A stretch of 64,000 nt of DNA, from NCBI RefSeq assembly GCF_003664185.1, contig NZ_RCCS01000006.1, positions 248,001 through 312,000 of the forward strand, given 5' to 3'. The translations under genes were made by a program, and so were the position numbers. This document shows positions 1 through 64,000 of the stretch, in pieces. The notes under the pieces were generated by a model that saw nothing but the letters and a program-made list of their open reading frames with translations, ran no database searches and was not told the origin of the DNA. The first letter of the stretch is position 1. Each line of letters starts with the position of its first letter. This DNA is from Tenacibaculum discolor (GTDB lineage Bacteria > Bacteroidota > Bacteroidia > Flavobacteriales > Flavobacteriaceae).

Positions 1-1044
1 AATTGCAGCTCCAATACCAGCAATATGCCCTACAGGCTGCATTGCCAACGCACGAAGATTCCCAAATAAAAATCCTATTGAGAAAAACTGTAAAGCAAAG
101 AATACTAGTAGTATTACAATACTTGGGTTTTCTTTTTGGTAAAATAACGTTATGTAAATAATAGGAACGATTGAAAAGATAATTAAAAAGAATGATACCA
201 ACTTATGCATTCCAAACCTCATAACGAATGAACCATTTAAAAAGGTAGCAAAACCAACAGAAATGGCTAAACCAGCAAAGATGTATGGAAACTCGTCTAC
301 TAATAAATATTGTTCTTGAAAAATTTGTTGTGAAGCACTTAAATACACCATAAATGATCCTGTAATAAAACCTGATATTAATGTAAAAATAACTGCCTGT
401 TTGTATTTTATAAACTCTTTGGAACCATCTAAAAATAAGCGAAATGCAAATTTCATTCTGTTTTCTTCTTTTAGGGTTTCTGGTTGACGTTTCCACAACC
501 AAAACATTACTACAACACCAAAAATTAACTGACTATAAAATATAGATTTCCACCCATAAGCATCTAACATTAACTTACCTATAGCTGGTGCTACAACTGG
601 AACTAAAATGAAAATTACTACAATAAAAGACATGATTTTTGCCATGTAGTTTCCACTAAAACTATCACGAACCATGGCAATACTAATTGTTCTAGGGGCA
701 GAAAGACCAATTCCTTGTAAAATTCTTCCTACAATCATCATTTCTATACTCGCAGCGCTAACACAAATAAAACTGGCAATAACAAAAAGTATAAAACCAC
801 CATAAATAACAGGTTTTCTTCCTAAACTGTCTGAGATTGGACCAGAAATTAATTGACCAAAACCTAGACCTAAAAAAATCATAGTTACTAATAATTGACT
901 ATCATGTGATCCTTGTTGAACACGAATACTAATACCAATTTGTTCTAAAGCTGGGAGTAATGCATCTATTGACAAAGCTACTAATGACATTAAGGAAGCC
1001 ATTAAAGCAATGAATTCTAACTTTGATTGATTATTTTTTTGCAT
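1..1044 (-). CDS. Bcr/CflA-type MFS drug efflux transporter (3' end missing)
   Basis: Inner-membrane major facilitator exporter, by family a proton-coupled drug efflux pump. The reading frame opens with ATG at 1044 and runs without a stop to the window edge, giving 348 codons. Visible are the first membrane span (MASLMSLVALSIDALLPAL), the MFS loop motif GRKPVIYGGF after span 2 and GRILQGIGLSAPR in span 4, the pattern of Bcr/CflA proteins. About 50 residues (the last one or two spans) should lie outside the window. The gene points away from the prophage and is probably ordinary host sequence flanking the dif site. Substrate cannot be told. Confidence 0.9.
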   Translation of the reverse strand, partial: MQKNNQSKLEFIALMASLMSLVALSIDALLPALEQIGISIRVQQGSHDSQLLVTMIFLGLGFGQLISGPISDSLGRKPVIYGGFILFVIASFICVSAASIEMMIVGRILQGIGLSAPRTISIAMVRDSFSGNYMAKIMSFIVVIFILVPVVAPAIGKLMLDAYGWKSIFYSQLIFGVVVMFWLWKRQPETLKEENRMKFAFRLFLDGSKEFIKYKQAVIFTLISGFITGSFMVYLSASQQIFQEQYLLVDEFPYIFAGLAISVGFATFLNGSFVMRFGMHKLVSFFLIIFSIVPIIYITLFYQKENPSIVILLVFFALQFFSIGFLFGNLRALAMQPVGHIAGIGAAI

Positions 1045-1091
1045 TAGGCAAAAATACTGCCTTTATTTTGTTTTGAAGTGAGGATAAAAGT

Positions 1092-1117
1092 TAAAAAAAG
1101 GCTGTTTTTTAACAGCC
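1092..1117 (-). terminator. Rho-independent terminator, minus strand
   Basis: A 7-bp stem GGCTGTT/AACAGCC (1100-1117) is followed on the minus strand by a run of seven T. On the plus strand no T run follows, so it ends transcription coming from the right, upstream of the MFS gene. No intact gene lies immediately to its right, so it serves either the remnant at 1325-1495 or an untranslated RNA. Confidence 0.65.
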
Positions 1118-1157
1118 TCAAACAAACAATATCATAATTTTATAAGTCTAATAAAAA

Positions 1158-1236
1158 GACGCTGTCAAGAATAAAATTGGTAGTGAAACAAAAAAATTGT
1201 AAAAAGTGAAGGGGCCTTTTATTCTATAACAGCGTC
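1158..1236. repeat. Imperfect inverted repeat
   Basis: The left arm (GACGCTGT then AGAATAAAA, 1158-1176) pairs with the right arm (TTTTATTCT then ACAGCGTC, 1217-1236) across a loop of about 40 nt. On the minus strand the second arm is followed by TTTTT, so the structure could be a long terminator-like hairpin or a tiny mobile repeat. No coding potential is seen. Confidence 0.5.
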
Positions 1237-1324
1237 GTATACTATATACATCTTACAGTCTATAAAACAGCTATAATTTATATAACCCTACTTTTTTTGT
1301 TAAAAATTTTTAAATTTTTATTTT

Positions 1325-1495
1325 TTATAGCAAAAACGTTAATCTTTTCACTTTGTTTTTTTCCTGAATAGCGAGTCTTTTTTCTTTAAACTTAAGGACT
1401 GTATTAGGAAAATCTCTAGAAAACTCATGAAGCACTAGCTTAGAAATATTTTTAAATCCCTCGTATATAACTTTACCATCTTTAAAAACATACAT
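1325..1495 (-). pseudogene. Protein fragment, probably a decayed gene end
   Basis: An open frame of 56 residues (MYVFKDGKVIYEGF..., ending KRLTFLL) reads like the C-terminal part of a normal protein. Sensible sequence continues upstream of the first ATG (YPVFD) until a stop at about 1509. The phrase 'Y-V-F-K-D-G-K-V-I-Y-E-G' resembles the repeat of small DUF6438-like lipoproteins, but that is only an impression. It lies just outside the dif site, a position where remnants of past integrations can be expected. Confidence 0.4.
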
Positions 1496-1605
1496 ATCAA
1501 AAACAGGGTAGTTAAATTATATTATTTTAAATATAGAATTCCAGTAAGGTAAAGGATTAAAAATTAAGTGAAATTTATTTTGTCTTCTTGTTTCATAAAT
1601 ACTCT

Positions 1606-1633
1606 ATTTAACATAATATTAATTATAGTACAA
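1606..1633 (-). other. dif-like XerCD site (left prophage junction)
   Basis: Read on the minus strand the 28-mer consists of a XerC-type arm TTGTACTATAA, a 6-bp spacer TTAATA and a XerD-type arm TTATGTTAAAT. The last arm is identical to the XerD half of E. coli dif, and the 11-6-11 layout is the dif layout. The same sequence recurs at 9690-9717 with only the first three bases of the XerD arm changed. This copy is the complete dif; recombination between the two copies would release a circle of about 8,084 bp and leave one intact dif in the host. Confidence 0.8.
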
Positions 1634-1990
1634 AAAATAAACGCCAATCAAATTACATGATGCGTTTAGTACTTATAAAATTCCCTTGTTTTATCTATAA
1701 TTTAAGGAGGCTAAAATGTCAATGATCGTTGTTAATAATACTACAAACATAATGAAATTTATTTGTATTCTCAAAATCAGCGTAATATCGAATCTAAATT
1801 GCAAATGACTAACAATACATTTTACCGCAAAAATTTTAGTTTGGGTTTCCGCTGGAGCAACCTCCCAAAAAAATTTGGCAGCTAAAATATATTATTTAAA
1901 AAAGCAATAAAATTCAATACTACTACGTGCGGTTTTAAAAAAGAAAAAAAAATTAAAAAAAAAGTTATTTCAGCAATTTTGAAAACATAA

Positions 1991-2016
1991 AAAAGCATCC
2001 TTTTTAGGATGCTTTT
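1991..2016. terminator. Bidirectional terminator at the end of the phage operon
   Basis: AAAAGCATCC (1991-2000) pairs with GGATGCTTTT (2007-2016) across a 6-nt loop. The minus-strand T run ends the phage transcript just after the stop codon at 2045. Confidence 0.8.
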
Positions 2017-2022
2017 ACTTAT

Positions 2023-2035
2023 CTATTTAACATAA
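2023..2035. repeat. Second copy of the XerD-type half site
   Basis: Thirteen bases (CTATTTAACATAA) are identical to 1604-1616 of the left junction, but no XerC arm follows. It may be a remnant of an earlier junction or a chance match in AT-rich DNA. Confidence 0.35.
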
Positions 2036-2044
2036 AATATTGAA

Positions 2045-2410
2045 CTACATTTGGATTTCTACACCTCCCGAATTATTATAGATGTCTACCCATTCGTTTA
2101 ATAACGTGAGTCTTAAACCCTCAAAATAATAATCACAGTAAGGAATATGTAAATCGTCAAACAAATAATTAAAAGAATTATCCAAAGGGACATGAGTAAT
2201 AGGGGAATCTTTTAAACCTATTCTAGCTTCTATACCATCGGGGCTTTCATTAACTCCCCTGTAAGGCATTAATTTACCATATAAAAACTCATTTTCATTT
2301 AATAATTCACTAACATATGTTCCTTTCCTAGGGTCTCCATTCTTAGGTATCAAAAAACACACAGGTTGTGCCATAAATTCCATACCATTTAATAATATCT
2401 TTTTTTTCAT
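2045..2410 (-). CDS. Phage protein of unknown function
   Basis: A soluble protein of about 121 residues with no recognised family. The frame can be extended upstream to 2455, but that part overlaps the stop of the preceding gene (2412-2588), so the ATG at 2410, one base after that stop, is preferred. The start MKKKILLNGMEFM and the C-terminal motif YFEGLRLTLLNEWVDIYNNSGGV suggest a compact folded domain. It is the last gene of the minus-strand phage operon and is followed by a terminator. Possible roles (structural, lysis or host takeover) cannot be separated by sequence. Confidence 0.7.
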   Translation of the reverse strand: MKKKILLNGMEFMAQPVCFLIPKNGDPRKGTYVSELLNENEFLYGKLMPYRGVNESPDGIEARIGLKDSPITHVPLDNSFNYLFDDLHIPYCDYYFEGLRLTLLNEWVDIYNNSGGVEIQM

Positions 2411-2411
2411 T

Positions 2412-2588
2412 TTATAATCGTTTTTGTAGTTGTTCATAAGCTTGGCAATCTCCACTTAACAACGAGTTTCTATACTGTTTTAAGTGTTTACATTTGTTAA
2501 TTTTTAATATCACGTAAACGGACACAGTAACTATAATAACAAACAAAATAAAGACTGCTAACACCCACAAGAACACACTAATTATCAT
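2412..2588 (-). CDS. Small single-span membrane protein (phage)
   Basis: Fifty-eight residues: an N-terminal hydrophobic helix (residues 2-28, ILFVIIVTVSVYVIL within it) followed by a short polar tail ending EQLQKRL. Its ATG overlaps the stop of the upstream gene as TAATG, a typical translational coupling. An N-out or spanin/holin-like role in lysis, or a place in a virion membrane, would both fit; there is no motif to decide. Too short for standard gene callers at default cut-offs. Confidence 0.65.
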   Translation of the reverse strand: MIISVFLWVLAVFILFVIIVTVSVYVILKINKCKHLKQYRNSLLSGDCQAYEQLQKRL

Positions 2589-2743
2589 TATTCTTTGTCT
2601 TTTAATTTTCGGTTTTTATACTTGTAAATCTCTGTTGCAAGCAACACACACGCATAGATAATGACTGGTATAGGTGTATTTTCTACTATACTCAAGGAAA
2701 TACCCGAAACCCCATTAAATGCGTTTAAAGCTATCGTTTTCAT
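2588..2743 (-). CDS. Small membrane protein (phage)
   Basis: Fifty-one residues with one hydrophobic segment (about residues 26-36, IPVIIYACVLLA) and a highly basic tail (KYKNRKLKDKE). Coupled to the next gene through TAATG. With the following 58-residue protein it forms a pair of small membrane proteins at the distal end of the operon, a position where lysis genes are often found. Function not recognised. Upstream lies the divergent plus-strand gene at 2788. Confidence 0.6.
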   Translation of the reverse strand: MKTIALNAFNGVSGISLSIVENTPIPVIIYACVLLATEIYKYKNRKLKDKE

Positions 2744-2787
2744 TCTTTTTAATATATTTGAGGAGTTAATTTTTAAAATTTATTGTT

Positions 2788-3210
2788 ATGAAAGGAATAC
2801 TAAAGAAATTAGGAATTGTACTATTATTATTAACTGGGTTGTATATTTATGATATAAACTCTGAAAGAAACTACAAAGCTGATATGATTTACAGTAGGTT
2901 GTCTGATGAAGAAAACAGACCTCACTATTACCTAAAACAAGACATATCCTACAGAAAAAGATTTTTTCATAGTGGTTACGAAATATATTTCAAAATAAAA
3001 AACATATCAAAATATAGCACATATAAGAACTTAAAATATAAAGTTTACTATTACTCAAAAACTGATGTTCTTATAGGAACTGAGATAATTAACATTTACG
3101 AGTATATAAAACCAAATAAAAAAATAAGTAAATCAGAATATACAACCAAGAAAATAAAGAACGTAGACAGGCTTTCTATATCTTTAATAAAAACAGAAAC
3201 TACACAATAA
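2788..3210 (+). CDS. Membrane-anchored protein on the opposite strand of the prophage
   Basis: One hundred and forty residues: a basic N-terminus and one membrane span or uncleaved signal (residues 5-21, LGIVLLLLTGLYIYDI), then an extracytoplasmic domain rich in Tyr and Lys. A purine-rich GAGGAG lies about 25 bases before the ATG. It is the only convincing plus-strand gene in the prophage, lies between two minus-strand blocks, and overlaps the end of the 3200-3649 gene by 11 bp. Such reversed, separately transcribed genes are often cargo expressed in the lysogen (for example superinfection exclusion); that is inference. No family recognised. Confidence 0.65.
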   Translation: MKGILKKLGIVLLLLTGLYIYDINSERNYKADMIYSRLSDEENRPHYYLKQDISYRKRFFHSGYEIYFKIKNISKYSTYKNLKYKVYYYSKTDVLIGTEIINIYEYIKPNKKISKSEYTTKKIKNVDRLSISLIKTETTQ

Positions 3211-3649
3211 CACTTCCAAATATTGAGGGATTTAAATTCTTCAATTTATCATATTCTGATTTAGTCAACTCATGGTTTAACCAACCAAATAAATCTATAT
3301 TGTAATCTGTAAAGTCACCTGTTATACCTAGTATGTTATCGTACGCCCTTTCTCCGAAAGCTTCATAAACCTTAGCAAAATCATACTTAGTTAAACTTTG
3401 AAAAATATCAAAAATTGCTACTTCATCAGTACCCCAATTTGACATGGAAGTATAAAGACGCTCAGCAATAGCTGATGCTTGTACATCTGACAAAGTACTT
3501 TTACTTTTATCAAAAGATTTAAAAACAACACCATCAGAAAGAGAATCTTTCAAAGAAAACAAAACACGATTTAACAAAGACGATATTAAGATAAGCACCC
3601 CTATTACTAGAAGTGCATTATCTTTTATAAATTTAGCTGTAGCTTTCAT
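3200..3649 (-). CDS. Membrane-anchored phage protein with annexin-like repeat
   Basis: One hundred and forty-nine residues: one N-terminal span (residues 11-30, NALLVIGVLILISSLLN) and a soluble domain of about 90 residues. The stretch AERLYTSMSNWGTDEVAIF followed by a second helix pair resembles the annexin-type repeat (A..L..AM...GTDE..I). Similar 'GTDE' domains occur in Bacteroidetes phage and DUF proteins. Its start overlaps the end of the M15 peptidase gene by 4 bp, so the two are translationally coupled and perhaps act together in envelope penetration or lysis. Confidence 0.7.
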   Translation of the reverse strand: MKATAKFIKDNALLVIGVLILISSLLNRVLFSLKDSLSDGVVFKSFDKSKSTLSDVQASAIAERLYTSMSNWGTDEVAIFDIFQSLTKYDFAKVYEAFGERAYDNILGITGDFTDYNIDLFGWLNHELTKSEYDKLKNLNPSIFGSVIV

Positions 3650-4296
3650 TTCTTACGCTTTTTAATTGCTGAGTATAAACCTACGGCAGTCGTTACAAAG
3701 CCCAGAATAGTTAAAATCGGTCTCAGGATTGTATTCGTAGAATTTCCTTTTTTTTTTAACTCTTCATCTTCACTTCCCTCCCAATACGCATAACCTCCGT
3801 CAGACTTAGCGTCTCTTACATCAATATGAATAAAACCTTTTTCCACATACACACCAAAACCATTAACACCAACAGCACGTAAACGTTGATATAATTTGTT
3901 TTTAGTTTCTAAAGCTTCCTGTACAAGTTCAACCAGTCCACTACCGCTTAAATCCAAAGCAGTTCCATACGTATGTTGACTTTCTCCTGAACGTGGTGGT
4001 TTTCTGCTTAATTCATAACGTACACTTCTGAATGAACTGTTTAATTTGATAGGCTTCCCTAGTGCATCCCTTAGAATTTGTGCAGCTTGTAAAACTCTAC
4101 TATCTAAAGGAACATAAGCAAATAAATTTTGCTCGTCTGGCATAATAAAACTTGCCTTTCTTATCTCCCCTAGTTTAAAGTTTTCTGTCAGCAATTTATC
4201 GTCTGCAAAACCGTCTAAAGGTGGTTTTAAATGAATATAATGCTTTACTACATGTTTACCGTATTTTTCTCTATACGGACTAAAAAATTCTGACAT
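3646..4296 (-). CDS. M15-family peptidoglycan peptidase with C-terminal membrane anchor (phage endolysin or entry enzyme)
   Basis: A 216-residue zinc peptidase of the M15A/DUF882 type that cuts peptide cross-links of peptidoglycan. The zinc site is visible: SQHTYGTALDLSG provides H108 and D115, and GFIHIDVRD provides H157. The domain covers residues 40-165. Unusually for an endolysin it ends in a membrane span (about 191-210) and a basic tail IKKRKK. A membrane-anchored muralytic enzyme fits a virion with an internal membrane, where it would help genome entry, but a lysis role is equally possible. It sits between small structural-looking genes. Confidence 0.85.
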   Translation of the reverse strand: MSEFFSPYREKYGKHVVKHYIHLKPPLDGFADDKLLTENFKLGEIRKASFIMPDEQNLFAYVPLDSRVLQAAQILRDALGKPIKLNSSFRSVRYELSRKPPRSGESQHTYGTALDLSGSGLVELVQEALETKNKLYQRLRAVGVNGFGVYVEKGFIHIDVRDAKSDGGYAYWEGSEDEELKKKGNSTNTILRPILTILGFVTTAVGLYSAIKKRKK

Positions 4297-4298
4297 AA

Positions 4299-4502
4299 CT
4301 ATTCAGGTTTTTGTTCAACATTAGGGGAGTTATCCTCCCCCATTATTTCCTTCCAATCGGCTCTAAAGGCTTTTAGATGCTTTATTGCACTTTTAAACAA
4401 CAATACATTTTTATACCCTTTTTCCGCATAGTCAATAGCTGTATCAACTTTTTTCCCTATGGTAAGCAACCCCTTACCTACTGAAAATATCTTTTTCAAC
4501 AT
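4299..4502 (-). CDS. Small basic phage protein
   Basis: Sixty-seven residues, predicted mostly helical and amphipathic (MLKKIFSVGKGLLTIGKKVD), with an acidic tail. No membrane span and no recognised family. It lies two bases before the peptidase gene. The amphipathic basic helix suggests binding to a membrane surface or to nucleic acid; a minor virion protein is likely from its place in the operon. Confidence 0.65.
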   Translation of the reverse strand: MLKKIFSVGKGLLTIGKKVDTAIDYAEKGYKNVLLFKSAIKHLKAFRADWKEIMGEDNSPNVEQKPE

Positions 4503-4507
4503 AGCTA

Positions 4508-4918
4508 TTACTTTTTACTAAAACGTTTACCTACATAACCACCATTTGGAGCATTTGGGTTTAAAATCCAATTCCAATCTTCAATATAAACCTTACTATT
4601 ATTCAAGTTTATCATGCCCTGAATACTTACAGAATCATGCATAGGAGCTTTTAAAACAACTCGTACACTACACCACTCTTTACCTGTCTTTGATGTAGTT
4701 GGAGCAACTTCTTTTTGGTATTTGTCACGAAATACTTTAATATTCCACTTTACACCTTTTGAAACTTTCCAACCTGCCATAAACAAACCCTGTTTTGAGC
4801 CATAAGCAGTAACTACTCTTATACCACTTCCTTTCTTTTTTCCGTAAGAAGCTCCTTGACCTTGAAACATTTTCTTAGCCATCTCGTATTGCTCTTTTGT
4901 TAAAGGATATTTAGCCAT
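4508..4918 (-). CDS. Phage protein, probably structural
   Basis: One hundred and thirty-six residues. The N-terminal helix (MAKYPLTKEQYEMAKKMF) is followed by a Gly/Lys-rich turn and a beta-rich domain (IRVVTAYGSKQGLFMAGWKV, WCSVRVVLKAPMHDSVSIQ). Size and predicted beta content would suit a single jelly-roll penton or minor capsid protein, but this is inference. Its ATG overlaps the stop of the 52-residue membrane protein upstream (TAATG). Confidence 0.65.
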   Translation of the reverse strand: MAKYPLTKEQYEMAKKMFQGQGASYGKKKGSGIRVVTAYGSKQGLFMAGWKVSKGVKWNIKVFRDKYQKEVAPTTSKTGKEWCSVRVVLKAPMHDSVSIQGMINLNNSKVYIEDWNWILNPNAPNGGYVGKRFSKK

Positions 4919-5076
4919 TACTTATATTCTTTTTTAGGAATTAATAAATAAGCTACGACAACGATAACAATAAGCCCCGAAGCATAGCCCCATACTGGAA
5001 TACCATAGTATTCTTTTGTCATGAACTCCTTTGTTTTAGCCCATGCGTTATTCAACCAAGTTTTTGCTTTTTCCAT
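4918..5076 (-). CDS. Small single-span membrane protein (phage)
   Basis: Fifty-two residues: an N-terminal amphipathic helix (MEKAKTWLNNAWAKTKEFM), then one membrane span (residues 28-46, VWGYASGLIVIVVVAYLLI) and a short KKEYK tail. The arrangement recalls the small coat-like or membrane proteins of tailless phages with an internal membrane. Its stop overlaps the start of the next gene, and it begins two bases after the stop of the 260-residue gene. Confidence 0.65.
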   Translation of the reverse strand: MEKAKTWLNNAWAKTKEFMTKEYYGIPVWGYASGLIVIVVVAYLLIPKKEYK

Positions 5077-5078
5077 GG

Positions 5079-5861
5079 TTATTTTTTCTTTTTTATGTTC
5101 TTAAATAAATACTCGCCTAACTTCCATAAACCAACTACAGCAGCAGGAATAATCACATACAACCAATTAAATGAACCTTCGTTTTCCTTTGGTTTATCTT
5201 CAAAATAAGGGGAATCGGTTGGTATGTTTACATCTGTCGTTGGAACTCCTGTTCCTACGTCTGTTACTGGTTTTCCTGTTACATCTACTGATTTTACAGG
5301 TGTTTTAGTTATAGGTTTAGCACTATATACCTTATAATTAACTACACCTTTATAACCAAATACAAAACCTCTTGGATCACGGTATTGTTGGCCATATAAT
5401 ACACCGCTTTTTGCAGTTAATTTATACTTTTTAGAAAGCTCTGCACGAATTGCATCTCTTAACTCAAATAAAAGTCTACCTACTAATGCATGACCGTTGA
5501 TACTATTTGAACTACTCCATCCACTTGTATCAGCATAAGCTGTAGCAGCCATACTGATATACTTATCAACTTCATTCAAGTCGTTTAAACTTTTAACCAA
5601 TTTTAGACGGCGGTCTACTTCTTGTTTTAAAAGATTAAAATAACCGCGAAATCGTTGTTCTACGCTTGCCCAATCTTCGGGACCAATACCTAACAAATCC
5701 ATAGCACCACTTACCAAGCCCGAAGGGTCAATCATATTAACAGTATTATCAAATGTTTGATAAAATTTGTCTTCTGTAGTGGTTACAGTTTGATATGATG
5801 TTGGACTTATACCCCCACCTTGATAATTATAATGGGGGCTATTTAAAGTATAACTAATCAT
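5079..5861 (-). CDS. Phage protein with C-terminal membrane anchor, candidate spike or vertex protein
   Basis: Two hundred and sixty residues. The N-terminal 190 residues form a soluble domain with a helical middle (VEQRFRGYFNLLKQEVDRRL). A Pro/Thr-rich linker (about 180-220, KPITKTPVKSVDVTGKPVTD) leads to a membrane span near the C-terminus (about 234-252, WLYVIIPAAVVGLWKLGEYL) and a KNIKKKK tail. Domain-linker-anchor order fits a virion protein tethered in a lipid membrane. The ATG overlaps the stop of the candidate capsid gene. No family recognised. Confidence 0.7.
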   Translation of the reverse strand: MISYTLNSPHYNYQGGGISPTSYQTVTTTEDKFYQTFDNTVNMIDPSGLVSGAMDLLGIGPEDWASVEQRFRGYFNLLKQEVDRRLKLVKSLNDLNEVDKYISMAATAYADTSGWSSSNSINGHALVGRLLFELRDAIRAELSKKYKLTAKSGVLYGQQYRDPRGFVFGYKGVVNYKVYSAKPITKTPVKSVDVTGKPVTDVGTGVPTTDVNIPTDSPYFEDKPKENEGSFNWLYVIIPAAVVGLWKLGEYLFKNIKKKK

Positions 5862-6634
5862 TACTTAACTTTTTTAAATGGAGTTTTTACTGAATAGTAT
5901 TTGATATCAGAACGAGGGTCTGTGTTTTGTTCTAAATAAACAGACTGCATCCCTCTAACATCTAAAACAACCGCTTTTGCAGTACCAAAAATTGGTTTAT
6001 CGTTTTCATCAAAACCAACGATATTAAATATGTCTTTTTGGTCTATCAATAAAGTTTCAGAAGTGCGTTTTTGCTTTTGCCCATTGATTCTAAAATCAAT
6101 ATCGGTTGGTAAATTGTCCTTGTCAAAAACTAAGAAATCAGTCTCAATTAAATTAATTTCTTTTTGTGTTTCAGTAGCTTTGAAAGTTTGTTCTTTCATG
6201 ATGTAAGGGAAAGGACTAACGTTTTGACCTCCAAAACTATAAATTGAACTCGTTGAAGTCTTTTCTAAATTCGTAAGATAGTTGTTTACACTATCATTCT
6301 GATTTAGCATAATTTCACCACCATAAGCCAAATCAATAGCAGCAGTATCAATTACTACATTTGTACCCGCATCACCATTTGGTACTGTTTTTAACTGAAA
6401 CTGTTTAATAGCCTGCTTGTTTAAAAAAGCTTGGATTTTGTTTTGACCCTCTAAAGTCAATAAAACGTTCATTGTATTAAATAAACGTTGGTCACTCCCT
6501 CCTTCTTGTCTGATTAGTTCGGTTTTCAACTTTGCATTAACAGAGACATTCTCTAAAACTAATAACTGTGGGTCATCAGTTTTTAAAATCTCTAGCGTTT
6601 TTTGCGTTGCACCGTCAATTACTGTTTTTCTCAT
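5861..6634 (-). CDS. Candidate major capsid protein (double jelly-roll size class)
   Basis: Two hundred and fifty-seven residues, soluble, no membrane span, predicted beta-rich throughout with many 6-10 residue hydrophobic strands (for example TMNVLLTLEGQNKIQAFLN, INLIETDFLVFDKDNLPTD, KAVVLDVRGMQSVYLEQ). It is the first gene of the presumed structural operon, directly after rep. Its length is in the range of the smallest double jelly-roll capsid proteins (PM2 P2 about 269 residues). The assignment rests on position, size and composition only; a structure prediction would settle it. It could instead be a different structural protein. Confidence 0.5.
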   Translation of the reverse strand: MRKTVIDGATQKTLEILKTDDPQLLVLENVSVNAKLKTELIRQEGGSDQRLFNTMNVLLTLEGQNKIQAFLNKQAIKQFQLKTVPNGDAGTNVVIDTAAIDLAYGGEIMLNQNDSVNNYLTNLEKTSTSSIYSFGGQNVSPFPYIMKEQTFKATETQKEINLIETDFLVFDKDNLPTDIDFRINGQKQKRTSETLLIDQKDIFNIVGFDENDKPIFGTAKAVVLDVRGMQSVYLEQNTDPRSDIKYYSVKTPFKKVK

Positions 6635-6731
6635 TTGTACAAAAAAATTAAGTTTATAATTAAATTCTGTACAAAAGTGTTTGGATAACAGTTTTTTAAG
6701 TGGAAACTATTTCTTTGCCGTTTAGTTTCTT
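6635..6731 (-). promoter_or_regulatory. Leader of the structural operon with direct repeat
   Basis: Between rep and the capsid gene, the minus strand carries TTTGTACA twice, about 30 bp apart, the second copy running into the ATG. A TTTG near the first copy and TAATTTTT about 20 bp later resemble flavobacterial -33/-7 elements, so a separate late promoter is likely. It may also hold a Rep binding site. Confidence 0.35.
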
Positions 6732-7895
6732 TTACAGGCGTACAAATCCACCTGTAGAATTTTGAAGAAAAGACATAGACAACTGTTTTTCGATTGAAGT
6801 TTTTTGATTTTTTAGTTGTGAAGATATTACAACCTCTTTTTCTTCAGTCGTATAAGTGTATTGTCTAGTTAGTCGGTCATACTCTTTTTGCATGATTGTA
6901 CGAGGTTGTATGTTTCCATTTCTTAATTGAAACCATTCTTTTATATCACGCCATAAATTACGTGTTCTTTTACTAATAACATCAAAAGATTTACCAACCC
7001 AATGGGCAAAAAATTCATCACATACAACTTGTTTAAAATCGTATTTATTAATCAATTCAATAATTTTATAAAAATATGTTTCGCCCTCTGCATATCTAGG
7101 ATAATCAAGTTTTTTAGTTGCATTAGCACACCCCCAAATTTTGCCTATTATAGCACGTTTTCCAAATTCTCTTTTAGTCATATACTTGATTATGTAATTG
7201 CCTATATTTTTCAATTTACGCCCCTTTTTGTCCTTTTTTAAGCTATGAACGTCTATTGTATTAGGGTTTCTATCTCCGTGCTTTTCTTGGTATTTATCAA
7301 TATATCCAAGCTTGTCAAGTTGTTTGTTCCATAAGTGCCTGTGTACCGTCCAATCTATCCATCTATCTATTAACAAATGAAAATGGATGTTACCATTTTT
7401 CTGCGCTTCGGCTTTCCATACATAATGCTTTACATTATATGTTTTTTGTAAATTTTCAATATATCTCGTTTGCGCTTTTCGAAGTTCTTTGTCTGAATGA
7501 AATTGCTTTGCAGGTAGTGTCAACGTTACAAATGTTGCATATTGCTGTGTCTTATAATCTACATTTCTATCTCTAGAAAAGAATACAGTTGACAACATAC
7601 ATTCAATTGTTTTACGACACTTTTTAACCTGACTTTCCGAAAGTGTCCCTAAATCCTTTATTTGCTTGCCTTTTTTAGCCATTATCATTTGATGTAATTG
7701 ATGTTTAAACTCAATTTTATCAACTACATTCAAACTATTTTGTCTTGTGAGTTTCTTTATAGCTTCTGAATAAGGCGTTTTTGCATTTTGTTTTAAACTA
7801 GAAGTATCGCCATTTCTTGAAAATGACAGATAGCTGACATCATAAAATTGTGTCAGTCCGTTATTTTTTACAATAAAGGTCGCAGGAGCGTTCAT
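6732..7895 (-). CDS. rep: Rolling-circle replication initiator (HUH endonuclease, Rep)
   Basis: A 387-residue nicking-joining enzyme that starts rolling-circle replication of the phage genome. Three motifs are in order: FVTLTLP (122-128), the metal-binding HUH as H171-F-H173 within GNIHFHLLID, and the catalytic tyrosine motif NYIIKYMTK with Y234 and Y238. Two tyrosines four residues apart recall phiX174 gpA-type and ssDNA-phage Reps, which cut and rejoin alternately. No helicase domain. The promoter region upstream (7896-8028) contains a terminator hairpin. Strong evidence that the element replicates as circular DNA with a single-stranded stage. Confidence 0.9.
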   Translation of the reverse strand: MNAPATFIVKNNGLTQFYDVSYLSFSRNGDTSSLKQNAKTPYSEAIKKLTRQNSLNVVDKIEFKHQLHQMIMAKKGKQIKDLGTLSESQVKKCRKTIECMLSTVFFSRDRNVDYKTQQYATFVTLTLPAKQFHSDKELRKAQTRYIENLQKTYNVKHYVWKAEAQKNGNIHFHLLIDRWIDWTVHRHLWNKQLDKLGYIDKYQEKHGDRNPNTIDVHSLKKDKKGRKLKNIGNYIIKYMTKREFGKRAIIGKIWGCANATKKLDYPRYAEGETYFYKIIELINKYDFKQVVCDEFFAHWVGKSFDVISKRTRNLWRDIKEWFQLRNGNIQPRTIMQKEYDRLTRQYTYTTEEKEVVISSQLKNQKTSIEKQLSMSFLQNSTGGFVRL

Positions 7896-7987
7896 TTAAG
7901 AGGGTTGGTGATATTAAAATTCTCAGCAATCACGGTGGATTGCTTCGAATTTTCGATTTTACCGTTATGTTTAGCCAAGCCAATAAG

Positions 7988-8011
7988 AAAAGCCGTTAAA
8001 ACGGCTTTTTT
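7988..8011. terminator. Terminator between early genes and rep
   Basis: AAAAGCCGTT pairs with AACGGCTTTT across two bases, with T runs on both sides (longer on the plus strand). A related sequence GCACGGTTTAACGG follows at once, giving overlapping hairpins; this could also be part of the Rep-binding origin. Confidence 0.6.
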
Positions 8012-8028
8012 ACGGCACGGTTTAACGG

Positions 8029-8322
8029 TTAGTTATTAAATAATTGTAATTGGCTTGTTTTAGGCTGGAATAAGACAGTTTGTCGCTCTTTACCTTGCCA
8101 CGGCTTTAATTGATTCCAAAAGCTTCTATAATCGCAGAAAATAAAGCGTTCGCAAACTGTTTTCTTTACACTAACAAAATCAGGATGATGTTTTAACAAT
8201 CCTTTTTCTAGTTCCTCTAAGGTTACACGAATTTGCAATCCTTTTTCTTCCAAGACTTGATTTACTCTATCGGTAATAAATACACGCCTGTTTTCCCATG
8301 TTATTTTGTCTTTGGCAGGCAT
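8029..8322 (-). CDS. Small phage protein, unknown
   Basis: Ninety-seven residues, charged and soluble. It begins MPAKDKITWENRRVFITDRV and contains TLEELEKGLLKHHPDFVSV and CDYRSFWNQLKPW. The first half looks like a small helical DNA-binding or regulatory protein, but no HTH pattern can be asserted. Its ATG overlaps the stop of the upstream 78-residue gene. Part of the early gene block upstream of rep, so a replication accessory or regulator is plausible. Confidence 0.6.
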   Translation of the reverse strand: MPAKDKITWENRRVFITDRVNQVLEEKGLQIRVTLEELEKGLLKHHPDFVSVKKTVCERFIFCDYRSFWNQLKPWQGKERQTVLFQPKTSQLQLFNN

Positions 8323-8558
8323 TATTTATCAAGTTTGTTAAATTCAGAAAGCAAAAAAGACAATTCCTCTAACTTACCCTCCATTTGAAGAAGCAAATCT
8401 TGACGAGTACAAGACTTTCTATATGAACTATCAAAAAGAAAATTACTAGCATGCACAAGAGGCATAGGGTCACAATAGAAATTATAACCAGAATCCTTTT
8501 TTATAGTTTTATCTAAAGCTGTTATAGCTATAAGTATATTTTTTGAAGTATTTCCCAT
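8322..8558 (-). CDS. Small helical phage protein, unknown
   Basis: Seventy-eight residues, soluble, helical, with an acidic coiled-coil-like C-terminus (LLLQMEGKLEELSFLLSEF). No recognised family. It is coupled to the next gene (stop and start overlap) and lies three bases after the stop of the membrane protein gene upstream, so it belongs to the early operon 9555-8029. Confidence 0.6.
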   Translation of the reverse strand: MGNTSKNILIAITALDKTIKKDSGYNFYCDPMPLVHASNFLFDSSYRKSCTRQDLLLQMEGKLEELSFLLSEFNKLDK

Positions 8559-8561
8559 AGC

Positions 8562-8771
8562 TTAAAATGTTAAATGGTGAGTGAAGTAATGAATGTCTAC
8601 TGCAAGCGCAATGACAAAACCTAGAAGTAAAAATGTGATAAAGTAAACCACATGTATTATTGTAATTCTTTTGAATAAGAAGAAAGCGCCAATTCCCAGT
8701 AATACAGGAGAGTAAATAAGTGCATGTATAAAACTAAAAAACAGCACTATAAAGTTTTCTAAATACTTCAT
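8562..8771 (-). CDS. Two- to three-span membrane protein (phage)
   Basis: Sixty-nine residues, almost entirely hydrophobic: spans at about 7-20, 22-34 and 38-58, ending DIHYFTHHLTF. The frame extends upstream to 8858, but that part lies in the neighbouring gene (8779-8979), so the ATG at 8771 (MKYLENFIVLFF) is chosen, seven bases after the neighbour's stop. The size and several spans fit a holin or a virion membrane protein. Confidence 0.6.
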   Translation of the reverse strand: MKYLENFIVLFFSFIHALIYSPVLLGIGAFFLFKRITIIHVVYFITFLLLGFVIALAVDIHYFTHHLTF

Positions 8772-8778
8772 AATACTG

Positions 8779-8979
8779 TTATAATTTATGCACCAATGTG
8801 CGTTTGTTAAAAGTTTGAACACGCCCGTCTGATGTTTCTGCCTCGCATACTTCATCATAAATACAAACTAAATTTAAAATCTCTGGGCGTGGTGCGCCAT
8901 GTGAAGTTCTGGCGAACTTGTCGCCCTCTGTTAATCGGTGTACTGGTACCACATCTGGTACTTGGTTTAAATATGACAT
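8779..8979 (-). CDS. Small soluble phage protein
   Basis: Sixty-six residues, predicted beta-rich. The segment VVPVHRLTEGDKFARTSHG and the following EILNLVCIYDEVCEAETSDGRV look like a compact SH3-like or KOW-like barrel. No family can be named. Higher GC than its neighbours (CGCCCGTCTGATG, GGGCGTGGTGCGCC regions), which may reflect a constrained or recently acquired gene. Confidence 0.6.
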   Translation of the reverse strand: MSYLNQVPDVVPVHRLTEGDKFARTSHGAPRPEILNLVCIYDEVCEAETSDGRVQTFNKRTLVHKL

Positions 8980-8991
8980 AAAATATAAATT

Positions 8992-9555
8992 TTACATCAT
9001 TGTCATAGTAGCCTTTTTGTTATGAATTATAGTTAAAGTACTTTCTTTATACACAGTCGACAAGTCGCCTTTTTTAAGCTTTGAAAGTTTTTCGTAGATA
9101 GTAGTTATCATTTGTAAATAACCATTTAAACGGCTTACTGTGTTGTAATCTTTCAATTGCTTCATGGATTTACGTAATAGTTTACAAGCATCCTGAGCAA
9201 TATTAAGAAGTGAATAAACACTAATGAATTTTATACATGAATCACCTTTGCTTTGGTAACTATGAAAGAAATGCAATCTTTCTAAATAATCATCAATAAC
9301 CATACGTATTTTAACACAGTAATTATGAGGCATTTTAAAATATTGCTCTAGATAAACACTATACAACTCTTTTTGTAAAGTGTTAATTACACGAATTGAA
9401 TCGGTAACATAAGAACTTAATTTTCTAACATAATCTTCTGCTTTACGTTTAGATTTAAATTCTAAACGCTGTCCTATATCAAATAAAATATAATAAGGAT
9501 ATGAAGAATTAGGCTCATTTTTCTTTTTGTAAACAGGCAATAATAACTTTTTCAT
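8992..9555 (-). CDS. First gene of the phage early operon, unknown
   Basis: One hundred and eighty-seven residues, basic and largely helical. An N-terminal part with an aromatic strand (SYPYYILFDIGQRLEFKSKR) could be a small nucleic-acid-binding or integrase-arm-like fold, but there are no catalytic residues of a tyrosine recombinase. The rest is helical (YLERLHFFHSYQSKGDSC, QLKDYNTVSRLNGYLQM). It is the gene nearest the right attachment site, so it is the first one expressed from a promoter in 9556-9690. It could control XerCD recombination, like other recombination-directionality factors, but that is only a guess from position. Confidence 0.65.
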   Translation of the reverse strand: MKKLLLPVYKKKNEPNSSYPYYILFDIGQRLEFKSKRKAEDYVRKLSSYVTDSIRVINTLQKELYSVYLEQYFKMPHNYCVKIRMVIDDYLERLHFFHSYQSKGDSCIKFISVYSLLNIAQDACKLLRKSMKQLKDYNTVSRLNGYLQMITTIYEKLSKLKKGDLSTVYKESTLTIIHNKKATMTMM

Positions 9556-9666
9556 CTAATATTGTTCTATAATCTTAAACATCTAATTTAGATAAAGAGA
9601 AAGGAAAAATATAAGAGTTTGAAATTCCATGCAAATTGTAAACTTTTTGCCTCGAAATCTCTGTAA

Positions 9667-9715
9667 GTACTATAAAATGGACATGTTCTATTTAACAGGC
9701 TATTAATTATAGTAC
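9667..9715. other. Hairpin overlapping the right attachment site
   Basis: GTACTATAA (9667-9675) is the exact inverse of TTATAGTAC (9707-9715), the XerC arm of the attachment site. The inner part TGTTctatttAACA (9684-9697) can also pair. A single strand of the phage genome would therefore fold so that the XerC binding arm becomes double-stranded, as in the folded attP of CTXphi. The match with CTXphi is only in principle; the stem here is short. Confidence 0.45.
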
Positions 9716-9717
9716 AA
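9690..9717 (-). other. dif-like site with changed XerD arm (right prophage junction)
   Basis: On the minus strand: XerC arm TTGTACTATAA and spacer TTAATA identical to the left junction, but the XerD arm reads GCCTGTTAAAT instead of TTATGTTAAAT. By the logic of XerC-mediated exchange the XerC arm here belongs to the host and the altered XerD arm to the phage, so the phage attP would be XerC arm, TTAATA, GCCTGTTAAAT. Confidence 0.75.
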
Positions 9718-10150
9718 ATATCAATGTTTGTTATTTATGTCTTGTACGCCATTTGTAAGCTATAATTCTATATTAAGTAAATATCCCAGAAGCTGTATTT
9801 ATTCTTTACGATATTCAGTACTTGGGTCATTAAAATTAGAAATACTCGATTCTCGTGGATTAGAAATTTTAGATTTATAAGGAAATCATTTGTAGCTATA
9901 ATTTGCCATTATGTAAAATTGCCGCTACCAAACGCTCGATTGTTTTATAAAATCAAATTGCTTATTGCAATTTATTAATAACACAATTATCCATCGCTTA
10001 CCAACGCCAAAAAAAAGTAAAAGCTTTTAGCTTCGTATTTGTAATTCGTCTGTAATTGAAATTCTCGTTGCAAAAAGTTTTCAGAAGCTTTTCGTTAGCA
10101 TGATATTATGTAAAATAGAAATAAAAAAAGTAGAAAAGATAAAATAAACA
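9718..10150. other. Intergenic host region with decayed coding remnants
   Basis: About 430 bp without an intact gene. On the minus strand around 9800-9880 a frame ending SISNFNDPSTEYRKE then stop looks like the tail of a lost protein. The strand continues with phrases such as RLVAAILHNGK that resemble broken genes. Related short stretches (ATTATGTAAAAT) occur at about 9911 and 10111. I see no RNA gene or insertion sequence ends. Confidence 0.35.
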
Positions 10151-10197
10151 TGTCTCATTTATGTGACAATCTATACCTTTGTTTCATAATTGAGACA
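10151..10197. promoter_or_regulatory. Operator and promoter of the TetR gene
   Basis: TGTCTCATTTATG (10151-10163) and CATAATTGAGACA (10185-10197) form an inverted repeat matching at 12 of 13 positions. Between them lies TACCTTTG (10174-10181), an exact TAnnTTTG -7 box. The repeat ends three bases before the regulator's ATG. This is the classic layout of an autoregulated TetR gene. Confidence 0.65.
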
Positions 10198-10199
10198 TA

Positions 10200-10754
10200 A
10201 TGAATGATACTAAAACTAAAATTATAACTGCTGCAATTAAAGCATTTAGTAAAGCCCCTAATGCTTCAATGGAAGAAATTGCTGAATCAATTAATTTAAG
10301 TAGAAGAACGCTACATAGATATTTTAGCGGAAAATCAGAACTTATTGAAAAAATAATTGATTACGCAAGTAGTTTTTGCCTACAAAAGACTAAGGAATCA
10401 ATAGAATCGTCTACTGATCCAAAAACTCAACTTTATACAATGTTTTTAAATGATATTAAAAGTGGATATCAATTTCGTTTTTTATATAGCTACAGGGAAA
10501 ACTATAAAGGAATGGAAAACGAGTCTTCTGATTTTAAAGAAATGATGCAGATTTTTAGAGACTTGTTAAAAAAGCTACAAACTAATGGTTTATTTAATTC
10601 ACAACTTACAATGGATTGGATAGAGAGCCTTTATTTTTCTACAATTGATGCCGCTATAAATTTAATTCTTGAAGATGAGACAAGAACTCAAGAAATTGTA
10701 GAAATGGCTTGGGAGTCTTATTTCAATGCTATTATAAATCATTCTAAAAAATAA
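10200..10754 (+). CDS. TetR/AcrR-family transcriptional repressor
   Basis: A 184-residue regulator with an N-terminal HTH (about residues 6-50: IITAAIKAFSKAPNASMEEI, INLSRRTLHRYFSGKSELI, the typical 'TLYRYF.sK..L' recognition helix) and a C-terminal helical ligand-binding domain (55-184) of unknown specificity. The ATG at 10200 lies right after an inverted-repeat operator, so it probably represses itself and the flavoprotein gene 24 bp downstream. The ligand may be an electrophile or oxidant given that neighbour. Confidence 0.9.
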   Translation: MNDTKTKIITAAIKAFSKAPNASMEEIAESINLSRRTLHRYFSGKSELIEKIIDYASSFCLQKTKESIESSTDPKTQLYTMFLNDIKSGYQFRFLYSYRENYKGMENESSDFKEMMQIFRDLLKKLQTNGLFNSQLTMDWIESLYFSTIDAAINLILEDETRTQEIVEMAWESYFNAIINHSKK

Positions 10755-10778
10755 AAACACATTAAAAAAGCACAAAAG

Positions 10779-11693
10779 ATGAATTATGAAGTCATAATTA
10801 TTGGTGGTGGTCCTGCAGGAATGAGCGCTGCTTTAGTTTTAGGAAGAAGTAGAATAAAAACACTAATTTTAAATACCGAAAGCCCTAGAAATAATATAAC
10901 AACACATTCACACGGGTTTTTAACTCAAGATGGTAAGCATCCTTCTGAAATATTTAAGATTGCTAAGCATCAGTTAGAAAAATACACATCTGTAGATTAC
11001 AAAAAGGAAAAAGCGATATCTGTAAAAGATGAAAACAATAATTTTTCGGTTGAAACAGAACACGATACATATTCAGCTAAAAGAGTTGTTATTGCAACAG
11101 GACATAAAGATAATATTGCTGAAATAGGTATTGAAGGTTTAACTAAAGTCTATGGAAAATCTGTTTACCCCTGCCCTTTTTGTGATGGTTTTGAAATAGC
11201 CGATAAAAAATTGGCTGTATTTGGAGATGTTCTAATGGCTCCTATGTTTTCAAAAACAATATCGCATTGGTCAAAAAATGTTATCGTTTTTACAAACGGT
11301 GAAAAAGTTGAGGACGAAGAGCTAGTATCTAACCTTACTAAAAAAGGAATACAGATAATTGATAAAAAAATTAAAAAACTGATTTCAACTGAAGGTCAGC
11401 TTACAGGTGTTCAACTTATTGATGAAACAATTATTGAAAGAGAAGGTGGTTTTTTACCTGACACAAAATCTACAGAAAGTACCGACTTTGCTAAAAAAAT
11501 GAATATTCCTACAGAAAAAGGTTATTTTGGAATGGAGTTTTATAAAGTTGATGAGAATAAAGAAACAGAAATTAAAGGGTTTTATATTATTGGTGATGCC
11601 AGAACAGGTTGGAGCGGTGTTGCTTCTTCGGTTGCTGAAGGTAGTGAAGTTGCAGCTGCTATTACACACCAAATAATAGAAGAAAACTGGTAG
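10779..11693 (+). CDS. Thioredoxin-reductase-like FAD/NAD(P) oxidoreductase
   Basis: A 304-residue flavoprotein of the TrxB fold. The FAD-binding GGGPAG is at residues 9-14; the redox-active CPFCDG is at 132-137 (CxxC between the two nucleotide domains), followed by the NAD(P) domain; the second FAD motif is GFYIIGDAR near 270. Standard TrxB has CATCDG, so this is one of the CPFC paralogs, whose partner is uncertain. It shares a transcript with the TetR gene and is followed by a strong terminator. Probably induced when the repressor meets its ligand. Confidence 0.85.
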   Translation: MNYEVIIIGGGPAGMSAALVLGRSRIKTLILNTESPRNNITTHSHGFLTQDGKHPSEIFKIAKHQLEKYTSVDYKKEKAISVKDENNNFSVETEHDTYSAKRVVIATGHKDNIAEIGIEGLTKVYGKSVYPCPFCDGFEIADKKLAVFGDVLMAPMFSKTISHWSKNVIVFTNGEKVEDEELVSNLTKKGIQIIDKKIKKLISTEGQLTGVQLIDETIIEREGGFLPDTKSTESTDFAKKMNIPTEKGYFGMEFYKVDENKETEIKGFYIIGDARTGWSGVASSVAEGSEVAAAITHQIIEENW

Positions 11694-11715
11694 TGATAAT
11701 TAACTTATGAATTAA

Positions 11716-11744
11716 AAAAGGTCTGGTAAAACAGACCTTTTTTT
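11716..11744. terminator. Bidirectional terminator
   Basis: GGTCTG (11720-11725) pairs with CAGACC (11732-11737) between an A run and a T run; it serves the flavoprotein gene (plus) and the PD40 lipoprotein gene (minus). Confidence 0.85.
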
Positions 11745-12636
11745 AACGTTTAGGTTTTAAGTCTTCAATAACTTGTGCACTAACCCAAAATATGTCTACA
11801 TTTTCGTAGTCTTTTGATCCCATATTTCTATTGAAAAAAAGAAATTTACCATCTGGCGTTACGCAAGCGAGAGCTTCCCAAGCGTTTGTATTAATTTTAT
11901 CCCCCATATTAATAGGCTCACCCCATGAACCGTCTTGTTGTTTGAAGCATATATAAATATCAGAATCGCCATAGCCTCCTTCTCTTTTACTATCAAAAAT
12001 AAGATACGATTCATCTGGTGCAATGAATGGGTGAAAACTTTTTCCGCTATTAATTTTACTGTTGAGTAGTTTTGGTTTTTCATACTTTCCATCCACGAAT
12101 CGTGAATATCGAATATCTCCTGTAAAGTCTGATTTAAACTCATCAAAAAAATAAGTTCCTTTCGCAGAGGCAGTAAGACGCATAATTGGTAAGTCTTTAA
12201 AAGGATAATCAAGTTTTTTAACTTCTGACCATTCACCATTTTCAGTTCGTTCCTTATAACGTTTACTTAAATGCATAATTTTACCGTCGGGAGAAATAAA
12301 AGGTGTGCCAACCCTAGATGATATAACAGAATCTTTCCATTGGTTATTTTTATATTGAATCACAACAAATTCTTGCTCTTGGTCCTCCTCTCCTTCTCTA
12401 ATAAAATAAAATTCTTTTAGGTCTGGTGTGAAGACTCCGCTAACTTCCCATCCGTCTGTAGTAACAATACCGGGAGCAAAAGGTCTAGGTGTTAAACCTG
12501 GTGGTTTTTGACCAAGATAGGTCCTTTCTATAGTAGGTAAATTACTATCTTTTGAAGTTTGCTTTTTTGTATTACAAGCATAAAAAAAGGGTATTAATAC
12601 AAAGATTAGTATAAAGAAAGGTAATTTATTCATCAT
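11743..12636 (-). CDS. PD40/TolB-like beta-propeller lipoprotein
   Basis: A secreted or envelope protein of 297 residues. The start at 12636 ([21 protein letters not shown]) gives a clean lipoprotein signal with C at the lipobox FFYAC; an upstream ATG at 12669 would put 11 extra residues before it. WD40-like PD40 repeats are visible: [54 protein letters not shown] and [17 protein letters not shown], so a six-bladed propeller is expected. Function unknown; PD40 lipoproteins often bind other envelope proteins. Confidence 0.8.
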
Positions 12637-12823
12637 GTAACTTTTGATTATTGAAAAACGATAGTACATAAATACAGCTATTACCGTAACACATTGGTTA
12701 ATATAATGTTAAAAACAAATATTTACTGAGTTGTTGCATACTAAGTAGATGAGTAAAGAATACTAATGTTACATATCTACACTTTCAATAAAGTTTGAAC
12801 TTTAAAATAAAAGGTTTAATAAA

Positions 12824-12859
12824 AAAAGCGAGAACTTAATTATATAAGTTTTCGCTTTT
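12824..12859. terminator. Terminator of the SPFH gene
   Basis: AAAAGCGAGAACTT (12824-12837) pairs with AAGTTTTCGCTTTT (12846-12859) with one G-T pair and an 8-nt loop. On the minus strand it follows the stop at 12892. Confidence 0.8.
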
Positions 12860-12891
12860 AAAGTTTAAATCTAGTATAATTAGCCATATTA

Positions 12892-13992
12892 CTACTTATT
12901 GGTAACAAATATTTCTCTCAACTGTTTAATTACGTTTCCGTTTCCAGTAACTGTAATTTCTCCAATTTTATCAGCTATTTTCTCCACATACTCCATTTCT
13001 TTTAATTTAAACAACATTTCGTTGTCTTCCATTAATTTAGCAGTATTTAATAAGCTTCTTGTAGATGCTGTTTCTTCTCTTCTGGTAATAATATTTGCTT
13101 GGGCTTTCTTTTGTGCTACCAATACCTGATTCATGATTTCTTTCATTTCTCCTGGTAAAATAACATCTCTAATTCCGCAACCTTGAATTACTACACCTAA
13201 TTTTTCAGCATTCATTTTTGTTTCTTCAAAAACTGCTATAGAAACATCCTCTTTATTGGCTAATAATTCATCTAATGTGTAGTGTCCTACATATTTTCTC
13301 AATGCCAATTGCATGTTTACATACAATTGTTTTTCATAATCTTTATTAGCTAACAACGCTTTTTCAATATCAGTTACTTTGTATTGCGTATAAAAGTTAA
13401 CTCTAACATTTGCTTTGTCTTTGGTTAACAATTCCTGACCTGCAACTTCTAATTGCAATTGTCTGGTATCTACTTTCGCTATTTTAATAGTTGTCTCATT
13501 TTTCCAAAACCTATACGTCCCTCCTACCAATGTTTTTTGATAGGTATCATTCACTAACAATATAGCTTTTTCGTAGGCGGCAACTTCAAAAGTCCTAACA
13601 TATTTGCTCACTTCATAATTATTGAATAAAGATGTATCTACTTTTTCAGTAATTTCAATCTTGCTTATATCTATTTTTTGAAAGGTTCTAGTAATAAATC
13701 CTTTCCAGAAAACGTGTCTTCCCGCATTTAAAACTCTTTGAAAGTTGTTGTTTTCGTACATAAAAACTAACTCGTTGTCTTGTACTTCAACAACTTCTAA
13801 CATTTCTGCTAAAGTTGTGTCTTGTAACAATACTTCTAAAGCTACTGATGTATAAAAATCTTTTGTTAAATCATATACTGCTACTGTTTGATTAAATCCT
13901 AACCAATGTGTACCCGCTTTGATTACTTTTATGTAATCTCCTTTTTTAAATACTAATCCTACTTTTCCTTGATTAATTGTTATTCTTTTCAT
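12892..13992 (-). CDS. SPFH/slipin-type protein without a membrane span
   Basis: A 366-residue prohibitin/stomatin-fold protein. The N-terminal 90 residues (GKVGLVFKKGDYIKVIKAG) and the next repeat (NELVFMYENNNFQRVLNAG) look like two copies of the same small beta unit, a third beginning near 140 (EKAILLVNDTYQKTLVGGTY). The SPFH core covers about 150-300 (VDTRQLQLEVAGQELLTKD, GVVIQGCGIRDVILPGEM), followed by a helical tail. Unlike ordinary stomatins it has no hydrophobic anchor. Proteins of this type are, as I recall, found beside bacterial RNA-repair operons. It is the first coding sequence downstream of the permuted tRNA-like RNA, with no clear terminator between. Confidence 0.85.
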   Translation of the reverse strand: MKRITINQGKVGLVFKKGDYIKVIKAGTHWLGFNQTVAVYDLTKDFYTSVALEVLLQDTTLAEMLEVVEVQDNELVFMYENNNFQRVLNAGRHVFWKGFITRTFQKIDISKIEITEKVDTSLFNNYEVSKYVRTFEVAAYEKAILLVNDTYQKTLVGGTYRFWKNETTIKIAKVDTRQLQLEVAGQELLTKDKANVRVNFYTQYKVTDIEKALLANKDYEKQLYVNMQLALRKYVGHYTLDELLANKEDVSIAVFEETKMNAEKLGVVIQGCGIRDVILPGEMKEIMNQVLVAQKKAQANIITRREETASTRSLLNTAKLMEDNEMLFKLKEMEYVEKIADKIGEITVTGNGNVIKQLREIFVTNK

Positions 13993-14302
13993 AATCTTTT
14001 TGTTTTTAATTATTTATACGTTGTTTTCTCACCATGGAGAAATTTGTTTGTTTTTGTAAAAAGTATTGAATGTTAATGCTTATAAGCCTACGGAAATAAT
14101 AAGATTGCATAGCTTTTGTATTGTTGTTTACTACATGGGTTATACTAATTAATACTATAACTGACATACTAAAGTTCAATACACTGTTTATGTAATGGTT
14201 ATTATTTCAAAGTACGTTTATAAGTGTTTATTTAAAAACTCATTAAACATTCAACACTTTTGGTTCATCAGTTTTACAAGGTGATGAGCTTTCTTAAATA
14301 AT
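13993..14302 (-). other. Region between the tRNA-like array and the SPFH gene
   Basis: About 310 bp, AT-rich. On the minus strand a hairpin GCTCATCA...TGATGAAC lies at 14265-14289, just after module 3, and AAGTGTT/AACACTT arms (26-nt loop) follow. Neither has a clear T run, so the RNA may read into the SPFH gene, making the tRNA-like array part of a long mRNA leader. I see no gene here. Confidence 0.4.
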
Positions 14303-14377
14303 CTACGTTAACAGCGTAGTGCTCTACCAACTGAGCTACAAAACTCCTTTAGAAGTTTTGACAGGACTCGAACCTGT
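14303..14377 (-). ncRNA. Permuted tRNA-like module 3 (Asn-type, anticodon GUU)
   Basis: Reading the minus strand 5' to 3': T-arm ACAGG-TTCGAGT-CCTGT (14377-14361); acceptor strand CAAAACT (14360-14354) extended by TC, a TAAA loop (14351-14348), GG, and the second acceptor strand AGTTTTG (14345-14339); TA; D-arm GCTC-AGTTGGTA-GAGC (14336-14321); A; anticodon arm CTACG-CTGTTAA-CGTAG (14319-14303), anticodon GTT with T33. All canonical tRNA-Asn parts are present but in permuted order, with the acceptor stem sealed so that no CCA end exists. All four arms pair perfectly apart from a G-T pair in the extra acceptor pairs. Confidence 0.8.
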
Positions 14378-14385
14378 GCAAAAAA

Positions 14386-14475
14386 CAGACGTGACTGGTC
14401 TGAATTCACTAGAACCTAAAACTAGCGCGTCTACCGTTCCGCCATATCCTTTCGGATAGTGGGACTCGAACCCAC
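14386..14475 (-). ncRNA. Permuted tRNA-like module 2 (Leu-type, anticodon UAG, plus GUC-loop hairpin)
   Basis: Minus strand: T-arm GTGGG-TTCGAGT-CCCAC (14475-14459); acceptor TATCC (14458-14454), GAAA tetraloop, GGATA (14449-14445); TG; Leu-type D-arm GCGGAACGGTAGACGC (14442-14427); G; anticodon arm CTAGT-TTTAGGT-TCTAG (14425-14409) with anticodon TAG and one T-T mismatch next to the loop. A further hairpin follows, CAGAC-CAGTCAC-GTCTG (14402-14386): 5-bp stem and 7-nt loop, either the Leu variable arm or an anticodon-like arm resembling tRNA-Asp (GTC) but lacking T33. The D-arm is nearly the same as in the true tRNA-Leu at 54212. Confidence 0.75.
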
Positions 14476-14484
14476 ACGAATTTT

Positions 14485-14554
14485 CTCTATTGCTTTAACC
14501 TGGCTTAGCTACATAACTTTCGTTATGGCAGGATTCGAACCTGCGTACATAGAG
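14485..14554 (-). ncRNA. Permuted tRNA-like module 1 with open anticodon loop
   Basis: Minus strand: CTCTAT (14554-14549), GTAC, T-arm GCAGG-TTCGAAT-CCTGC (14544-14528), acceptor CATAAC (14527-14522), GAAA, GTTATG (14517-14512), TA, D-arm GCTAAGCCAGGTTAAAGC (14509-14492), A, ATAGAG (14490-14485). The outer strands CTCTAT and ATAGAG pair and form the anticodon stem, so here the module's ends fall inside the anticodon loop. The amino-acid identity is lost because the anticodon itself is not present. A hairpin GATTATTT/AAATAATC (14579-14558) lies directly upstream. Confidence 0.75.
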
Positions 14555-14784
14555 TGAGATTATTTTTTGGTAAATAATCAAAACCTTCAAGACTAGTTGC
14601 ATATACAGTTCTAATACATTTACTGTAAGAATGTATACAATGGTGCTATACAGAAACACGCAACAAGACTTGCTTGATATTTTTATCTATAATATGTAAA
14701 TGAACTTTTATAGCTACCTCACTATACCCTTTGTTATAATGAGGTTCTCTTAGCATTTTATCTCTCTTCAAATATCTTTTTCAT

Positions 14785-14837
14785 AATTACACTGCAAATA
14801 TTACACAGTATTGCGCAATGTTTTTGCGTACTAAAAA
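14785..14837 (-). promoter_or_regulatory. 53-bp shared regulatory element, copy A (before the tRNA-like RNA)
   Basis: Matches 19221-19273 at 49 of 53 positions in the same orientation. On the minus strand it runs from TTTTTAGTACGCAAAAA, through the palindrome ATTGCGCAAT, to AATATTTGCAGTGT, whose AATATTTG resembles the flavobacterial -7 box TAnnTTTG. The palindrome stands where a -33 element would be, which suits an activator. It begins directly after the stop codon of the TPR gene, so the array has its own promoter. The likely binder is the WYL protein encoded at 19306. Confidence 0.7.
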
Positions 14838-15353
14838 TTATTCTTGCTTTTTCTTACTTTTTTTCTTCTTTTTCTTAGGAAGCTTATCCTTTACACGTTC
14901 TATATGTTCTCTTACAGTTCGCATATAATCACTATTATACGTGTGCTTTTTAGCAAGGTTTAAAGTTTGTAATGATTTTTTATACGCTTCTTTCTGTTCA
15001 TATAATTGGGCTTTTCCTATATATAAAATTGCTTTGTCGGAACCTTTTACGGTTAATGCAAAATCGATGAATCGTTCAGCTTCTTCATAGTCTTCATTCC
15101 ATAATAACACATTAATGTAATTCGGATATACGTTAAAAGCATACATGTTTTCTGCTAAAGCTTCTGTATAATACAGTTTTGCTTTTTCAAAATCACCTAA
15201 GTGTTCTGCGTAAATGCGTCCCATTAAGCACAACGCTACTACATTTTTTTCTTCATACGCCAAAGCATATGTTAATGCCTCCATTGTTTCTTCTAATTCA
15301 TAAGGAAAAGCATCTAATGCTTTAAATATGTAATTGTTTGCTAATGTTTTCAT
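14838..15353 (-). CDS. TPR protein with lysine-rich tail, in the prfH operon
   Basis: One hundred and seventy-one residues of tetratricopeptide repeats (about 20-150: NVVALCLMGRIYAEHLGDFE, YPNYINVLLWNEDYEEAERF, AILYIGKAQLYEQKEAYKKS), then a very basic tail KLPKKKKKKSKKKQE. The repeats give protein contacts; the tail should bind RNA or the ribosome. It starts four bases after the prfH stop and is surely cotranscribed, so it probably assists PrfH or RtcB on damaged ribosomes or tRNA. No catalytic motif. Confidence 0.8.
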   Translation of the reverse strand: MKTLANNYIFKALDAFPYELEETMEALTYALAYEEKNVVALCLMGRIYAEHLGDFEKAKLYYTEALAENMYAFNVYPNYINVLLWNEDYEEAERFIDFALTVKGSDKAILYIGKAQLYEQKEAYKKSLQTLNLAKKHTYNSDYMRTVREHIERVKDKLPKKKKKKSKKKQE

Positions 15354-15357
15354 CTTA

Positions 15358-16047
15358 TTATAATTGTTTACGCAAATCGCTTTTTAATTGATTACGTGTT
15401 GTTTTAAATCTTTTTTTGTTGTTTTTAACTTTAAAATCAGTTCCTACAAATACTTTTACTGGATTTCCTCTTTCTAAGTCTAAATGGTTTTCCCATTCTT
15501 GTTTTATGGTGTTTTGTAATTGATTTATATTATGATTTGCTATCAAGGTTTTTAAACGTTGTACAGCTATTTTTTTATTTTGATGCTGTGAACGACTTTC
15601 TGAAACCAATATTTGAATTCCTGTTGTGCTATGTTTTGCTCGTACAGCAGAACTTACTTTATTTACATGTTGTCCACCAGGTCCAGAACTTCTAATTGCC
15701 TGAAACTCGATGTCTTTTTCTTGTATGGTTAACTCATTGTTATATTCCAATTCAAAACAACCAATAAACCAGTTTTTACGTTTATGGTATTTTCTAAAGG
15801 TTGATTTTCCTATCCATTGAATAGTGCCCATCCAATCTTTTAAAAATAAAGACAGGTTATTTCCTTTTAATTGAACACTTACTGATTGTATGGTTCCATT
15901 CTCTATTCCTTTTTCTTTATGAAGAATGTCATATATTATCTTATGTTCTACTACAGCTTTTATAAATGCTTTTAGCACTTTTGCTACTACCCAGCAGCAT
16001 TCTGAAGGTCCACGACCCGCTGTAAATTGTATTATTTTTATGTCCAT
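15358..16047 (-). CDS. prfH: Peptide chain release factor H (rescue of damaged ribosomes)
   Basis: A 229-residue class-I release factor homologue that lacks the stop-codon recognition domain. The catalytic GGQ is at 124-126 within RSSGPGGQHVNKVSSAVRA. The N-terminal domain (SECCWVVAKVLKAFIKAV, WMGTIQWIGKS, RKNWFIGCFEL) is diagnostic of PrfH rather than ArfB or RF2. PrfH with RtcB has been shown in E. coli to release peptides from ribosomes whose 16S rRNA was cut by colicin E3, allowing RtcB to reseal the rRNA. Here it lies downstream of rtcB, separated by a palindromic repeat. Confidence 0.95.
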   Translation of the reverse strand: MDIKIIQFTAGRGPSECCWVVAKVLKAFIKAVVEHKIIYDILHKEKGIENGTIQSVSVQLKGNNLSLFLKDWMGTIQWIGKSTFRKYHKRKNWFIGCFELEYNNELTIQEKDIEFQAIRSSGPGGQHVNKVSSAVRAKHSTTGIQILVSESRSQHQNKKIAVQRLKTLIANHNINQLQNTIKQEWENHLDLERGNPVKVFVGTDFKVKNNKKRFKTTRNQLKSDLRKQL

Positions 16048-16065
16048 TTTAATTTTCTATTCATA

Positions 16066-16147
16066 TCATTACGAGTAAAACGAAGTAATCTGTTAATCAA
16101 TAGGCAGATTACTTCATTATTTCATTCTGTTTCCTTCATCGTAATGA
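16066..16147. repeat. REP-like palindromic repeat between prfH and rtcB
   Basis: Outer arms TCATTACGA (16066-16074) and TCGTAATGA (16139-16147) enclose an inner pair GAAGTAATCTG (16082-16092) and CAGATTACTTC (16105-16115). Sequences of the form 'cattacgag...agtaatctg...cagattactt...cgtaatga' are common extragenic palindromes in flavobacterial genomes. It may weaken or process the rtcB-prfH transcript. Confidence 0.7.
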
Positions 16148-16158
16148 CAATTGTTATT

Positions 16159-17550
16159 TTACTTATCCATTCGTACAATTTTCGGGGCAAAGGTTCCTAA
16201 TACTTCAACTAATTCTTCCTGATTTGCCATTACTTTTTTGATATTTTTATAGGCCATTGGAGCTTCATCTACTCCACCTCCAATGAGCGTAACTTCATTC
16301 ATTTTTAACTGATGCTTAATATCACTTTTGGTAAATTTCTCTTTACACTTTCTTCTTGAATGCTTTCTTCCTGCTCCGTGTGATGCCGATTGTAAACTCT
16401 CTTGGTTTCCTAAACCTCTAACAATGTATCCTGGTGCAGTCATAGATCCCGGAATTATACCTAATATTCCTTTATTAGCGGGTGTTGCTCCTTTTCTATG
16501 TACAATACGCTCAATTCCATTTACTTGTTCTTTCCACGCAAAATTGTGATGATTTTCAACCATAGTTAATGGTTTTACACCTAATAATTTTGCTATTCGT
16601 TTATGAATATTATCATGACATGCTTTTGCATAATCACCTGCTAAATTCATTGCTAACCAATATTCTTGTCCGTCGTGCGTATTTAAATCTAACCATGCTA
16701 AATGTTGTACGTTTTTAGGTAACGGACATTGTTTACTTGCTAAATAGGTATAGTGTTTTGCAATGTTTGCTCCCAATCCACGTGATCCACTATGCGTTAA
16801 TAAGCCCACATATTCCCCTACAGGTACATTAAATTCATTATTTTCATCTGATATGGTTACCTTTCCGAACTCTACAAAGTGATTTCCACCTCCTGAGGTT
16901 CCTAATTGATTATATGCTTTTACTTTTAACCGTTTTAGTAAAGGGATATCTTGAAATTCACTACGTTCAAAAATTTCATGATCTTGCTTTTTATCATGTG
17001 TTTCATACATTCCAAACTTGGTATGTTCTTTCAATATATTTTCTAATTGATGTTGCTTACCTTTTAAATAAGAAGCTTTCATCGGAAAAATACTCAATGC
17101 CATTCTACAGCCAATATCTACTCCTACACCATACGGAATTACTGAATTTTCTGTAGCAAGTACGCCACCTATAGGTAATCCGTACCCTGAATGTGCATCT
17201 GGCATTAAAGCTCCTTGTACTGCTATAGGTAATTTTAAAGCATCGTATAACTGAAACTTCGCTTGTTCATCAATTTCATTTTCTCCATAAATTGAAAACG
17301 AAGCTCTTGTATTTCTTAACTGATGCATTTTAATTTCAACAGGCTTGGTTAAACCTTCAGCAACTTTACCCCAAATAGCATTTCCTTTATATTTTTCTGG
17401 ATAAAGCAGTACTTGTTTCGCTTCTTCTAAAATGCGTTCTTTTTTTTCTTTTTTTCTATATCGGTTAATTTGCCCTAAGGCAATATTTATACTATTGTTT
17501 TTTGGAAAGCCTAATTTGATTAGATCTTTTCCTTTTAGTTTATTTCCCAT
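16159..17550 (-). CDS. rtcB: RNA-splicing/repair ligase RtcB
   Basis: A 463-residue GTP- and Mn-dependent ligase joining RNA 3'-phosphate or 2',3'-cyclic phosphate ends to 5'-OH ends. Metal and nucleotide residues are in place: D145 and C148 in GVGVDIGCRM, H224 in GTSGGGNHFVEFG, H253 in THSGSRGLG, H334/H335 in VENHHNF, and the guanylylated H391 in SASHGAGRKHSR. Length is normal. Its substrates are the ends left by anticodon nucleases and rRNA-cutting toxins. Together with prfH, the TPR gene, the Pnkp-like phosphatase and the tRNA-like RNA it forms an RNA repair island. Confidence 0.96.
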   Translation of the reverse strand: MGNKLKGKDLIKLGFPKNNSINIALGQINRYRKKEKKERILEEAKQVLLYPEKYKGNAIWGKVAEGLTKPVEIKMHQLRNTRASFSIYGENEIDEQAKFQLYDALKLPIAVQGALMPDAHSGYGLPIGGVLATENSVIPYGVGVDIGCRMALSIFPMKASYLKGKQHQLENILKEHTKFGMYETHDKKQDHEIFERSEFQDIPLLKRLKVKAYNQLGTSGGGNHFVEFGKVTISDENNEFNVPVGEYVGLLTHSGSRGLGANIAKHYTYLASKQCPLPKNVQHLAWLDLNTHDGQEYWLAMNLAGDYAKACHDNIHKRIAKLLGVKPLTMVENHHNFAWKEQVNGIERIVHRKGATPANKGILGIIPGSMTAPGYIVRGLGNQESLQSASHGAGRKHSRRKCKEKFTKSDIKHQLKMNEVTLIGGGVDEAPMAYKNIKKVMANQEELVEVLGTFAPKIVRMDK

Positions 17551-17657
17551 GTTGAGACATTATAAGGTTGGGCACCAATTTTCTAATTAGTGCTTTGTAT
17601 CAATATTTTTCTCTTTGCTTCGGAAATTGAAACTATACGGAAATGTGTAGCATAAAA

Positions 17658-17690
17658 AAATCCGAAACGTTATTGAGGCTTCGGATTTTT
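17658..17690 (-). terminator. Terminator of a short minus-strand transcript
   Basis: AATCCGAA (17659-17666) pairs with TTCGGATT (17680-17687), with seven T after it on the minus strand. It lies between rtcB and the upstream gap, so it ends an RNA starting near 17890. Confidence 0.75.
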
Positions 17691-17712
17691 CATCTATAAA
17701 TTCTTGTTATCT

Positions 17713-17796
17713 CTATGTATGAAGAAAATCGCGAAGCATGTGTACAAAAGAACCTGGTTCTTTTACTGTACTTATGTTTAATTGATATTTGAACAT
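17713..17796 (-). CDS. Candidate small peptide gene, 27 codons
   Basis: A frame MFKYQLNISTVKEPGSF... ending RDFLHT lies between a promoter-like sequence (TTG near 17916 and CATCTTTG near 17885, read on the minus strand) and a strong terminator at 17658-17690. The codons look like normal host use. Nothing similar is recognised. The RNA of about 230 nt could instead be a small regulatory RNA. Its place just upstream of rtcB makes a link to the island possible but unproven. Confidence 0.35.
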   Translation of the reverse strand: MFKYQLNISTVKEPGSFVHMLRDFLHT

Positions 17797-18063
17797 GTTT
17801 ACTTCGTTTTTAAAAATTATTATTTTGTTGTTTAGTATGTTTATACTTGAACTACGCTCTGTATAAAAATTACTGGTGCAAAGATGTGAGCCTTTTTTAA
17901 ATTACACAAGTTTAAAACGATTTTATTTTACTGAAAATCAAGTTCTTATATTAGTTTAGACATATAAGTGTCCTGTCCGAATTTCTTCAGATTAGTAATC
18001 TCTTGGTTGTAAGCTATGTAGCATTTTACATGTTGATTTCAAAGACTTGAAATTTTTTATAAA

Positions 18064-18097
18064 AAAAGCGTCCAAATTATAAAATTTGGACGCTTTT
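18064..18097. terminator. Strong bidirectional terminator
   Basis: A perfect 15-bp stem AAAAGCGTCCAAATT/AATTTGGACGCTTTT with a 4-nt loop, downstream of the S24-like gene on the minus strand. Confidence 0.85.
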
Positions 18098-18257
18098 AGT
18101 GATTTTATACTACAATAACCTTATTGATAACTCCATAAAAATCGCTTTTGAGCGTCCGATATGTGTATGAATTGCATTAGCATAGGTTAAAATTTCGTTT
18201 AATTAATTTATAAAATATGTGAGAACCTTCATTCTCTTTTTTTCTTTCTTAAAATGC

Positions 18258-18554
18258 CTATGGCATTGGTAATATCTCTACTACTATTCCATATACATTC
18301 TTAGTCCATCCGTTTATTCTTCCATGATTATTTCCTATTAGCAAACCTCTTTTATTGTTTTTTCCTTTTACAAGGTGCGTAAAACAGTTTCCACGAACTT
18401 TGCAATAAACAATATCGCCAACCTTACAATCTTCCCAGTTTATTGGTTTTAGTTTTACAGGTTGTTTAGATTTTAAAATAGGCAACATAGAATTACCTGG
18501 CTCTTTTGAAATAATGGTTTCTCCATTATTTAATTTTTGAATTTTCCAATTCAT
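18258..18554 (-). CDS. S24/S26-like mini-protein (LexA/signal-peptidase fold)
   Basis: Ninety-eight residues forming only the catalytic beta-fold of S24/S26 peptidases. GNSMLPIL (Ser22) matches the nucleophile motif; CKVGDIVYCKV matches the 'GDiv' strand; the base lysine may be K63 in HLVKGKNN; IGNNHGRINGWTKNVYGIVVEI is the usual C-terminal strand set. There is no DNA-binding domain and no membrane anchor, so it is neither a LexA repressor nor a secretory signal peptidase. It sits inside the RNA repair island, between the phosphatase and rtcB. Role unknown; perhaps a self-cleaving sensor. Confidence 0.7.
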   Translation of the reverse strand: MNWKIQKLNNGETIISKEPGNSMLPILKSKQPVKLKPINWEDCKVGDIVYCKVRGNCFTHLVKGKNNKRGLLIGNNHGRINGWTKNVYGIVVEILPMP

Positions 18555-18699
18555 TAGTATTATATTTTATAAATTATGTAAAACACTATTGCCTTACATA
18601 TCTCATAAAATTTCTAAGCCATTTCAATGAACTGCTGCAAATATGATATTTTTAGTTGATTTTATCTATTAGATTGATTTTAAATTATAATATATCTTT

Positions 18700-19155
18700 T
18701 TAAAAATCACCATAAAATACTTGTAGGCAAGGTAGTTTTAATTCTTTTCTCCATAAATTAACCACCTGATTTCTATCATCTAAAACAAAATCAATAAAGT
18801 ACTTATGCTCTATTTTTCTTTTAAATACCTCTTCTTTAATAATCGCATCTTTCCTATTGTCTCTTGATTTACGCATCCATAGTGCATCATAAACTATTTC
18901 ATGCTTTTTTAACCAAGACTCTGTTTCTGGTTGATATTTAGCTTCTCTACCTGATAAAAGAAGTATTTTATATCCTAATTGTTGGTAATTCTTTACTAAA
19001 CTAACAATAGGTACATTAGGTAAATCTTGTTCACACCTACTTCCATCAAAAGGACTTCTGTTATTTATCAAAGATAAAGTTCCGTCTAAATCACAAATAA
19101 TAGCTTTTGGTAAAGCTTCATCTTGATTTCTATATTCATTTTTTAGTTTTTTCAT
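18700..19155 (-). CDS. T4-Pnkp-type polynucleotide 3'-phosphatase (HAD), stand-alone
   Basis: A 151-residue HAD phosphatase with the DxDGT motif at 22-26 (IICDLDGTLSLINNRSPFD), SGR at 68-70, a basic-acidic motif SRDNRKD at 97-103, and DDR at 126-128 with VVNLWR after it. The tail LQVFYGDF closely parallels the C-terminus of T4 polynucleotide kinase-phosphatase (...WQVASGDF). The kinase half is absent. Such domains remove 3'-phosphate or 2',3'-cyclic phosphate from RNA ends. It is transcribed from the 53-bp element shared with the tRNA-like RNA. RtcB needs the 3'-phosphate, so this enzyme may feed another ligase or keep RtcB in check. Confidence 0.85.
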   Translation of the reverse strand: MKKLKNEYRNQDEALPKAIICDLDGTLSLINNRSPFDGSRCEQDLPNVPIVSLVKNYQQLGYKILLLSGREAKYQPETESWLKKHEIVYDALWMRKSRDNRKDAIIKEEVFKRKIEHKYFIDFVLDDRNQVVNLWRKELKLPCLQVFYGDF

Positions 19156-19220
19156 TTTTCTGCGGTTTATATATTTTTATGTTCATAGCAACTCTCCCAC
19201 TTAAACGACCTCTTTTTCTT

Positions 19221-19273
19221 AATCACACTGCAAATATTTCACTGTATTGCGCAATATTTTTGCGTACTAAAAA
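19221..19273 (-). promoter_or_regulatory. 53-bp shared regulatory element, copy B (phosphatase / WYL intergenic)
   Basis: Matches 14785-14837 at 49 of 53 positions. Here the palindrome is the perfect 12-mer TATTGCGCAATA, and the AATATTTGCAGTGT promoter-like end points toward the phosphatase gene (start 19155, predicted leader about 70 nt). The other end lies 32 bp before the divergent WYL gene, so WYL autoregulation is also possible. Similarity weakly continues past the element (GAAAAAGA and GAGAG in both). Confidence 0.7.
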
Positions 19274-19305
19274 AGAATTTATCATTTTTACTAAAAAATT
19301 ATAAA

Positions 19306-20313
19306 ATGGCTTCTAATAAAAACGCCCTAATTCGATATAAAACAATTGATCAATGTCTTCGAAACACAATGCGTACTTGGACTTTGAATGATTTAATTGA
19401 TGCTTGTTCTGATGCTTTGTACGAATACGAAGGAAAAGATATTTATGTGAGTAAAAGAACCGTTCAGTTAGATATTCAATTGATGCGTAGTAATAAGTTA
19501 GGGTATAATGCTCCGATTGAAGTCTATCAACGTAAATATTACCGTTATGCTGAAGAAGGGTATTCTATTATGAATATTCCTGTGACTGAAAACGATGTGA
19601 AAGTGATGAATGATGCTATTCAAGTATTACGTCAGTTTAAAGACTTTTCTTTATTCAAAGAAATGGATGGAGTGCTACAACGTTTAGAAGATTCAGTATA
19701 CTCTTCTCAAAAAAACAATAGGGCTATTATTCATTTAGATAAAAACGAACAGCTAAAAGGCTTGTCTTTTATAGATCCTTTATACAATGCTATACAGGAA
19801 AAAAAAGTATTAAAGATAAATTATCAGTCTTTTAAAGCAGAAAAAGCTAGTACAATAACCTTGCATCCACAATTATTAAAGGAATTTAATAATAGGTGGT
19901 TTTTATTGGCACTCGTAAAAGGTAAAGAAACAACTTTAGCTTTAGATCGTATAAATTCTGTAGAGGAAGTTGAAAACACAACATATATAGATAAAGCTAT
20001 TAATGGTGATGTTTATTATAAAGATGTTGTTGGTGTAACAGTTTCAAACACTAAACCACAACGTATTGCTTTTTGGGTAGATAAATCAAATACTCCTTAT
20101 GTTATTACAAAACCTTTTCATAAATCTCAAAGGTTAATAAAAAACACAGATGACGGGGCTATTTTTAATATTTTAGTAATTCCTAATTATGAATTGGAAC
20201 GTTTAATTTTGGGTTTTGGTAATAGCATAGAAGTGTTAAAACCTGAAAAACTTAGAAAAAGAATGATTCAGAAACTTGAAGACTCTCTAAACAGATACAC
20301 TATTAAAAAGTAG
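19306..20313 (+). CDS. WYL-domain transcription regulator of the RNA repair island
   Basis: A 335-residue regulator. Residues 1-85 form a winged HTH (TLNDLIDACSDALYEYEGKD, VSKRTVQLDIQLMRSNKLG). The WYL domain (about 155-230) holds KINYQSFKAE, HPQLLKEFNNRWFLLAL and TTLALDRI, the typical ligand pocket. The C-terminal WCX extension ends in LGFGNSIEVLKPEKLRKRM. WYL domains sense nucleic-acid ligands in several known regulators (DriD, PafBC) and control phage-defence loci (BrxR, CapW). It is divergent from the phosphatase and probably reads a damage product such as a broken RNA end. Confidence 0.9.
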   Translation: MASNKNALIRYKTIDQCLRNTMRTWTLNDLIDACSDALYEYEGKDIYVSKRTVQLDIQLMRSNKLGYNAPIEVYQRKYYRYAEEGYSIMNIPVTENDVKVMNDAIQVLRQFKDFSLFKEMDGVLQRLEDSVYSSQKNNRAIIHLDKNEQLKGLSFIDPLYNAIQEKKVLKINYQSFKAEKASTITLHPQLLKEFNNRWFLLALVKGKETTLALDRINSVEEVENTTYIDKAINGDVYYKDVVGVTVSNTKPQRIAFWVDKSNTPYVITKPFHKSQRLIKNTDDGAIFNILVIPNYELERLILGFGNSIEVLKPEKLRKRMIQKLEDSLNRYTIKK

Positions 20314-20340
20314 ATGTAGTTTTTATTCTTTTTGCACAAC

Positions 20341-20365
20341 AAAAAAGCGGACTATTAATCCGCTT
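20341..20365. terminator. Terminator between WYL gene and the GG-leader peptide gene
   Basis: AAGCGGA (20345-20351) pairs with TCCGCTT (20359-20365) after an A run. Confidence 0.7.
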
Positions 20366-20381
20366 ATATTATTTAGTACTT

Positions 20382-20540
20382 TTAATTACCAGAAGGACAA
20401 CCACCTTGTAAATGGCAACACCAATCGGTACTAGGGTCTGCACTAAATTCACATTCTGTAATACCTCCACCTCCGTTAATAGCTTTTTGTTCTGTTTTGT
20501 TTAGGGAAGTACCTAAATTTGTAATCTTTTTTAACATCAT
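20382..20540 (-). CDS. Double-glycine leader peptide, Cys-rich, peptide 1
   Basis: Fifty-two residues. The leader MMLKKITNLGTSLNKTEQ ends with INGGGG, the double-glycine site of C39-peptidase exporters. The core has the pattern EC-x10-CC-x5-C (residues 29-48) and ends PSGN. The pattern EC...CC...C is shared with the peptide at 30442-30624. These are probably secreted ribosomally made peptides (bacteriocin-like or signalling). No exporter or modifying enzyme lies nearby. Two start ATGs (20540, 20537) are equivalent. Confidence 0.75.
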   Translation of the reverse strand: MMLKKITNLGTSLNKTEQKAINGGGGITECEFSADPSTDWCCHLQGGCPSGN

Positions 20541-20851
20541 ATAAAGTTTTAAGTTCTTCAAATTTAAATAACTACAAATAATAAGAAGAGTTAAAAACCA
20601 TAATAGAGTTATGGTAAAACCATAATTTTTTATTTATAGAGTTTATAATACTATCTAGTTAATACATTGATTTACAAAACATAAAAGCTATTATGTTTTT
20701 ATTTACTCTTAAAAATTCGTAAATTTATGAGGATCATGTTATTGCACTTATTAAGTAAGTGTAATTTGAATTATCAAAAGTAATAACTCTACCCTCTTTG
20801 TTTTATTGACTTTTTCTTTAAGCATACCGTAACATTTATAATACTATAGCC
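20541..20851. other. Intergenic region before the slipin gene
   Basis: About 310 bp, AT-rich; promoter of the GG-peptide (minus) and of the slipin (plus) must lie here. TTATTAAGTAAGTGTAATTTG near 20750 and a short palindrome are the only features; no RNA gene is seen. Confidence 0.35.
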
Positions 20852-21595
20852 ATGAACAAATTTACAATCCTTTTCGGCATTTTAGGTATATTTCTACTTG
20901 CTGGAATCCGTATAATTTTTGAGTATAAGCGAGCTATTAAATTTAGGTTTGGTAAATACATTAAAACCTTAAATCCTGGTCTTAGATGGATTATTCCATT
21001 TATTGAAACCATTCAAATTGTTGATATTCGGGTGATTACTTTTAATATAGATTCTCAAGAAGTAATGACCGAGGATAATGTGCCTTGTAGTATTGATGGA
21101 GTTGTTTTCTTTAAAATTTATGACCCTGAGCGTGCTGTTTTAGAGGTAGAAGAATACAAGTTTGCCATTACACAATTAGCACAAGCAGCACTTAGAGATG
21201 TTTGCGGTAAAGTTGAGTTGGATACCATACTTTCTAAGCGAGAAGAGATGGGAAAAAACATCAAGGAGATTGTAGAGTTGGAAACTAAAGAATGGGGAAT
21301 TGAAATAAATGATGTTAAAATAAAGGATATTCAATTACCTGAAAATATGCGTCGTATGATGGCGAATCAAGCTGAGGCTGAACGTTCTAGAAGAGCACGT
21401 ATTATTCTTGCGTTGGCTGAAGAACAGGCTGCTTCTAAACTTTTAGAAGCTGGTAAACTTATAGATCAATCTCCTTCTGCTATTAAACTACGTTTATATC
21501 AAACACTATCAAATATAGCAGCGGAGAAAAACTCAACAATTTTATTCCCTTTTCCTGAGGAAGTATTACCAACTAAAAAAAAGAAGTCTAAATAG
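20852..21595 (+). CDS. Slipin (stomatin-like SPFH membrane protein)
   Basis: A 247-residue stomatin homologue. A short membrane hairpin or span at residues 5-24 (ILFGILGIFLLAGIRIIFEY) is followed by the SPFH domain (25-190: FGKYIKTLNPGLRWIIPFIE, DNVPCSIDGVVFFKIYDPER, LPENMRRMMANQAEAERSRR) and a coiled tail with a KKKKSK end. It organises membrane microdomains and often partners a NfeD protease, but none is adjacent here. It is the second SPFH gene flanking the RNA repair island (the other at 12892). Followed by a 13-bp hairpin terminator. Confidence 0.92.
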   Translation: MNKFTILFGILGIFLLAGIRIIFEYKRAIKFRFGKYIKTLNPGLRWIIPFIETIQIVDIRVITFNIDSQEVMTEDNVPCSIDGVVFFKIYDPERAVLEVEEYKFAITQLAQAALRDVCGKVELDTILSKREEMGKNIKEIVELETKEWGIEINDVKIKDIQLPENMRRMMANQAEAERSRRARIILALAEEQAASKLLEAGKLIDQSPSAIKLRLYQTLSNIAAEKNSTILFPFPEEVLPTKKKKSK

Positions 21596-21621
21596 ACTCA
21601 AAAGTTTGGTCTATTTAGACT
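21585..21621. terminator. Terminator between slipin and the ABC/M1 gene
   Basis: A perfect 13-bp stem AGTCTAAATAGAC/GTCTATTTAGACT with an 11-nt loop; the left arm includes the last codon and the stop of the slipin gene. Confidence 0.65.
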
Positions 21622-21634
21622 TTATTCATTTATG

Positions 21635-24600
21635 TTACTTATTTATAGTTGTATCTAGAATAATTTCTTTGCTATTTACAGTTTCAACTAAATCGTGAAT
21701 AAGGTATTGCAACGAACTAGGAGTTACTTCTTTTAAATAGTGTAATAAATCCTTTGTTGTAGCATATCTCTTCGTCATTGTTTTTATTTTTCCGTTGTAG
21801 GTATTCCAATCTTCAATAAATCGTTGTAATGCCAAATTCACCTTATCCTCTCCTATTTTATCTTGTAATATGTACATTGCCAAAGCACCTTTATTGTAAT
21901 ACACATAGTCTTGATTTCCTACCAATGCTAAAGAAGGTTCTGGCATTTTAGTTTTCTTTCGCTCTCTATCATAGGTTTCTTCTTGATATGATAAAAACTG
22001 CGTTACTTTTTCCTTCGGATAATTGTTTTTTAAAACCATTAAGGCTGCATATTGTGCTAAGGTTTCTAAAATCATATGTTTTCCTTGTACATTGGCTGCT
22101 TCTACTTGCATTCCCCACCATTGATGCGCTACTTCATGCGCTGTTACATAAAAAGCCATGTCTACATCTTTTTTGTCGTCAATATCCAACACAAAACCAA
22201 TTGCTTCAGAAAACGGAATCGTACCTGGAAAAGATTGTGCAAACTCTGCATACCTAGGAAACTCCATAATACGTAATTGCTTATACTGATACGGACTGAA
22301 ATGAGTACTAAAATAATCGAGCGACTTTTTCATAGAATTCATCATCCTATCCAGATTATAATCGTGTTTTTTGTGATAGTAAATTTCCAAATCGACTGTT
22401 TTGTCTTTAGAAATCCACTTATCTTTTACAGTAGTATACCTAGCGGAAACAATACTATAAAAATTGATCATTGGCTGGTTCATTTTATAATGAAAATAGT
22501 TGCGCTGTCCCTCTTTCCACTGCTTGATTAAATTTCCAGGAACCACCGCTGTTTGATCTGAATCTGTCCCGATAACCATTTCAAAATATATTCCGTCAGA
22601 ATCACTCCCTGAACGTGCATTTACAAGTTCATGAGTATCTTCCCTCCTAACCTTATTCAATCTTGGTTTTAGCTGAAATTTTGCTCGTTCGTCTGTATCT
22701 CGAAGTTCATACTTTCTATTGTAACCGATTGTGGGAAATTCCTCATTGTTAAAAAACGTTCCGTTGTGCACAATATGAGTTTTTAAGTTTTCGTCAGTAA
22801 ATCCTTTTGGTTTATAGGTTTGTTTGAAACTCATCTTTATAGAATCGTTAGGTTGTAACTCTTTAGATAAGTTGTAAACAGTATATTCAAATGGATTATA
22901 CTCTGTCTTTTCTGTCGTAACTCCTTCAAAACTTAGAGAGTCTAGCTGTACATGAGATGCGATCAGTTTTTGAATATGAATTTCATTGATAGGTTTATCA
23001 AATGTATTTTTCAACATATAATAACCTTCAACTTCATAAGCTCTCCTATTAGGATATAGTTCTACTTTTAAATTTACTGATGTAATCTTTGGTTGTGGAA
23101 GGTATTCAAAAGGTTTTAACGTCTTTTCGTAGTTAACTCTAAAGGCTGTTTCTTCAGCATTTGTCCAATAATCATTAAGAATGTTTGTGTTGTAAAATAT
23201 ATAACTTCCTATACCTATAAAAAACATACTTGTAATCATTACGTATCGTATCAAAGGCTTGGTTATACGTCTTTTTATGGCTTTTAAGCGTTTTATAAGA
23301 GGTGTTTCTGTACCTCTTGTTATTAATAGTGAGCTTATGAGTAATAGTAGGCTACCAAGCAAAAACCAATATACTTTAATCCATAAATAAGGTTGTAAAA
23401 AGTGTCCGTAACCATTCATTTCAGAATACGTTCCTAAAGTTTTTCCTCCAAACTTGTATAAGCTATGCTGAAATCCTACATGTTCTGAGGCAATATTTGC
23501 GATGAAGAACAGGAGTACTAAAAAGATACCCACAAACTTGTTATTACTAATTGCTTGGAAGAAAAAGGCTACAAAAGTGTACAGAATTAAAAAAGGTAAT
23601 ATTTCTACAAAGAATCCGAAAAAATATACATCAAGCTCAAATTGATAGTATCCGTTAGCTACCTGAAAGAGGATTCCTGTTGCAATCAAACTCAACATCA
23701 ATACTATGTAAATAACAATAAGAGCAATAAACTTACTGGTTAAAGCAATTGTATCAGAAATAGAAGTAGCATCATATATCAAATTCAACTTCACAGCACG
23801 TTCTTTCCAAATAAGTTCCCCTGAATAAAATATGAGAATGATGATGAAAAAGTACATCGACATTTCTTGTAGTTCTTCTACTATAAAATAGGTTGCAGGG
23901 TAACTATCTACATCGTATACTGTTCCTAAATTCACAGAATTAATTAAAATGATAATGATTCCACAAATAGCAATTGCCCAAAATGATGTTTCTTTTAATA
24001 GTGATTTGACATAAAATTGAGAAAGCTTTAGCAATTGTATACACTGTGTTTTAAAATTATAGTTGATGTTTATTTTAGGAATTTGATAAGTTTTTTTAGG
24101 CTTCTTTTGTGTTTTTACGCTTTTTTGCTTTGGCACTTTGGTTACTAAACTAAATGAAAATTTACGGTAACCAATTAGTAAAATACCTACACCTAATAAA
24201 CTCCAAAATAACTTATTGTAAAACAGTACTCCGCTAAATGGTATATTAAATACACTGCTTTCTACAGCTGATAAGTCCTTAGCTACCTGTGTTAATGTTG
24301 TTAATGAAAAAGGGTCTAAAATTGCTTGTAAAAACTCGTTTGTTACCGCTTTGGTTAGTAAAAAGACCACAAACAAAATAATACCTTGTGTGTAAACAAC
24401 TAACAATTTTCTACTCAACATTCCTGATACAAAAAATAGGCAAGCTCCAAAGAACAGTATGGGTAAAACAATAATTGTAAACGACCGTATATAAGTAGCA
24501 GCGTTAAACGGCAGCATATCTTTATGCCAAGGCATATACTCACCTAACATCATTCCAAATAGTATTCCGCTAAAGATGATTAACAATACAGTAAAAGAAC

Positions 24601-24916
24601 CTACAAATCGTCCTAATAAATAATCGCGCTTTTTAATAGGGTTTGTAAATAACAATGCTTCTATATTGTACTGATAATCTCGAAGTATGGGAACTCCCAT
24701 TATCATAGATGCCATAATCATAAAAATTCCCGTAATGGCTCCCATGGTTTTCGCTATAATTAATGGACTGTTTTTTTTCATCAACCCTATTTCTACTCCT
24801 TGAAAAATAAAATCGACACCTACGGTTGAAAACAAAAAGAGAAATACAAAAAACACATACGTTTCTGGACGTTTAGCTCTATATTTTAGTTCAAATTTGA
24901 ATATTTCGTACCACAT
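21635..24916 (-). CDS. ABC transporter permease fused to an M1-family aminopeptidase domain
   Basis: A 1093-residue membrane protein of a type common in Bacteroidetes. The N-terminal half has two sets of about six spans of the ABC-2 permease type, the C-terminal 500 residues form an M1 peptidase. The zinc site HEVAHQWWG begins near residue 927, and the third ligand Glu is in ILETLAQY 20 residues after the second His. An earlier ATG at 24961 exists, but it overlaps the ATPase gene; MWYEIFKFELKYRAKRPETY at 24916 is the natural start. Works with the ATPase encoded just upstream; likely exports or processes peptides, substrate unknown. Confidence 0.9.
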   Translation of the reverse strand: MWYEIFKFELKYRAKRPETYVFFVFLFLFSTVGVDFIFQGVEIGLMKKNSPLIIAKTMGAITGIFMIMASMIMGVPILRDYQYNIEALLFTNPIKKRDYLLGRFVGSFTVLLIIFSGILFGMMLGEYMPWHKDMLPFNAATYIRSFTIIVLPILFFGACLFFVSGMLSRKLLVVYTQGIILFVVFLLTKAVTNEFLQAILDPFSLTTLTQVAKDLSAVESSVFNIPFSGVLFYNKLFWSLLGVGILLIGYRKFSFSLVTKVPKQKSVKTQKKPKKTYQIPKININYNFKTQCIQLLKLSQFYVKSLLKETSFWAIAICGIIIILINSVNLGTVYDVDSYPATYFIVEELQEMSMYFFIIILIFYSGELIWKERAVKLNLIYDATSISDTIALTSKFIALIVIYIVLMLSLIATGILFQVANGYYQFELDVYFFGFFVEILPFLILYTFVAFFFQAISNNKFVGIFLVLLFFIANIASEHVGFQHSLYKFGGKTLGTYSEMNGYGHFLQPYLWIKVYWFLLGSLLLLISSLLITRGTETPLIKRLKAIKRRITKPLIRYVMITSMFFIGIGSYIFYNTNILNDYWTNAEETAFRVNYEKTLKPFEYLPQPKITSVNLKVELYPNRRAYEVEGYYMLKNTFDKPINEIHIQKLIASHVQLDSLSFEGVTTEKTEYNPFEYTVYNLSKELQPNDSIKMSFKQTYKPKGFTDENLKTHIVHNGTFFNNEEFPTIGYNRKYELRDTDERAKFQLKPRLNKVRREDTHELVNARSGSDSDGIYFEMVIGTDSDQTAVVPGNLIKQWKEGQRNYFHYKMNQPMINFYSIVSARYTTVKDKWISKDKTVDLEIYYHKKHDYNLDRMMNSMKKSLDYFSTHFSPYQYKQLRIMEFPRYAEFAQSFPGTIPFSEAIGFVLDIDDKKDVDMAFYVTAHEVAHQWWGMQVEAANVQGKHMILETLAQYAALMVLKNNYPKEKVTQFLSYQEETYDRERKKTKMPEPSLALVGNQDYVYYNKGALAMYILQDKIGEDKVNLALQRFIEDWNTYNGKIKTMTKRYATTKDLLHYLKEVTPSSLQYLIHDLVETVNSKEIILDTTINK

Positions 24917-24929
24917 AATTTTACTTGTA

Positions 24930-25802
24930 TTAATAGTTATTAATTTGTGAGAAATACACATCTTCTAATCCAGCAGGTATAGAGGTAAACCCATTTTTAG
25001 GGTCAGATTCGCTCAAAATATTTATGATTGGTTTTCCTAGGAATAATTTTTCATGAATTATGTTATACGCTTGTTTATACTCCTCTAATTCTTGTTTTTG
25101 TATTGTTTTTTGGTATACTTTGCCTTCTAAGCTGTCTATTAGTTTTAAAGGACTGCCTTTTAATGCTACTTTCCCTTGATTAATAATGGCCATGTTGGTA
25201 CACAATTCTTTAACATCCTCTACTATATGTGTTGATAAAATAACAATCGTGTTTTCACCAACTTCACTTAATAAGTTGTAAAATCTATTACGTTCGGCAG
25301 GATCTAATCCCGCAGTAGGCTCATCAACTATAAGTAATTTAGGGTTGTTCAATAATGCCTGAGCAATACCAAAACGTTGCTTCATTCCTCCTGAATACCC
25401 ATCCAAATTTCGTTTTCTAGCTTCATACAAGTTTGTTTTGTGCAACAATGCTTTTACCAGTTCTACCCTATTATTTTTATTAGTAATACCTTTTAATACG
25501 GCTAAATGATTTAATAAGGCTTCAGCAGATACTTTTGGATATACTCCAAACTGTTGGGGTAAATAACCAAGTATTTTTCTCACGGCATTCTTGTCGTTCG
25601 CTACATTTAGATTATCAAACATTACAGAACCTTTATCGGCTTCTTGTAAAGTTGCAATCGTTCGCATTAAAGTAGACTTTCCTGCTCCGTTAGGACCTAA
25701 TAAACCAAACATCCCTTTAGGAATTTCTAACGACACATTTTGCAGTGCCTTTACACCATTTGCATACGTTTTACTTAAGTTTTTAATGGTTAAACTGTTC
25801 AT
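24930..25802 (-). CDS. ABC transporter ATP-binding protein
   Basis: A 290-residue ATPase: Walker A GPNGAGKST at 36-44, Q-loop QQFGVYPKV, signature YSGGMKQRFGIAQ, Walker B LLIVDEPTAGLDP, switch His in STHIVEDV. It energises the permease/M1 fusion encoded immediately downstream. The pair stands divergent from a LytS/LytTR two-component system, which in many Bacteroidetes controls such transporters. Confidence 0.93.
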   Translation of the reverse strand: MNSLTIKNLSKTYANGVKALQNVSLEIPKGMFGLLGPNGAGKSTLMRTIATLQEADKGSVMFDNLNVANDKNAVRKILGYLPQQFGVYPKVSAEALLNHLAVLKGITNKNNRVELVKALLHKTNLYEARKRNLDGYSGGMKQRFGIAQALLNNPKLLIVDEPTAGLDPAERNRFYNLLSEVGENTIVILSTHIVEDVKELCTNMAIINQGKVALKGSPLKLIDSLEGKVYQKTIQKQELEEYKQAYNIIHEKLFLGKPIINILSESDPKNGFTSIPAGLEDVYFSQINNY

Positions 25803-26013
25803 TTTTTTTGAGTATTTAATTGATATTGAACAAACCTACCCATACAGCTTCGACTATTAAAAGTTATGTGATGAACCTACAGTGTTGTGTGATACAAATA
25901 GTACCTTAAGACTATAAAAGTATTTTATCACAGTTAACTGTATGTTTGTCCCTACAGAAAACATGTTTATCAACTAATTTGTGAGGCGTATTTTATTTGA
26001 CTAATATTGAATT

Positions 26014-26808
26014 ATGAATTTTAAAATTACGGATAGAAAAAAGGCTTTTTTTAAGCGTATTTATAGAATATCTCTTGTTTTAATAGGTATAATTATTGTC
26101 GTTTTTAATGATACTTTTGGGAAACTAGAAGGCTTTGTAGAATTTATAACACTCTATTTTTTAGTTTTATTATTTACTTTCTTTTATTGGTTGTTTAAGC
26201 AAATAAAATCGATTATTCGACTAAAAAACGAAAAAGCAAAAACTGAGTTGATGCATCTAAAAAGTCAGGTTAATCCCCATTTCTTTTTTAATATGCTTAA
26301 CAACCTTTATGGTTTGGTAGATAAAGATGCTAAAAAAGCGCAGGAACTTATCTTAAAACTTTCTGATATGATGCGTTATAGTGTTTATGATGGTGAAAAA
26401 GACACGGTTTTACTTTCTGAAGAAATAATATACTTACAAAATTATATAGAGCTTCATAAAATGCGCTATCACAAAACAATTGACATTAAATTCAATATTG
26501 ATGTTGCAGATAATGATTATAAAGTGATGCCTTTGCTTTTTATTATTCTTTTAGAGAATGCTTTTAAGCATGGTGTAGAAAATTTAAGAAACAATGCGTA
26601 TGTCTACTTAAATTTAACAGCTCACAGTAATGCTATACATTTTGAAATTGAGAATAATTTTGATGCTTCGGAAGAAAATCAAGATAAAGGTATCGGTTTA
26701 CAAAACTTAAAAAGAAGATTGGAATTGGTGTATCCTAAAAACCATACACTTACTACTTCTAAAACTGACGACATTTATTCTGCTAAATTGAATATTAAAA
26801 ACGTATGA
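26014..26808 (+). CDS. LytS-type sensor histidine kinase
   Basis: A 264-residue kinase with two membrane spans (about 18-33 and 40-60), a short linker, and the His_kinase domain. The phospho-acceptor is in LKSQVNPHFFFNMLNNLYGL (His near 90), followed by DMMRYSVYDG and an N-box LENAFKHG; the G-box is KGIGLQNLKRRL. There is no large sensor domain, so it likely senses within the membrane. Its stop overlaps the regulator gene by 4 bp. Confidence 0.9.
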   Translation: MNFKITDRKKAFFKRIYRISLVLIGIIIVVFNDTFGKLEGFVEFITLYFLVLLFTFFYWLFKQIKSIIRLKNEKAKTELMHLKSQVNPHFFFNMLNNLYGLVDKDAKKAQELILKLSDMMRYSVYDGEKDTVLLSEEIIYLQNYIELHKMRYHKTIDIKFNIDVADNDYKVMPLLFIILLENAFKHGVENLRNNAYVYLNLTAHSNAIHFEIENNFDASEENQDKGIGLQNLKRRLELVYPKNHTLTTSKTDDIYSAKLNIKNV

Positions 26809-27506
26809 TTAAATACATAATTGTAGATGATGAGCATATTGCTCACGATATTATTAAGGGCTATTGCGATTTATTACCAACTATGGAACTTCAAAAGCAT
26901 TGTTACGATGCAATTGAAGCTTTAGAATATTTAAATAAACACCAAGTAGATTTAATTTTCCTTGATTTAAACATGCCAAAACTAAAAGGATTTGAATTTT
27001 TAAAAACATTGGCTTCTCCTCCTAAAGTAATTGTTACTACTGCGTACAAAGAGTTTGCGCTTGAAGGTTATGAACTTAACATAGTTGATTACTTACTTAA
27101 GCCTTTTGGTTTTGAACGTTTTTTAAAAGCTGTAAACAAAGTTATTGGTACCCCACAAAAAACTCAAACACAAAATATTCCAAAAAATAATACTGAAAAT
27201 ACCAACAGTATTTTTCTTCGTAGCAATAAAAAATACATTCAAGTTACACTTCATACGATTCAGTTTATAGAAGCTGCTGGAAATTATACTAAAGTAGTTA
27301 CTACCAATGATACTGTTACGGTAAGAGAAAAAATATCTAATGTATTACTATTACTTCCAGAGAATGATTTTTTACAAGTGCATAAATCATTTGCAGTAAC
27401 CAAAAGGTATATTAGTAGTATAGAAGGAAATAGAATTTTTATTGGAGATCATATTATTCCTATTGGAAAAATGTATAAAATGAATATCGATAAATTATTG
27501 AGTTAA
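26805..27506 (+). CDS. LytTR-family response regulator
   Basis: A 233-residue regulator: receiver domain 1-115 with acidic DDEH near residues 8-11, phospho-acceptor Asp in LIFLDLNMPKLKG, and KPFG; LytTR DNA-binding domain from about 135 (FLRSNKKYIQVTLHTIQFIE, FLQVHKSFAVTKRYISSIEG). Coupled to the kinase gene by an overlap. Probable target: the divergent ABC/M1 transporter operon. Confidence 0.92.
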   Translation: MIKYIIVDDEHIAHDIIKGYCDLLPTMELQKHCYDAIEALEYLNKHQVDLIFLDLNMPKLKGFEFLKTLASPPKVIVTTAYKEFALEGYELNIVDYLLKPFGFERFLKAVNKVIGTPQKTQTQNIPKNNTENTNSIFLRSNKKYIQVTLHTIQFIEAAGNYTKVVTTNDTVTVREKISNVLLLLPENDFLQVHKSFAVTKRYISSIEGNRIFIGDHIIPIGKMYKMNIDKLLS

Positions 27507-27674
27507 AATTTAAAGGAAGCTTACACTTTTTTCCACCCTATTTATTCTTTAAAGTCTTCACTTTTCACAAGCTAAACTAGTATTATAATCGCTTAACAAA
27601 ATTTTAACGACTATAAAAATAGTTTTACTACTATAATTATAGTTATAGTTATGAAATAATACTATATTTGCTGC

Positions 27675-28058
27675 ATGAATGAACTTACAAAAGCTGAAGA
27701 GCAAGTAATGCAATATGTATGGAAGTTAGATAAAGCTTTCTTAAAAGATATTGTAGAACAGTTTCCTGAACCAAAACCTGCATATACTACTATTTCAACT
27801 GTAGTACGTGTTTTGGTAAAAAAAGAATTTTTAAAGTTTGATACTTTCGGTAAAGTGCGACAATACTCACCTACTATTAGTAAAGAACAATATTTTAAAA
27901 AGCATTTTAAAAATGTAATTGGTAGTTTTTTTAGCGGCTCTAAAAGCAAATTTGCCATGTTTTTTACAGAAAATGAAGATTTCAACCTAAGCGAATTAGA
28001 AGAAATCAAAAACATGATAGAACATAAAATAGAAACCTTAAAAGAAAAAAATGACTAG
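27675..28058 (+). CDS. BlaI/MecI-family repressor
   Basis: A 127-residue winged-helix repressor (LTKAEEQVMQYVWKLDKAFL, KPAYTTISTVVRVLVKKEFL) with the cleavable C-terminal dimer region. Partner of the BlaR1-like sensor downstream, whose gene overlaps it by 8 bp. In Bacteroidetes such pairs control envelope-stress or resistance genes; no beta-lactamase is nearby. A run of TATAGTTATAGTTAT-like repeats at 27630-27655 just upstream may be its operator (TATAATTATAG). Confidence 0.93.
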   Translation: MNELTKAEEQVMQYVWKLDKAFLKDIVEQFPEPKPAYTTISTVVRVLVKKEFLKFDTFGKVRQYSPTISKEQYFKKHFKNVIGSFFSGSKSKFAMFFTENEDFNLSELEEIKNMIEHKIETLKEKND

Positions 28059-29385
28059 TTTTTTAATTTATCTCATCCAAAGCAGTTTGGTATTTTCTTG
28101 TTTATACTTACTTTATATCATTGTGAGTAGTCGAGTAACGTTTCATCAAATTAACCGATTTTTATTACTTTTAATACCAGTAGTGGCTTTATTAGCTCCC
28201 CTATCCTATCTGTTAACTTTTGAAACTTCATCAACCATCATTCAAATTCCACAATTCAACGAATTTGTTGCAAATAGTGAAACTGTATTAATAGATACTA
28301 TAGAAGAAACTGGTACTCAAACCTATAATTTTATAACGATTGTTTTCAGTATGTACTTATTAGGTAGCTTATTAATGTTTGCACGTATGATTCACTCTAT
28401 ATGGTTACTCTTTCAATTGAAAAAACAATCGGAAGTTACCATCAGTAACGACCTACAATTCATACAGACCAATCACACAAGTACATTTTCATTTTTTAAT
28501 TGGATATTTATTTCCAAACACATTCAACCTACAGAAAGTATAATAATAGCACATGAAAAAGCACATGTAAAGTTACAACACTCTATAGATGTGTTATTTA
28601 CAGAAGTCTATATTGTCCTTTTTTGGTTCAACCCATTAGTGTATATATATCGAAAATCGTTAAAATCGATACATGAATATCAAGCAGATAATTGGGTGCT
28701 GAATGGAAATATTAAAACATCTAATTACCTACAGGTTCTTTTACAAAATATTGAAAAAGAAACAGCACATGCTAATAACTTGTATAGTTATTTTAATCAA
28801 CCAGTAATCAAAAAGCGAATAGATATGATCACAAAAAAGCCCACGGCTAAGGTGTACAAACTCAACTACTCAGTATTTATTATGAGTTCAGTAAGTCTTT
28901 GTTTGGCATTTACCAAACCAAACACTGTTGAAAAGCTCTTACCTAATACTGTTCCTCAATTAACAAAGGAATTTGTCCTTGACCCTCCTACCCTTTTTCC
29001 TGTACAAGGAAAAAGTAAAAAAGACATCAGTAGTACATACGGAAAGCGAAGAAATCCGTTAAAAAAAGGTAAAAAAATGATGCACAAAGGTATTGATATC
29101 AAAGCTCCAATAGGAACACCTGTTATTGCTACTGCTGATGGTGTTATTGCTAAAGCTGCTGACCAAAATAAATGGGGTAACTTAGTTATAATTGAGCATA
29201 GCGATGGATACCAAACTTGGTATGCACACTTACAAAAGTTTAATGTTACAAAAAACCAATCTGTTAAAAAAGGAGATGTAATTGGTTATGTTGGTAATAC
29301 AGGTGCATCATTAGGAGCACACTTACATTATGAAGTACATTACAAAGAAACTCAAGTAAATCCTTTAAACTTCATTAAAAAATAA
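28051..29385 (+). CDS. BlaR1-like M56 sensor peptidase fused to an M23 (LytM) peptidase domain
   Basis: A 444-residue protein. N-terminal M56 part: spans near 5-25, 32-55 and 95-115, then the zinc site in IIAHEKAHVKLQHSIDVLF and EYQADNWVL. After a fourth span (about 275-290) comes an extracytoplasmic domain ending in an M23 endopeptidase: HKGIDIKAPIGTPVIATADG, YAHLQKF and GASLGAHLHYEV carry the zinc ligands. Usual BlaR1 sensors have a penicillin-binding domain at this place. The fusion suggests a sensor that touches peptidoglycan itself. Confidence 0.88.
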   Translation: MTSFLIYLIQSSLVFSCLYLLYIIVSSRVTFHQINRFLLLLIPVVALLAPLSYLLTFETSSTIIQIPQFNEFVANSETVLIDTIEETGTQTYNFITIVFSMYLLGSLLMFARMIHSIWLLFQLKKQSEVTISNDLQFIQTNHTSTFSFFNWIFISKHIQPTESIIIAHEKAHVKLQHSIDVLFTEVYIVLFWFNPLVYIYRKSLKSIHEYQADNWVLNGNIKTSNYLQVLLQNIEKETAHANNLYSYFNQPVIKKRIDMITKKPTAKVYKLNYSVFIMSSVSLCLAFTKPNTVEKLLPNTVPQLTKEFVLDPPTLFPVQGKSKKDISSTYGKRRNPLKKGKKMMHKGIDIKAPIGTPVIATADGVIAKAADQNKWGNLVIIEHSDGYQTWYAHLQKFNVTKNQSVKKGDVIGYVGNTGASLGAHLHYEVHYKETQVNPLNFIKK

Positions 29386-29469
29386 TTAGAAGTATCTTTT
29401 TATTAAAACAAAAAGCAGTTCTCCCATAAAATTTGTGGGAGAATTTTGTTTAACAACATATTTAAAATA

Positions 29470-30387
29470 ATGATTAAAAACATATTACAAACTAAGTTAG
29501 TACTTATACTCCTATCTGTTTTTCTCTATAACTCTTTATACGCACAATCTATCAGTTTTACATTTGATGATGGTACTTTAGGCAACAAACCTGGATATTC
29601 TTTTGAAAAATGGAATTCTATGTTGCTAAAAAAATTAAAAGACAACAAGGTAAAAGCTACTTTGTTTGTAAAAGGAGAAGGTAAAAACAGTAAAAGAGGT
29701 AAACACTTATTAACATCTTGGAACAATGAAGGACATAGTATTGCGAATCACACTTATACATATCCTAATTACAATAGCTCTAAAGTAACTTTTAAGCAGT
29801 TTAAAAATGAATTGCTGAAAAACGATAGCCTTATTAAACAATACTCTAATTATCAAAAGTACTTCAGGTTTCCATACCTTAAAGAAGGAAACTCGAAAGA
29901 AAAAATTGAATCTTTTCGTAACTTTTTAAAAGAGCAAAACTATAAAAATGGATATGTAACTATTGATGCTTCTGATTGGTATATAGATAGTCGTTTGATT
30001 AAAAAACTACGTACAGATTCTTCTTTTGACATCAATAAGTTTAGAAAATTTTACTTGGAACATATCTGGAATCGTGCTCAGTTTTATGAAAAAATCTCTT
30101 TTGAGCTTACCGGGCGACATATTAAGCATAATGTATTACTTCACCATAACCTTGCTGCTGCATTATTTATAGATGATTTAATTCAATTATTTAAAGAAAA
30201 AGGTTGGACTATCGTTTCTACCAAAGAAGCTTATGCCGATCCTATCTACAATCAAACTCCTAACTATGCTGGCGAAAGTTTAATTTATGCTTTAGCTAAG
30301 GATTCTAAAAAATATGAGGCCATTTTACGCTACCCTGCCGAAGATAGTAGATATGAAAAAGAAAAAATGAATAAGTTAGGCTTGTAA
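29470..30387 (+). CDS. Secreted polysaccharide deacetylase (NodB family)
   Basis: About 305 residues. The preferred start at 29470 (MIKNILQTKLVLILLSVFLY) gives a clean signal peptide cleaved after YAQ; another ATG lies at 29446. NodB motifs: SFTFDDGT (catalytic and metal Asp), HSIANHTYTYPN (metal His), FRFPYLKEG and LLHHN near the end. Removes N-acetyl groups from an envelope or environmental polysaccharide such as chitin or peptidoglycan. The C-terminal 60 residues are not part of the family core. Confidence 0.87.
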   Translation: MIKNILQTKLVLILLSVFLYNSLYAQSISFTFDDGTLGNKPGYSFEKWNSMLLKKLKDNKVKATLFVKGEGKNSKRGKHLLTSWNNEGHSIANHTYTYPNYNSSKVTFKQFKNELLKNDSLIKQYSNYQKYFRFPYLKEGNSKEKIESFRNFLKEQNYKNGYVTIDASDWYIDSRLIKKLRTDSSFDINKFRKFYLEHIWNRAQFYEKISFELTGRHIKHNVLLHHNLAAALFIDDLIQLFKEKGWTIVSTKEAYADPIYNQTPNYAGESLIYALAKDSKKYEAILRYPAEDSRYEKEKMNKLGL

Positions 30388-30390
30388 TAA

Positions 30391-30425
30391 AAAACTGCTT
30401 AAGGGGTTCCTTAAGCAGTTTTAAA
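30391..30425. terminator. Bidirectional terminator
   Basis: AAAACTGCTTAAGG pairs with CCTTAAGCAGTTTT with a 4-nt loop; serves the deacetylase (plus) and the GG-leader peptide (minus). Confidence 0.85.
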
Positions 30426-30441
30426 TATTCTTTAAAAAGGA

Positions 30442-30624
30442 TTAACAAATATAATCCATAGTTGTAGGTCGATAACAGCAAACCTTTACTCCATCTTGAT
30501 AGATATAAGAACCGTCTCCTCCACATTCTTTAGGGAAAGGAAAAGGTCCTCCTCCTTTAATATTTTTTAATGTTGTTTTTGTTAGTTCTTGAGATCCTTC
30601 TACGTTTAAAATCACTTTTTTCAT
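30442..30624 (-). CDS. Double-glycine leader peptide, Cys-rich, peptide 2
   Basis: Sixty residues. The leader MKKVILNVEGSQELTKTTL ends IKGGG; the core begins PFPFPK and has EC-x14-CC-x9-C (ending DYIC). Same architecture as the peptide at 20382-20540: a GG leader, then EC...CC...C. Probably exported and cleaved by a C39 transporter encoded elsewhere, then disulfide-bonded. Antimicrobial or signalling role is inferred from leader type only. Confidence 0.78.
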   Translation of the reverse strand: MKKVILNVEGSQELTKTTLKNIKGGGPFPFPKECGGDGSYIYQDGVKVCCYRPTTMDYIC

Positions 30625-30780
30625 TATAAAGTTTTTTGGGGGTTAAAATATTTATTTCACGTCCCTAAATTAACTTTAAAAAAAATGTTCAACAGTTAAA
30701 AAACCATAATTTTAATACGGAAAAACCTTACTTTTAATTATCATCAACAAAAGCTTCTATCCTTCTTTCAGTAATTAATC

Positions 30781-30816
30781 AAAAAAGCAACTCTAAATCA
30801 AAGAGTTGCTTTTTAA
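30781..30816. terminator. Terminator of the pirin operon
   Basis: AAAAAAGCAACTCT pairs with AGAGTTGCTTTTT across AAATCAA, downstream of the pirin stop on the minus strand. Confidence 0.85.
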
Positions 30817-30824
30817 AGTTATTA

Positions 30825-31697
30825 TTAATCTTCTAAATATCCAAACTTTCCAGTATTGAAGTCTTGAAACGCTTCTATCAACTCCTGTTTAGTATTCATT
30901 ACAAACGGACCATGTGCTGCAATAGGTTCGTTTAAAGGCTCTCCACTTAATACTAAAATTACCGCATCTTCTAAGGCTTCTAAAGTAAATGTATCTCCAT
31001 CATTTTTGAACAATGCAAAGTGATCTTCTAAAACATTATTTGATTCATTAACTTTAACACTACCTTCAACTGATAAAATAGCTGTAGTATATTTTTCTGG
31101 AAAGGTTAACTGTGTTTTTACTCCTTTCTTCAACTTTACATTAAACATATTAACGGGCGAAAATGTAGATGCAGGTCCTTTATTTCCTTCATATTCTCCT
31201 GCAATTACCTCTATTTCTCCTCCTCCATCTGCTAATGGTATTTTAGCCATTTCTGCATTAGCTATTGCTTGATATTTTGGCGGACTCATTTTGTCCTTAG
31301 CTGGTAAATTTACCCATAACTGTACCATTTGAAATTCTCCTCCTGTTTTACTCCATTCGGTTTCATGAAACTCTTTATGCAAAACTCCTGAAGCTGCCGT
31401 CATCCACTGTACATCACCTTCACCTATAATTCCTCCACCTCCAGCACTATCTCCATGTTCAACACGCCCTTTATAAGCTATTGTTACAGTTTCAAAACCT
31501 CTATGTGGATGAACTCCTACGCCTTTTGGTTTATCTGTTGGAGGAAAATTATATTTAGAATTATAATCCAACATAATAAACGGATCCATTCGTTGCATTG
31601 TTGAAGTTCCTGGTATAAAATTATGAACTCTAAACCCATCTCCTACAAAGTGTGGAGTTCCTGGTTTTACTATTTTTTCTATGCTTCTTGTTTTCAT
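30825..31697 (-). CDS. Pirin family protein
   Basis: A 290-residue bicupin. N-terminal cupin iron site HPHRGFETVTIAYKGRVEHGD (His ligands) and GDVQWMTAASGVLHKEFHE; the C-terminal pirin domain follows (VEGSVKVNE, AVILVLSGEPLNEPI). Some pirins are quercetin dioxygenases or redox-sensing cofactors; the substrate here is unknown. Cotranscribed with a 113-residue protein upstream and close to a Crp-family regulator. Confidence 0.93.
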   Translation of the reverse strand: MKTRSIEKIVKPGTPHFVGDGFRVHNFIPGTSTMQRMDPFIMLDYNSKYNFPPTDKPKGVGVHPHRGFETVTIAYKGRVEHGDSAGGGGIIGEGDVQWMTAASGVLHKEFHETEWSKTGGEFQMVQLWVNLPAKDKMSPPKYQAIANAEMAKIPLADGGGEIEVIAGEYEGNKGPASTFSPVNMFNVKLKKGVKTQLTFPEKYTTAILSVEGSVKVNESNNVLEDHFALFKNDGDTFTLEALEDAVILVLSGEPLNEPIAAHGPFVMNTKQELIEAFQDFNTGKFGYLED

Positions 31698-31720
31698 TTT
31701 AAATTCCTTTCTTTTAATTA

Positions 31721-32062
31721 CTATAAACTACTGGCTAATTCAATATCAAATGAATTGTCTAAATAACTACGTTTTAATTGAGTTTTTTTTTTAGACCAAT
31801 ATCCATTCTTAACACTTTCAGAAAGTGTAGACTCATTGTTAAACTCAACTAAAATTGCATTTGGGAATAATACAGTAATAATCTTCTGTAATTTATTTTT
31901 ATCTACTTCTTTTGTTTCTTTTGAAATAGCTAAAACGTTATATGCCTGTTGGTATAATTTCTCAATGGCTGTCTCGACATTAGGAACAGTTGAAACTTGC
32001 CAATTTAAAATTTTAGGCATTGATGTATTTTGACTTACAACTAATGTTTTTAAATGTCTCAT
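31721..32062 (-). CDS. Small conserved-looking protein in the pirin operon
   Basis: A 113-residue soluble protein (MRHLKTLVVSQNTSMPKILN, VLAISKETKEVDKNKLQKII, FPNAILVEFNNESTLSESVK). The alternating strand-helix pattern suggests a small alpha/beta receiver- or STAS-like fold, without active-site residues I recognise. It starts the pirin transcript, 23 bp upstream of the pirin gene. Confidence 0.75.
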   Translation of the reverse strand: MRHLKTLVVSQNTSMPKILNWQVSTVPNVETAIEKLYQQAYNVLAISKETKEVDKNKLQKIITVLFPNAILVEFNNESTLSESVKNGYWSKKKTQLKRSYLDNSFDIELASSL

Positions 32063-32278
32063 AATAAATCCTTTTTTTTACCAATTAAATGGGATTAATT
32101 ATTCGATGATTAACATCGAAATGAATTGAGTTTATTTTATCTGAAATATTTAGTGAGTTAACCTCTACTTTTTATTTCACTGTAAAATTACGGCAACAAA
32201 AAAAGGTATGCATTGACCTATGGTAAGAACGAATTACGATTATCTAACAACCGTAAATCAACAATTATAACTCGTACC

Positions 32279-32878
32279 TCAATTATTTGGTTTGAAGTTT
32301 TCCTCAGCTAGTGCTTTGCGAACGCGACTAAGGCTTTCTGGGGTAATTCCTAAGTAAGAAGCAATCATCCATTGAGGAACTCGTAACATAATATCTGGAT
32401 ACATGTTTACAAAATCTAAATAGCGTCTTTTTGCTGAAGCTCCTAATAACTGACTAATACGTTTGTATAATTGACGTATATGTTTTTGCAACAAATGTTC
32501 ATTCTTTCTTCTAAAATCAGTATTTATTTTTGACACTTTATTAATAAAGTCTTCGTCTAACATTATAACTAATGTATCTTCTACAGCGTCAATATAATAT
32601 GTTGATGGTTGTTGAAAATAAACACTTCCTCTATCACTCACAATCCAATTTTCAGTAGCAAACTGTAAAATATTTTCTTTCCCTTCTTCATTTAAGGCAT
32701 ATAAACGTAACAAACCTTTTTCTACAAAAAAGAAATGAGAACACACATCTCCTTCTTTTAATAAAAAATCACTTTTAGAAACGTTTTTTAAAGAAATAAA
32801 CGGTTGTATTTGAAGGTAATCATCTTCTGATAATCCTCCTTTTTCAATAAGATACTTTTTAAAGTTAGGTAGCTCCAT
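32279..32878 (-). CDS. Crp/Fnr-family transcription regulator
   Basis: A 199-residue regulator: cyclic-nucleotide-binding fold (residues 20-120, FLLKEGDVCSHFFFVEKGLL) and C-terminal HTH (PQWMIASYLGITPESLSRVR). The phosphate-binding arginine of true CRP is not apparent, so it is one of the many flavobacterial Crp-like proteins with unknown ligand. Possibly controls the adjacent pirin operon. Confidence 0.9.
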   Translation of the reverse strand: MELPNFKKYLIEKGGLSEDDYLQIQPFISLKNVSKSDFLLKEGDVCSHFFFVEKGLLRLYALNEEGKENILQFATENWIVSDRGSVYFQQPSTYYIDAVEDTLVIMLDEDFINKVSKINTDFRRKNEHLLQKHIRQLYKRISQLLGASAKRRYLDFVNMYPDIMLRVPQWMIASYLGITPESLSRVRKALAEENFKPNN

Positions 32879-32925
32879 ACATTATTGTAATGAGCTACTA
32901 AAAATACAGTATTATATACAATGTT

Positions 32926-33480
32926 TTACTTTTCTTCTGAAGTTTTAAGTACCTTACCTCTATATCTAATTGAATTTTTCTGCGTACTATTTACATAAAT
33001 GGTACTCGATAAACTAGGATATACTCTAACTATAACATTGTAGTTTTCAGTTATTGTATTTTTATCTTTTATCTTAAAACTTATTTTGTAGCTATTCTCT
33101 TTATCCTCAGACACAACTAAATCTTTAGGAACTCCTTCAAATTCAATACCAATATCTGTACCTCCATAAGAACCACCTGCTTGTCGCTCACCAAAATATG
33201 GTAAATAGGCAGCAACAGTATCTTTTTTCATTTTGAAAAAATTACTGTTCCCAACTAAATTAATGTTTCCTGCGTTGCTTCCTATAGGTAACAGACCTGC
33301 ATTAGCTATTTGTGCCATTGCATTTGTAACCATGGGTTCTGCCCATTCTGCTTCTATTTCAAAAGTTTTACTTTCTATAAGAGCATTTAAGTTATCTATT
33401 TCTGCCTGTGTTACGTTTTTTGATGAAGCACAACTAAACAGCACAAAAATCATACTAATAAAAAAAACAAACCTTTTCAT
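32926..33480 (-). CDS. DUF4251 lipoprotein
   Basis: A 184-residue lipoprotein: signal MKRFVFFISMIFVLFSCASS with lipobox Cys17, then the DUF4251 domain (MKKDTVAAYLPYFGERQAGG, GIEFEGVPKDLVVSEDKENS, RVYPSLSSTIYVNSTQKNSI). Known from structures to form a beta-rich fold in Bacteroidetes; function unknown. Monocistronic. Confidence 0.85.
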   Translation of the reverse strand: MKRFVFFISMIFVLFSCASSKNVTQAEIDNLNALIESKTFEIEAEWAEPMVTNAMAQIANAGLLPIGSNAGNINLVGNSNFFKMKKDTVAAYLPYFGERQAGGSYGGTDIGIEFEGVPKDLVVSEDKENSYKISFKIKDKNTITENYNVIVRVYPSLSSTIYVNSTQKNSIRYRGKVLKTSEEK

Positions 33481-33560
33481 ATCTTACTGTTTTTAAACCT
33501 TCTACAAGGTACTTAAATATCGTAAAACTTTCAAGAAAATAAGATTATTTAACGTTTGTT

Positions 33561-34112
33561 TTACTCTTTATCAGGTACTGAAAACAACTCTGGTTTTGCT
33601 CCTTTTATATCTCTATAAAAATCATAAAAATGATTCATATCAGCGTTCATATCATCTGTTAAGTAATAAGGAGGCGCTATAATAATTTGCTTGTTTTCAA
33701 AATCGAAAGCAAACATTACCACAGGAATATTAGCTCCTTTAGCAATATAATAAAATCCTGTTTTCCATGAGGTTACTTTAGCACGAGTTCCTTCAGGAGA
33801 TAAAGCTAAACGGAATTCTTCATGTTGATTAAAAACAGCCACAATAGCATCAACTTTATTCGTACTCTTACTCCTATCAACAGGAGCTCCACCCAATGCT
33901 CTAAAAATAAAACCAAAAGGAGGTTTAAATAACGAAGCCTTACCTATAAAATTAATTTTTACGCCAATAGTGTTTCTAGCCAAAATAGCAATCGGAAAGT
34001 CTTTCCAGCTCGTGTGTGGGGCTCCAATAACAACATATTTTTTTAAGTCTCTTGGAAAATCTCCAACTACCTTCCAGCCTAAAACTTTGTGAAATATAAA
34101 TTTAGATATCAT
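33561..34112 (-). CDS. 1-acyl-sn-glycerol-3-phosphate acyltransferase-like protein
   Basis: A 183-residue PlsC-fold acyltransferase. Block I is APHTSWKDFPIAIL (HxxxxD), block II GGAPVDRSKS, block III SPEGTRAKV. It lacks the N-terminal membrane span of classical PlsC and is short, as are flavobacterial glycerol acyltransferases that act on ornithine or other aminolipids. Transfers acyl chains at the inner membrane; the exact acceptor is unknown. Confidence 0.88.
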   Translation of the reverse strand: MISKFIFHKVLGWKVVGDFPRDLKKYVVIGAPHTSWKDFPIAILARNTIGVKINFIGKASLFKPPFGFIFRALGGAPVDRSKSTNKVDAIVAVFNQHEEFRLALSPEGTRAKVTSWKTGFYYIAKGANIPVVMFAFDFENKQIIIAPPYYLTDDMNADMNHFYDFYRDIKGAKPELFSVPDKE

Positions 34113-34217
34113 TTACTAGGTATAAAGGTCAATGATACGGTTTTCCCTACAAAAATCAAATAATTTTAACCTATCTTGTCCTATATTTGTTCACTTAATA
34201 AACTTTTATTTATCCTA

Positions 34218-35597
34218 ATGAATACCACTCTTTTACTTATTTTAATTGCTATTAGTACCTTACTAATTGGGTTTGTTATTGGAAACTTACTCTCTAAACT
34301 GAAGTTTAAACAACAAACTTCTGATTTAGAAAAAGAGATTGTAACCCTACAAAACCATCAAGCTAATTTTGAAATTCAGAAAAAAGAAAAGGAAGAGTCA
34401 TTTTCTCAACAAAAGGAAGACTTTTTAAATAGATTAGATGAAAAAACTAAAGAAAATAGTGAATTACGTCGTGAAAAAGAGTTTACTGCTCTTGAATTAG
34501 CAAGAAAGAATGAAGAATTAAAAAACGTTCAGTTAAAACTTCAAGAAAATAAAGAAGAAGTAGAAAAACTACAAGATAAATTTACCAAAGAGTTTGAAAA
34601 TTTAGCGAACAAAATTCTAGATGAGAAATCGAATAAGTTTACTGAGCAAAATAAGAAAAACATAAAGGATATTTTAAATCCGCTTCAAGAAAAAATTCAA
34701 ACTTTTGAAAAGAAGGTTGAAGACACTCAAAAAGAAAGCATTTCAATGCATTCTGCTTTAAAGGAGCAATTATTAGGATTAAAAGAGTTAAATGCTCAAA
34801 TGAGTAAGGAAACATTAAACCTAACCAAAGCTTTAAAAGGAGATAGTAAAACCCAAGGAAACTGGGGAGAACTAGTCTTAGAACGTGTTTTAGAAAAATC
34901 TGGTTTAGAAAAAGACAGAGAATACTTTGTTCAACAATCTTTTACCAATGATGAGGGTAAACGTATCATGCCCGATGTTGTGATTCACTTACCTGACAAC
35001 AAAAAAATGGTAGTCGATTCAAAAGTATCTTTAACTGCTTATGAACAATATGTAAATAGTGAAGACGATATTGTAAAAGAACGTTTTGCAAAAGAACATG
35101 TAAACTCATTAAAGCGACATGTTGAGCAGCTTTCAGAAAAAAAATATGAAGATATTTATAAGATAGAGTCTCCAGACTTCGTACTGCTTTTTGTACCAAT
35201 TGAACCTGCCTTTGCTGTAGCTTTAAATGAAGACAATACCTTATATAATAAAGCATTTGAAAGAAATATAGTTATCGTTACCCCTACTACTTTATTAGCT
35301 ACGTTACGTACTATTGACACAATGTGGAATAACGAAAAGCAACAACGTAATGCTTTAGAAATTGCAAGACAAGCTGGAGCTTTGTACGATAAGTTTCATG
35401 GATTATTGACAGACTTAGTGAATATAGGTAAGAAAATAGATGGCACTAAAGCTGATTATGCTGCAGCTATGAATAAGCTAGTTGAAGGGCGTGGAAACTT
35501 AATTACCAGTGTAGAAAAACTGAAAAAAATGGGAGCCAAAGCTAAAAAGGCGCTTCCAGAAAAAATTCTCGAACGAGCTCAAGATAATGATGAATAA
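34218..35597 (+). CDS. rmuC: DNA recombination protein RmuC homologue
   Basis: About 459 residues: one N-terminal membrane span (LLLILIAISTLLIGFVIGNL), a long coiled coil (30-190) and the PD-(D/E)XK-like RmuC domain (about 215-430: KTQGNWGELVLERVLEKSGL, RIMPDVVIHLPDNKKMVVDS). RmuC limits DNA inversion and rearrangement. The ATG at 34218 (MNTTLLLIL) is chosen over 34176 because it starts at the span and follows TATCCTA spacing. Confidence 0.92.
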   Translation: MNTTLLLILIAISTLLIGFVIGNLLSKLKFKQQTSDLEKEIVTLQNHQANFEIQKKEKEESFSQQKEDFLNRLDEKTKENSELRREKEFTALELARKNEELKNVQLKLQENKEEVEKLQDKFTKEFENLANKILDEKSNKFTEQNKKNIKDILNPLQEKIQTFEKKVEDTQKESISMHSALKEQLLGLKELNAQMSKETLNLTKALKGDSKTQGNWGELVLERVLEKSGLEKDREYFVQQSFTNDEGKRIMPDVVIHLPDNKKMVVDSKVSLTAYEQYVNSEDDIVKERFAKEHVNSLKRHVEQLSEKKYEDIYKIESPDFVLLFVPIEPAFAVALNEDNTLYNKAFERNIVIVTPTTLLATLRTIDTMWNNEKQQRNALEIARQAGALYDKFHGLLTDLVNIGKKIDGTKADYAAAMNKLVEGRGNLITSVEKLKKMGAKAKKALPEKILERAQDNDE

Positions 35598-35598
35598 A

Positions 35599-35637
35599 AA
35601 AAGGTCGCTCTAAAACATTTTAGAGCGACCTTTTTTA
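35599..35637. terminator. Bidirectional terminator between rmuC and glyA
   Basis: AAGGTCGCTCTAAAA pairs with TTTTAGAGCGACCTT across two bases, with T runs on both strands. Confidence 0.88.
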
Positions 35638-35663
35638 TTTATTTAAAGACATTCTCTTGTCTT

Positions 35664-36938
35664 TTACATAATAAACAAACGTCTATTATGCATTAAATCA
35701 TATACCTTCTCTCCTACTGTCTCTAATACTTCTTCGTTATCTGCATTCATTAAAGCTTCATCGATTAAATCAACAATTACTTCCATATCTTCTTCTTTTA
35801 AACCACGTGTAGTAACTGCAGCAGTACCAACACGAATACCAGAAGTAACAAATGGTGATTCAGTATCAAAAGGAACCATATTTTTGTTTACCGTAATTTC
35901 TGCTTTTCCTAAAGCATCTTCAGCAGCTTTACCAGTAATGTTTTTGTTACGTAAATCAATTAACATACAATGGTTATCTGTACCTCCAGAGATTATTTCA
36001 TATCCCTTAGCTACAAATGCTTTTGCCATTGCTTGTGCATTTTCTTTTACTTGGATTTGATATTCTAAGAACTCATCTGTTAAAGCCTCACCAAAAGCAA
36101 CTGCTTTTGCAGCAATAACGTGCTCTAATGGTCCACCTTGATTTCCTGGGAAAACCGCAGAATTAATCAAAGTTGACATTTTCTTTAATTTTCCTGATTT
36201 TAACTTTAATCCGAATGGATTTTCAAAATCTTTTCCAATCATAATCATTCCACCACGAGGTCCACGTAACGTTTTGTGAGTTGTTGTAGTAACAATATGA
36301 CAGTGTGGTAATGGATCAGATAAAATTCCTTTTGCAATTAATCCTGCTGGATGAGAAATATCAGCCATTAAAATAGCACCAACACTATCTGCTATCTCTC
36401 TAAACTTCTTAAAGTCTATATCACGAGAATACGCAGAAGCACCTGCAATAATTAATTTAGGCTTATGTTCCTTAGCTTGTTGCTCTAGGTGATTATAATC
36501 TATATATCCAGTTTCTTTATCTACACCATAAAATACTGGATTGTATAATTTTCCTGAAAAGTTTACTGGTGAACCATGTGTTAAGTGACCTCCATGAGAT
36601 AAATCGAATCCTAAAATAGTGTCACCTGGTTGTAAACATGCTGCAAAAACAGCTGTATTTGCTTGACTTCCAGAGTGTGGCTGTACGTTTACATACTCAG
36701 CTCCAAATAATTCTTTAGCTCTATCAATCGCAATTTGCTCAACGATATCTACTACTTCACACCCTCCATAATAACGTTTACCTGGGTATCCTTCAGCATA
36801 TTTATTTGTTAAAACTGATCCTTGAGCTTCCATTACTTGGTCGCTTACAAAATTTTCAGAAGCAATCAACTCTAAACCGTGTAGTTGACGTTCTTTTTCT
36901 TCTTGAATTAAATCAAATATTTGATGATCTTTTTGCAT
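35664..36938 (-). CDS. glyA: Serine hydroxymethyltransferase
   Basis: A 424-residue PLP enzyme converting serine and tetrahydrofolate to glycine and 5,10-methylene-THF. Signature: the PLP lysine in [15 protein letters not shown], plus [36 protein letters not shown] and [15 protein letters not shown]. Full length. Monocistronic, opposite to the fumarylacetoacetase gene. Confidence 0.97.
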
Positions 36939-37106
36939 GTTGTGTGTTGTTACATAAAGTAGCCAAAAGTACTAATTTTATTATTCAAATTATATGGTTT
37001 TTATAAGAAGTATCTACAAAAATACTTTCACATTTTTTTTACTCATCTTTTTGGGGTAAATTGAAAAAAATATGTAGGTTTGATGAAAATATAACAAAAA
37101 CAATAA

Positions 37107-38387
37107 ATGGAAATAACTGCTAATAACCCGAATAGAAAGTCTTGGTTAACTGTAGCTGAAAACTCAGATTTTCCTATTCAAAACATACCTTTTGGGGTTT
37201 TTCTTACAAAAGATGATATTATAACGATTGGTACAAGAATCGGTGATTATGCGATTGATTTAGGTGCCTTACATCAATTAGGATATTTTGATGGAATTCC
37301 GTTAACTGATGATATTTTCTTACAAGATACCTTAAACGATTTTATTGCTGATGGACGCAAAACTTGGCGTTTAGTTCGTAATAGAATCGCTGATATTTTT
37401 GATGTAAAAAATAGTAAGCTACGAGATAACGCTGAACACAAAGACAAGATAATCTTTAGAATGGATGAAGTTGAAATGCAACTTCCTGTTTCTGTAGGAG
37501 ATTATACCGATTTTTATGCAAGTAAGGAACATGCTACCAATGTAGGAAGCTTATTTAGAGATCCTGAAAATGCTTTATTACCAAACTGGTTACAAATTCC
37601 TATTGGTTACCATGGAAGAAGTTCTTCAATTGTACCATCAGGAACTCCTATTCGTCGTCCTATAGGACAACAACGCCCTAGTGAGGGAGAAACTACACCT
37701 AACTTTGGACCTTCAAAATTATTAGATTTTGAATTAGAGATGGCGTTTATTACAACTGTAGCAAACGATTTAGGTGACAGAATTCCTATTGAAGAAGCAG
37801 AAGAATATATCTTTGGATTAGTATTATTTAATGACTGGTCTGCTCGTGATATTCAAGCTTGGGAATATGTTCCTTTAGGACCTTTCTTAGGAAAGAATTT
37901 TGCTTCAACAATTTCTCCTTGGATTGTTACTTTAGATGCTTTAGAGCCTTTTAGAGTAGATAACCCAGAGCAAGTTTATGAGCCTTTACCTTATTTAAAG
38001 AAAGAAGGAAAAGACAGTTACGATATTAATTTACAAATGGCTATTCAACCAGAAGGTAAAGAAGAAACTGTAGTTTGTAACTCTAACTTTAAGTATATGT
38101 ACTGGACAATGGTACAACAATTGGCGCATCACACGGTAAACGGATGCCCTGTAAATGCAGGTGATATGATGGGAAGTGGTACTATTTCTGGACCAACTCA
38201 AGATAGCTTTGGATCTATGTTAGAATTGACTTGGAGAGGTCAAAATCCTATTAAAATGAACGATGGTAGCGAACGTAAATTTATCAATGATAACGATACA
38301 GTTATTATGCGCGGTTACTGTAAAAATGAAAAAATCCGTATTGGTTTTGGTGAATGTTCTGGTAAAGTTTTACCTGCTAAAGAATAG
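37107..38387 (+). CDS. fahA: Fumarylacetoacetase
   Basis: A 426-residue enzyme of tyrosine catabolism that cleaves fumarylacetoacetate to fumarate and acetoacetate. The N-terminal SH3-like domain is followed by the FAH catalytic domain: DFYASKEHATNVG (metal Asp and catalytic His), YHGRSSSIVPSGTPIRRP, DFELEMAFI, FNDWSARDIQAWEYVPLGPF. Typical eukaryote-like length. Other tyrosine-degradation genes are not in the window. Confidence 0.96.
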   Translation: MEITANNPNRKSWLTVAENSDFPIQNIPFGVFLTKDDIITIGTRIGDYAIDLGALHQLGYFDGIPLTDDIFLQDTLNDFIADGRKTWRLVRNRIADIFDVKNSKLRDNAEHKDKIIFRMDEVEMQLPVSVGDYTDFYASKEHATNVGSLFRDPENALLPNWLQIPIGYHGRSSSIVPSGTPIRRPIGQQRPSEGETTPNFGPSKLLDFELEMAFITTVANDLGDRIPIEEAEEYIFGLVLFNDWSARDIQAWEYVPLGPFLGKNFASTISPWIVTLDALEPFRVDNPEQVYEPLPYLKKEGKDSYDINLQMAIQPEGKEETVVCNSNFKYMYWTMVQQLAHHTVNGCPVNAGDMMGSGTISGPTQDSFGSMLELTWRGQNPIKMNDGSERKFINDNDTVIMRGYCKNEKIRIGFGECSGKVLPAKE

Positions 38388-38416
38388 AACACATATAAAA
38401 CCTTTATATTCTATTT

Positions 38417-38446
38417 AAAACCTCGCTAAAATTAGCGAGGTTTTTT
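38417..38446. terminator. Terminator overlapping the end of the MFS gene
   Basis: CCTCGCTAA pairs with TTAGCGAGG, with A and T runs outside. It ends the fumarylacetoacetase transcript, and its right arm contains the last codons and stop (38432-38434) of the convergent MFS gene. Confidence 0.8.
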
Positions 38447-39604
38447 AATATATATCATAAAAAGAAACCCCATACCAACTATGCATGAACAAGTATAAAA
38501 AATAACAGGAATGTTTGCTATATTGTTACTATAATACCATCCAGAGAAAAGAGCTCCTAAACCAATGCTTGCCTCTAAAGCAATATACATAGTAGCAATA
38601 GACTTTCCTTTAGTTGATGGTTTACTTAGATCAATGGTCCAAGCATTAATGGTAGGTGATAAAATTCCCATAGCCACACCATATAATATTGCTGAAACTA
38701 ATAATCCATTAATACTTTCAAATTTACCTAAGAGAATTAAAGCTAATGTTAAAATTAGTAACCCTATAATGATTACAAATTTTCTCCCATAAACATCCGA
38801 AACTTTCCCTGCTATAATTCTTACTAAAACTGATGCTATAGTAAATGCTATAAAAAAAGTTCCTTTATTAATAATACCTAAATGGTCACTCCAATCAGGT
38901 ATTAACGTAAGTATTACTCCAAACCCTAAATACGAAACAAAAGTAATCATGGCTGGTAGTAATGCCTCTTTCGCCAAAACATCAGATTTAGAAATTAAAA
39001 GTGTTTTTAGCATAAAAGCTTGCTTTGTTTGTAAGGTTTCTTGTACTTTAAAAACCAATACTATTGATAGTAATGCCATTATAGAAGAACTATAAAACAA
39101 TACATTGTAATTTGTCAACAGCTTTACATAACTACCTAAAGCTGGTCCTAAAGCCAAACCTGTACTAAAGCATAAACCTTGAACTCCCATTGCCTCCCCT
39201 AACCTGTTAGAAGGAATAATATCAGAAACATAAGTAGCAATCGCTGTAGGACTAAAACCTGTAGAAAAGCCATGTAATAACCGTAAAAACAAGAATCCTG
39301 AAACACTAGTTAAAATTGGATAAAACATACCTGTTATTACACAAACCAAAGCTCCAATAATTAATACAGGTTTTCTTCCTATAGTATCAGTTAACTTACC
39401 ACTAAAAGGTCTTGATAATCCAGCAGTTAAAGTAAACAATGCAATTATAAGTCCTTTATATTCAGCTCCTCCTAAGCCTGTTAAGTAGCTTGGTAGCTCT
39501 GGAATTAACATATTATAACTTGCAGAAAAAAATAAGGAGCTTAAACAAATTAATAAAAATTGAGTAGTATAAATACTTTGGTGAGTTGCTTGTAAAACTT
39601 TCAT
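38432..39604 (-). CDS. MFS transporter
   Basis: A 390-residue, 12-span major facilitator (SASYNMLIPELPSYLTGLGG first helix; loop motif GRPFSGKLTDTIGRKPVLII; second-half SDVYGRKFVII). Resembles the DHA/YfcJ-like exporters of Bacteroidetes. Shares a transcript with the HD-domain gene upstream (10-bp gap). Substrate unknown. Confidence 0.9.
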   Translation of the reverse strand: MKVLQATHQSIYTTQFLLICLSSLFFSASYNMLIPELPSYLTGLGGAEYKGLIIALFTLTAGLSRPFSGKLTDTIGRKPVLIIGALVCVITGMFYPILTSVSGFLFLRLLHGFSTGFSPTAIATYVSDIIPSNRLGEAMGVQGLCFSTGLALGPALGSYVKLLTNYNVLFYSSSIMALLSIVLVFKVQETLQTKQAFMLKTLLISKSDVLAKEALLPAMITFVSYLGFGVILTLIPDWSDHLGIINKGTFFIAFTIASVLVRIIAGKVSDVYGRKFVIIIGLLILTLALILLGKFESINGLLVSAILYGVAMGILSPTINAWTIDLSKPSTKGKSIATMYIALEASIGLGALFSGWYYSNNIANIPVIFYTCSCIVGMGFLFMIYIKKPR

Positions 39605-39613
39605 TCCTCCGAT

Positions 39614-40189
39614 TTAAAACTTATTAAATATTGATTCTATTTCATTTTGAGAATAATCCCATATTGTTTCAGATCCTTTAGAGATACTCTTTGTTTTATC
39701 TATTACCTTTTCTTTAGGAACCATAAATTCTCTCCAAGTACCTCCTTTATTAGAAGTATTTTGTAAAATAGGCTCAAAACGATCCATCGCTTTTGCAAAC
39801 TGTGCTTCGTTAGTAATCCCTTCTTCAAATTCCAACCATAGGTTTATAAGTTCCTGTGCTTGATTTTCAGGAAGTATACCAAAAATTCTTTTCGCTGCTT
39901 TTAATTCTTCTTTGGTGTTTTTATGTTCTTTTGAAGTATCAAAAATAAAAACATCTCCTGAGTCGATTTCAACTATATCATGAATCAACACCATTTTTAA
40001 AACTTTTAAAATGTCTATTTCTGTATTGCTGTGTTCTGCTAATACCAAAGTCATTATAGCCAAATGCCAACTATGTTCGGCATCATTTTCACACCTATCA
40101 CTATCAAATAGCTTGGTTTTTCTTTGGATGTATTTTAACTTGTCTATTTCTTTGATAAACTGAATTTGCTGCAATAAACTATTCTTCAT
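39614..40189 (-). CDS. HD-domain nucleotidase, YfbR-like
   Basis: A 191-residue HD-superfamily phosphohydrolase. Metal ligands: H in ENDAEHSWHLAIM, HD in LIHDIVEIDSGD, and D in AMDRFEPIL. Family members dephosphorylate deoxyribonucleoside monophosphates. First gene of the transcript with the MFS transporter; divergent from a Crp-like regulator that may control them. Confidence 0.88.
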   Translation of the reverse strand: MKNSLLQQIQFIKEIDKLKYIQRKTKLFDSDRCENDAEHSWHLAIMTLVLAEHSNTEIDILKVLKMVLIHDIVEIDSGDVFIFDTSKEHKNTKEELKAAKRIFGILPENQAQELINLWLEFEEGITNEAQFAKAMDRFEPILQNTSNKGGTWREFMVPKEKVIDKTKSISKGSETIWDYSQNEIESIFNKF

Positions 40190-40280
40190 TAGTTACAATT
40201 CTATTTTATTATATAATTTTACCTTGCAAAGAACTTTAGAATAAGAATTTTAAAAAAGGACATTTGTCCCAACCCTGAAA

Positions 40281-40838
40281 ATGATTAGAACTGATATTGA
40301 TTTTTTAGAATACGTTGAAAAAATAAATGAAAGACATCCTGATTTTTTTCAAAAAGAAAAGCACCCTCCTAAAAGTATTATTCTACAACAAAACAAAAGA
40401 TACCATCATTTATATATTATCAAAAAAGGAATTACCAAATGTTACCTATCTGATGAAAATGGAAAAGATTTTATTCAAGAATTTTTAAGTGAAGGTATGG
40501 AGTTTGGAGAATTGGAAATTTTCTCTGGAAATTTAAGTTACTGTTCTATTGAAGCTATCAATTATGTGGAGGTATATAGAATATCTCATATACATTATAC
40601 CACATTACTTGATAACGACCCTGTTTTTAACAGACTCGTTATCAAATCTATGGCTAATAAAATTGGATTTAAAGCTCCAAGGCATTCTTTTCAGCAATCC
40701 TATTCTATCGAAGCTAATCTTATAAGACTTAAAGAGTTGTGTCCAAACTTTGAAAATATATTCACTAAGAATGATATCTCCAATTATTTGGGGATTACTG
40801 TTCGAAGTCTTAATAGAGCTTTAAAAAATATATCTTAA
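40281..40838 (+). CDS. Crp/Fnr-family regulator
   Basis: A 185-residue protein: cNMP-binding fold (HHLYIIKKGITKCYLSDENG, EGMEFGELEIFSGNLSYCSI) and an HTH (FTKNDISNYLGITVRSLNRA). Divergent from the HD/MFS operon, 91 bp away, so likely its regulator. Ligand unknown. Confidence 0.88.
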   Translation: MIRTDIDFLEYVEKINERHPDFFQKEKHPPKSIILQQNKRYHHLYIIKKGITKCYLSDENGKDFIQEFLSEGMEFGELEIFSGNLSYCSIEAINYVEVYRISHIHYTTLLDNDPVFNRLVIKSMANKIGFKAPRHSFQQSYSIEANLIRLKELCPNFENIFTKNDISNYLGITVRSLNRALKNIS

Positions 40839-40841
40839 GTT

Positions 40842-42398
40842 TTATTCTTCTTCTGGTGGTGGATGACCATGAATTTGCTCATACACTTCATCGAAATTAC
40901 TACGTAAATAACTATTTAGTTTTTTACGGTAGTCATCTTGCAACCAGTCAATAAAATTATGTGTACTTTTTGAAATACATTTAGAGTACCTAAAAATTCT
41001 ATCATCAATATCCCCTCCTAACTTTTTAGCTAAGATTAACGCATCAAAAACATCTTCACTGTTTTCAACACACATTTTAGCATGGTGCTCTATTGATTTT
41101 TCTAATACTCTTTTTGAAGACTCTCCTCCTTGTATGGTATCTCTGTATACTTTTTTAACATCAAAGTATAAATCATCAGAATTTGCAAACTCAGCTTTTA
41201 CATCTGCAGGGAGCTCATATTTAAAGTCACTTTCTATTTCTTCATCAGATAATAAATTATCTAAATAGAAATTTGGTGCTCTAAACATTTTTTGCCAATC
41301 TAAATCTGCTCCCCAAGGTCCAAAACGATGGAAGTTATTACCTAAGTCAATTACATTAAACTCAGATTTTCCTGGTAAAATACGAGAACCACGACCAATC
41401 ATCTGGTAGTATAGTGTTAACGATTTTGTTGCTCTATTTAGAATAATTGACTGTACAGATGGTTCATCAAACCCCGTTGTTAAGATACTTACCGAAGTTA
41501 TAATTGCATTAGGAGTTTTATGGAACCACTTTAAGATAAAATCACGTTCTTTCTTAGTGTTCGTATTGTCTAAATGTGCAATTGGGTACCCTGCTCTTTT
41601 AAAAGTATCATATACATGTAATGATGTATTAATACCATTGTTAAAAATTAAGGTTTTAGTTCCTTTTGCTCGTTCTTCATAAGCTTGTAAGAGCTTAGAA
41701 AGCATATCAGTATTAGTATATAAATCTTCTGATGATTTTACGGTATAATCACCATTCGCTCCTACTTCTAATGAAGTTAATCCTACATTGTAAGAATAGA
41801 TGTTAGCTTTTGCTAAATATTCATTTTGAATTAAAGATCCAATACTTTCTCCATCAATAAGTTCATCATAATTGTCCTTCATAGGAAGTTTAATATTTGA
41901 ACTTAAAGGAGTTGCTGTTACACCTAGTATAAAAGATTTATCAAAAAACTTAAATAGTTTGGTAAATGAGTTATAATGGGCCTCATCAATAATTACTAAA
42001 CCAACATCTGAAATATCTAACATATCGTCATTTAAACGATTGTTTAATGTCTCAACCATAGCCACAAAGCAATCAAACTCATCTTGGTCATCCAAACTTG
42101 CTTTACTGTCTATAATTTTATTTACAACACCAAACTCTTTAAGCATTTTTGCTGTTTGTTTACACAATTCTATTCGGTGCGTCATTATCAAAACTTTCTT
42201 TTGATAATGTTTTAAGTATTGACGTGTAATTTCAGAGAAAATAACTGTCTTTCCTCCTCCTGTAGGTAGTTGATAAAGTAAATGGTAATTTTCGGGGGCA
42301 TTCTCAAAACTTTTGAAAATTTTGTGCAATGCTTCTTTTTGATAATCGTATAGATTTTTTCCTTTCTTTGGTTGTGAAGTTGCTGTTTCGTTACTCAA
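40842..42398 (-). CDS. DEAD/DEAH-box helicase (SSL2-like)
   Basis: A 518-residue superfamily 2 helicase: Q-like YDYQKEALHKIF, Walker A LPTGGGKTVIFSEI, DEAH box VIIDEAHYNS, motif III ILGVTATPL, motif VI YYQMIGRGSRI. The C-terminal 130 residues are specific to the Bacteroidetes family and ends PPPEEE. General DNA or RNA unwinding; no nuclease or methylase partner nearby, so not an obvious defence gene. Confidence 0.92.
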   Translation of the reverse strand: MSNETATSQPKKGKNLYDYQKEALHKIFKSFENAPENYHLLYQLPTGGGKTVIFSEITRQYLKHYQKKVLIMTHRIELCKQTAKMLKEFGVVNKIIDSKASLDDQDEFDCFVAMVETLNNRLNDDMLDISDVGLVIIDEAHYNSFTKLFKFFDKSFILGVTATPLSSNIKLPMKDNYDELIDGESIGSLIQNEYLAKANIYSYNVGLTSLEVGANGDYTVKSSEDLYTNTDMLSKLLQAYEERAKGTKTLIFNNGINTSLHVYDTFKRAGYPIAHLDNTNTKKERDFILKWFHKTPNAIITSVSILTTGFDEPSVQSIILNRATKSLTLYYQMIGRGSRILPGKSEFNVIDLGNNFHRFGPWGADLDWQKMFRAPNFYLDNLLSDEEIESDFKYELPADVKAEFANSDDLYFDVKKVYRDTIQGGESSKRVLEKSIEHHAKMCVENSEDVFDALILAKKLGGDIDDRIFRYSKCISKSTHNFIDWLQDDYRKKLNSYLRSNFDEVYEQIHGHPPPEEE

Positions 42399-42468
42399 AT
42401 CTCTATAATTTTGAAATATGCAAAAATACGAGGTATTTAAGGAAATCCCATTAAAAATGGCATCTTTT

Positions 42469-42861
42469 TTAAAAATTCTTCAAATTTATATGAGCAATAT
42501 CATAATGAGAAGCATGTGAAATTACTTCTCCTTTTTTAACTACCAACAGTTGAGGAGATTGGTGTAAAACTTGGAAAGTGTATCCTATTTCATTAGAAAT
42601 ATCTCTATAACTAAGTAAGTCAAGATAGTACACTTTAAAATCTTTTAACTCTTCATCAAAACTATTTACAAAACGTTTAATTACCATACTACTTATACCA
42701 CATCTTGTTGAATGTTTAAAAATAGCTACGGGTTCATTTTTAGATAGTTCTTTTATCTCCTTTATTTGATCTAACGATGTTAAAGGAATCCAATTGATAA
42801 ACGATTCTTCCTCTTTTTTATTTCTGTTTTTTCTTCCTAAAATAGTACTTAATACTCCCAT
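42469..42861 (-). CDS. ytxJ: YtxJ-like redox-active (thioredoxin-fold) protein
   Basis: A 130-residue protein with one thioredoxin fold and a single active-site Cys in FKHSTRCGISSMV, the hallmark of the bacillithiol-system YtxJ family. EIGYTFQVLHQSPQLLVVKKGE holds the cis-Pro. Monothiol disulfide exchange in the cytoplasm. Confidence 0.88.
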   Translation of the reverse strand: MGVLSTILGRKNRNKKEEESFINWIPLTSLDQIKEIKELSKNEPVAIFKHSTRCGISSMVIKRFVNSFDEELKDFKVYYLDLLSYRDISNEIGYTFQVLHQSPQLLVVKKGEVISHASHYDIAHINLKNF

Positions 42862-43017
42862 AAAATCCTTACTTTAATAACATAATTACTCTTAACTATC
42901 TATACACCAGTCAAAAAGTCATAAAAAACTCATTTTTAAAGACAAAATGTCTCTTTTTTACTAAAAAAATCAATTGGTACTGAATTTGACTTTTATAGAG
43001 AAAAAAATAAAAACGAT

Positions 43018-45621
43018 ATGAATTTTAACAATTATACAATAAAATCACAAGAAACCATACAGCAAGCGCAACAATTAGCGCAAAGTTATGGTAACAACCT
43101 TATAGAAAATGAACACATTTTCAAAGCTTTATTTTTAGTCGATGAAAATGTACTTCCTTTCATTTTAAAGAAACTTAACATTAATGTTGATGTTATACAG
43201 CAGGTATTAGATAAACAATTAGAAAGTTTTTCTAAAGTTACTGGTGCCGATTTAATGCTTTCTCGTGAAGCTAATAAAACACTAAACGAAGCGGCTATCA
43301 TCGCAAAAAAAATGAACGATGAGTACGTATCTATTGAACATTTAATCTTAGCTATTTTTAAATCTAAAAGTCAAATAGCACAAGTATTAAAAGACCAAGG
43401 TGTTACTGAAAAAAGTTTAAAAGCAGCTATTGAAGAGTTACGTAAAGGAAATCGTGTAACATCACAAAGTGCCGAAGAAACATACAACTCTTTAAACAAA
43501 TATGCTAAAAACTTAAACCAGTTAGCACAAGACGGAAAATTAGACCCAGTAATTGGTCGTGATGAGGAGATTAGACGTTTATTACAAATTTTATCTCGTA
43601 GAACTAAAAATAACCCTATTCTAGTTGGTGAACCGGGTACAGGTAAAACAGCAATTGCTGAAGGTTTAGCACACCGAATTATTCGAGGTGATGTTCCTGA
43701 AAACTTAAAGGAAAAACAAATTTTCTCTTTAGATATGGGAGCTTTAATTGCTGGAGCTAAATATAAAGGAGAGTTTGAAGAACGCTTAAAATCTGTAGTA
43801 AAAGAAGTTACAAAATCTGAAGGAGACATTGTATTGTTCATTGACGAAATTCACACCCTAGTTGGTGCTGGTGGCGGTCAAGGAGCAATGGATGCTGCTA
43901 ATATTTTAAAACCAGCTTTAGCTCGTGGAGAGCTAAGAGCTATTGGAGCTACAACACTGGACGAATACCAAAAGTATTTTGAAAAAGATAAAGCCTTAGA
44001 GCGTCGTTTTCAAAAAGTAATGGTAGACGAACCAGATACAGAGAGTGCTATTTCTATTTTACGTGGTATTAAAGATAAATATGAAGCACACCACAAAGTT
44101 CGTATTAAAGATGATGCTATTATTGGTGCTGTAGAATTGTCTCAACGTTACATTACTAATCGTTTTTTACCAGATAAGGCGATTGATTTAATGGATGAAG
44201 CAGCTTCTAAATTACGTATGGAAATCAATTCGAAACCAGAAGAATTAGATGTACTAGATCGTAAAGTAATGCAATTAGAAATTGAAATTGAAGCGATTAA
44301 ACGTGAAAATGATGAAACTAAATTAAAATCTTTAAATGCTGATTTAGCTAATTTAAAGGAAGAACGTAATGAAATTAATGCTAAGTGGCAATCAGAAAAA
44401 AGTGTTGTAGATTCCATTCAGAACTTAAAAACTGATATTGAAAACTATAAACTTGAAGCTGAAAAAGCTGAACGTAATGGTGATTATGGTAAAGTAGCTG
44501 AATTGCGTTATGGTAAGATTAAAGATGCTCAAGAAGAACTTGACAAAAAACAAGAAGTTTTAGCTAGTCAACAAGAAAACTCTTTAATTAAAGAAGAAGT
44601 TACTTATGATGATATTGCTGAAGTTGTAGCTAAATGGACAGGAGTTCCTGTTACTAAAATGTTACAGTCAGAACGTGAAAAGCTATTACAATTAGAAGAT
44701 GAGTTACACAAACGTGTAGTTGGTCAAGAAGAAGCAATCGAAGCGGTTTCTGATGCTGTACGTCGTTCAAGATCAGGATTACAAAATCCTAACAAACCTA
44801 TTGGTTCTTTCTTATTCCTAGGTACAACAGGAGTTGGTAAAACTGAGTTAGCAAAAGCACTTGCTGAATATTTATTTGATGATGAAAATGCTATGACTCG
44901 TATTGACATGAGTGAATACCAAGAACGTCATTCGGTAAGTAGATTAGTTGGAGCACCTCCTGGGTATGTTGGTTATGATGAAGGTGGGCAATTAACTGAA
45001 GCTGTTAGGAGAAAACCGTATTCGGTTGTATTGTTAGATGAGATTGAAAAAGCGCATCCTGATACTTTTAATATCTTACTACAAGTATTAGACGAAGGTA
45101 GATTAACTGATAATAAAGGGCGTGCTGCTGATTTTAAGAATACTATTATTATTATGACCTCTAATATGGGAAGCCATATTATTCAAGAGAAGTTTGATAA
45201 TATGAAAGGAGACATTCATACAACTATGGACTTAGCAAAAACAGAAGTTTTAGGGTTATTAAAACAATCCGTAAGACCTGAATTTTTAAATAGGATTGAT
45301 GATATTATTATGTTCACTCCTTTATCTGAAGATAACATTAAAGAAATTGTAAAATTACAATTGACTAGTGTTAAAAAGATGATTGCAAAACAAAACATAA
45401 CTTTTGATGCTACTGATGAAGCTATTGCTTACTTAGCAATAAAAGGGTATCAACCCGAATTTGGTGCGCGTCCTGTAAAACGTGTAATTCAAAAAGAGGT
45501 TTTAAATCAATTATCTAAAGAAATATTATCAGGAAGAATAACTACAGATAGTATTATTTTACTAGATGCTTTTGATGATAAATTAGTCTTTAGAAATCAA
45601 TCTGATTTAGTGGAGAACTAA
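43018..45621 (+). CDS. clpB: ClpB disaggregase
   Basis: An 867-residue Hsp100 ATPase that rescues aggregated proteins with DnaK. N-terminal Clp_N repeat domain (1-150), AAA1 with Walker [10 protein letters not shown] near 204, the middle coiled-coil domain (about 410-530), AAA2 with [13 protein letters not shown] near 604, and the C-terminal D2-small domain. Full length. The long hairpin after the gene is its terminator; hsp20 follows, giving a heat-shock pair. Confidence 0.97.
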
Positions 45622-45651
45622 CCCTGTGTAAACAACTATAAATCAATACAT

Positions 45652-45699
45652 AAAGTGACATTTTTTCATTGTTTTAAATGAAAAAATGTCACTTTTTTT
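45652..45699 (+). terminator. Terminator of clpB
   Basis: A 19-bp perfect stem from AAAGTGACATTTTTTCATT to its complement, followed by TTTTTTT. Confidence 0.88.
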
Positions 45700-45762
45700 A
45701 ATTGGTATTTTTTTTGAGCTATAATTATTAAAATTAATGTTTAACTAAATAAATGTAAAGTT

Positions 45763-46191
45763 ATGTTATTAAAGAGCACTGATTTTCCAGCATTACCAAA
45801 TGTCTTTAATGATTTTTTTAGAGACTGGTCTACTTCAAATTTCTCGGACACAAACACTACATTACCAGCTGTAAACATTAAAGAAAATGAAAACGAGTTT
45901 ACAGTTGATGTAGCTGCTCCTGGTATGAATAAGGAGGATTTTCAAGTAAACCTTGAAAATGATATTCTAACTATTTCATCAGAAAGAAAAGAGAATAAAG
46001 AAGATACGAACGACAACTATACACGAAAAGAATATAGCTATATGTCGTTTAGAAGAAGTTTTACACTACCTAAAGGTATTGTTGATAGTGAAAAGATTAA
46101 AGCTACCTATAAAAATGGCGAGCTAAAAATTAATATTCCAAAATTAGAAACCGCAAAACCTAAACCTGCAAAACTAATTACGGTTGAATAA
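45763..46191 (+). CDS. Hsp20/alpha-crystallin small heat-shock protein
   Basis: A 142-residue holdase: alpha-crystallin domain (about 35-130; NEFTVDVAAPGMNKEDFQV, YSYMSFRRSFTLPKGI, KATYKNGELKINIPK) with the LKINIP strand, but no classic I-x-I tail. Follows clpB and probably acts with it on aggregates. Confidence 0.95.
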   Translation: MLLKSTDFPALPNVFNDFFRDWSTSNFSDTNTTLPAVNIKENENEFTVDVAAPGMNKEDFQVNLENDILTISSERKENKEDTNDNYTRKEYSYMSFRRSFTLPKGIVDSEKIKATYKNGELKINIPKLETAKPKPAKLITVE

Positions 46192-46216
46192 GTTAATTTT
46201 ATAATATCTTTTTTAA

Positions 46217-46257
46217 ATTAAAAAACCGAGTGTTCTTAAAAAGTCACTCGGTTTTCT
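46217..46257. terminator. Bidirectional terminator
   Basis: AAAACCGAGTG (46222-46232) pairs with CACTCGGTTTT (46245-46255), between hsp20 and the convergent lipoprotein gene. Confidence 0.85.
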
Positions 46258-46271
46258 ATAGCTTTTCGTTA

Positions 46272-47000
46272 CTAAAAAGTATCTACTTGTATATCTTCTA
46301 AAACGATTTCAGATAATTTTTTCAATTTACCTTCTTCGTATAATTTATCAATAGTGTAAAAATCAATATCTTTATCTAAAGGCTTGTAATTATTATAGTC
46401 TACAAAACGAATTCCTTTCACTATTTTTTCTTCTTTCACATCTCTAAAGCGTACTCCTCCTCCATTTGTATGGTATTTGTACGCTAAATAATCCAATTGA
46501 AAGTTATCTTTAGCAAACCAATAGATAAATACATCATCAAAATCTTCTCCTCCACCCTCTTCTGTAAAAGTAACTCTAATTTTATGATATTGTTTTCCTT
46601 TAATAGTAACGTCTTCAAGTAGCTTTTTTTGAACAGCTTTGTCATTTAATCCAATGGGTAAAACTGAAAAATAATGAACTGAATTTACGGAGTTACTATA
46701 ACGATTTTCATCTTTTTTAGATAACTCTATTAAACTATCGCTCACAAATCGTTCAAAAGCATCATTTGACAATATATCCTTTATTGTTACGGAATCATTT
46801 TTTATAACTCTAACTAGTTTAAAAGTCCCTTTATCTCTAGTCGCTTCGTAGTGATTTTTTCTAAAATTAAAAGATATAGTAGCATTCTCTATTTCATTCA
46901 ACTTAGAATGTTCTATTGACTTATCAATTATTTCTTGAGCAGTAAATTTTGGTTTACACGAAACCATTAATAATAGCAGAAAAATGTATAAATGTCGCAT
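46272..47000 (-). CDS. DUF6503-like lipoprotein
   Basis: A 242-residue lipoprotein: signal MRHLYIFLLLLMVSC, Cys15 lipobox, then TAQEIIDKSIEHSKLNEIEN and a LolA/outer-membrane-lipoprotein-carrier-like beta sheet (YHKIRVTFTEEGGGEDFDDV, FQLDYLAYKYHTNGGGVRFR). Family common in flavobacteria, function unknown. Monocistronic. Confidence 0.8.
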   Translation of the reverse strand: MRHLYIFLLLLMVSCKPKFTAQEIIDKSIEHSKLNEIENATISFNFRKNHYEATRDKGTFKLVRVIKNDSVTIKDILSNDAFERFVSDSLIELSKKDENRYSNSVNSVHYFSVLPIGLNDKAVQKKLLEDVTIKGKQYHKIRVTFTEEGGGEDFDDVFIYWFAKDNFQLDYLAYKYHTNGGGVRFRDVKEEKIVKGIRFVDYNNYKPLDKDIDFYTIDKLYEEGKLKKLSEIVLEDIQVDTF

Positions 47001-47084
47001 ATAATTTTGTTTGTATTCGTCGTTTATTAGCTAACAAATTTACACGTATTCATTAATTTTAATTGTTAAGTTTTACACAAAAAA

Positions 47085-47115
47085 ATAGAGCTACAATTAC
47101 GTAGCTCTAAAAAAG
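47085..47115. terminator. Terminator of the OmpW-like gene
   Basis: TAGAGCTAC pairs with GTAGCTCTA, flanked by A runs; on the minus strand T runs follow. Confidence 0.75.
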
Positions 47116-47133
47116 GGGATTATAATTTATTGA

Positions 47134-47769
47134 TTAAAACCTCATACCTACACCAAAACCAATAAGTAAAGGATTAATATCTACTTCTGCTGGTACTGTT
47201 GCTATACCTGCATTAACAGAAACATCAGTACTTAATCCAATATACTTAGCATCTATGTTTAAAAACCAAGTATCATCTAAATCATAGTCAAAACCTAATT
47301 GTAGTGCATACCCAAAACCATTTTCATAATCTACATCTACTACTGCTCCTGGATCAGCATTATAAAAAATAGTATAATTAACACCAGCTCCCACATAAGG
47401 TTTAAAGTCACTTATATTAAAATGATATTGTAGTGTTAATGTTGGAGGTAATAACCATACATCTCCTAAATTAACGTTTCCTAAAGCTGTATTTACTGCT
47501 TTTACATCATGGTTTGCTGTACCTAAAATTAATTCAGCTGCAATATTTTCAGTAAAATAGTACGTAAAATCAAGTTCAGGGATAAAACTTTTACCTATTT
47601 CAACATCTCCTCCAATAGTACCAATTGTTGCTGATTCATTAGGTAAAACACTTACCCACCTAAAGCGAGCTTGCCATTTTTTAAAATCATTTGTCTTAGT
47701 AGTTTCCTGAGCATTTACATTACTAAAAAATAATGTTCCTAATACAATACTTAATATTATTTTTTTCAT
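47134..47769 (-). CDS. OmpW-family outer membrane protein
   Basis: A 211-residue eight-stranded barrel: signal peptide ending NVNAQ, then alternating strands such as WQARFRWVSVLPNES, ELDFTYYFTENIAAELILGT, PTLTLQYHFNISDFKPYVGA and the C-terminal GFGVGMRF with final Phe for BAM insertion. OmpW proteins allow passage of small hydrophobic molecules. Monocistronic, divergent from smpB. Confidence 0.92.
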   Translation of the reverse strand: MKKIILSIVLGTLFFSNVNAQETTKTNDFKKWQARFRWVSVLPNESATIGTIGGDVEIGKSFIPELDFTYYFTENIAAELILGTANHDVKAVNTALGNVNLGDVWLLPPTLTLQYHFNISDFKPYVGAGVNYTIFYNADPGAVVDVDYENGFGYALQLGFDYDLDDTWFLNIDAKYIGLSTDVSVNAGIATVPAEVDINPLLIGFGVGMRF

Positions 47770-47891
47770 GATTATAAGTTTAAATTTTAAGCAAAATTAC
47801 ATTCCGCTCCTCCCATAAAACATGACTTAAATCATAGCTTAATAATTTTATTTAACAACTTAAAATTATAGTTATATTTGTGTTCTATTTT

Positions 47892-48350
47892 ATGCAAAAA
47901 AAGATCAACATACAGAATAAAAAAGCTCGTTTCGAATACGAGATAATAGATAAATACACAGCAGGAATTCAACTTACTGGTACTGAAATTAAATCTATAA
48001 GACAAAGTAAGGCTAGAATTACTGAAAGTTTTTGTGAATTCAATGACAAAGGAGAGCTTTTTGTGGTAAACATGTATATTGAAGAATATGCTTTTGGAAA
48101 CCATTATAACCACAAACCTAAAAGTGAGCGTCGTTTATTATTAAATAAACGTGAATTAAAAAAACTAGAAAAAGAAGTTGAAGCTAAAGGTAGTACAATC
48201 GTTCCATTACGCTTATTTATTAATGAGAATGGTTGGGCAAAACTAGATATTGCTCTTGCTAAAGGAAAGAAAACCCACGATAAAAGACAAAGTATTAAAG
48301 ATCGTGATAATAAACGTGATTTAGCCCGAATTAAAAAGGCTTATAATTAA
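47892..48350 (+). CDS. smpB: SsrA-binding protein
   Basis: A 152-residue protein that delivers tmRNA to stalled ribosomes. Start MQKKINIQNKKARFEYEI at 47892 agrees with the family; an ATG at 47880 would add four residues. Motifs: YTAGIQLTGTEIKSIR, NMYIEEYAFGNHYNHKPKSE, LFINENGWAKLDIALAKGKK and a basic helical tail. The stop overlaps the next gene by one base. Part of the same ribosome-rescue theme as prfH, although far from it. Confidence 0.96.
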   Translation: MQKKINIQNKKARFEYEIIDKYTAGIQLTGTEIKSIRQSKARITESFCEFNDKGELFVVNMYIEEYAFGNHYNHKPKSERRLLLNKRELKKLEKEVEAKGSTIVPLRLFINENGWAKLDIALAKGKKTHDKRQSIKDRDNKRDLARIKKAYN

Positions 48351-49246
48351 TGAATGATACTTTTTTAAATATTATAAAGTGGAAAAAAATTATATACTTT
48401 ATTTTTATCCTATTCTTATTTAAGTTCTCATTTTTACACGGTTATGGCTTTAAAACTACTCTTTCTTTTCTTGATTTAGGGCTACTATCAATTTCCAGTG
48501 CTTTTTTATTAGCATCAGGCTACTTAACAAGCTTTTTCTTTAGAAATACGCAAAAAAAAACTAGACTCCCTTTACAAAGAGTAAAAAAACTATCTATTTA
48601 CTTAATGTTAGCAGGTATTATAGTGGGGCTATACCTATCAATAAAAGTAAATAAAGCTTGGTACGGACTTATATTTATAGCTTGTCCTATTGTTGTATAC
48701 CTATATTCTAAAAATAACACTCAAAAAACTTTTTTTAGTAACATTGTTACGTCTTTTTTAAAACCTTTTGCACTACTTACTCTTTGGTGGTTTGATTTTC
48801 CTCTTAATTTATCGATAGAGCAATGGGAGTTATTTTACGATCTTCAACTAATAACTATTGGTTATGTAACCATTTCTTTTTTGAGTAATATCGTAGTTGA
48901 AATAATTATTGATATTATTAACGTAAATCAAGATAATTTAAATAAACAAAATACCCTTCCTGTTTTATTAGGACGAAAAAGGGCAAAAAATATTGCTTTA
49001 ATGCTCTCTATAATAGGTTGCTTATTTGTATTTTCAATAGCAATTGCTTTTATTAAAAACAAGTTCATTTTCTCAACAATTATGTTACTAGGAACAATTC
49101 CTGAGTTATACTTTATTTACCGATTAATGCTAGCTTCTGAAGCTAAAGACTATAATGCTTTGCATAAAATTAGTTACATTAATTTCCTTTTAGCCCTCTT
49201 AAGTGTTCCTACCATAGGTTATTATATAAAATATGTTATCAACTAA
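48350..49246 (+). CDS. UbiA-like prenyltransferase family membrane protein
   Basis: A 298-residue protein of about nine spans. The Asp-rich first motif of UbiA appears in modified form (NIVVEIIIDIINVNQDNLNK, where NxxxDxxxD is relaxed), and the KNTLPVLLGRKRAKNIAL phrase fits the family. The stop overlaps the maf gene. Such genes lie beside maf in many flavobacteria and may make a prenyl-lipid; the degenerate motif makes the activity uncertain. Confidence 0.75.
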   Translation: MNDTFLNIIKWKKIIYFIFILFLFKFSFLHGYGFKTTLSFLDLGLLSISSAFLLASGYLTSFFFRNTQKKTRLPLQRVKKLSIYLMLAGIIVGLYLSIKVNKAWYGLIFIACPIVVYLYSKNNTQKTFFSNIVTSFLKPFALLTLWWFDFPLNLSIEQWELFYDLQLITIGYVTISFLSNIVVEIIIDIINVNQDNLNKQNTLPVLLGRKRAKNIALMLSIIGCLFVFSIAIAFIKNKFIFSTIMLLGTIPELYFIYRLMLASEAKDYNALHKISYINFLLALLSVPTIGYYIKYVIN

Positions 49247-49814
49247 ACTATCAAAATACTCCATTATTCTTGCTTCAAATTCACCTAGAAGACAAGAATT
49301 AATAAAAAGTTTAGACATTCCTTTTTCTATTAAAACAAAGGAAGTGGAAGAAATCTACTCTGAAGAACTAAAACATTCGGAAATAACTGATTTTTTAGCT
49401 GATTTGAAAGCTACTCCCTTCAAAAAAGAGTTAAAAGAAAACGAGTTGTTAATAACGTCTGACACCATAGTATGGATAAACAAAAGAGCTTTAGGAAAAC
49501 CTAAAAACTATGAAGAAGCATTTCAAATGCTTAAAGAGATATCTAATAACAAACATGAGGTTATTACTTCTATATGTATTACTAGTAAATCATTTCAAAA
49601 AACGGTGAATGATACTACCTTTGTTAATTTTAGGGAATTATTGGACGAAGAAATTGACTACTATATAAACACTTATAAACCTTTTGATAAAGCTGGAGCC
49701 TATGGTATACAAGAATGGATAGGTAAAATAGGAATTACTAAAATTGAAGGGAGTTATTTTAATGTCATGGGATTTCCTGTTCATAAACTTTACAAAGAAT
49801 TATCAAAATTGTAG
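49233..49814 (+). CDS. maf: Maf-like nucleoside triphosphate pyrophosphatase
   Basis: A 193-residue house-cleaning enzyme that hydrolyses modified dTTP/UTP. Motifs: IILASNSPRRQELIKSL, ITSDTIVWINKRALGKP and KAGAYGIQEWIG. Overlaps the upstream gene by 14 bp. Confidence 0.95.
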   Translation: MLSTKLSKYSIILASNSPRRQELIKSLDIPFSIKTKEVEEIYSEELKHSEITDFLADLKATPFKKELKENELLITSDTIVWINKRALGKPKNYEEAFQMLKEISNNKHEVITSICITSKSFQKTVNDTTFVNFRELLDEEIDYYINTYKPFDKAGAYGIQEWIGKIGITKIEGSYFNVMGFPVHKLYKELSKL

Positions 49815-49868
49815 CTTTACATCTATATAAAAGATTATTTTTGACGCGTATTTACACAACACAAACTG

Positions 49869-50819
49869 ATGAAAAAATATACTTATACTGAAAAAAAAGA
49901 TACCCGTTCTGGATTTGGTGATGGTTTAACTGAATTAGGACAAAAGAACCCTAATGTTGTAGCTTTATGTGCTGATTTAACTGGCTCATTAAAAATGAAT
50001 GAATTTGCCAAAAACCACCCTGAGCGTTTTTATCAAGTAGGAATTGCTGAAGCAAACATGATAGGAATTGCTGCTGGATTAACAATTGGAGGGAAAATTC
50101 CTTTTACAGGTACATTTGCTAACTTTTCAACTGGTAGAGTTTATGACCAAATTCGTCAATCAGTTGCTTATTCTGATAAAAACGTAAAAATTTGTGCTTC
50201 TCACGCTGGCTTAACTTTAGGTGAAGACGGAGCAACACACCAAATTTTAGAAGATATTGGATTAATGAAAATGTTGCCAGGAATGACTGTAATAAATACT
50301 TGTGATTATAGTCAAACTAAAGCTGCAACTTTAGCAATTGCAGAACATGAAGGCCCTGTATATTTACGTTTTGGGCGCCCAAAAGTACCAGTATTTATGA
50401 CCGAACAACCTTTTGAAATAGGAAAAGCTATTCAACTTACCGAAGGTAATGATGTTACCATTGTTGCTACTGGTCATTTAGTTTGGGAAGCCTTACAAGC
50501 TGCTGAGCAATTAGACGCTAAAGGTATTTCTGCTGAAGTAATAAACATTCATACAATCAAGCCATTAGATGAAAAAGCTATTTTAAAATCTGTTGCTAAA
50601 ACAGGATGTGTAGTTACAGCTGAAGAACATAATAAATATGGAGGTTTAGGAGAAAGTGTTGCTCGCTGTTTAGCTACTAACACACCTACTCCACAAGAAT
50701 TTGTTGCTGTAAATGATAGTTTTGGAGAATCTGCTACTCCAGATCAATTAATGAAAAAATATGGTTTAAATGATGAAGCTATAGTAAAAGCAGTTGAAAA
50801 AGTTATTTCTAGAAAATAA
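49869..50819 (+). CDS. Transketolase C-terminal subunit
   Basis: A 316-residue half-transketolase: pyrimidine-binding domain ([40 protein letters not shown]) and the C-terminal swivel domain ([24 protein letters not shown] segment around 250). The Glu that activates TPP is in GIAEAN. The N-terminal (PP) half, usually the gene directly upstream in this group, is not here; upstream is maf. Either the partner is encoded elsewhere or the split pair has been separated. Confidence 0.92.
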
Positions 50820-50843
50820 GAATATAAACAACCAAACAATAAA

Positions 50844-50880
50844 TACATCACTTTTTAAGTTTAAAGTGATGTATTTTTTT
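50844..50880 (+). terminator. Terminator of the transketolase gene
   Basis: ACATCACTTT pairs with AAAGTGATGT across TTAAGTTT, followed by a T run. Confidence 0.85.
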
Positions 50881-50920
50881 ATATAAAAAAGTAAATATTT
50901 AACAGTGTAAATTCATAACA

Positions 50921-51529
50921 ATGAAAAAAGCAATTTTTATTTTATGCCTTCTAATAGGAGGCTCTCAATTAGCACAAAGCCAAATTCAAGGAGGTCTAAA
51001 AGGTGGTATCAACTACAACTCTGATTCTTTTTCTGATGTAAAAGACGACGTCTTTGGTGGAGCAAAAAGCAAAACAGGTTTTCACGCTGGTGCTTGGTTA
51101 CGTATAAAATTACCTACTACAGGTTTATATATTAGACCTGAATTGGTATATACGCAATTAAGTAACGAAGTTCAATATAAGCCTACCGCTACAGTAACAA
51201 CTTATGATATTCAAAAAATAGACGTTCCTGTTTTATTAGGATTTAACTTTTTAAAGGTAGGACATGTTTTTGCAGGACCTTCTTTTCAGTATATTTTAGA
51301 TTCTGATTTTGATATTGAAGACCTTAAACAAGTAGACTCTGATGGTTTTTCTGTTGGATTACAATTAGGTGCTGGTGTTGAGCTTGGTAAATTAGGATTA
51401 GATGTACGTTGGGAAAGAGCTTTATCAGATACTGAAGCTGAATTTGTAGATTCTAATGTTAATGTGGGAAACGTAAATTTTGATACTCGTGTTAATCAAA
51501 TTATTGTAGGTTTATCATATAGATTCTAA
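50921..51529 (+). CDS. PorT-family outer membrane beta-barrel protein
   Basis: A 202-residue barrel: signal MKKAIFILCLLIGGSQLAQS, then GGLKGGINYNSDSF, FHAGAWLRIKLPTTGLYIRP, KIDVPVLLGFNFLKVGHVFA and the C-terminal QIIVGLSYRF with final Phe. Typical PorT/OMP_b-brl_2 arrangement. Structural or secretion-related role unknown. Confidence 0.9.
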   Translation: MKKAIFILCLLIGGSQLAQSQIQGGLKGGINYNSDSFSDVKDDVFGGAKSKTGFHAGAWLRIKLPTTGLYIRPELVYTQLSNEVQYKPTATVTTYDIQKIDVPVLLGFNFLKVGHVFAGPSFQYILDSDFDIEDLKQVDSDGFSVGLQLGAGVELGKLGLDVRWERALSDTEAEFVDSNVNVGNVNFDTRVNQIIVGLSYRF

Positions 51530-51552
51530 AAGCTCTTGAAGTTTTAAGAATA

Positions 51553-51586
51553 AAAAAACCGAAGTTTTAAACTTCGGTTTTTTTAT
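51553..51586. terminator. Bidirectional terminator
   Basis: AAAAACCGAAGTTT pairs with AAACTTCGGTTTTT, between the barrel gene and the FKBP gene. Confidence 0.88.
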
Positions 51587-51602
51587 TTATACTTTTTTAT
51601 AC

Positions 51603-52481
51603 CTAAAAAATATCTCTATTTAAATAATCAGGAACATTAGGTTTATTTGGATCACTAAAGTCATTTGCTGGGTTTCCGTCTCCATTTTTATCCTCATCTT
51701 TTGATAAAACACCATCACCGTCATCATCAGTATCTAAATAATTAGGCACACCGTCTCCGTCTGTATCATCATTTCTAGGATTTCCATCACCATCTAAATC
51801 TTCTTTTATTGTGGCTACACCATCTTGATCATCATCAGTATCAGCTATTATATCCCAAAGTTCAAAATAAAATATTAAATTTTGATTTGGTCCAATTGAA
51901 CCATCTCTACTTCCAGTATTTCTATACCCAAGTCCAGAAGGGATAAATAAAATTCCTTTACCTCCGTTTGCATAATCAATTGGCTCATTGTCAACTGTAA
52001 TATTATCTCCTCCTTTAAAATGAACAAAACTATAAGTCCAACCTCTAATAACATTATTTAAAGAAAACCAAGTAGTGTTTTTATCAAAATCTGGACTTAA
52101 ACTGTCTTTTCTAATGATTCGTTGTCCTCTATATTTAGCATAAACAGAGTCCATTACTGTTGGAAAACCTTTATCCTCTTCTGGAGTACCTACTCTATTT
52201 ACATAGTAATAAAGTTTATAATTAATATCATTTTCAGTTACTTCTTTAGTCACTAACTTAACATCATCAAATAATGATGTTTCATTATTGGTAATAGGCT
52301 TAACTGAATCTAAAACCTCATTATAATAGTTGCTCTTCAAAAATGCAACCAAAGAGTCATTATCAATTATAGCTTGTGCCTCATGGTCAAAATTATCAAC
52401 GGGTGAGTTGCTATCACTTCCACAAGCATACAAAAGAGTACCTACAATGGCAGTACAAAGTAAATGTTTAAATTTTATCAT
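51603..52481 (-). CDS. FKBP-type peptidyl-prolyl isomerase lipoprotein with calcium-binding repeats
   Basis: A 292-residue lipoprotein: signal with Cys20 (LLYACGSD), a region of unknown fold, an FKBP domain (about 95-215: [56 protein letters not shown]), then a tail of thrombospondin-3-like DxDxDG repeats ([20 protein letters not shown]). Related to the GldI/FKBP lipoproteins that assist type 9 secretion and gliding, but the Ca-binding tail is distinctive. Confidence 0.88.
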
Positions 52482-52560
52482 TTAATTCAGAAATTTTAAC
52501 GCGCAATTTACCATTTTTATACCTTTGTAAAAAACGAAACGATAAAAATTAACTTTTTAT

Positions 52561-52950
52561 ATGAGAATTGACAAATATTTGTGGTGCATTCGCTTATTTA
52601 AAACCCGTAGTATTGCCACAGATGCTTGTAAAAAAGGGCATATTAAAATAGAGGGTACTAACCTTAAACCTTCAAAAGAAATATTCGGTAATGAAGAAAT
52701 TACCATCCGTAAAAATCAAATAAATTACAAAATAAAAGTTATAGACATCCCTCCCAACCGTGTTGGGGCTAAATTGGTTGATTTATACAGAAAAGATTTA
52801 ACCCCAAAAGAAGAGTTTGAAAAAACTGAGTTATTAAAATACGCAAAGGACTATTATCGTAAAAAAGGAACAGGACGTCCTACAAAAAAAGATCGTCGTG
52901 ATATTGACGATTATTATGATGATTCTAATAAAAATGATGTTAATTTGTAA
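52561..52950 (+). CDS. hslR: S4-domain RNA-binding protein, Hsp15 family
   Basis: A 129-residue protein: S4 domain at the N-terminus (MRIDKYLWCIRLFKTRSIAT, CKKGHIKIEG) and a basic-acidic tail. Hsp15 binds free 50S subunits carrying nascent chains and feeds ribosome recycling. First of a short plus-strand pair with the phosphoribosyltransferase gene 30 bp later. Confidence 0.93.
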   Translation: MRIDKYLWCIRLFKTRSIATDACKKGHIKIEGTNLKPSKEIFGNEEITIRKNQINYKIKVIDIPPNRVGAKLVDLYRKDLTPKEEFEKTELLKYAKDYYRKKGTGRPTKKDRRDIDDYYDDSNKNDVNL

Positions 52951-52980
52951 TTCCAATTTAAGTTAAAATTAGCTAATAAA

Positions 52981-53484
52981 ATGACTGAAGTAAACAATAT
53001 CATCTTAAACAATACTCAGGTTGAACAAAAAATTCGTCGAATAGCCTTTCAAATCTATGAAAGTAACAGTAACGAAACAGAAATTATTATTGCTGGTATT
53101 GCTGATAATGGATATTTTTTAGCAGAAAAAATTTCAACTGTTTTAAGTCAAGTTTCTCCTATAAAAGTAACATTATGTAAAGTTTCTATTGATAAGAAAA
53201 AACCTATCAGTCCAATCACTACCTCTATTAGTAGTGAAGAGTACCAAAATAAAGCATTAGTTTTAGTTGATGATGTTTTAAACTCAGGAACCACTTTAAT
53301 ATACGGAGTTAAGCATTTCTTAGAGGTTCCTTTAAAACGATTTAAAACTGCTGTGCTAGTAAACAGAAATCATAAAAAATACCCTGTTAAAGCAGACTTT
53401 AAAGGTATATCTTTATCAACCTCTATTAAGGAGCATGTAGTTGTTGAATTTAAGAGTAATGAAACATTTGCTTATTTAACTTAA
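52981..53484 (+). CDS. Phosphoribosyltransferase family protein
   Basis: A 167-residue type I PRTase: the PRPP loop is ALVLVDDVLNSGTTLIYG, with the N-terminal EIIIAGIADNGYFLAEKI as PPi loop. Close to PyrR-like bifunctional regulators, but no RNA-binding evidence can be read. Its 3' end overlaps the convergent aroK gene by 9 bp. Confidence 0.88.
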   Translation: MTEVNNIILNNTQVEQKIRRIAFQIYESNSNETEIIIAGIADNGYFLAEKISTVLSQVSPIKVTLCKVSIDKKKPISPITTSISSEEYQNKALVLVDDVLNSGTTLIYGVKHFLEVPLKRFKTAVLVNRNHKKYPVKADFKGISLSTSIKEHVVVEFKSNETFAYLT

Positions 53485-53994
53485 TATAGATTGTAAGTCT
53501 TCTATAGCTTCATTAACAGTTTTATTATCTACAGTTACTTTATAATTAGCTTGATTATAAAAATAACTTCGTTCAAATAGGTGTTTTGCAACGAATTCTG
53601 CTAACTCTTCTTTATTTAAGCGAGCAACTAGTGGACGTTTACTTTTTTCGTTTATCAATCTATCTACAATGGTATTTATGCTCGTTTTTAAATACACCGA
53701 TTTCACATCGTTGAAACTTAATAACACATCCATATTTCCTGCATAACAAGGTGTACCTCCACCTAAAGACAGTATAAAGTTCCCTTCCTGTTCCAAAAGT
53801 TCTTTTAAATATATATGTTCTTGTTTCCTAAAGTAAATTTCTCCTTTCTGTTCAAAAATCTCAGAAACTGTTTTTCTTTCCTTTTTTTCTATGTATTCAT
53901 CTAAATCTATAAATGAAATTTGCTTTTTTTCGGCTAAAATTCGTCCAATTGTCGATTTTCCGCTCGCCATATATCCTAATAATACAATTTTCAT
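53476..53994 (-). CDS. aroK: Shikimate kinase
   Basis: A 172-residue kinase making shikimate-3-phosphate for aromatic amino acids: Walker A GYMASGKSTIGRIL, FIDLDEYIE (shikimate Asp), ILSLGGGTPCY and RPLVARL. Full length. Convergent with the PRTase gene. Confidence 0.95.
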   Translation of the reverse strand: MKIVLLGYMASGKSTIGRILAEKKQISFIDLDEYIEKKERKTVSEIFEQKGEIYFRKQEHIYLKELLEQEGNFILSLGGGTPCYAGNMDVLLSFNDVKSVYLKTSINTIVDRLINEKSKRPLVARLNKEELAEFVAKHLFERSYFYNQANYKVTVDNKTVNEAIEDLQSILS

Positions 53995-54101
53995 AAACTA
54001 GTAATTAAGCAGTTACAAATATGAGTAAAAAATATTACAAAAAAGCTTTTTTGATTTAAAGAACAGTTGTATATTTGCAACCGCTTTCACAAAGAAGCAA
54101 T

Positions 54102-54174
54102 GACCGGGTAGCTCAGTTGGTAGAGCATCTCCCTTTTAAGGAGAGGGTCCTGGGTTCGAGCCCCAGCCCGGTCA
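54102..54174 (+). tRNA. tRNA-Lys (anticodon TTT)
   Basis: Complete cloverleaf: acceptor GACCGGG/CCCGGTC, D-arm GCTCAGTTGGTAGAGC, anticodon arm TCTCC-CTTTTAA-GGAGA, T-arm with GGTTCGAGCCC. No encoded CCA. Confidence 0.97.
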
Positions 54175-54211
54175 CAAAAAGTTAAGCATTTGCTTAACTT
54201 TTTTAGTTTAT

Positions 54212-54294
54212 GCACGTATGGCGGAATTGGTAGACGCGCAGGCTTGAGGGGCTTGTTTCCAACGGAAGTGCAGGTTCGACTCCTGTTACGTGCA
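54212..54294 (+). tRNA. tRNA-Leu (anticodon GAG)
   Basis: Acceptor GCACGTA/TACGTGC, D-arm GGCGGAATTGGTAGACGC, anticodon arm CAGGC-TTGAGGG-GCTTG, a long variable arm, T-arm CAGGTTCGACTCCTG. A useful linear comparison for the permuted Leu-type module at 14386-14475. Confidence 0.97.
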
Positions 54295-54295
54295 C

Positions 54296-54332
54296 AAAAA
54301 AGCACAATACATTTCTTGTATTGTGCTTTTTT
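54296..54332 (+). terminator. Terminator of the tRNA transcript
   Basis: AGCACAATACA pairs with TGTATTGTGCT across TTTCT, followed by a T run. Confidence 0.9.
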
Positions 54333-54377
54333 ACTTCTGTAAAGTTCCAATAATATCAATTTTATATATAAATAAAA

Positions 54378-54401
54378 CAAGGAGACTAAAAAGCCTCCTT
54401 G
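54378..54401 (-). terminator. Terminator of the cytolysin gene
   Basis: CAAGGAG pairs with CTCCTTG; on the minus strand it is followed by TTTTATTTAT, after the stop at 54425. Confidence 0.65.
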
Positions 54402-54424
54402 CATTAAATTATATACTTAATTAT

Positions 54425-56143
54425 TTAGTTTATAATATATGTGTTATAATCTAAATAACAGGTATCTCCTTGAACTATAGTTCTTACTCCATTCCATGTT
54501 TGATTATGAAAACCATCTCCTACTGTATAATTATCTACATACGGATTGTGTCTTGTATAATCTTCCCATTTCTTTGTACTAAGGTTATACTCGTACTCAT
54601 TATAAGCCTTTTCCCCACCTGTATAAACATAACATCCAGAATCGCACTCTCCTACTACAGAAACTATTCTAAAGCGTTCACCTGCTTTTGCCTTTACCAT
54701 AAAGTCTATTACTTCTCCATCAGCTACACTTCTTTTTTTACCAAATTTATAATAGTCTAAACCTATATGATCTTCAATTCCGTACCCCCAGTAAATTTTC
54801 TCTCCTACTGAATGCCAAGATCCTAATTCTTGATTATATTTTTCTACATAAAATCTACCAAAAAGCTCACCTCCACTAGTTCCATGATCGCTTCCATATA
54901 ATGCCACATTTGTTGGGTCTACTCTTATTTTGTCATAATACGCTAAATCACATTCTCTGATTATATACTCTAAATTTGAGCTTACTTTAAAAGGCTTATT
55001 ATCGTATGTATAATTTACTTTATAAGAAATCGGGTATCCTGGATTATTAACTGACACCTCTGCTCCTTCTTTCAGAAAATCAACAACTCTATCTAAATTA
55101 TTAGCCATAGCTGCTAAAGATGATGCTATTCCAGAAGTAGCATTTCCTCCTAATTGCTTTACTTTAACAGTAGACTCACTAAAAATAGATTTATATCTTG
55201 CTTTTAATTCTGCATTTGCTTCTGTTCCTACTGCTTTATAAGCAAAATTCAGTGCTGCTTCAACTTCTTTAGCACTACTACTAGATTCGTAAATTAACGT
55301 ATATAGTTTTCCATAAGTTACTGATTCTATGTATGAAGATGGGTTTTGTTGATCTTCACTTACCTCTAAATAATCAGTAACATAAGGTTTTAATCTATCT
55401 GGAGAAACATTATTATTCAACCATCCATTTCTTCCTATAATACCTTCTTTTGGAGACACTGAAGCTGTAAAAAAGCGTTGTTTCAAAGTAACTGCATACC
55501 TGGTTTTCTGGGTAGAGAAATCTAATCCAAAACTACCTGACACATTTACACTAGGCCCAGAATACCCTGCATTTAAAGATAATTGAAATTGCTTTTCATC
55601 ATGAATTCTTTGAATACTAATATCAAAACTAGCAGGAAAGTTAGCTTCACTCTTATAATAAGCATTTAAAATATAGTTTAAATTGTCTTGAACTTTTCCT
55701 GGTGTTGGTTCTTCTATTATTCTTGAAGTAGAAGCAGATGTTCCTGACAACACATTAACTCTTACCTCCAAAGGATTCCTATCTTCTCCAAAAATAGGTA
55801 TAGACACTGGAGCCCCTTCTTGTATAGATCTTGCAGCCACCAAATTACCAGGCCATAATAAAGAACTATTAGCATCCAGAATAAAAAAATCTGAATCTGT
55901 TTGAGTAAATGACACTTCTTTATCAACACAATTCTCTTCTACAGCTACTTCTTTAGCTTTAGAAGAAGTGTTGTCATACAGTTCATTAATTTTCAAATTA
56001 TGAATACCATCAGGGGTATCGGACGTTATAAATTGAGCTATTTGCTCTTTACTAGAATTTATTTCAGAATTATGTAATAGATCGTCGTTTTGACATGAAA
56101 TAATTGAAAAAAGGGTTAATCCAAATATTTTTAGATTTTTCAT
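54425..56143 (-). CDS. Cholesterol-dependent-cytolysin-like pore-forming lipoprotein
   Basis: A 572-residue member of the thiol-activated cytolysin family (CDC/CDCL). A short signal with lipobox SIISC (Cys17) is followed by an N-terminal region to about 100. Then comes the MACPF/CDC core: DNLNYILNAYYKSEANFPA, FDISIQRIHDEKQFQLSLNA, KQRFFTASVSPKEGIIGRNG, SYIESVTYGKLYTLIYESSS and KVKQLGGNATSG. The undecapeptide position reads VGECDSGCYVY, lacking the Trp-rich loop of cholesterol binders, so the target lipid must differ. Bacteroidetes CDCLs act as pore formers against other cells. Monocistronic, surface-anchored or secreted. Confidence 0.85.
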   Translation of the reverse strand: MKNLKIFGLTLFSIISCQNDDLLHNSEINSSKEQIAQFITSDTPDGIHNLKINELYDNTSSKAKEVAVEENCVDKEVSFTQTDSDFFILDANSSLLWPGNLVAARSIQEGAPVSIPIFGEDRNPLEVRVNVLSGTSASTSRIIEEPTPGKVQDNLNYILNAYYKSEANFPASFDISIQRIHDEKQFQLSLNAGYSGPSVNVSGSFGLDFSTQKTRYAVTLKQRFFTASVSPKEGIIGRNGWLNNNVSPDRLKPYVTDYLEVSEDQQNPSSYIESVTYGKLYTLIYESSSSAKEVEAALNFAYKAVGTEANAELKARYKSIFSESTVKVKQLGGNATSGIASSLAAMANNLDRVVDFLKEGAEVSVNNPGYPISYKVNYTYDNKPFKVSSNLEYIIRECDLAYYDKIRVDPTNVALYGSDHGTSGGELFGRFYVEKYNQELGSWHSVGEKIYWGYGIEDHIGLDYYKFGKKRSVADGEVIDFMVKAKAGERFRIVSVVGECDSGCYVYTGGEKAYNEYEYNLSTKKWEDYTRHNPYVDNYTVGDGFHNQTWNGVRTIVQGDTCYLDYNTYIIN

Positions 56144-56365
56144 TTATTTATTTTTTAAATTTAACATTGTACTAATTAAGACCTCGAGGAGTAATTAAAC
56201 AATCTCAAATATATTTCCCCTACTTTTTTATATCTTTTTTTTTATTATACACATATATTTATGCTTTTATTTATTAATTATTATCAAAAAACACACATAA
56301 CCAAACAATAATTAATTTCACAAATTATTAACTAGTACAAAGCCTATTATTCTTATTTTCGCCTT

Positions 56366-57148
56366 ATGCAAAAACAATTATTATTTCTAGTAGCAATAGT
56401 ATTTAGTATATCTATTCAAGCGCAAAACAAACTAAAAGGACAAATAATAGACTCTGAGTCTAAAAAACCTTTAAGTGCAGCTCATATCTTAAACCTTAAC
56501 AGTGTTGTAGGTACTATAACAAATGAAAAAGGCCTTTTTGACCTTGTTGCACAAGCAAATGATACTGTATTGGTTTCTTATTTAGGGTACTCCTCAATAA
56601 AACTGAAGATTACAAATGATCTTTTAAAAGGTAATGAGGTTGTTATCTCTTTAGAAGAAAAACCAGAAGAAGTAAAGGAAGTTGTTATTAAATCTACTGA
56701 ACTTATAGGAGTGCTAGAAGTAGATGTTAAACAAGTTCCAAAAGATCGCTTTACAAGAATACATATTAATGGACTACCTCAGACTTATGAAGTTGGAAGA
56801 CCTCAAAAAATCTCCTCTCCTATAGCTAAACTATTAAATCCAGTTGATTTAGTATATAACCTATTTGGTAAAAAACCTAAACAGCTTAAAAAACTAAAAA
56901 AGCTTAAAAAGGAAGATGATTTACGAAAAATGCTAGCAGGTAAGTTTGATCGTGAAGTTATGATGGAATACCTAGAAATGGATAGAGCTGAATTAAACAA
57001 ACTACTGTCTGATTGTAACTACTCTGAATATTTTATAAAAAAAGCTAGTGATTTACAATTAATAGAAGCTGTCTTGAATTGTTACGAAAACTATAAAACA
57101 ACAAAAAAAGGAAAAATAGAGAGAAATAGAATACCTGACAAAAATTGA
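56366..57148 (+). CDS. Secreted protein with CarboxypepD_reg (CNA-B-like) domain
   Basis: A 260-residue protein: signal ending IQAQ, then a carboxypeptidase-regulatory-like beta-sandwich (KLKGQIIDSESKKPLSAAHI, VGTITNEKGLFDLVAQANDT, VSYLGYSSIKLKI), then a Lys-rich helical region with no recognised domain. The N-terminal part is what TonB-dependent receptors use before the plug, but there is no receptor barrel. Function unknown; frequent in flavobacteria. Confidence 0.82.
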   Translation: MQKQLLFLVAIVFSISIQAQNKLKGQIIDSESKKPLSAAHILNLNSVVGTITNEKGLFDLVAQANDTVLVSYLGYSSIKLKITNDLLKGNEVVISLEEKPEEVKEVVIKSTELIGVLEVDVKQVPKDRFTRIHINGLPQTYEVGRPQKISSPIAKLLNPVDLVYNLFGKKPKQLKKLKKLKKEDDLRKMLAGKFDREVMMEYLEMDRAELNKLLSDCNYSEYFIKKASDLQLIEAVLNCYENYKTTKKGKIERNRIPDKN

Positions 57149-57227
57149 TTTTTATGTTAAAAAAATAGGGTAACTCATATTTTATCTGTTATATTGTTTA
57201 TAGATTAACAAATAATTACATTAAATA

Positions 57228-58679
57228 ATGAGAAAAATCATATTACTATCTTTTGCTTTTACGCTTTTTTTAAATTGTAGTAAGGATGATAAAATAGCTG
57301 AACCTGCAGAAAACGTCACACTAAACAACAAAGTAAACAACTTTGTGTGGAAAGCAATGAATTCATGGTATAATTGGCAAGAAAAAGTTCCTAATTTAGC
57401 AGATAGTAAAGATGATAACATTAATGATTATTACACCTACTTAAACTCTCATAGTACTCCTAGTTCTTTATTTGAAAGTCTAAAACACGCGGATGACGAT
57501 TTTTCATGGTTTATAGAAGACTATGTTGCACAACAACAACAATTTCAGGGAACTTCAAAAACTTTTGGTTTTAGACCTAGCCTTGTAAAAGTTGGTACTA
57601 CTGATTATGTTGTGATATATATAGAACATGTATCAAAAGGTTCTCCTGCAGATTTGGCAGGATTTAAAAGAGGAGATATAATCAATGCCATTAATGGGAC
57701 TGTAATGACCGTTAGTAATTATAAAACTGTACTTAACGGATATTACCAAGAAACTTCTGAATTTTCTTTCACAGAAAAAGATGGCACAACCCTTAAAGAA
57801 AAGAAAACTATAACACAAGCTGTCGTATCTGATAACCCAGTACATTTGACTAAAGTTTTTGATAATATTAATGGTAAAAAGGTTGGTTACTTACTTTATA
57901 ATGGTTTTAGGTCATCTTATAATGATGAATTAAATGCTGCTTTTGCTGAATTAAAGTCTGCAGGTATTCAAGAACTAGTACTGGATTTAAGAATTAATGG
58001 TGGAGGATCTGTGGAAACATCTGCTTATTTAGCTAGTATGATACATGAAGAAGCAGGCAAAGATAAATTTGCTGAATTAAAATTTAACAAGAAACACGCT
58101 CAATACAATGAACCTTATTATTTTAATAACACTTTAAATGTTTATGGAACTGATGGAAAAAAGACTAGTGAAGAAACTATAAATAGGTTATCAGGTATAA
58201 ACAAACTATATGTTTTAACTTCTGGTAGTACTGCATCAGCAAGTGAAATGATTATAAATGGATTACGCCCTTTTATTGAAGTTAAGTTAATAGGAACTAA
58301 AACAGTAGGTAAAAATGAAGGGTCAATAACATTATATGACTCACCTACTAGTGATTATACTAATGTAAACGCAGCCAACTCAGCTCATAAAATGGCTATG
58401 CAACCTATTGTTTTTCAGATATACAATAAACTTGGGCAAAATGATTATGGTGATGGATTTGAACCTAGTATTTTAATTGAAGAATGGAAGCATTGGGATA
58501 ACATCTTGCCTTTTGGAGACGAAAATGAAATAGTCTTAAAAACAGCTTTAGATGATATAAGAGGGGTTTCTGCTAAATCATTGTATGAAGTAAAAAGTTT
58601 TGAACGTATTAAAACAAATATATCAACAAATAAGTTCGAACAAGAAATGTATGTTGATAGTCATTATTTTAACAAATAA
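57228..58679 (+). CDS. S41-family C-terminal processing protease, lipoprotein
   Basis: A 483-residue serine protease: lipoprotein signal (LFLNCSKDD, Cys17), helical N-terminal cap, PDZ domain (about 125-205: HVSKGSPADLAGFKRGDIIN), and the S41 core with LRINGGGSVETSAYLA, catalytic SGSTASASEM (Ser in TASAS) and TVGKNEGSITL (Lys). Cleaves envelope proteins near their C-termini; substrates unknown. Confidence 0.92.
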   Translation: MRKIILLSFAFTLFLNCSKDDKIAEPAENVTLNNKVNNFVWKAMNSWYNWQEKVPNLADSKDDNINDYYTYLNSHSTPSSLFESLKHADDDFSWFIEDYVAQQQQFQGTSKTFGFRPSLVKVGTTDYVVIYIEHVSKGSPADLAGFKRGDIINAINGTVMTVSNYKTVLNGYYQETSEFSFTEKDGTTLKEKKTITQAVVSDNPVHLTKVFDNINGKKVGYLLYNGFRSSYNDELNAAFAELKSAGIQELVLDLRINGGGSVETSAYLASMIHEEAGKDKFAELKFNKKHAQYNEPYYFNNTLNVYGTDGKKTSEETINRLSGINKLYVLTSGSTASASEMIINGLRPFIEVKLIGTKTVGKNEGSITLYDSPTSDYTNVNAANSAHKMAMQPIVFQIYNKLGQNDYGDGFEPSILIEEWKHWDNILPFGDENEIVLKTALDDIRGVSAKSLYEVKSFERIKTNISTNKFEQEMYVDSHYFNK

Positions 58680-58691
58680 AATAATATAAGA

Positions 58692-58720
58692 AAAAGCAGC
58701 AAAATTTTGCTGCTTTTTTT
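58692..58720 (+). terminator. Terminator of the S41 protease gene
   Basis: AAAAGCAGCAAAA pairs directly with TTTTGCTGCTTTT, followed by T; 26 bp after the stop. Confidence 0.82.
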
Positions 58721-58790
58721 ATGCTTCTATTTCATCCAAAAGAATTAAATTTACGCCTTTAAAACAACACACAAACACAACTATAACATA

Positions 58791-61700
58791 ATGATTCATT
58801 TCTTTGGAAACGTAAACAGTAAAATATTTGCTGTTCAAACAACAGAAGAATTAACATCTGAAACAATTTCGAAGTTAACTTGGTTATTTGGCAACCAACC
58901 GAAAATAAACGCGGCGTCTCTCGACGCCTTTTTTGTTGGGCCTAGAGCAGCAATGATTACTCCATGGAGTACCAATGCTGTTGAAATAACACAGAACATG
59001 GGAATTACTGGAATTATCAGAATTGAAGAGTTTGAAGCAGTAACTGATAACTTTTCTGATTTTGACCCAATGATATCTCAAAAGTTTAGTGGATTAAACC
59101 AAGAAACTTTTACAATTGATATTCAACCTGAGCCAATTTTAGATATTGATGATATCGCTGCTTATAATGAGCAAGAAGGTTTGGCTTTAAGTAATGAAGA
59201 AATTACTTATTTAGAAGAAGTTGCTACTAAAATTGGTAGAAAATTAACCGATTCTGAAGTATTTGGATTCTCTCAAGTAAACTCAGAACACTGTCGTCAT
59301 AAAATTTTTAATGGAACTTTTGTTATTGATGGGGAAGAAATGCCTACTTCATTATTCAAATTAATTAAAGAAACATCAAAGCAAAATCCAAACGATATTG
59401 TTTCTGCATATAAAGACAATGTTGCTTTTGTAAAGGGACCAAAAGTGGAGCAATTTGCTCCGAAAAGTGCAGATAAACCTGATTTTTACGAAACAAAAAA
59501 GTTTGAATCAGTTATTTCATTAAAAGCTGAAACACACAACTTCCCTACTACTGTAGAACCTTTTAACGGTGCTGCAACAGGATCAGGAGGTGAAATCCGT
59601 GATAGATTAGCTGGTGGAAAAGGATCTTTACCATTAGCAGGTACTGCCGTTTATATGACTTCTTACTCTCGTTTAGAGGAGAATCGTCCTTGGGAAAAAG
59701 GAATGGATGAACGTAAATGGTTATATCAAACTCCAATGGATATCTTAATCAAAGCTTCTAACGGAGCATCTGATTTTGGTAATAAGTTCGGTCAACCATT
59801 AATTTGTGGTTCTGTCTTAACTTTTGAACATGAAGAAGATGCTCGCAAACTTGGTTTCGACAAAGTGATCATGCAAGCAGGTGGTATTGGATATGGTAAA
59901 AAAGAACAAGCATTAAAAGATACTCCACAAGAAGGAGATAAAATAGTAATTCTTGGAGGTGAAAACTACCGTATTGGTATGGGAGGAGCTGCGGTTTCTT
60001 CTGCTGATACTGGAGAATTTTCTTCAGGAATCGAGTTAAACGCTGTTCAGCGTTCAAATCCAGAGATGCAAAAACGTGCTGCTAATGCTGTTCGTGGTAT
60101 GGTAGAAAGTGAAGAGAACTTTATTGTTTCTATTCATGATCACGGAGCAGGTGGACACTTAAATTGTTTATCAGAATTAGTAGAAGATACTGGTGGAAAC
60201 ATCGATTTAGATAAATTACCAGTGGGTGATCCTACATTATCTGATAAAGAGATTATAGGTAATGAATCACAAGAGCGTATGGGGCTAGTCATTGCTGAAA
60301 AACATATTGATACCCTTAATAAAATAGCTGAACGTGAGCGTTCACCAATGTACACTGTTGGTGATGTTACTGGAGATCATCGTTTTACTTTTGAATCTAA
60401 AACCAATGGTAATAAGCCTATGGATTTAGCTTTAGAAGATATGTTTGGGAGCTCTCCAAAAACAATCATGACTGATAAAACAGTTGACAGAAACTACGCT
60501 GACCTAAATTATTCGAAAGAAAACTTTACCAAATATTTAGAGCAGGTACTACAATTAGAAGCCGTAGCTTGTAAAGATTGGTTAACCAATAAAGTTGACC
60601 GTTGTGTTGGAGGAAAAGTAGCTAAGCAACAATGTGTTGGTTCCTTACAAATTCCATTGAACAATGTAGGTGTGATGGCATTAGATTATAAAGGAAAAGA
60701 AGGTATTGCTACTACCATTGGGCACTCTCCTATTTCTGGGTTAATTGATCCTGAAGCCGGAAGTAAAAACTCAATCGCTGAAGCTTTAACCAATATTGTA
60801 TGGGCTCCTTTAAAAGATGGTTTACAATCAGTTTCTTTATCTGCAAACTGGATGTGGCCTTGTAAAAATGAAGGTGAAGATGCTCGTTTATACAAAGCTG
60901 TAAAAGCTATTTCTGATTTTTCTATCGATTTAGGAATCAATGTTCCAACAGGGAAAGATTCTTTATCTATGAAACAGAAATATCCGAATGAAGAAGTAAT
61001 TTCACCAGGTACTGTAGTTATTTCAGCTGCAGCTAACTGTAACGATATTAATAAAGTAGTAGAACCTGTTTTACAACCTAACAAAGGAGATATATACTAC
61101 ATCAATTTATCGCAAGATGATTTTAAATTAGGAGGTAGTTCGTTTGCGCAAATAGTAAACAAAATAGGGAACTCCGCTCCTACTATTACTAATAATGAAT
61201 TCTTTAAATCAGCATTTAATGTTTTACAGAATTTAATAAAAGAAGGAAAAATTGTCGCAGGTCACGATGTTGCATCTGGAGGATTAATTACTACCTTATT
61301 AGAATTGTGTTTTGCTGATGTAAATGTGAGTGCAAACTTAGATTTATCTGCTTTAAAAGAAACTGACAGTATTAAATTATTATTTGCTGAAAACTCAGGA
61401 ATTGTTTTCCAAGCCGTAGATTCTTCTGTAGAACAAGTTTTAACTGATAATAATATTGAATTCTTTAAGATTGGTTCGGTAACAGAATCAGATCGATTAA
61501 ATATTAAAAACGGAACTGATATTTTTACTTTATCTGTTGCTGAGCTAAGAGATACATGGTATAAGACTTCTTATTTATTAGATCAAAAACAAACAGCTAA
61601 TGGTTTAGCTAAAGATCGTTTTGATAATTATAAGAATCAACCATTACAATATACATTCCCAACTAATTTTACAGGAAAATTAGCTGATGCAGTTGGTACT

Positions 61701-62459
61701 GTAACAACTAGACCAAAAGCTGCAATTATTCGTGAAAAAGGTTCTAACTCAGAACGTGAAATGGCAAACGCTATGTATTTAGCTGGTTTTGATGTTAAGG
61801 ATGTTCACATGACTGATTTAATTTCTGGTCGTGAAACTTTAGAAGATATTCAATTCATTGGAGCAGTTGGAGGTTTTTCTAATTCAGATGTTTTAGGGTC
61901 TGCTAAAGGATGGGCTGGAGCATTCTTATATAATGAAAAAGCAAATACAGCTTTGAAAAATTTCTTTAAAAGAGAAGATACGCTTTCAATAGGTATTTGT
62001 AACGGATGTCAGTTGTTTATGGAGTTAGAATTAATTGATCCAGAACATAACGAACATGGTAAAATGCTTCATAATGAATCTAAGAAACACGAAAGTTCGT
62101 TTACATCTGTAAAAGTTCAAGAAAATAATTCAGTAATGTTATCTAGTTTAGCGGGAACTGAATTAGGGGTTTGGATTTCTCATGGAGAAGGAAAATTCAA
62201 TTTACCAGAAACTGAAAACAATTATAATATTGTTGCGAAGTATGGTTATGAAGGATATCCTAATAATCCAAATGGATCAGATTATAACACAGCAATGATG
62301 TGCGACAAAACTGGTCGTCATTTAGTAACAATGCCACATATTGAACGTTCAACTTTCCAATGGAATTGGGCTTATTACCCACAAAACAGACAAGATGAAG
62401 TTTCTCCTTGGTTAGAAGCTTTTGTAAACGCAAGAAAATGGATAGAGAATAAAAAGTAA
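58791..62459 (+). CDS. purL: Phosphoribosylformylglycinamidine synthase, single chain
   Basis: A 1222-residue enzyme of purine synthesis converting FGAR and glutamine to FGAM. The large single-chain (gamma-proteobacterial/eukaryotic) type: N-terminal PurS-like part, two AIRS repeats (SQVNSEHCRHKIF with active His, VTGDHRFTF; QCVGSLQIPLNN) and the C-terminal glutaminase with Cys in SIGICNGCQLFME and the His/Glu pair near MPHIERSTF. Full length, monocistronic. Confidence 0.97.
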   Translation: MIHFFGNVNSKIFAVQTTEELTSETISKLTWLFGNQPKINAASLDAFFVGPRAAMITPWSTNAVEITQNMGITGIIRIEEFEAVTDNFSDFDPMISQKFSGLNQETFTIDIQPEPILDIDDIAAYNEQEGLALSNEEITYLEEVATKIGRKLTDSEVFGFSQVNSEHCRHKIFNGTFVIDGEEMPTSLFKLIKETSKQNPNDIVSAYKDNVAFVKGPKVEQFAPKSADKPDFYETKKFESVISLKAETHNFPTTVEPFNGAATGSGGEIRDRLAGGKGSLPLAGTAVYMTSYSRLEENRPWEKGMDERKWLYQTPMDILIKASNGASDFGNKFGQPLICGSVLTFEHEEDARKLGFDKVIMQAGGIGYGKKEQALKDTPQEGDKIVILGGENYRIGMGGAAVSSADTGEFSSGIELNAVQRSNPEMQKRAANAVRGMVESEENFIVSIHDHGAGGHLNCLSELVEDTGGNIDLDKLPVGDPTLSDKEIIGNESQERMGLVIAEKHIDTLNKIAERERSPMYTVGDVTGDHRFTFESKTNGNKPMDLALEDMFGSSPKTIMTDKTVDRNYADLNYSKENFTKYLEQVLQLEAVACKDWLTNKVDRCVGGKVAKQQCVGSLQIPLNNVGVMALDYKGKEGIATTIGHSPISGLIDPEAGSKNSIAEALTNIVWAPLKDGLQSVSLSANWMWPCKNEGEDARLYKAVKAISDFSIDLGINVPTGKDSLSMKQKYPNEEVISPGTVVISAAANCNDINKVVEPVLQPNKGDIYYINLSQDDFKLGGSSFAQIVNKIGNSAPTITNNEFFKSAFNVLQNLIKEGKIVAGHDVASGGLITTLLELCFADVNVSANLDLSALKETDSIKLLFAENSGIVFQAVDSSVEQVLTDNNIEFFKIGSVTESDRLNIKNGTDIFTLSVAELRDTWYKTSYLLDQKQTANGLAKDRFDNYKNQPLQYTFPTNFTGKLADAVGTVTTRPKAAIIREKGSNSEREMANAMYLAGFDVKDVHMTDLISGRETLEDIQFIGAVGGFSNSDVLGSAKGWAGAFLYNEKANTALKNFFKREDTLSIGICNGCQLFMELELIDPEHNEHGKMLHNESKKHESSFTSVKVQENNSVMLSSLAGTELGVWISHGEGKFNLPETENNYNIVAKYGYEGYPNNPNGSDYNTAMMCDKTGRHLVTMPHIERSTFQWNWAYYPQNRQDEVSPWLEAFVNARKWIENKK

Positions 62460-62487
62460 GTATAAATACTATTTTATCGTATAATAT

Positions 62488-62520
62488 AAAGCACTCTGTA
62501 AACAGGGTGCTTTCTTTTTT
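62488..62520 (+). terminator. Terminator of purL
   Basis: GCACTCTGT (62491-62499) pairs with ACAGGGTGC (62502-62510), followed by TTTCTTTTTTTT. Confidence 0.85.
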
Positions 62521-63072
62521 TTACAAAAGTGAACAAATGATTCGTTAATTTACATTTGTTAATAAGTTGTTTTTAATTACAATTGTAATAAACTTCTTGA
62601 ATTATAACTATTACAACACTATTTTATACATATAGAAGTATAATTAGCTCTTTTTAATTATCAAGCTTATAAGCTAAATAGTTTTAGAGTGATTATATAA
62701 GCTGAATGCTATTTTTATACTGATTTTAAAGGATTTAAATAAAACTATGAAAAGAAGTCTACTATTTATAGGTATAAAGCATTATTATTTATTTAAAAAG
62801 CATAAAACAAGCTATTAATAAGCCAAGAAAGGTATTATAATGATTATTGTTAGGTTAATTTACATTATTAAACACCCTAAAGACCTGTGTTTTAGAAATT
62901 ACAATTGTAATTACGCAAATCCACTTACTATATAACATTTTCCTATACTTAACACATAAATAACTGTATTTAAGCAAGTTACATACTGTTACCTGAAGTG
63001 TTTTATGGTGTTTATTTTGGAGGAGTTGGAAAAAAATGTATTTTTTCTTGTTTACAATTATAAAACATTATA
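62521..63072. other. Long AT-rich intergenic region with twin palindromes
   Basis: About 550 bp without a gene. The palindrome TTACAATTGTAA occurs twice (62577-62588 and 62899-62910; the second extends to a 16-bp palindrome at 62897-62912). A GGAGGAG at 63019-63025 precedes a 20-codon frame (MYFFLFTIIKHYIFTN...), which looks fortuitous. No RNA gene can be named. Confidence 0.4.
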
Positions 63073-63116
63073 TATTTACAAACGTAAACAATCCCTAATG
63101 TTTACATAAGTAAACA
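63073..63116. promoter_or_regulatory. Tandem palindromic operators of the XRE gene
   Basis: TGTTTAC-ATAA-GTAAACA (63099-63116) is a perfect 7+4+7 palindrome; TATTTAC-AAAC-GTAAACA (63073-63090) matches it with one mismatch. Centres are 26 bp apart, about 2.5 helical turns, and the second ends one base before the ATG. This is the arrangement of a repressor that binds cooperatively to its own promoter. Confidence 0.7.
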
Positions 63117-63117
63117 A

Positions 63118-63543
63118 ATGATAGAAAGACTAAAACTAATATTAGATTATTACAATTTATCGGCGTCAAGTTTTGCAGATAAAATTGATGTACCAAGGTC
63201 TAGCATTTCTCACCTATTATCAGGAAGAAATAAACCGAGTCTAGATTTTATTATAAAAGTTGAAACGGCTTTTGATGAAGTTGACCTTAATTGGTTAGTA
63301 TATGGTAAAGGCTATTTTCCAAAAAATACAGAAAATCACAAAAAAGAGATAAAAATAGAGAAAAGTGAAGCTCCTTCTCTGTTTAATGAAAATCCTGTAT
63401 TTGACCAAGAACCCGAAAAAAAATCAAATACGCAATTCTCAGAGAACCCTTCAAAACAAAAAGAATCTGCCGCTTTTAGAGAAATTAAAAACATTTTGGT
63501 TTTATATGACGATGGAACCTTTGAAGATTACAAAAAAAGATAA
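63118..63543 (+). CDS. XRE/CI-type HTH transcription regulator
   Basis: A 141-residue regulator: N-terminal HTH (residues 4-60: LKLILDYYNLSASSFADKID, PRSSISHLLSGRNKPSLDFI), a charged linker (KKEIKIEKSEAP...) and a C-terminal amphipathic helix ending YDDGTFEDYKKR. Shape of the small phage-repressor-like proteins of flavobacteria. No phage genes are nearby, so it is a domesticated or stand-alone regulator. Confidence 0.85.
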   Translation: MIERLKLILDYYNLSASSFADKIDVPRSSISHLLSGRNKPSLDFIIKVETAFDEVDLNWLVYGKGYFPKNTENHKKEIKIEKSEAPSLFNENPVFDQEPEKKSNTQFSENPSKQKESAAFREIKNILVLYDDGTFEDYKKR

Positions 63544-63547
63544 TAGT

Positions 63548-63770
63548 ATAAATGATTCCCTAATAATCCCCTAAGAATTTAATGTGCTATAAAATTCAAA
63601 TAACCCCTCGGTATTTGTTTCCCCTTACAAACCGTTTGGATTTTATAAATCATTAATAACTAAACTCCCCTAAGACTTATTTCCCCTTTGAGTTGAGTTT
63701 AGAAATTTGTCCCCCAAGGCAAACCCCTCGTGCTTGCCCCCTTACAAGCAAACACAACCCCTTATAATAA
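63548..63770 (+). ncRNA. C-rich stretch folding into hairpins with CCCC loops (candidate 3'UTR RNA)
   Basis: Ten runs of three to five C within 220 bp of otherwise AT-rich DNA. Three fold as hairpins with the C run in or near the loop: TTTGT-TTCCCCTT-ACAAA (63614-63631), CTAAACTC...GAGTTTAG (63660-63702, two CCCC in the loop) and TGCTTG-CCCCCTTA-CAAGCA (63731-63750). The stretch lies between the XRE stop and a strong terminator, so it is probably the 3' end of that mRNA, perhaps released as a small RNA. Confidence 0.5.
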
Positions 63771-63807
63771 AAAAAGCCTGTATTATAAAAATAATACAGG
63801 CTTTTTT
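63771..63807. terminator. Bidirectional terminator
   Basis: GCCTGTATTAT pairs with ATAATACAGGC around AAAA, with A and T runs outside; serves the C-rich RNA (plus) and the reductase gene (minus). Confidence 0.9.
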
Positions 63808-63830
63808 GATTTTATTTTTCTAAATAAATT

Positions 63831-64000
<170 letters not shown>

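Follow-up and report, generated by a model that had tools for sequence, protein, structure and literature searches.

This work presents a predicted noncoding RNA that is encoded directly upstream of a slipin gene in the window (the whole 64,000-nucleotide stretch of Tenacibaculum discolor DNA analyzed here). The RNA-encoding stretch runs on the minus strand from 14680 to about 14202, between a gene for a TPR protein and that for the slipin. It comprises a 5′ domain and three modules, each ordered T-arm, acceptor hairpin and D-arm, and on the sequence evidence these modules are rightly described as tRNA mimics in permuted order with sealed acceptors, rather than as tRNAs. Covariation supports the predicted fold, and the permuted order, the sealed ends and the linkage to slipin are all apparent from comparison of the sequences. 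We propose that the RNA is a slipin-partnered counterpart of Y RNA, namely, a slipin-bound scaffold with tRNA-shaped docking sites during tRNA damage, and give this proposal an even chance of being right.

The slipin gene (12892..13992, minus strand; Band_7/SPFH, PF01145, E = 2.7e-30) follows the RNA. On the other side, also on the minus strand, lie the TPR gene (14838..15353, assigned by domain match), prfH, encoding peptide release factor H (15358..16047; TIGR03072, 225.9 bits against a cut-off of 166.65), the RNA ligase gene rtcB (16159..17550; PF01139, E = 4.6e-81) and a gene for a HAD phosphatase of the PNKP phosphatase type (HAD_PNKP; 18700..19155; PF25109, E = 4.1e-50). A preliminary description of this DNA had placed rtcB, prfH and a 3′-phosphatase nearby, and the domain matches bear out all three. 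A gene for a WYL-domain regulator follows on the plus strand (19306..20313; PF13280, E = 4.9e-11, plus WCX), and past it, at 20852-21595 (plus), comes a gene for another SPFH protein, whose N terminus probably holds a membrane segment. The locus also encodes a 98-residue protein (18258-18554, minus) that faintly resembles signal peptidase (TIGR02228, below cut-off) and matched no Pfam family at an E value of 0.001. This protein is 84-93% identical across five prfH loci (L035, L036, L038, L045 and L052) and is better conserved than RtcB in each of them. Unlike many of its sister loci, the window's locus has no tRNA array detectable by ARAGORN.

Direct reading of the sequence places the three modules at 14554-14303 on the minus strand, as had been claimed. 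Their sealed acceptors read CATAAC-GAAA-GTTATG, TATCC-GAAA-GGATA and CAAAACTTC-TAAA-GGAGTTTTG. Module A (14485..14554, score 61.4 bits) consists of a T-arm (14544-14528), a sealed acceptor with a GAAA loop (14527-14512) and a D-arm (14511-14492). The half arm ATAGAG first described at its end is indeed there (14490-14485), but a partner strand, CTCTAT at 14554-14549, completes the stem; module A is therefore a permuted tRNA body shut at the anticodon stem. Module B (14409..14475, 51.7 bits) has its T-arm at 14475-14459, a GAAA-sealed acceptor at 14458-14445, a D-arm at 14444-14427 and a Leu-like UAG anticodon arm at 14425-14409. Module C (14303..14377, 62 bits) has its T-arm at 14377-14361, a TAAA-sealed acceptor at 14360-14339, a D-arm at 14338-14321 and an Asn-like GUU anticodon arm at 14319-14303. 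Both anticodon arms had been called canonical; both are present, but the UAG arm has a T-T mismatch adjoining its loop. The two modules differ in where they open: A at the anticodon stem, and C, which carries a full anticodon arm, in the variable region. Modules B and C are separated by a hairpin (14386..14402, CAGACCAGTCACGTCTG), which was listed as terminator-like. Among nine aligned loci, module B is an optional insert found only in the window, L032 and L033, and several loci carry an extra free hairpin after module C, often with the loop CTNAAAA. In L042, the mimic carries a natural insertion: its module A T-loop is split by a palindromic stretch (8480-8520).

The RNA is larger than the flagged modules, and the preliminary description had recognized neither the 5′ domain nor the connection to slipin nor the tRNA arrays present in sister loci. 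The 5′ domain, defined with a covariance model (R1), spans 14545..14680 and has 37 predicted pairs. Beyond module C, a 3′ hairpin (TCATC...GATGA, 14265..14287; alignment columns 471-474 with 489-492) shows a both-sided change in every pair in at least one of nine aligned sequences. A possible long-range closing helix would join UCAAG at 14677-14673, among the first bases of the RNA, to CUUGA near the 3′ end (14207..14211). It is paired in 9/9 sequences with one-sided changes only and is the weakest part of the predicted fold; by eye, a similar 3′ closing element occurs in most but not all of 40 loci. Folding of the window RNA gave a z score of −3.32, with 0 of 100 shuffles equally low.

ARAGORN called no tRNA at the window's locus. 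With Rfam at its own cut-offs, one match was obtained there, to the tRNA model (14269-14345, 40.7 bits), and that match rests on the last D-arm and anticodon arm together with a 3′ part that lacks a T-arm. In L033, L169, L185, L187 and L191, ARAGORN labels parts of the RNA as tRNAs (His, Met, Leu and Asn), and genome annotations may therefore misname it.

In order to gauge the permuted order, a script was run on 41 loci carrying the RNA. It returned 81 raw module candidates, of which 7 were spurious and left out, and the 74 kept came from 39 loci; L040, with the 5′ domain only, and L180, in which the module was mis-parsed, contributed none. Sixty-six of the 74 have a loop no longer than 10 nt and a stem of 5 bp or more; these were listed, and alignment A4 was built from 38 of them. 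Over the 74 modules, the four acceptor pairs adjoining the T-stem averaged 3.88 Watson-Crick pairs out of 4, compared to 1.44 upon shuffling (highest of 2,000 shuffles, 1.93). In 35 neighboring module pairs, the permuted order scored 3.89 and the ordinary order 0.89, which upholds the original claim that the acceptors pair in the permuted order only. Since the 74 modules were chosen by their own hairpins, an unselected count of T-arms provides the fair test: in 40 such RNAs, a hairpin of at least 5 bp lies directly 3′ of 74 of 84 T-arms. For T-arms in other parts of the fetched loci, the count is 44 of 223, and shuffling of the downstream sequence gives 18.9%. In 27 of 36 loci, the stem that closes module A is made up of five or more Watson-Crick pairs; upon shuffling, the number of such loci averages 13.5 and reaches 20 at most.

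Covariation of the stems in homologous loci had been named beforehand as a test, and it was found both in the modules and in the 5′ domain. In the 38-module alignment, 98.5% of cells are paired (66.7% when shuffled), covariation reaches 0.889 (0.259 shuffled and at most 0.183 when slid) and all 6 acceptor pairs show both-sided changes. The compensatory changes bear on the reading of the RNA as debris of a decayed tRNA cluster, for which one could cite that the window lacks the canonical array of its sister loci; we consider this scarcely conceivable and, in our view, ruled out by the covariation. Another conceivable reading is that the modules are permuted pre-tRNA genes, matured to working tRNAs by the neighboring RtcB. 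An RNA ligase gene does adjoin them, and algae and archaea possess permuted tRNA genes, in which, according to the excerpted source, the 3′ half precedes the 5′ half (PMC3978253). However, the acceptors are sealed, with stems of 4-9 bp and loops of 3-21 nt in which no conserved CCA was seen, module A has no anticodon, and the acceptor loops vary in both length and sequence, all of which makes this reading very improbable. The same variation disposes of the idea that sealing by GNRA loops is a trait of the family.

The distribution of the RNA was charted from both prfH and the 5′ domain. Relatives of prfH proper occur in 22 of 299 genomes of the window's family (21 at E < 1e-60 and one partial at 2e-38), and the remaining matches, at about 1e-20 or weaker, are in our reading RF1/RF2-like. 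Twenty of these prfH loci were fetched; 8 of them have at least 7 ordinary tRNA genes behind prfH, and in several, permuted modules stand at the end of the tRNA array. Probing with 44 bases from upstream of the window modules showed that the 5′ domain is conserved: besides the window, 9 of the 20 fetched loci have it, and it was found in 0 of 12 named loci. When the whole unit was aligned over nine loci, 42 of 89 predicted pairs had at least one both-sided compensatory change. With R1, the RNA was found in 41 of 397 family genomes and 37 of 237 genera; owing to the strict filters of this search, 41 of 397 is a lower bound. An alignment of 48 sequences of the 5′ domain has 93.4% of cells paired, a covariation of 0.471 (0.203 shuffled) and both-sided change in 28 of 37 pairs, figures that lean toward the model because the alignment was fitted to it. 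Outside this family, R1 matched the slipin loci L199 (96.8 bits) and L208 (95.3 bits), both from a second family, and, weakly, one locus of a third (L219, 23 bits). At L040, the 5′ domain stands alone (7548-7660), and the fetched stretch shows neither modules nor a slipin match after it.

Downstream of the RNA, 40 of the 41 loci encode a slipin relative on the same strand, with 612-935 nt from the first base of the RNA to the slipin match. Alignment A5 holds 29 of 39 slipins (38 relatives and the window's). The window's slipin has no strongly hydrophobic stretch (highest 19-residue hydropathy, 1.18), and its sequence and fold place it among stomatin/prohibitin/HflK-type proteins, which, going by PDB titles, are known as ring or cage formers. 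The position of the RNA in 40 of 41 loci is also what would be expected of a cis-acting leader, in which the RNA would sense free tRNA-binding enzymes and thereby control slipin expression. A conserved element between the RNA core and slipin (TTTCCGTA, 14089..14096, minus), with TTCCG invariant in a 9-sequence alignment, fits such a role. Yet the permuted tRNA-like domains of Ro60-linked Y RNAs act in trans, as far as the excerpts of two reports go (PMC7790460, PMC8394870), and we regard the leader as unlikely.

The setting in many loci combines RtcB or PrfH with tRNA arrays. Within the fetched stretches of the 41 loci, relatives of TPR are found in 33, of RtcB in 23, of WYL in 16 and of PrfH in 12; as these stretches extend to about 16 kb at most, absences of neighbors are not absolute. 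Some RtcB relatives in carrier loci are only 27-29% identical. Ordinary tRNAs lie upstream of the RNA in 32 loci, with at least five in 17, and 9 loci, including the window, have none. The arrays, in the same orientation and either upstream of the RNA or behind prfH, reach 17-18 tRNAs by ARAGORN per stretch (L034-L039, L041, L045, L052, L162-L166, L168-L171 and others), and in some loci, e.g., L172 and L178, the last tRNA directly abuts the RNA. In L165 (8622-9104, minus) and L177 (7014-7496, plus), an RNaseH_like gene (PF04308) replaces the TPR gene before the RNA.

Under the scaffold proposal, the 5′ domain would bind slipin, and the sealed permuted modules would present tRNA-shaped docking sites on the slipin-bound scaffold. 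There, they would hold tRNA-handling enzymes, be it RtcB, a nuclease such as PNPase or modification enzymes. Sealing of the acceptors would exclude the mimic from charging and translation, and the triggering stress would be tRNA damage, in parallel with Y RNA and Ro60. The anticodon arms invite a different reading, the main rival, which we entertain only tentatively: an unchargeable RNA with real anticodon loops could serve as a decoy or sensor that soaks up or reports anticodon nucleases. Modules B and C have such loops, and several relatives offer an additional, free-standing anticodon hairpin. An anticodon arm with a 5-bp stem and a 7-nt loop is found in 33 of 38 modules after module A (two of them, in L166 and L039, in shifted register). 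Among these 33 arms, 30 have U33 and 32 have a purine at position 37, while the most variable loop positions are those of the anticodon itself, most commonly UUU (9), GUU (6) and UAG (5). Spare tRNAs, RtcB and PrfH within the loci would suit a decoy as well, and YrlA has been proposed as a competitive inhibitor in the excerpted account (PMC7790460). On the other hand, module A is devoid of an anticodon loop, L177, L184, L185 and L187 have lost the arm or show it in altered form, and none was found in the L190 module. The same excerpts report that no YrlA fragments were detected upon tRNA cleavage (PMC7790460), and a decoy would need neither the conserved 5′ domain nor the link to slipin.

The scaffold proposal draws on bacterial Y RNAs, for which the following is taken from excerpts of the respective reports. 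The tRNA-like domain of these RNAs is a circular permutation of tRNA (PMC11472068); Salmonella YrlA sits with Ro60 in an rsr-yrlBA-rtcBA operon (PMC7790460); and Y RNA is a substrate of TruB and DusA and a binder of PNPase (PMC8394870). The initial view that nothing alike was known beside RNA-repair genes consequently does not stand, YrlA being both permuted and tRNA-like in such an operon. The YrlA model (RF02553) matches the window at 14467-14571 (31.9 bits, model positions 1-114) and at 14321-14378 (33.4 bits, positions 30-81), both below the gathering cut-off of 69. YrlA is further marked by a Ro60 gene in the genome, mostly next to it, and by attachment to Ro60 via a basal stem. Ro60 (TROVE) had no match in the window's own genome and none in 39 of the 41 carriers of the RNA. 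In the other two (loci L177 and L191; genomes G353 and G079), Ro60 lies just behind slipin, and slipin and Ro60 are therefore not strict alternatives. The L177 gene encodes TROVE plus a Ro60-type vWA domain.

A module model, R2, was run over 395 genomes of the phylum. It proved not to be specific; its best 30 loci were checked individually. Of these, 14 have sealed modules with slipin, 12 have sealed modules without slipin and 4 resemble ordinary tRNA junctions. Seven of the 12 sealed loci without slipin adjoin an RtcB relative. Ro60 is present in 11 of the 12 corresponding genomes, some of the matches being weak (G614, G487 and G596), and was not found in G720. It was found in none of four slipin-type genomes of other families (G659, G688, G681 and G700). 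YrlA was then scanned against 16 loci, namely, 13 of the 30 module-search loci and 3 R1 carriers. Eight of the 11 Ro60-linked loci were thus scanned and scored 36 to 73 bits, with L211 alone above the cut-off; slipin-linked loci scored up to 44 bits (L134), and the two groups are not separable by these scores. L211 is a tandem Y RNA array, with four tandem sealed permuted modules adjoining an RtcB relative and five YrlA matches, two of them above the cut-off. In G720, L214 scores 70.2 bits, above the Rfam cut-off, and adjoins an RtcB relative. R1 gave no match to the 5′ domain in the YrlA-type loci, in the slipin locus L201 or in five plasmid loci (L193-L197); given this result for the YrlA-type loci, kinship with YrlA is unsupported beyond shared tRNA mimicry.

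Nine plasmid records were found to hold a full-length slipin relative, and five of these, from five other genera, were opened (L193-L197). In all five, a tRNA-like sequence lies within about 350 nt upstream of slipin. The Subdoligranulum locus (L193) has a T-arm, a sealed hairpin and a D-arm-like stretch before slipin, and those of Citrobacter and an E. coli (L194 and L197) have a T-arm and then a hairpin, whereas Photobacterium and Burkholderia (L195 and L196) have tRNA-likes in ordinary order (L195:4665-4806 and L196:4666-4738), with a GAAA loop replacing the anticodon loop in Burkholderia. From these five loci, tRNA-like sequence before slipin extends beyond the phylum and takes more than one form, the sealed permuted tandem among them.

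Taken together, the scaffold proposal is favored by compensatory change in both modules and 5′ domain, by the same-strand slipin after 40 of 41 RNAs, by the R1 slipin loci in other families, by the 14 module-search loci beside slipin and the Ro60 genes of 11 of the 12 genomes with sealed modules but no slipin, by the lack of a Ro60 match in most carriers, by plasmid slipin loci with tRNA-likes and by the kinship of slipin with ring or cage formers. Against it stand the YrlA scores, which do not separate the groups, the presence of RtcB in only 23 of 41 stretches, the ordinary order of the tRNA-likes in 2 of 5 slipin loci outside the phylum (L195 and L196), Ro60 beside slipin in L177 and L191, the lack of an R1 match in YrlA-type loci and the anticodon arms of 33 of 38 modules, which exceed the needs of a tether. 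Decoy, sensor and scaffold are indistinguishable by sequence alone; in our judgment, the scaffold fits best. If it is true, there is a second version of Y RNA, that is, a tRNA-shaped RNA bringing enzymes to a protein ring, in which slipin replaces Ro60; this version would occur in roughly one genome in ten of the window's family (41 of 397), tied in many loci to spare-tRNA arrays and an RNA ligase. SPFH proteins would gain an RNA partner, tRNA-like sequences missed or called tRNAs in annotation would be explained, and the function of bacterial tRNA mimics would become testable in culturable bacteria, with the variable anticodon of the module arms as a handle for separating decoy from scaffold.

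With YrlA, the window RNA shares the permuted order of T-arm, acceptor hairpin and D-arm, the opening at the anticodon stem (module A) and a position beside rtcB. It differs in that its partner gene is slipin (39 of 41 carriers lack a Ro60 match), in its tandem modules, true anticodon arms and own 5′ domain and in being joined to tRNA arrays in many loci. An SPFH gene is also part of the rtc locus of Pseudomonas aeruginosa, according to an excerpt (PMC13086221). In Anabaena PCC 7120, a trn operon of 26 tRNAs, rtcB and slipin are under one repressor, TrcR, and rise under translation stress, so the excerpted report (PMC10272220). The likeness lies in stress-induced spare tRNAs combined with RtcB and slipin; in Anabaena, however, the genes are apart, the repressor is of the RHH family and the excerpts report no sealed permuted RNA (PMC10272220). 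The permuted tRNA genes of algae and archaea, as excerpted, mature to working tRNAs, unlike the window modules (PMC3978253). In the literature on slipin, RtcB, tRNA arrays and permuted tRNA, as far as its accessible portions extend, we found no published description of this RNA.

The eukaryotic vault particle consists of MVP, vault RNA and TEP1, which has a TROVE domain. MVP itself has tandem beta repeats, an SPFH-like shoulder and a cap helix. The slipin locus seems similar in that a noncoding RNA accompanies an SPFH-like protein, whose architecture may likewise include beta repeats and a long helix, with a Ro60 gene nearby in 2 of 41 loci, but the resemblance lies mainly in the SPFH part, and the slipin repeats alone match MVP weakly. 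It is conceivable, albeit rather improbable, that a vault-like particle is formed, in which a slipin that is soluble, forms cages and has tandem SPFH-type beta repeats would be packaged with the large RNA of sealed mimics, joined in some lineages by Ro60. Such a particle would be built under tRNA attack and would capture nucleases as well as broken tRNAs, with fresh tRNAs supplied by the adjoining array. The abstract of Burroughs and Aravind (2016) reportedly mentions a “novel tRNA-like molecule” as the RNA cognate to SPFH/Band-7 modules. By that description, both cases feature a tRNA-like RNA beside a Band-7 gene in an RNA-repair locus, and the two RNAs are probably of the same broad kind. 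Possibly new here are the arrangement of sealed permuted modules in tandem, with anticodon arms and a 5′ domain, the association with tRNA arrays and the contrast between slipin and Ro60 as partners.
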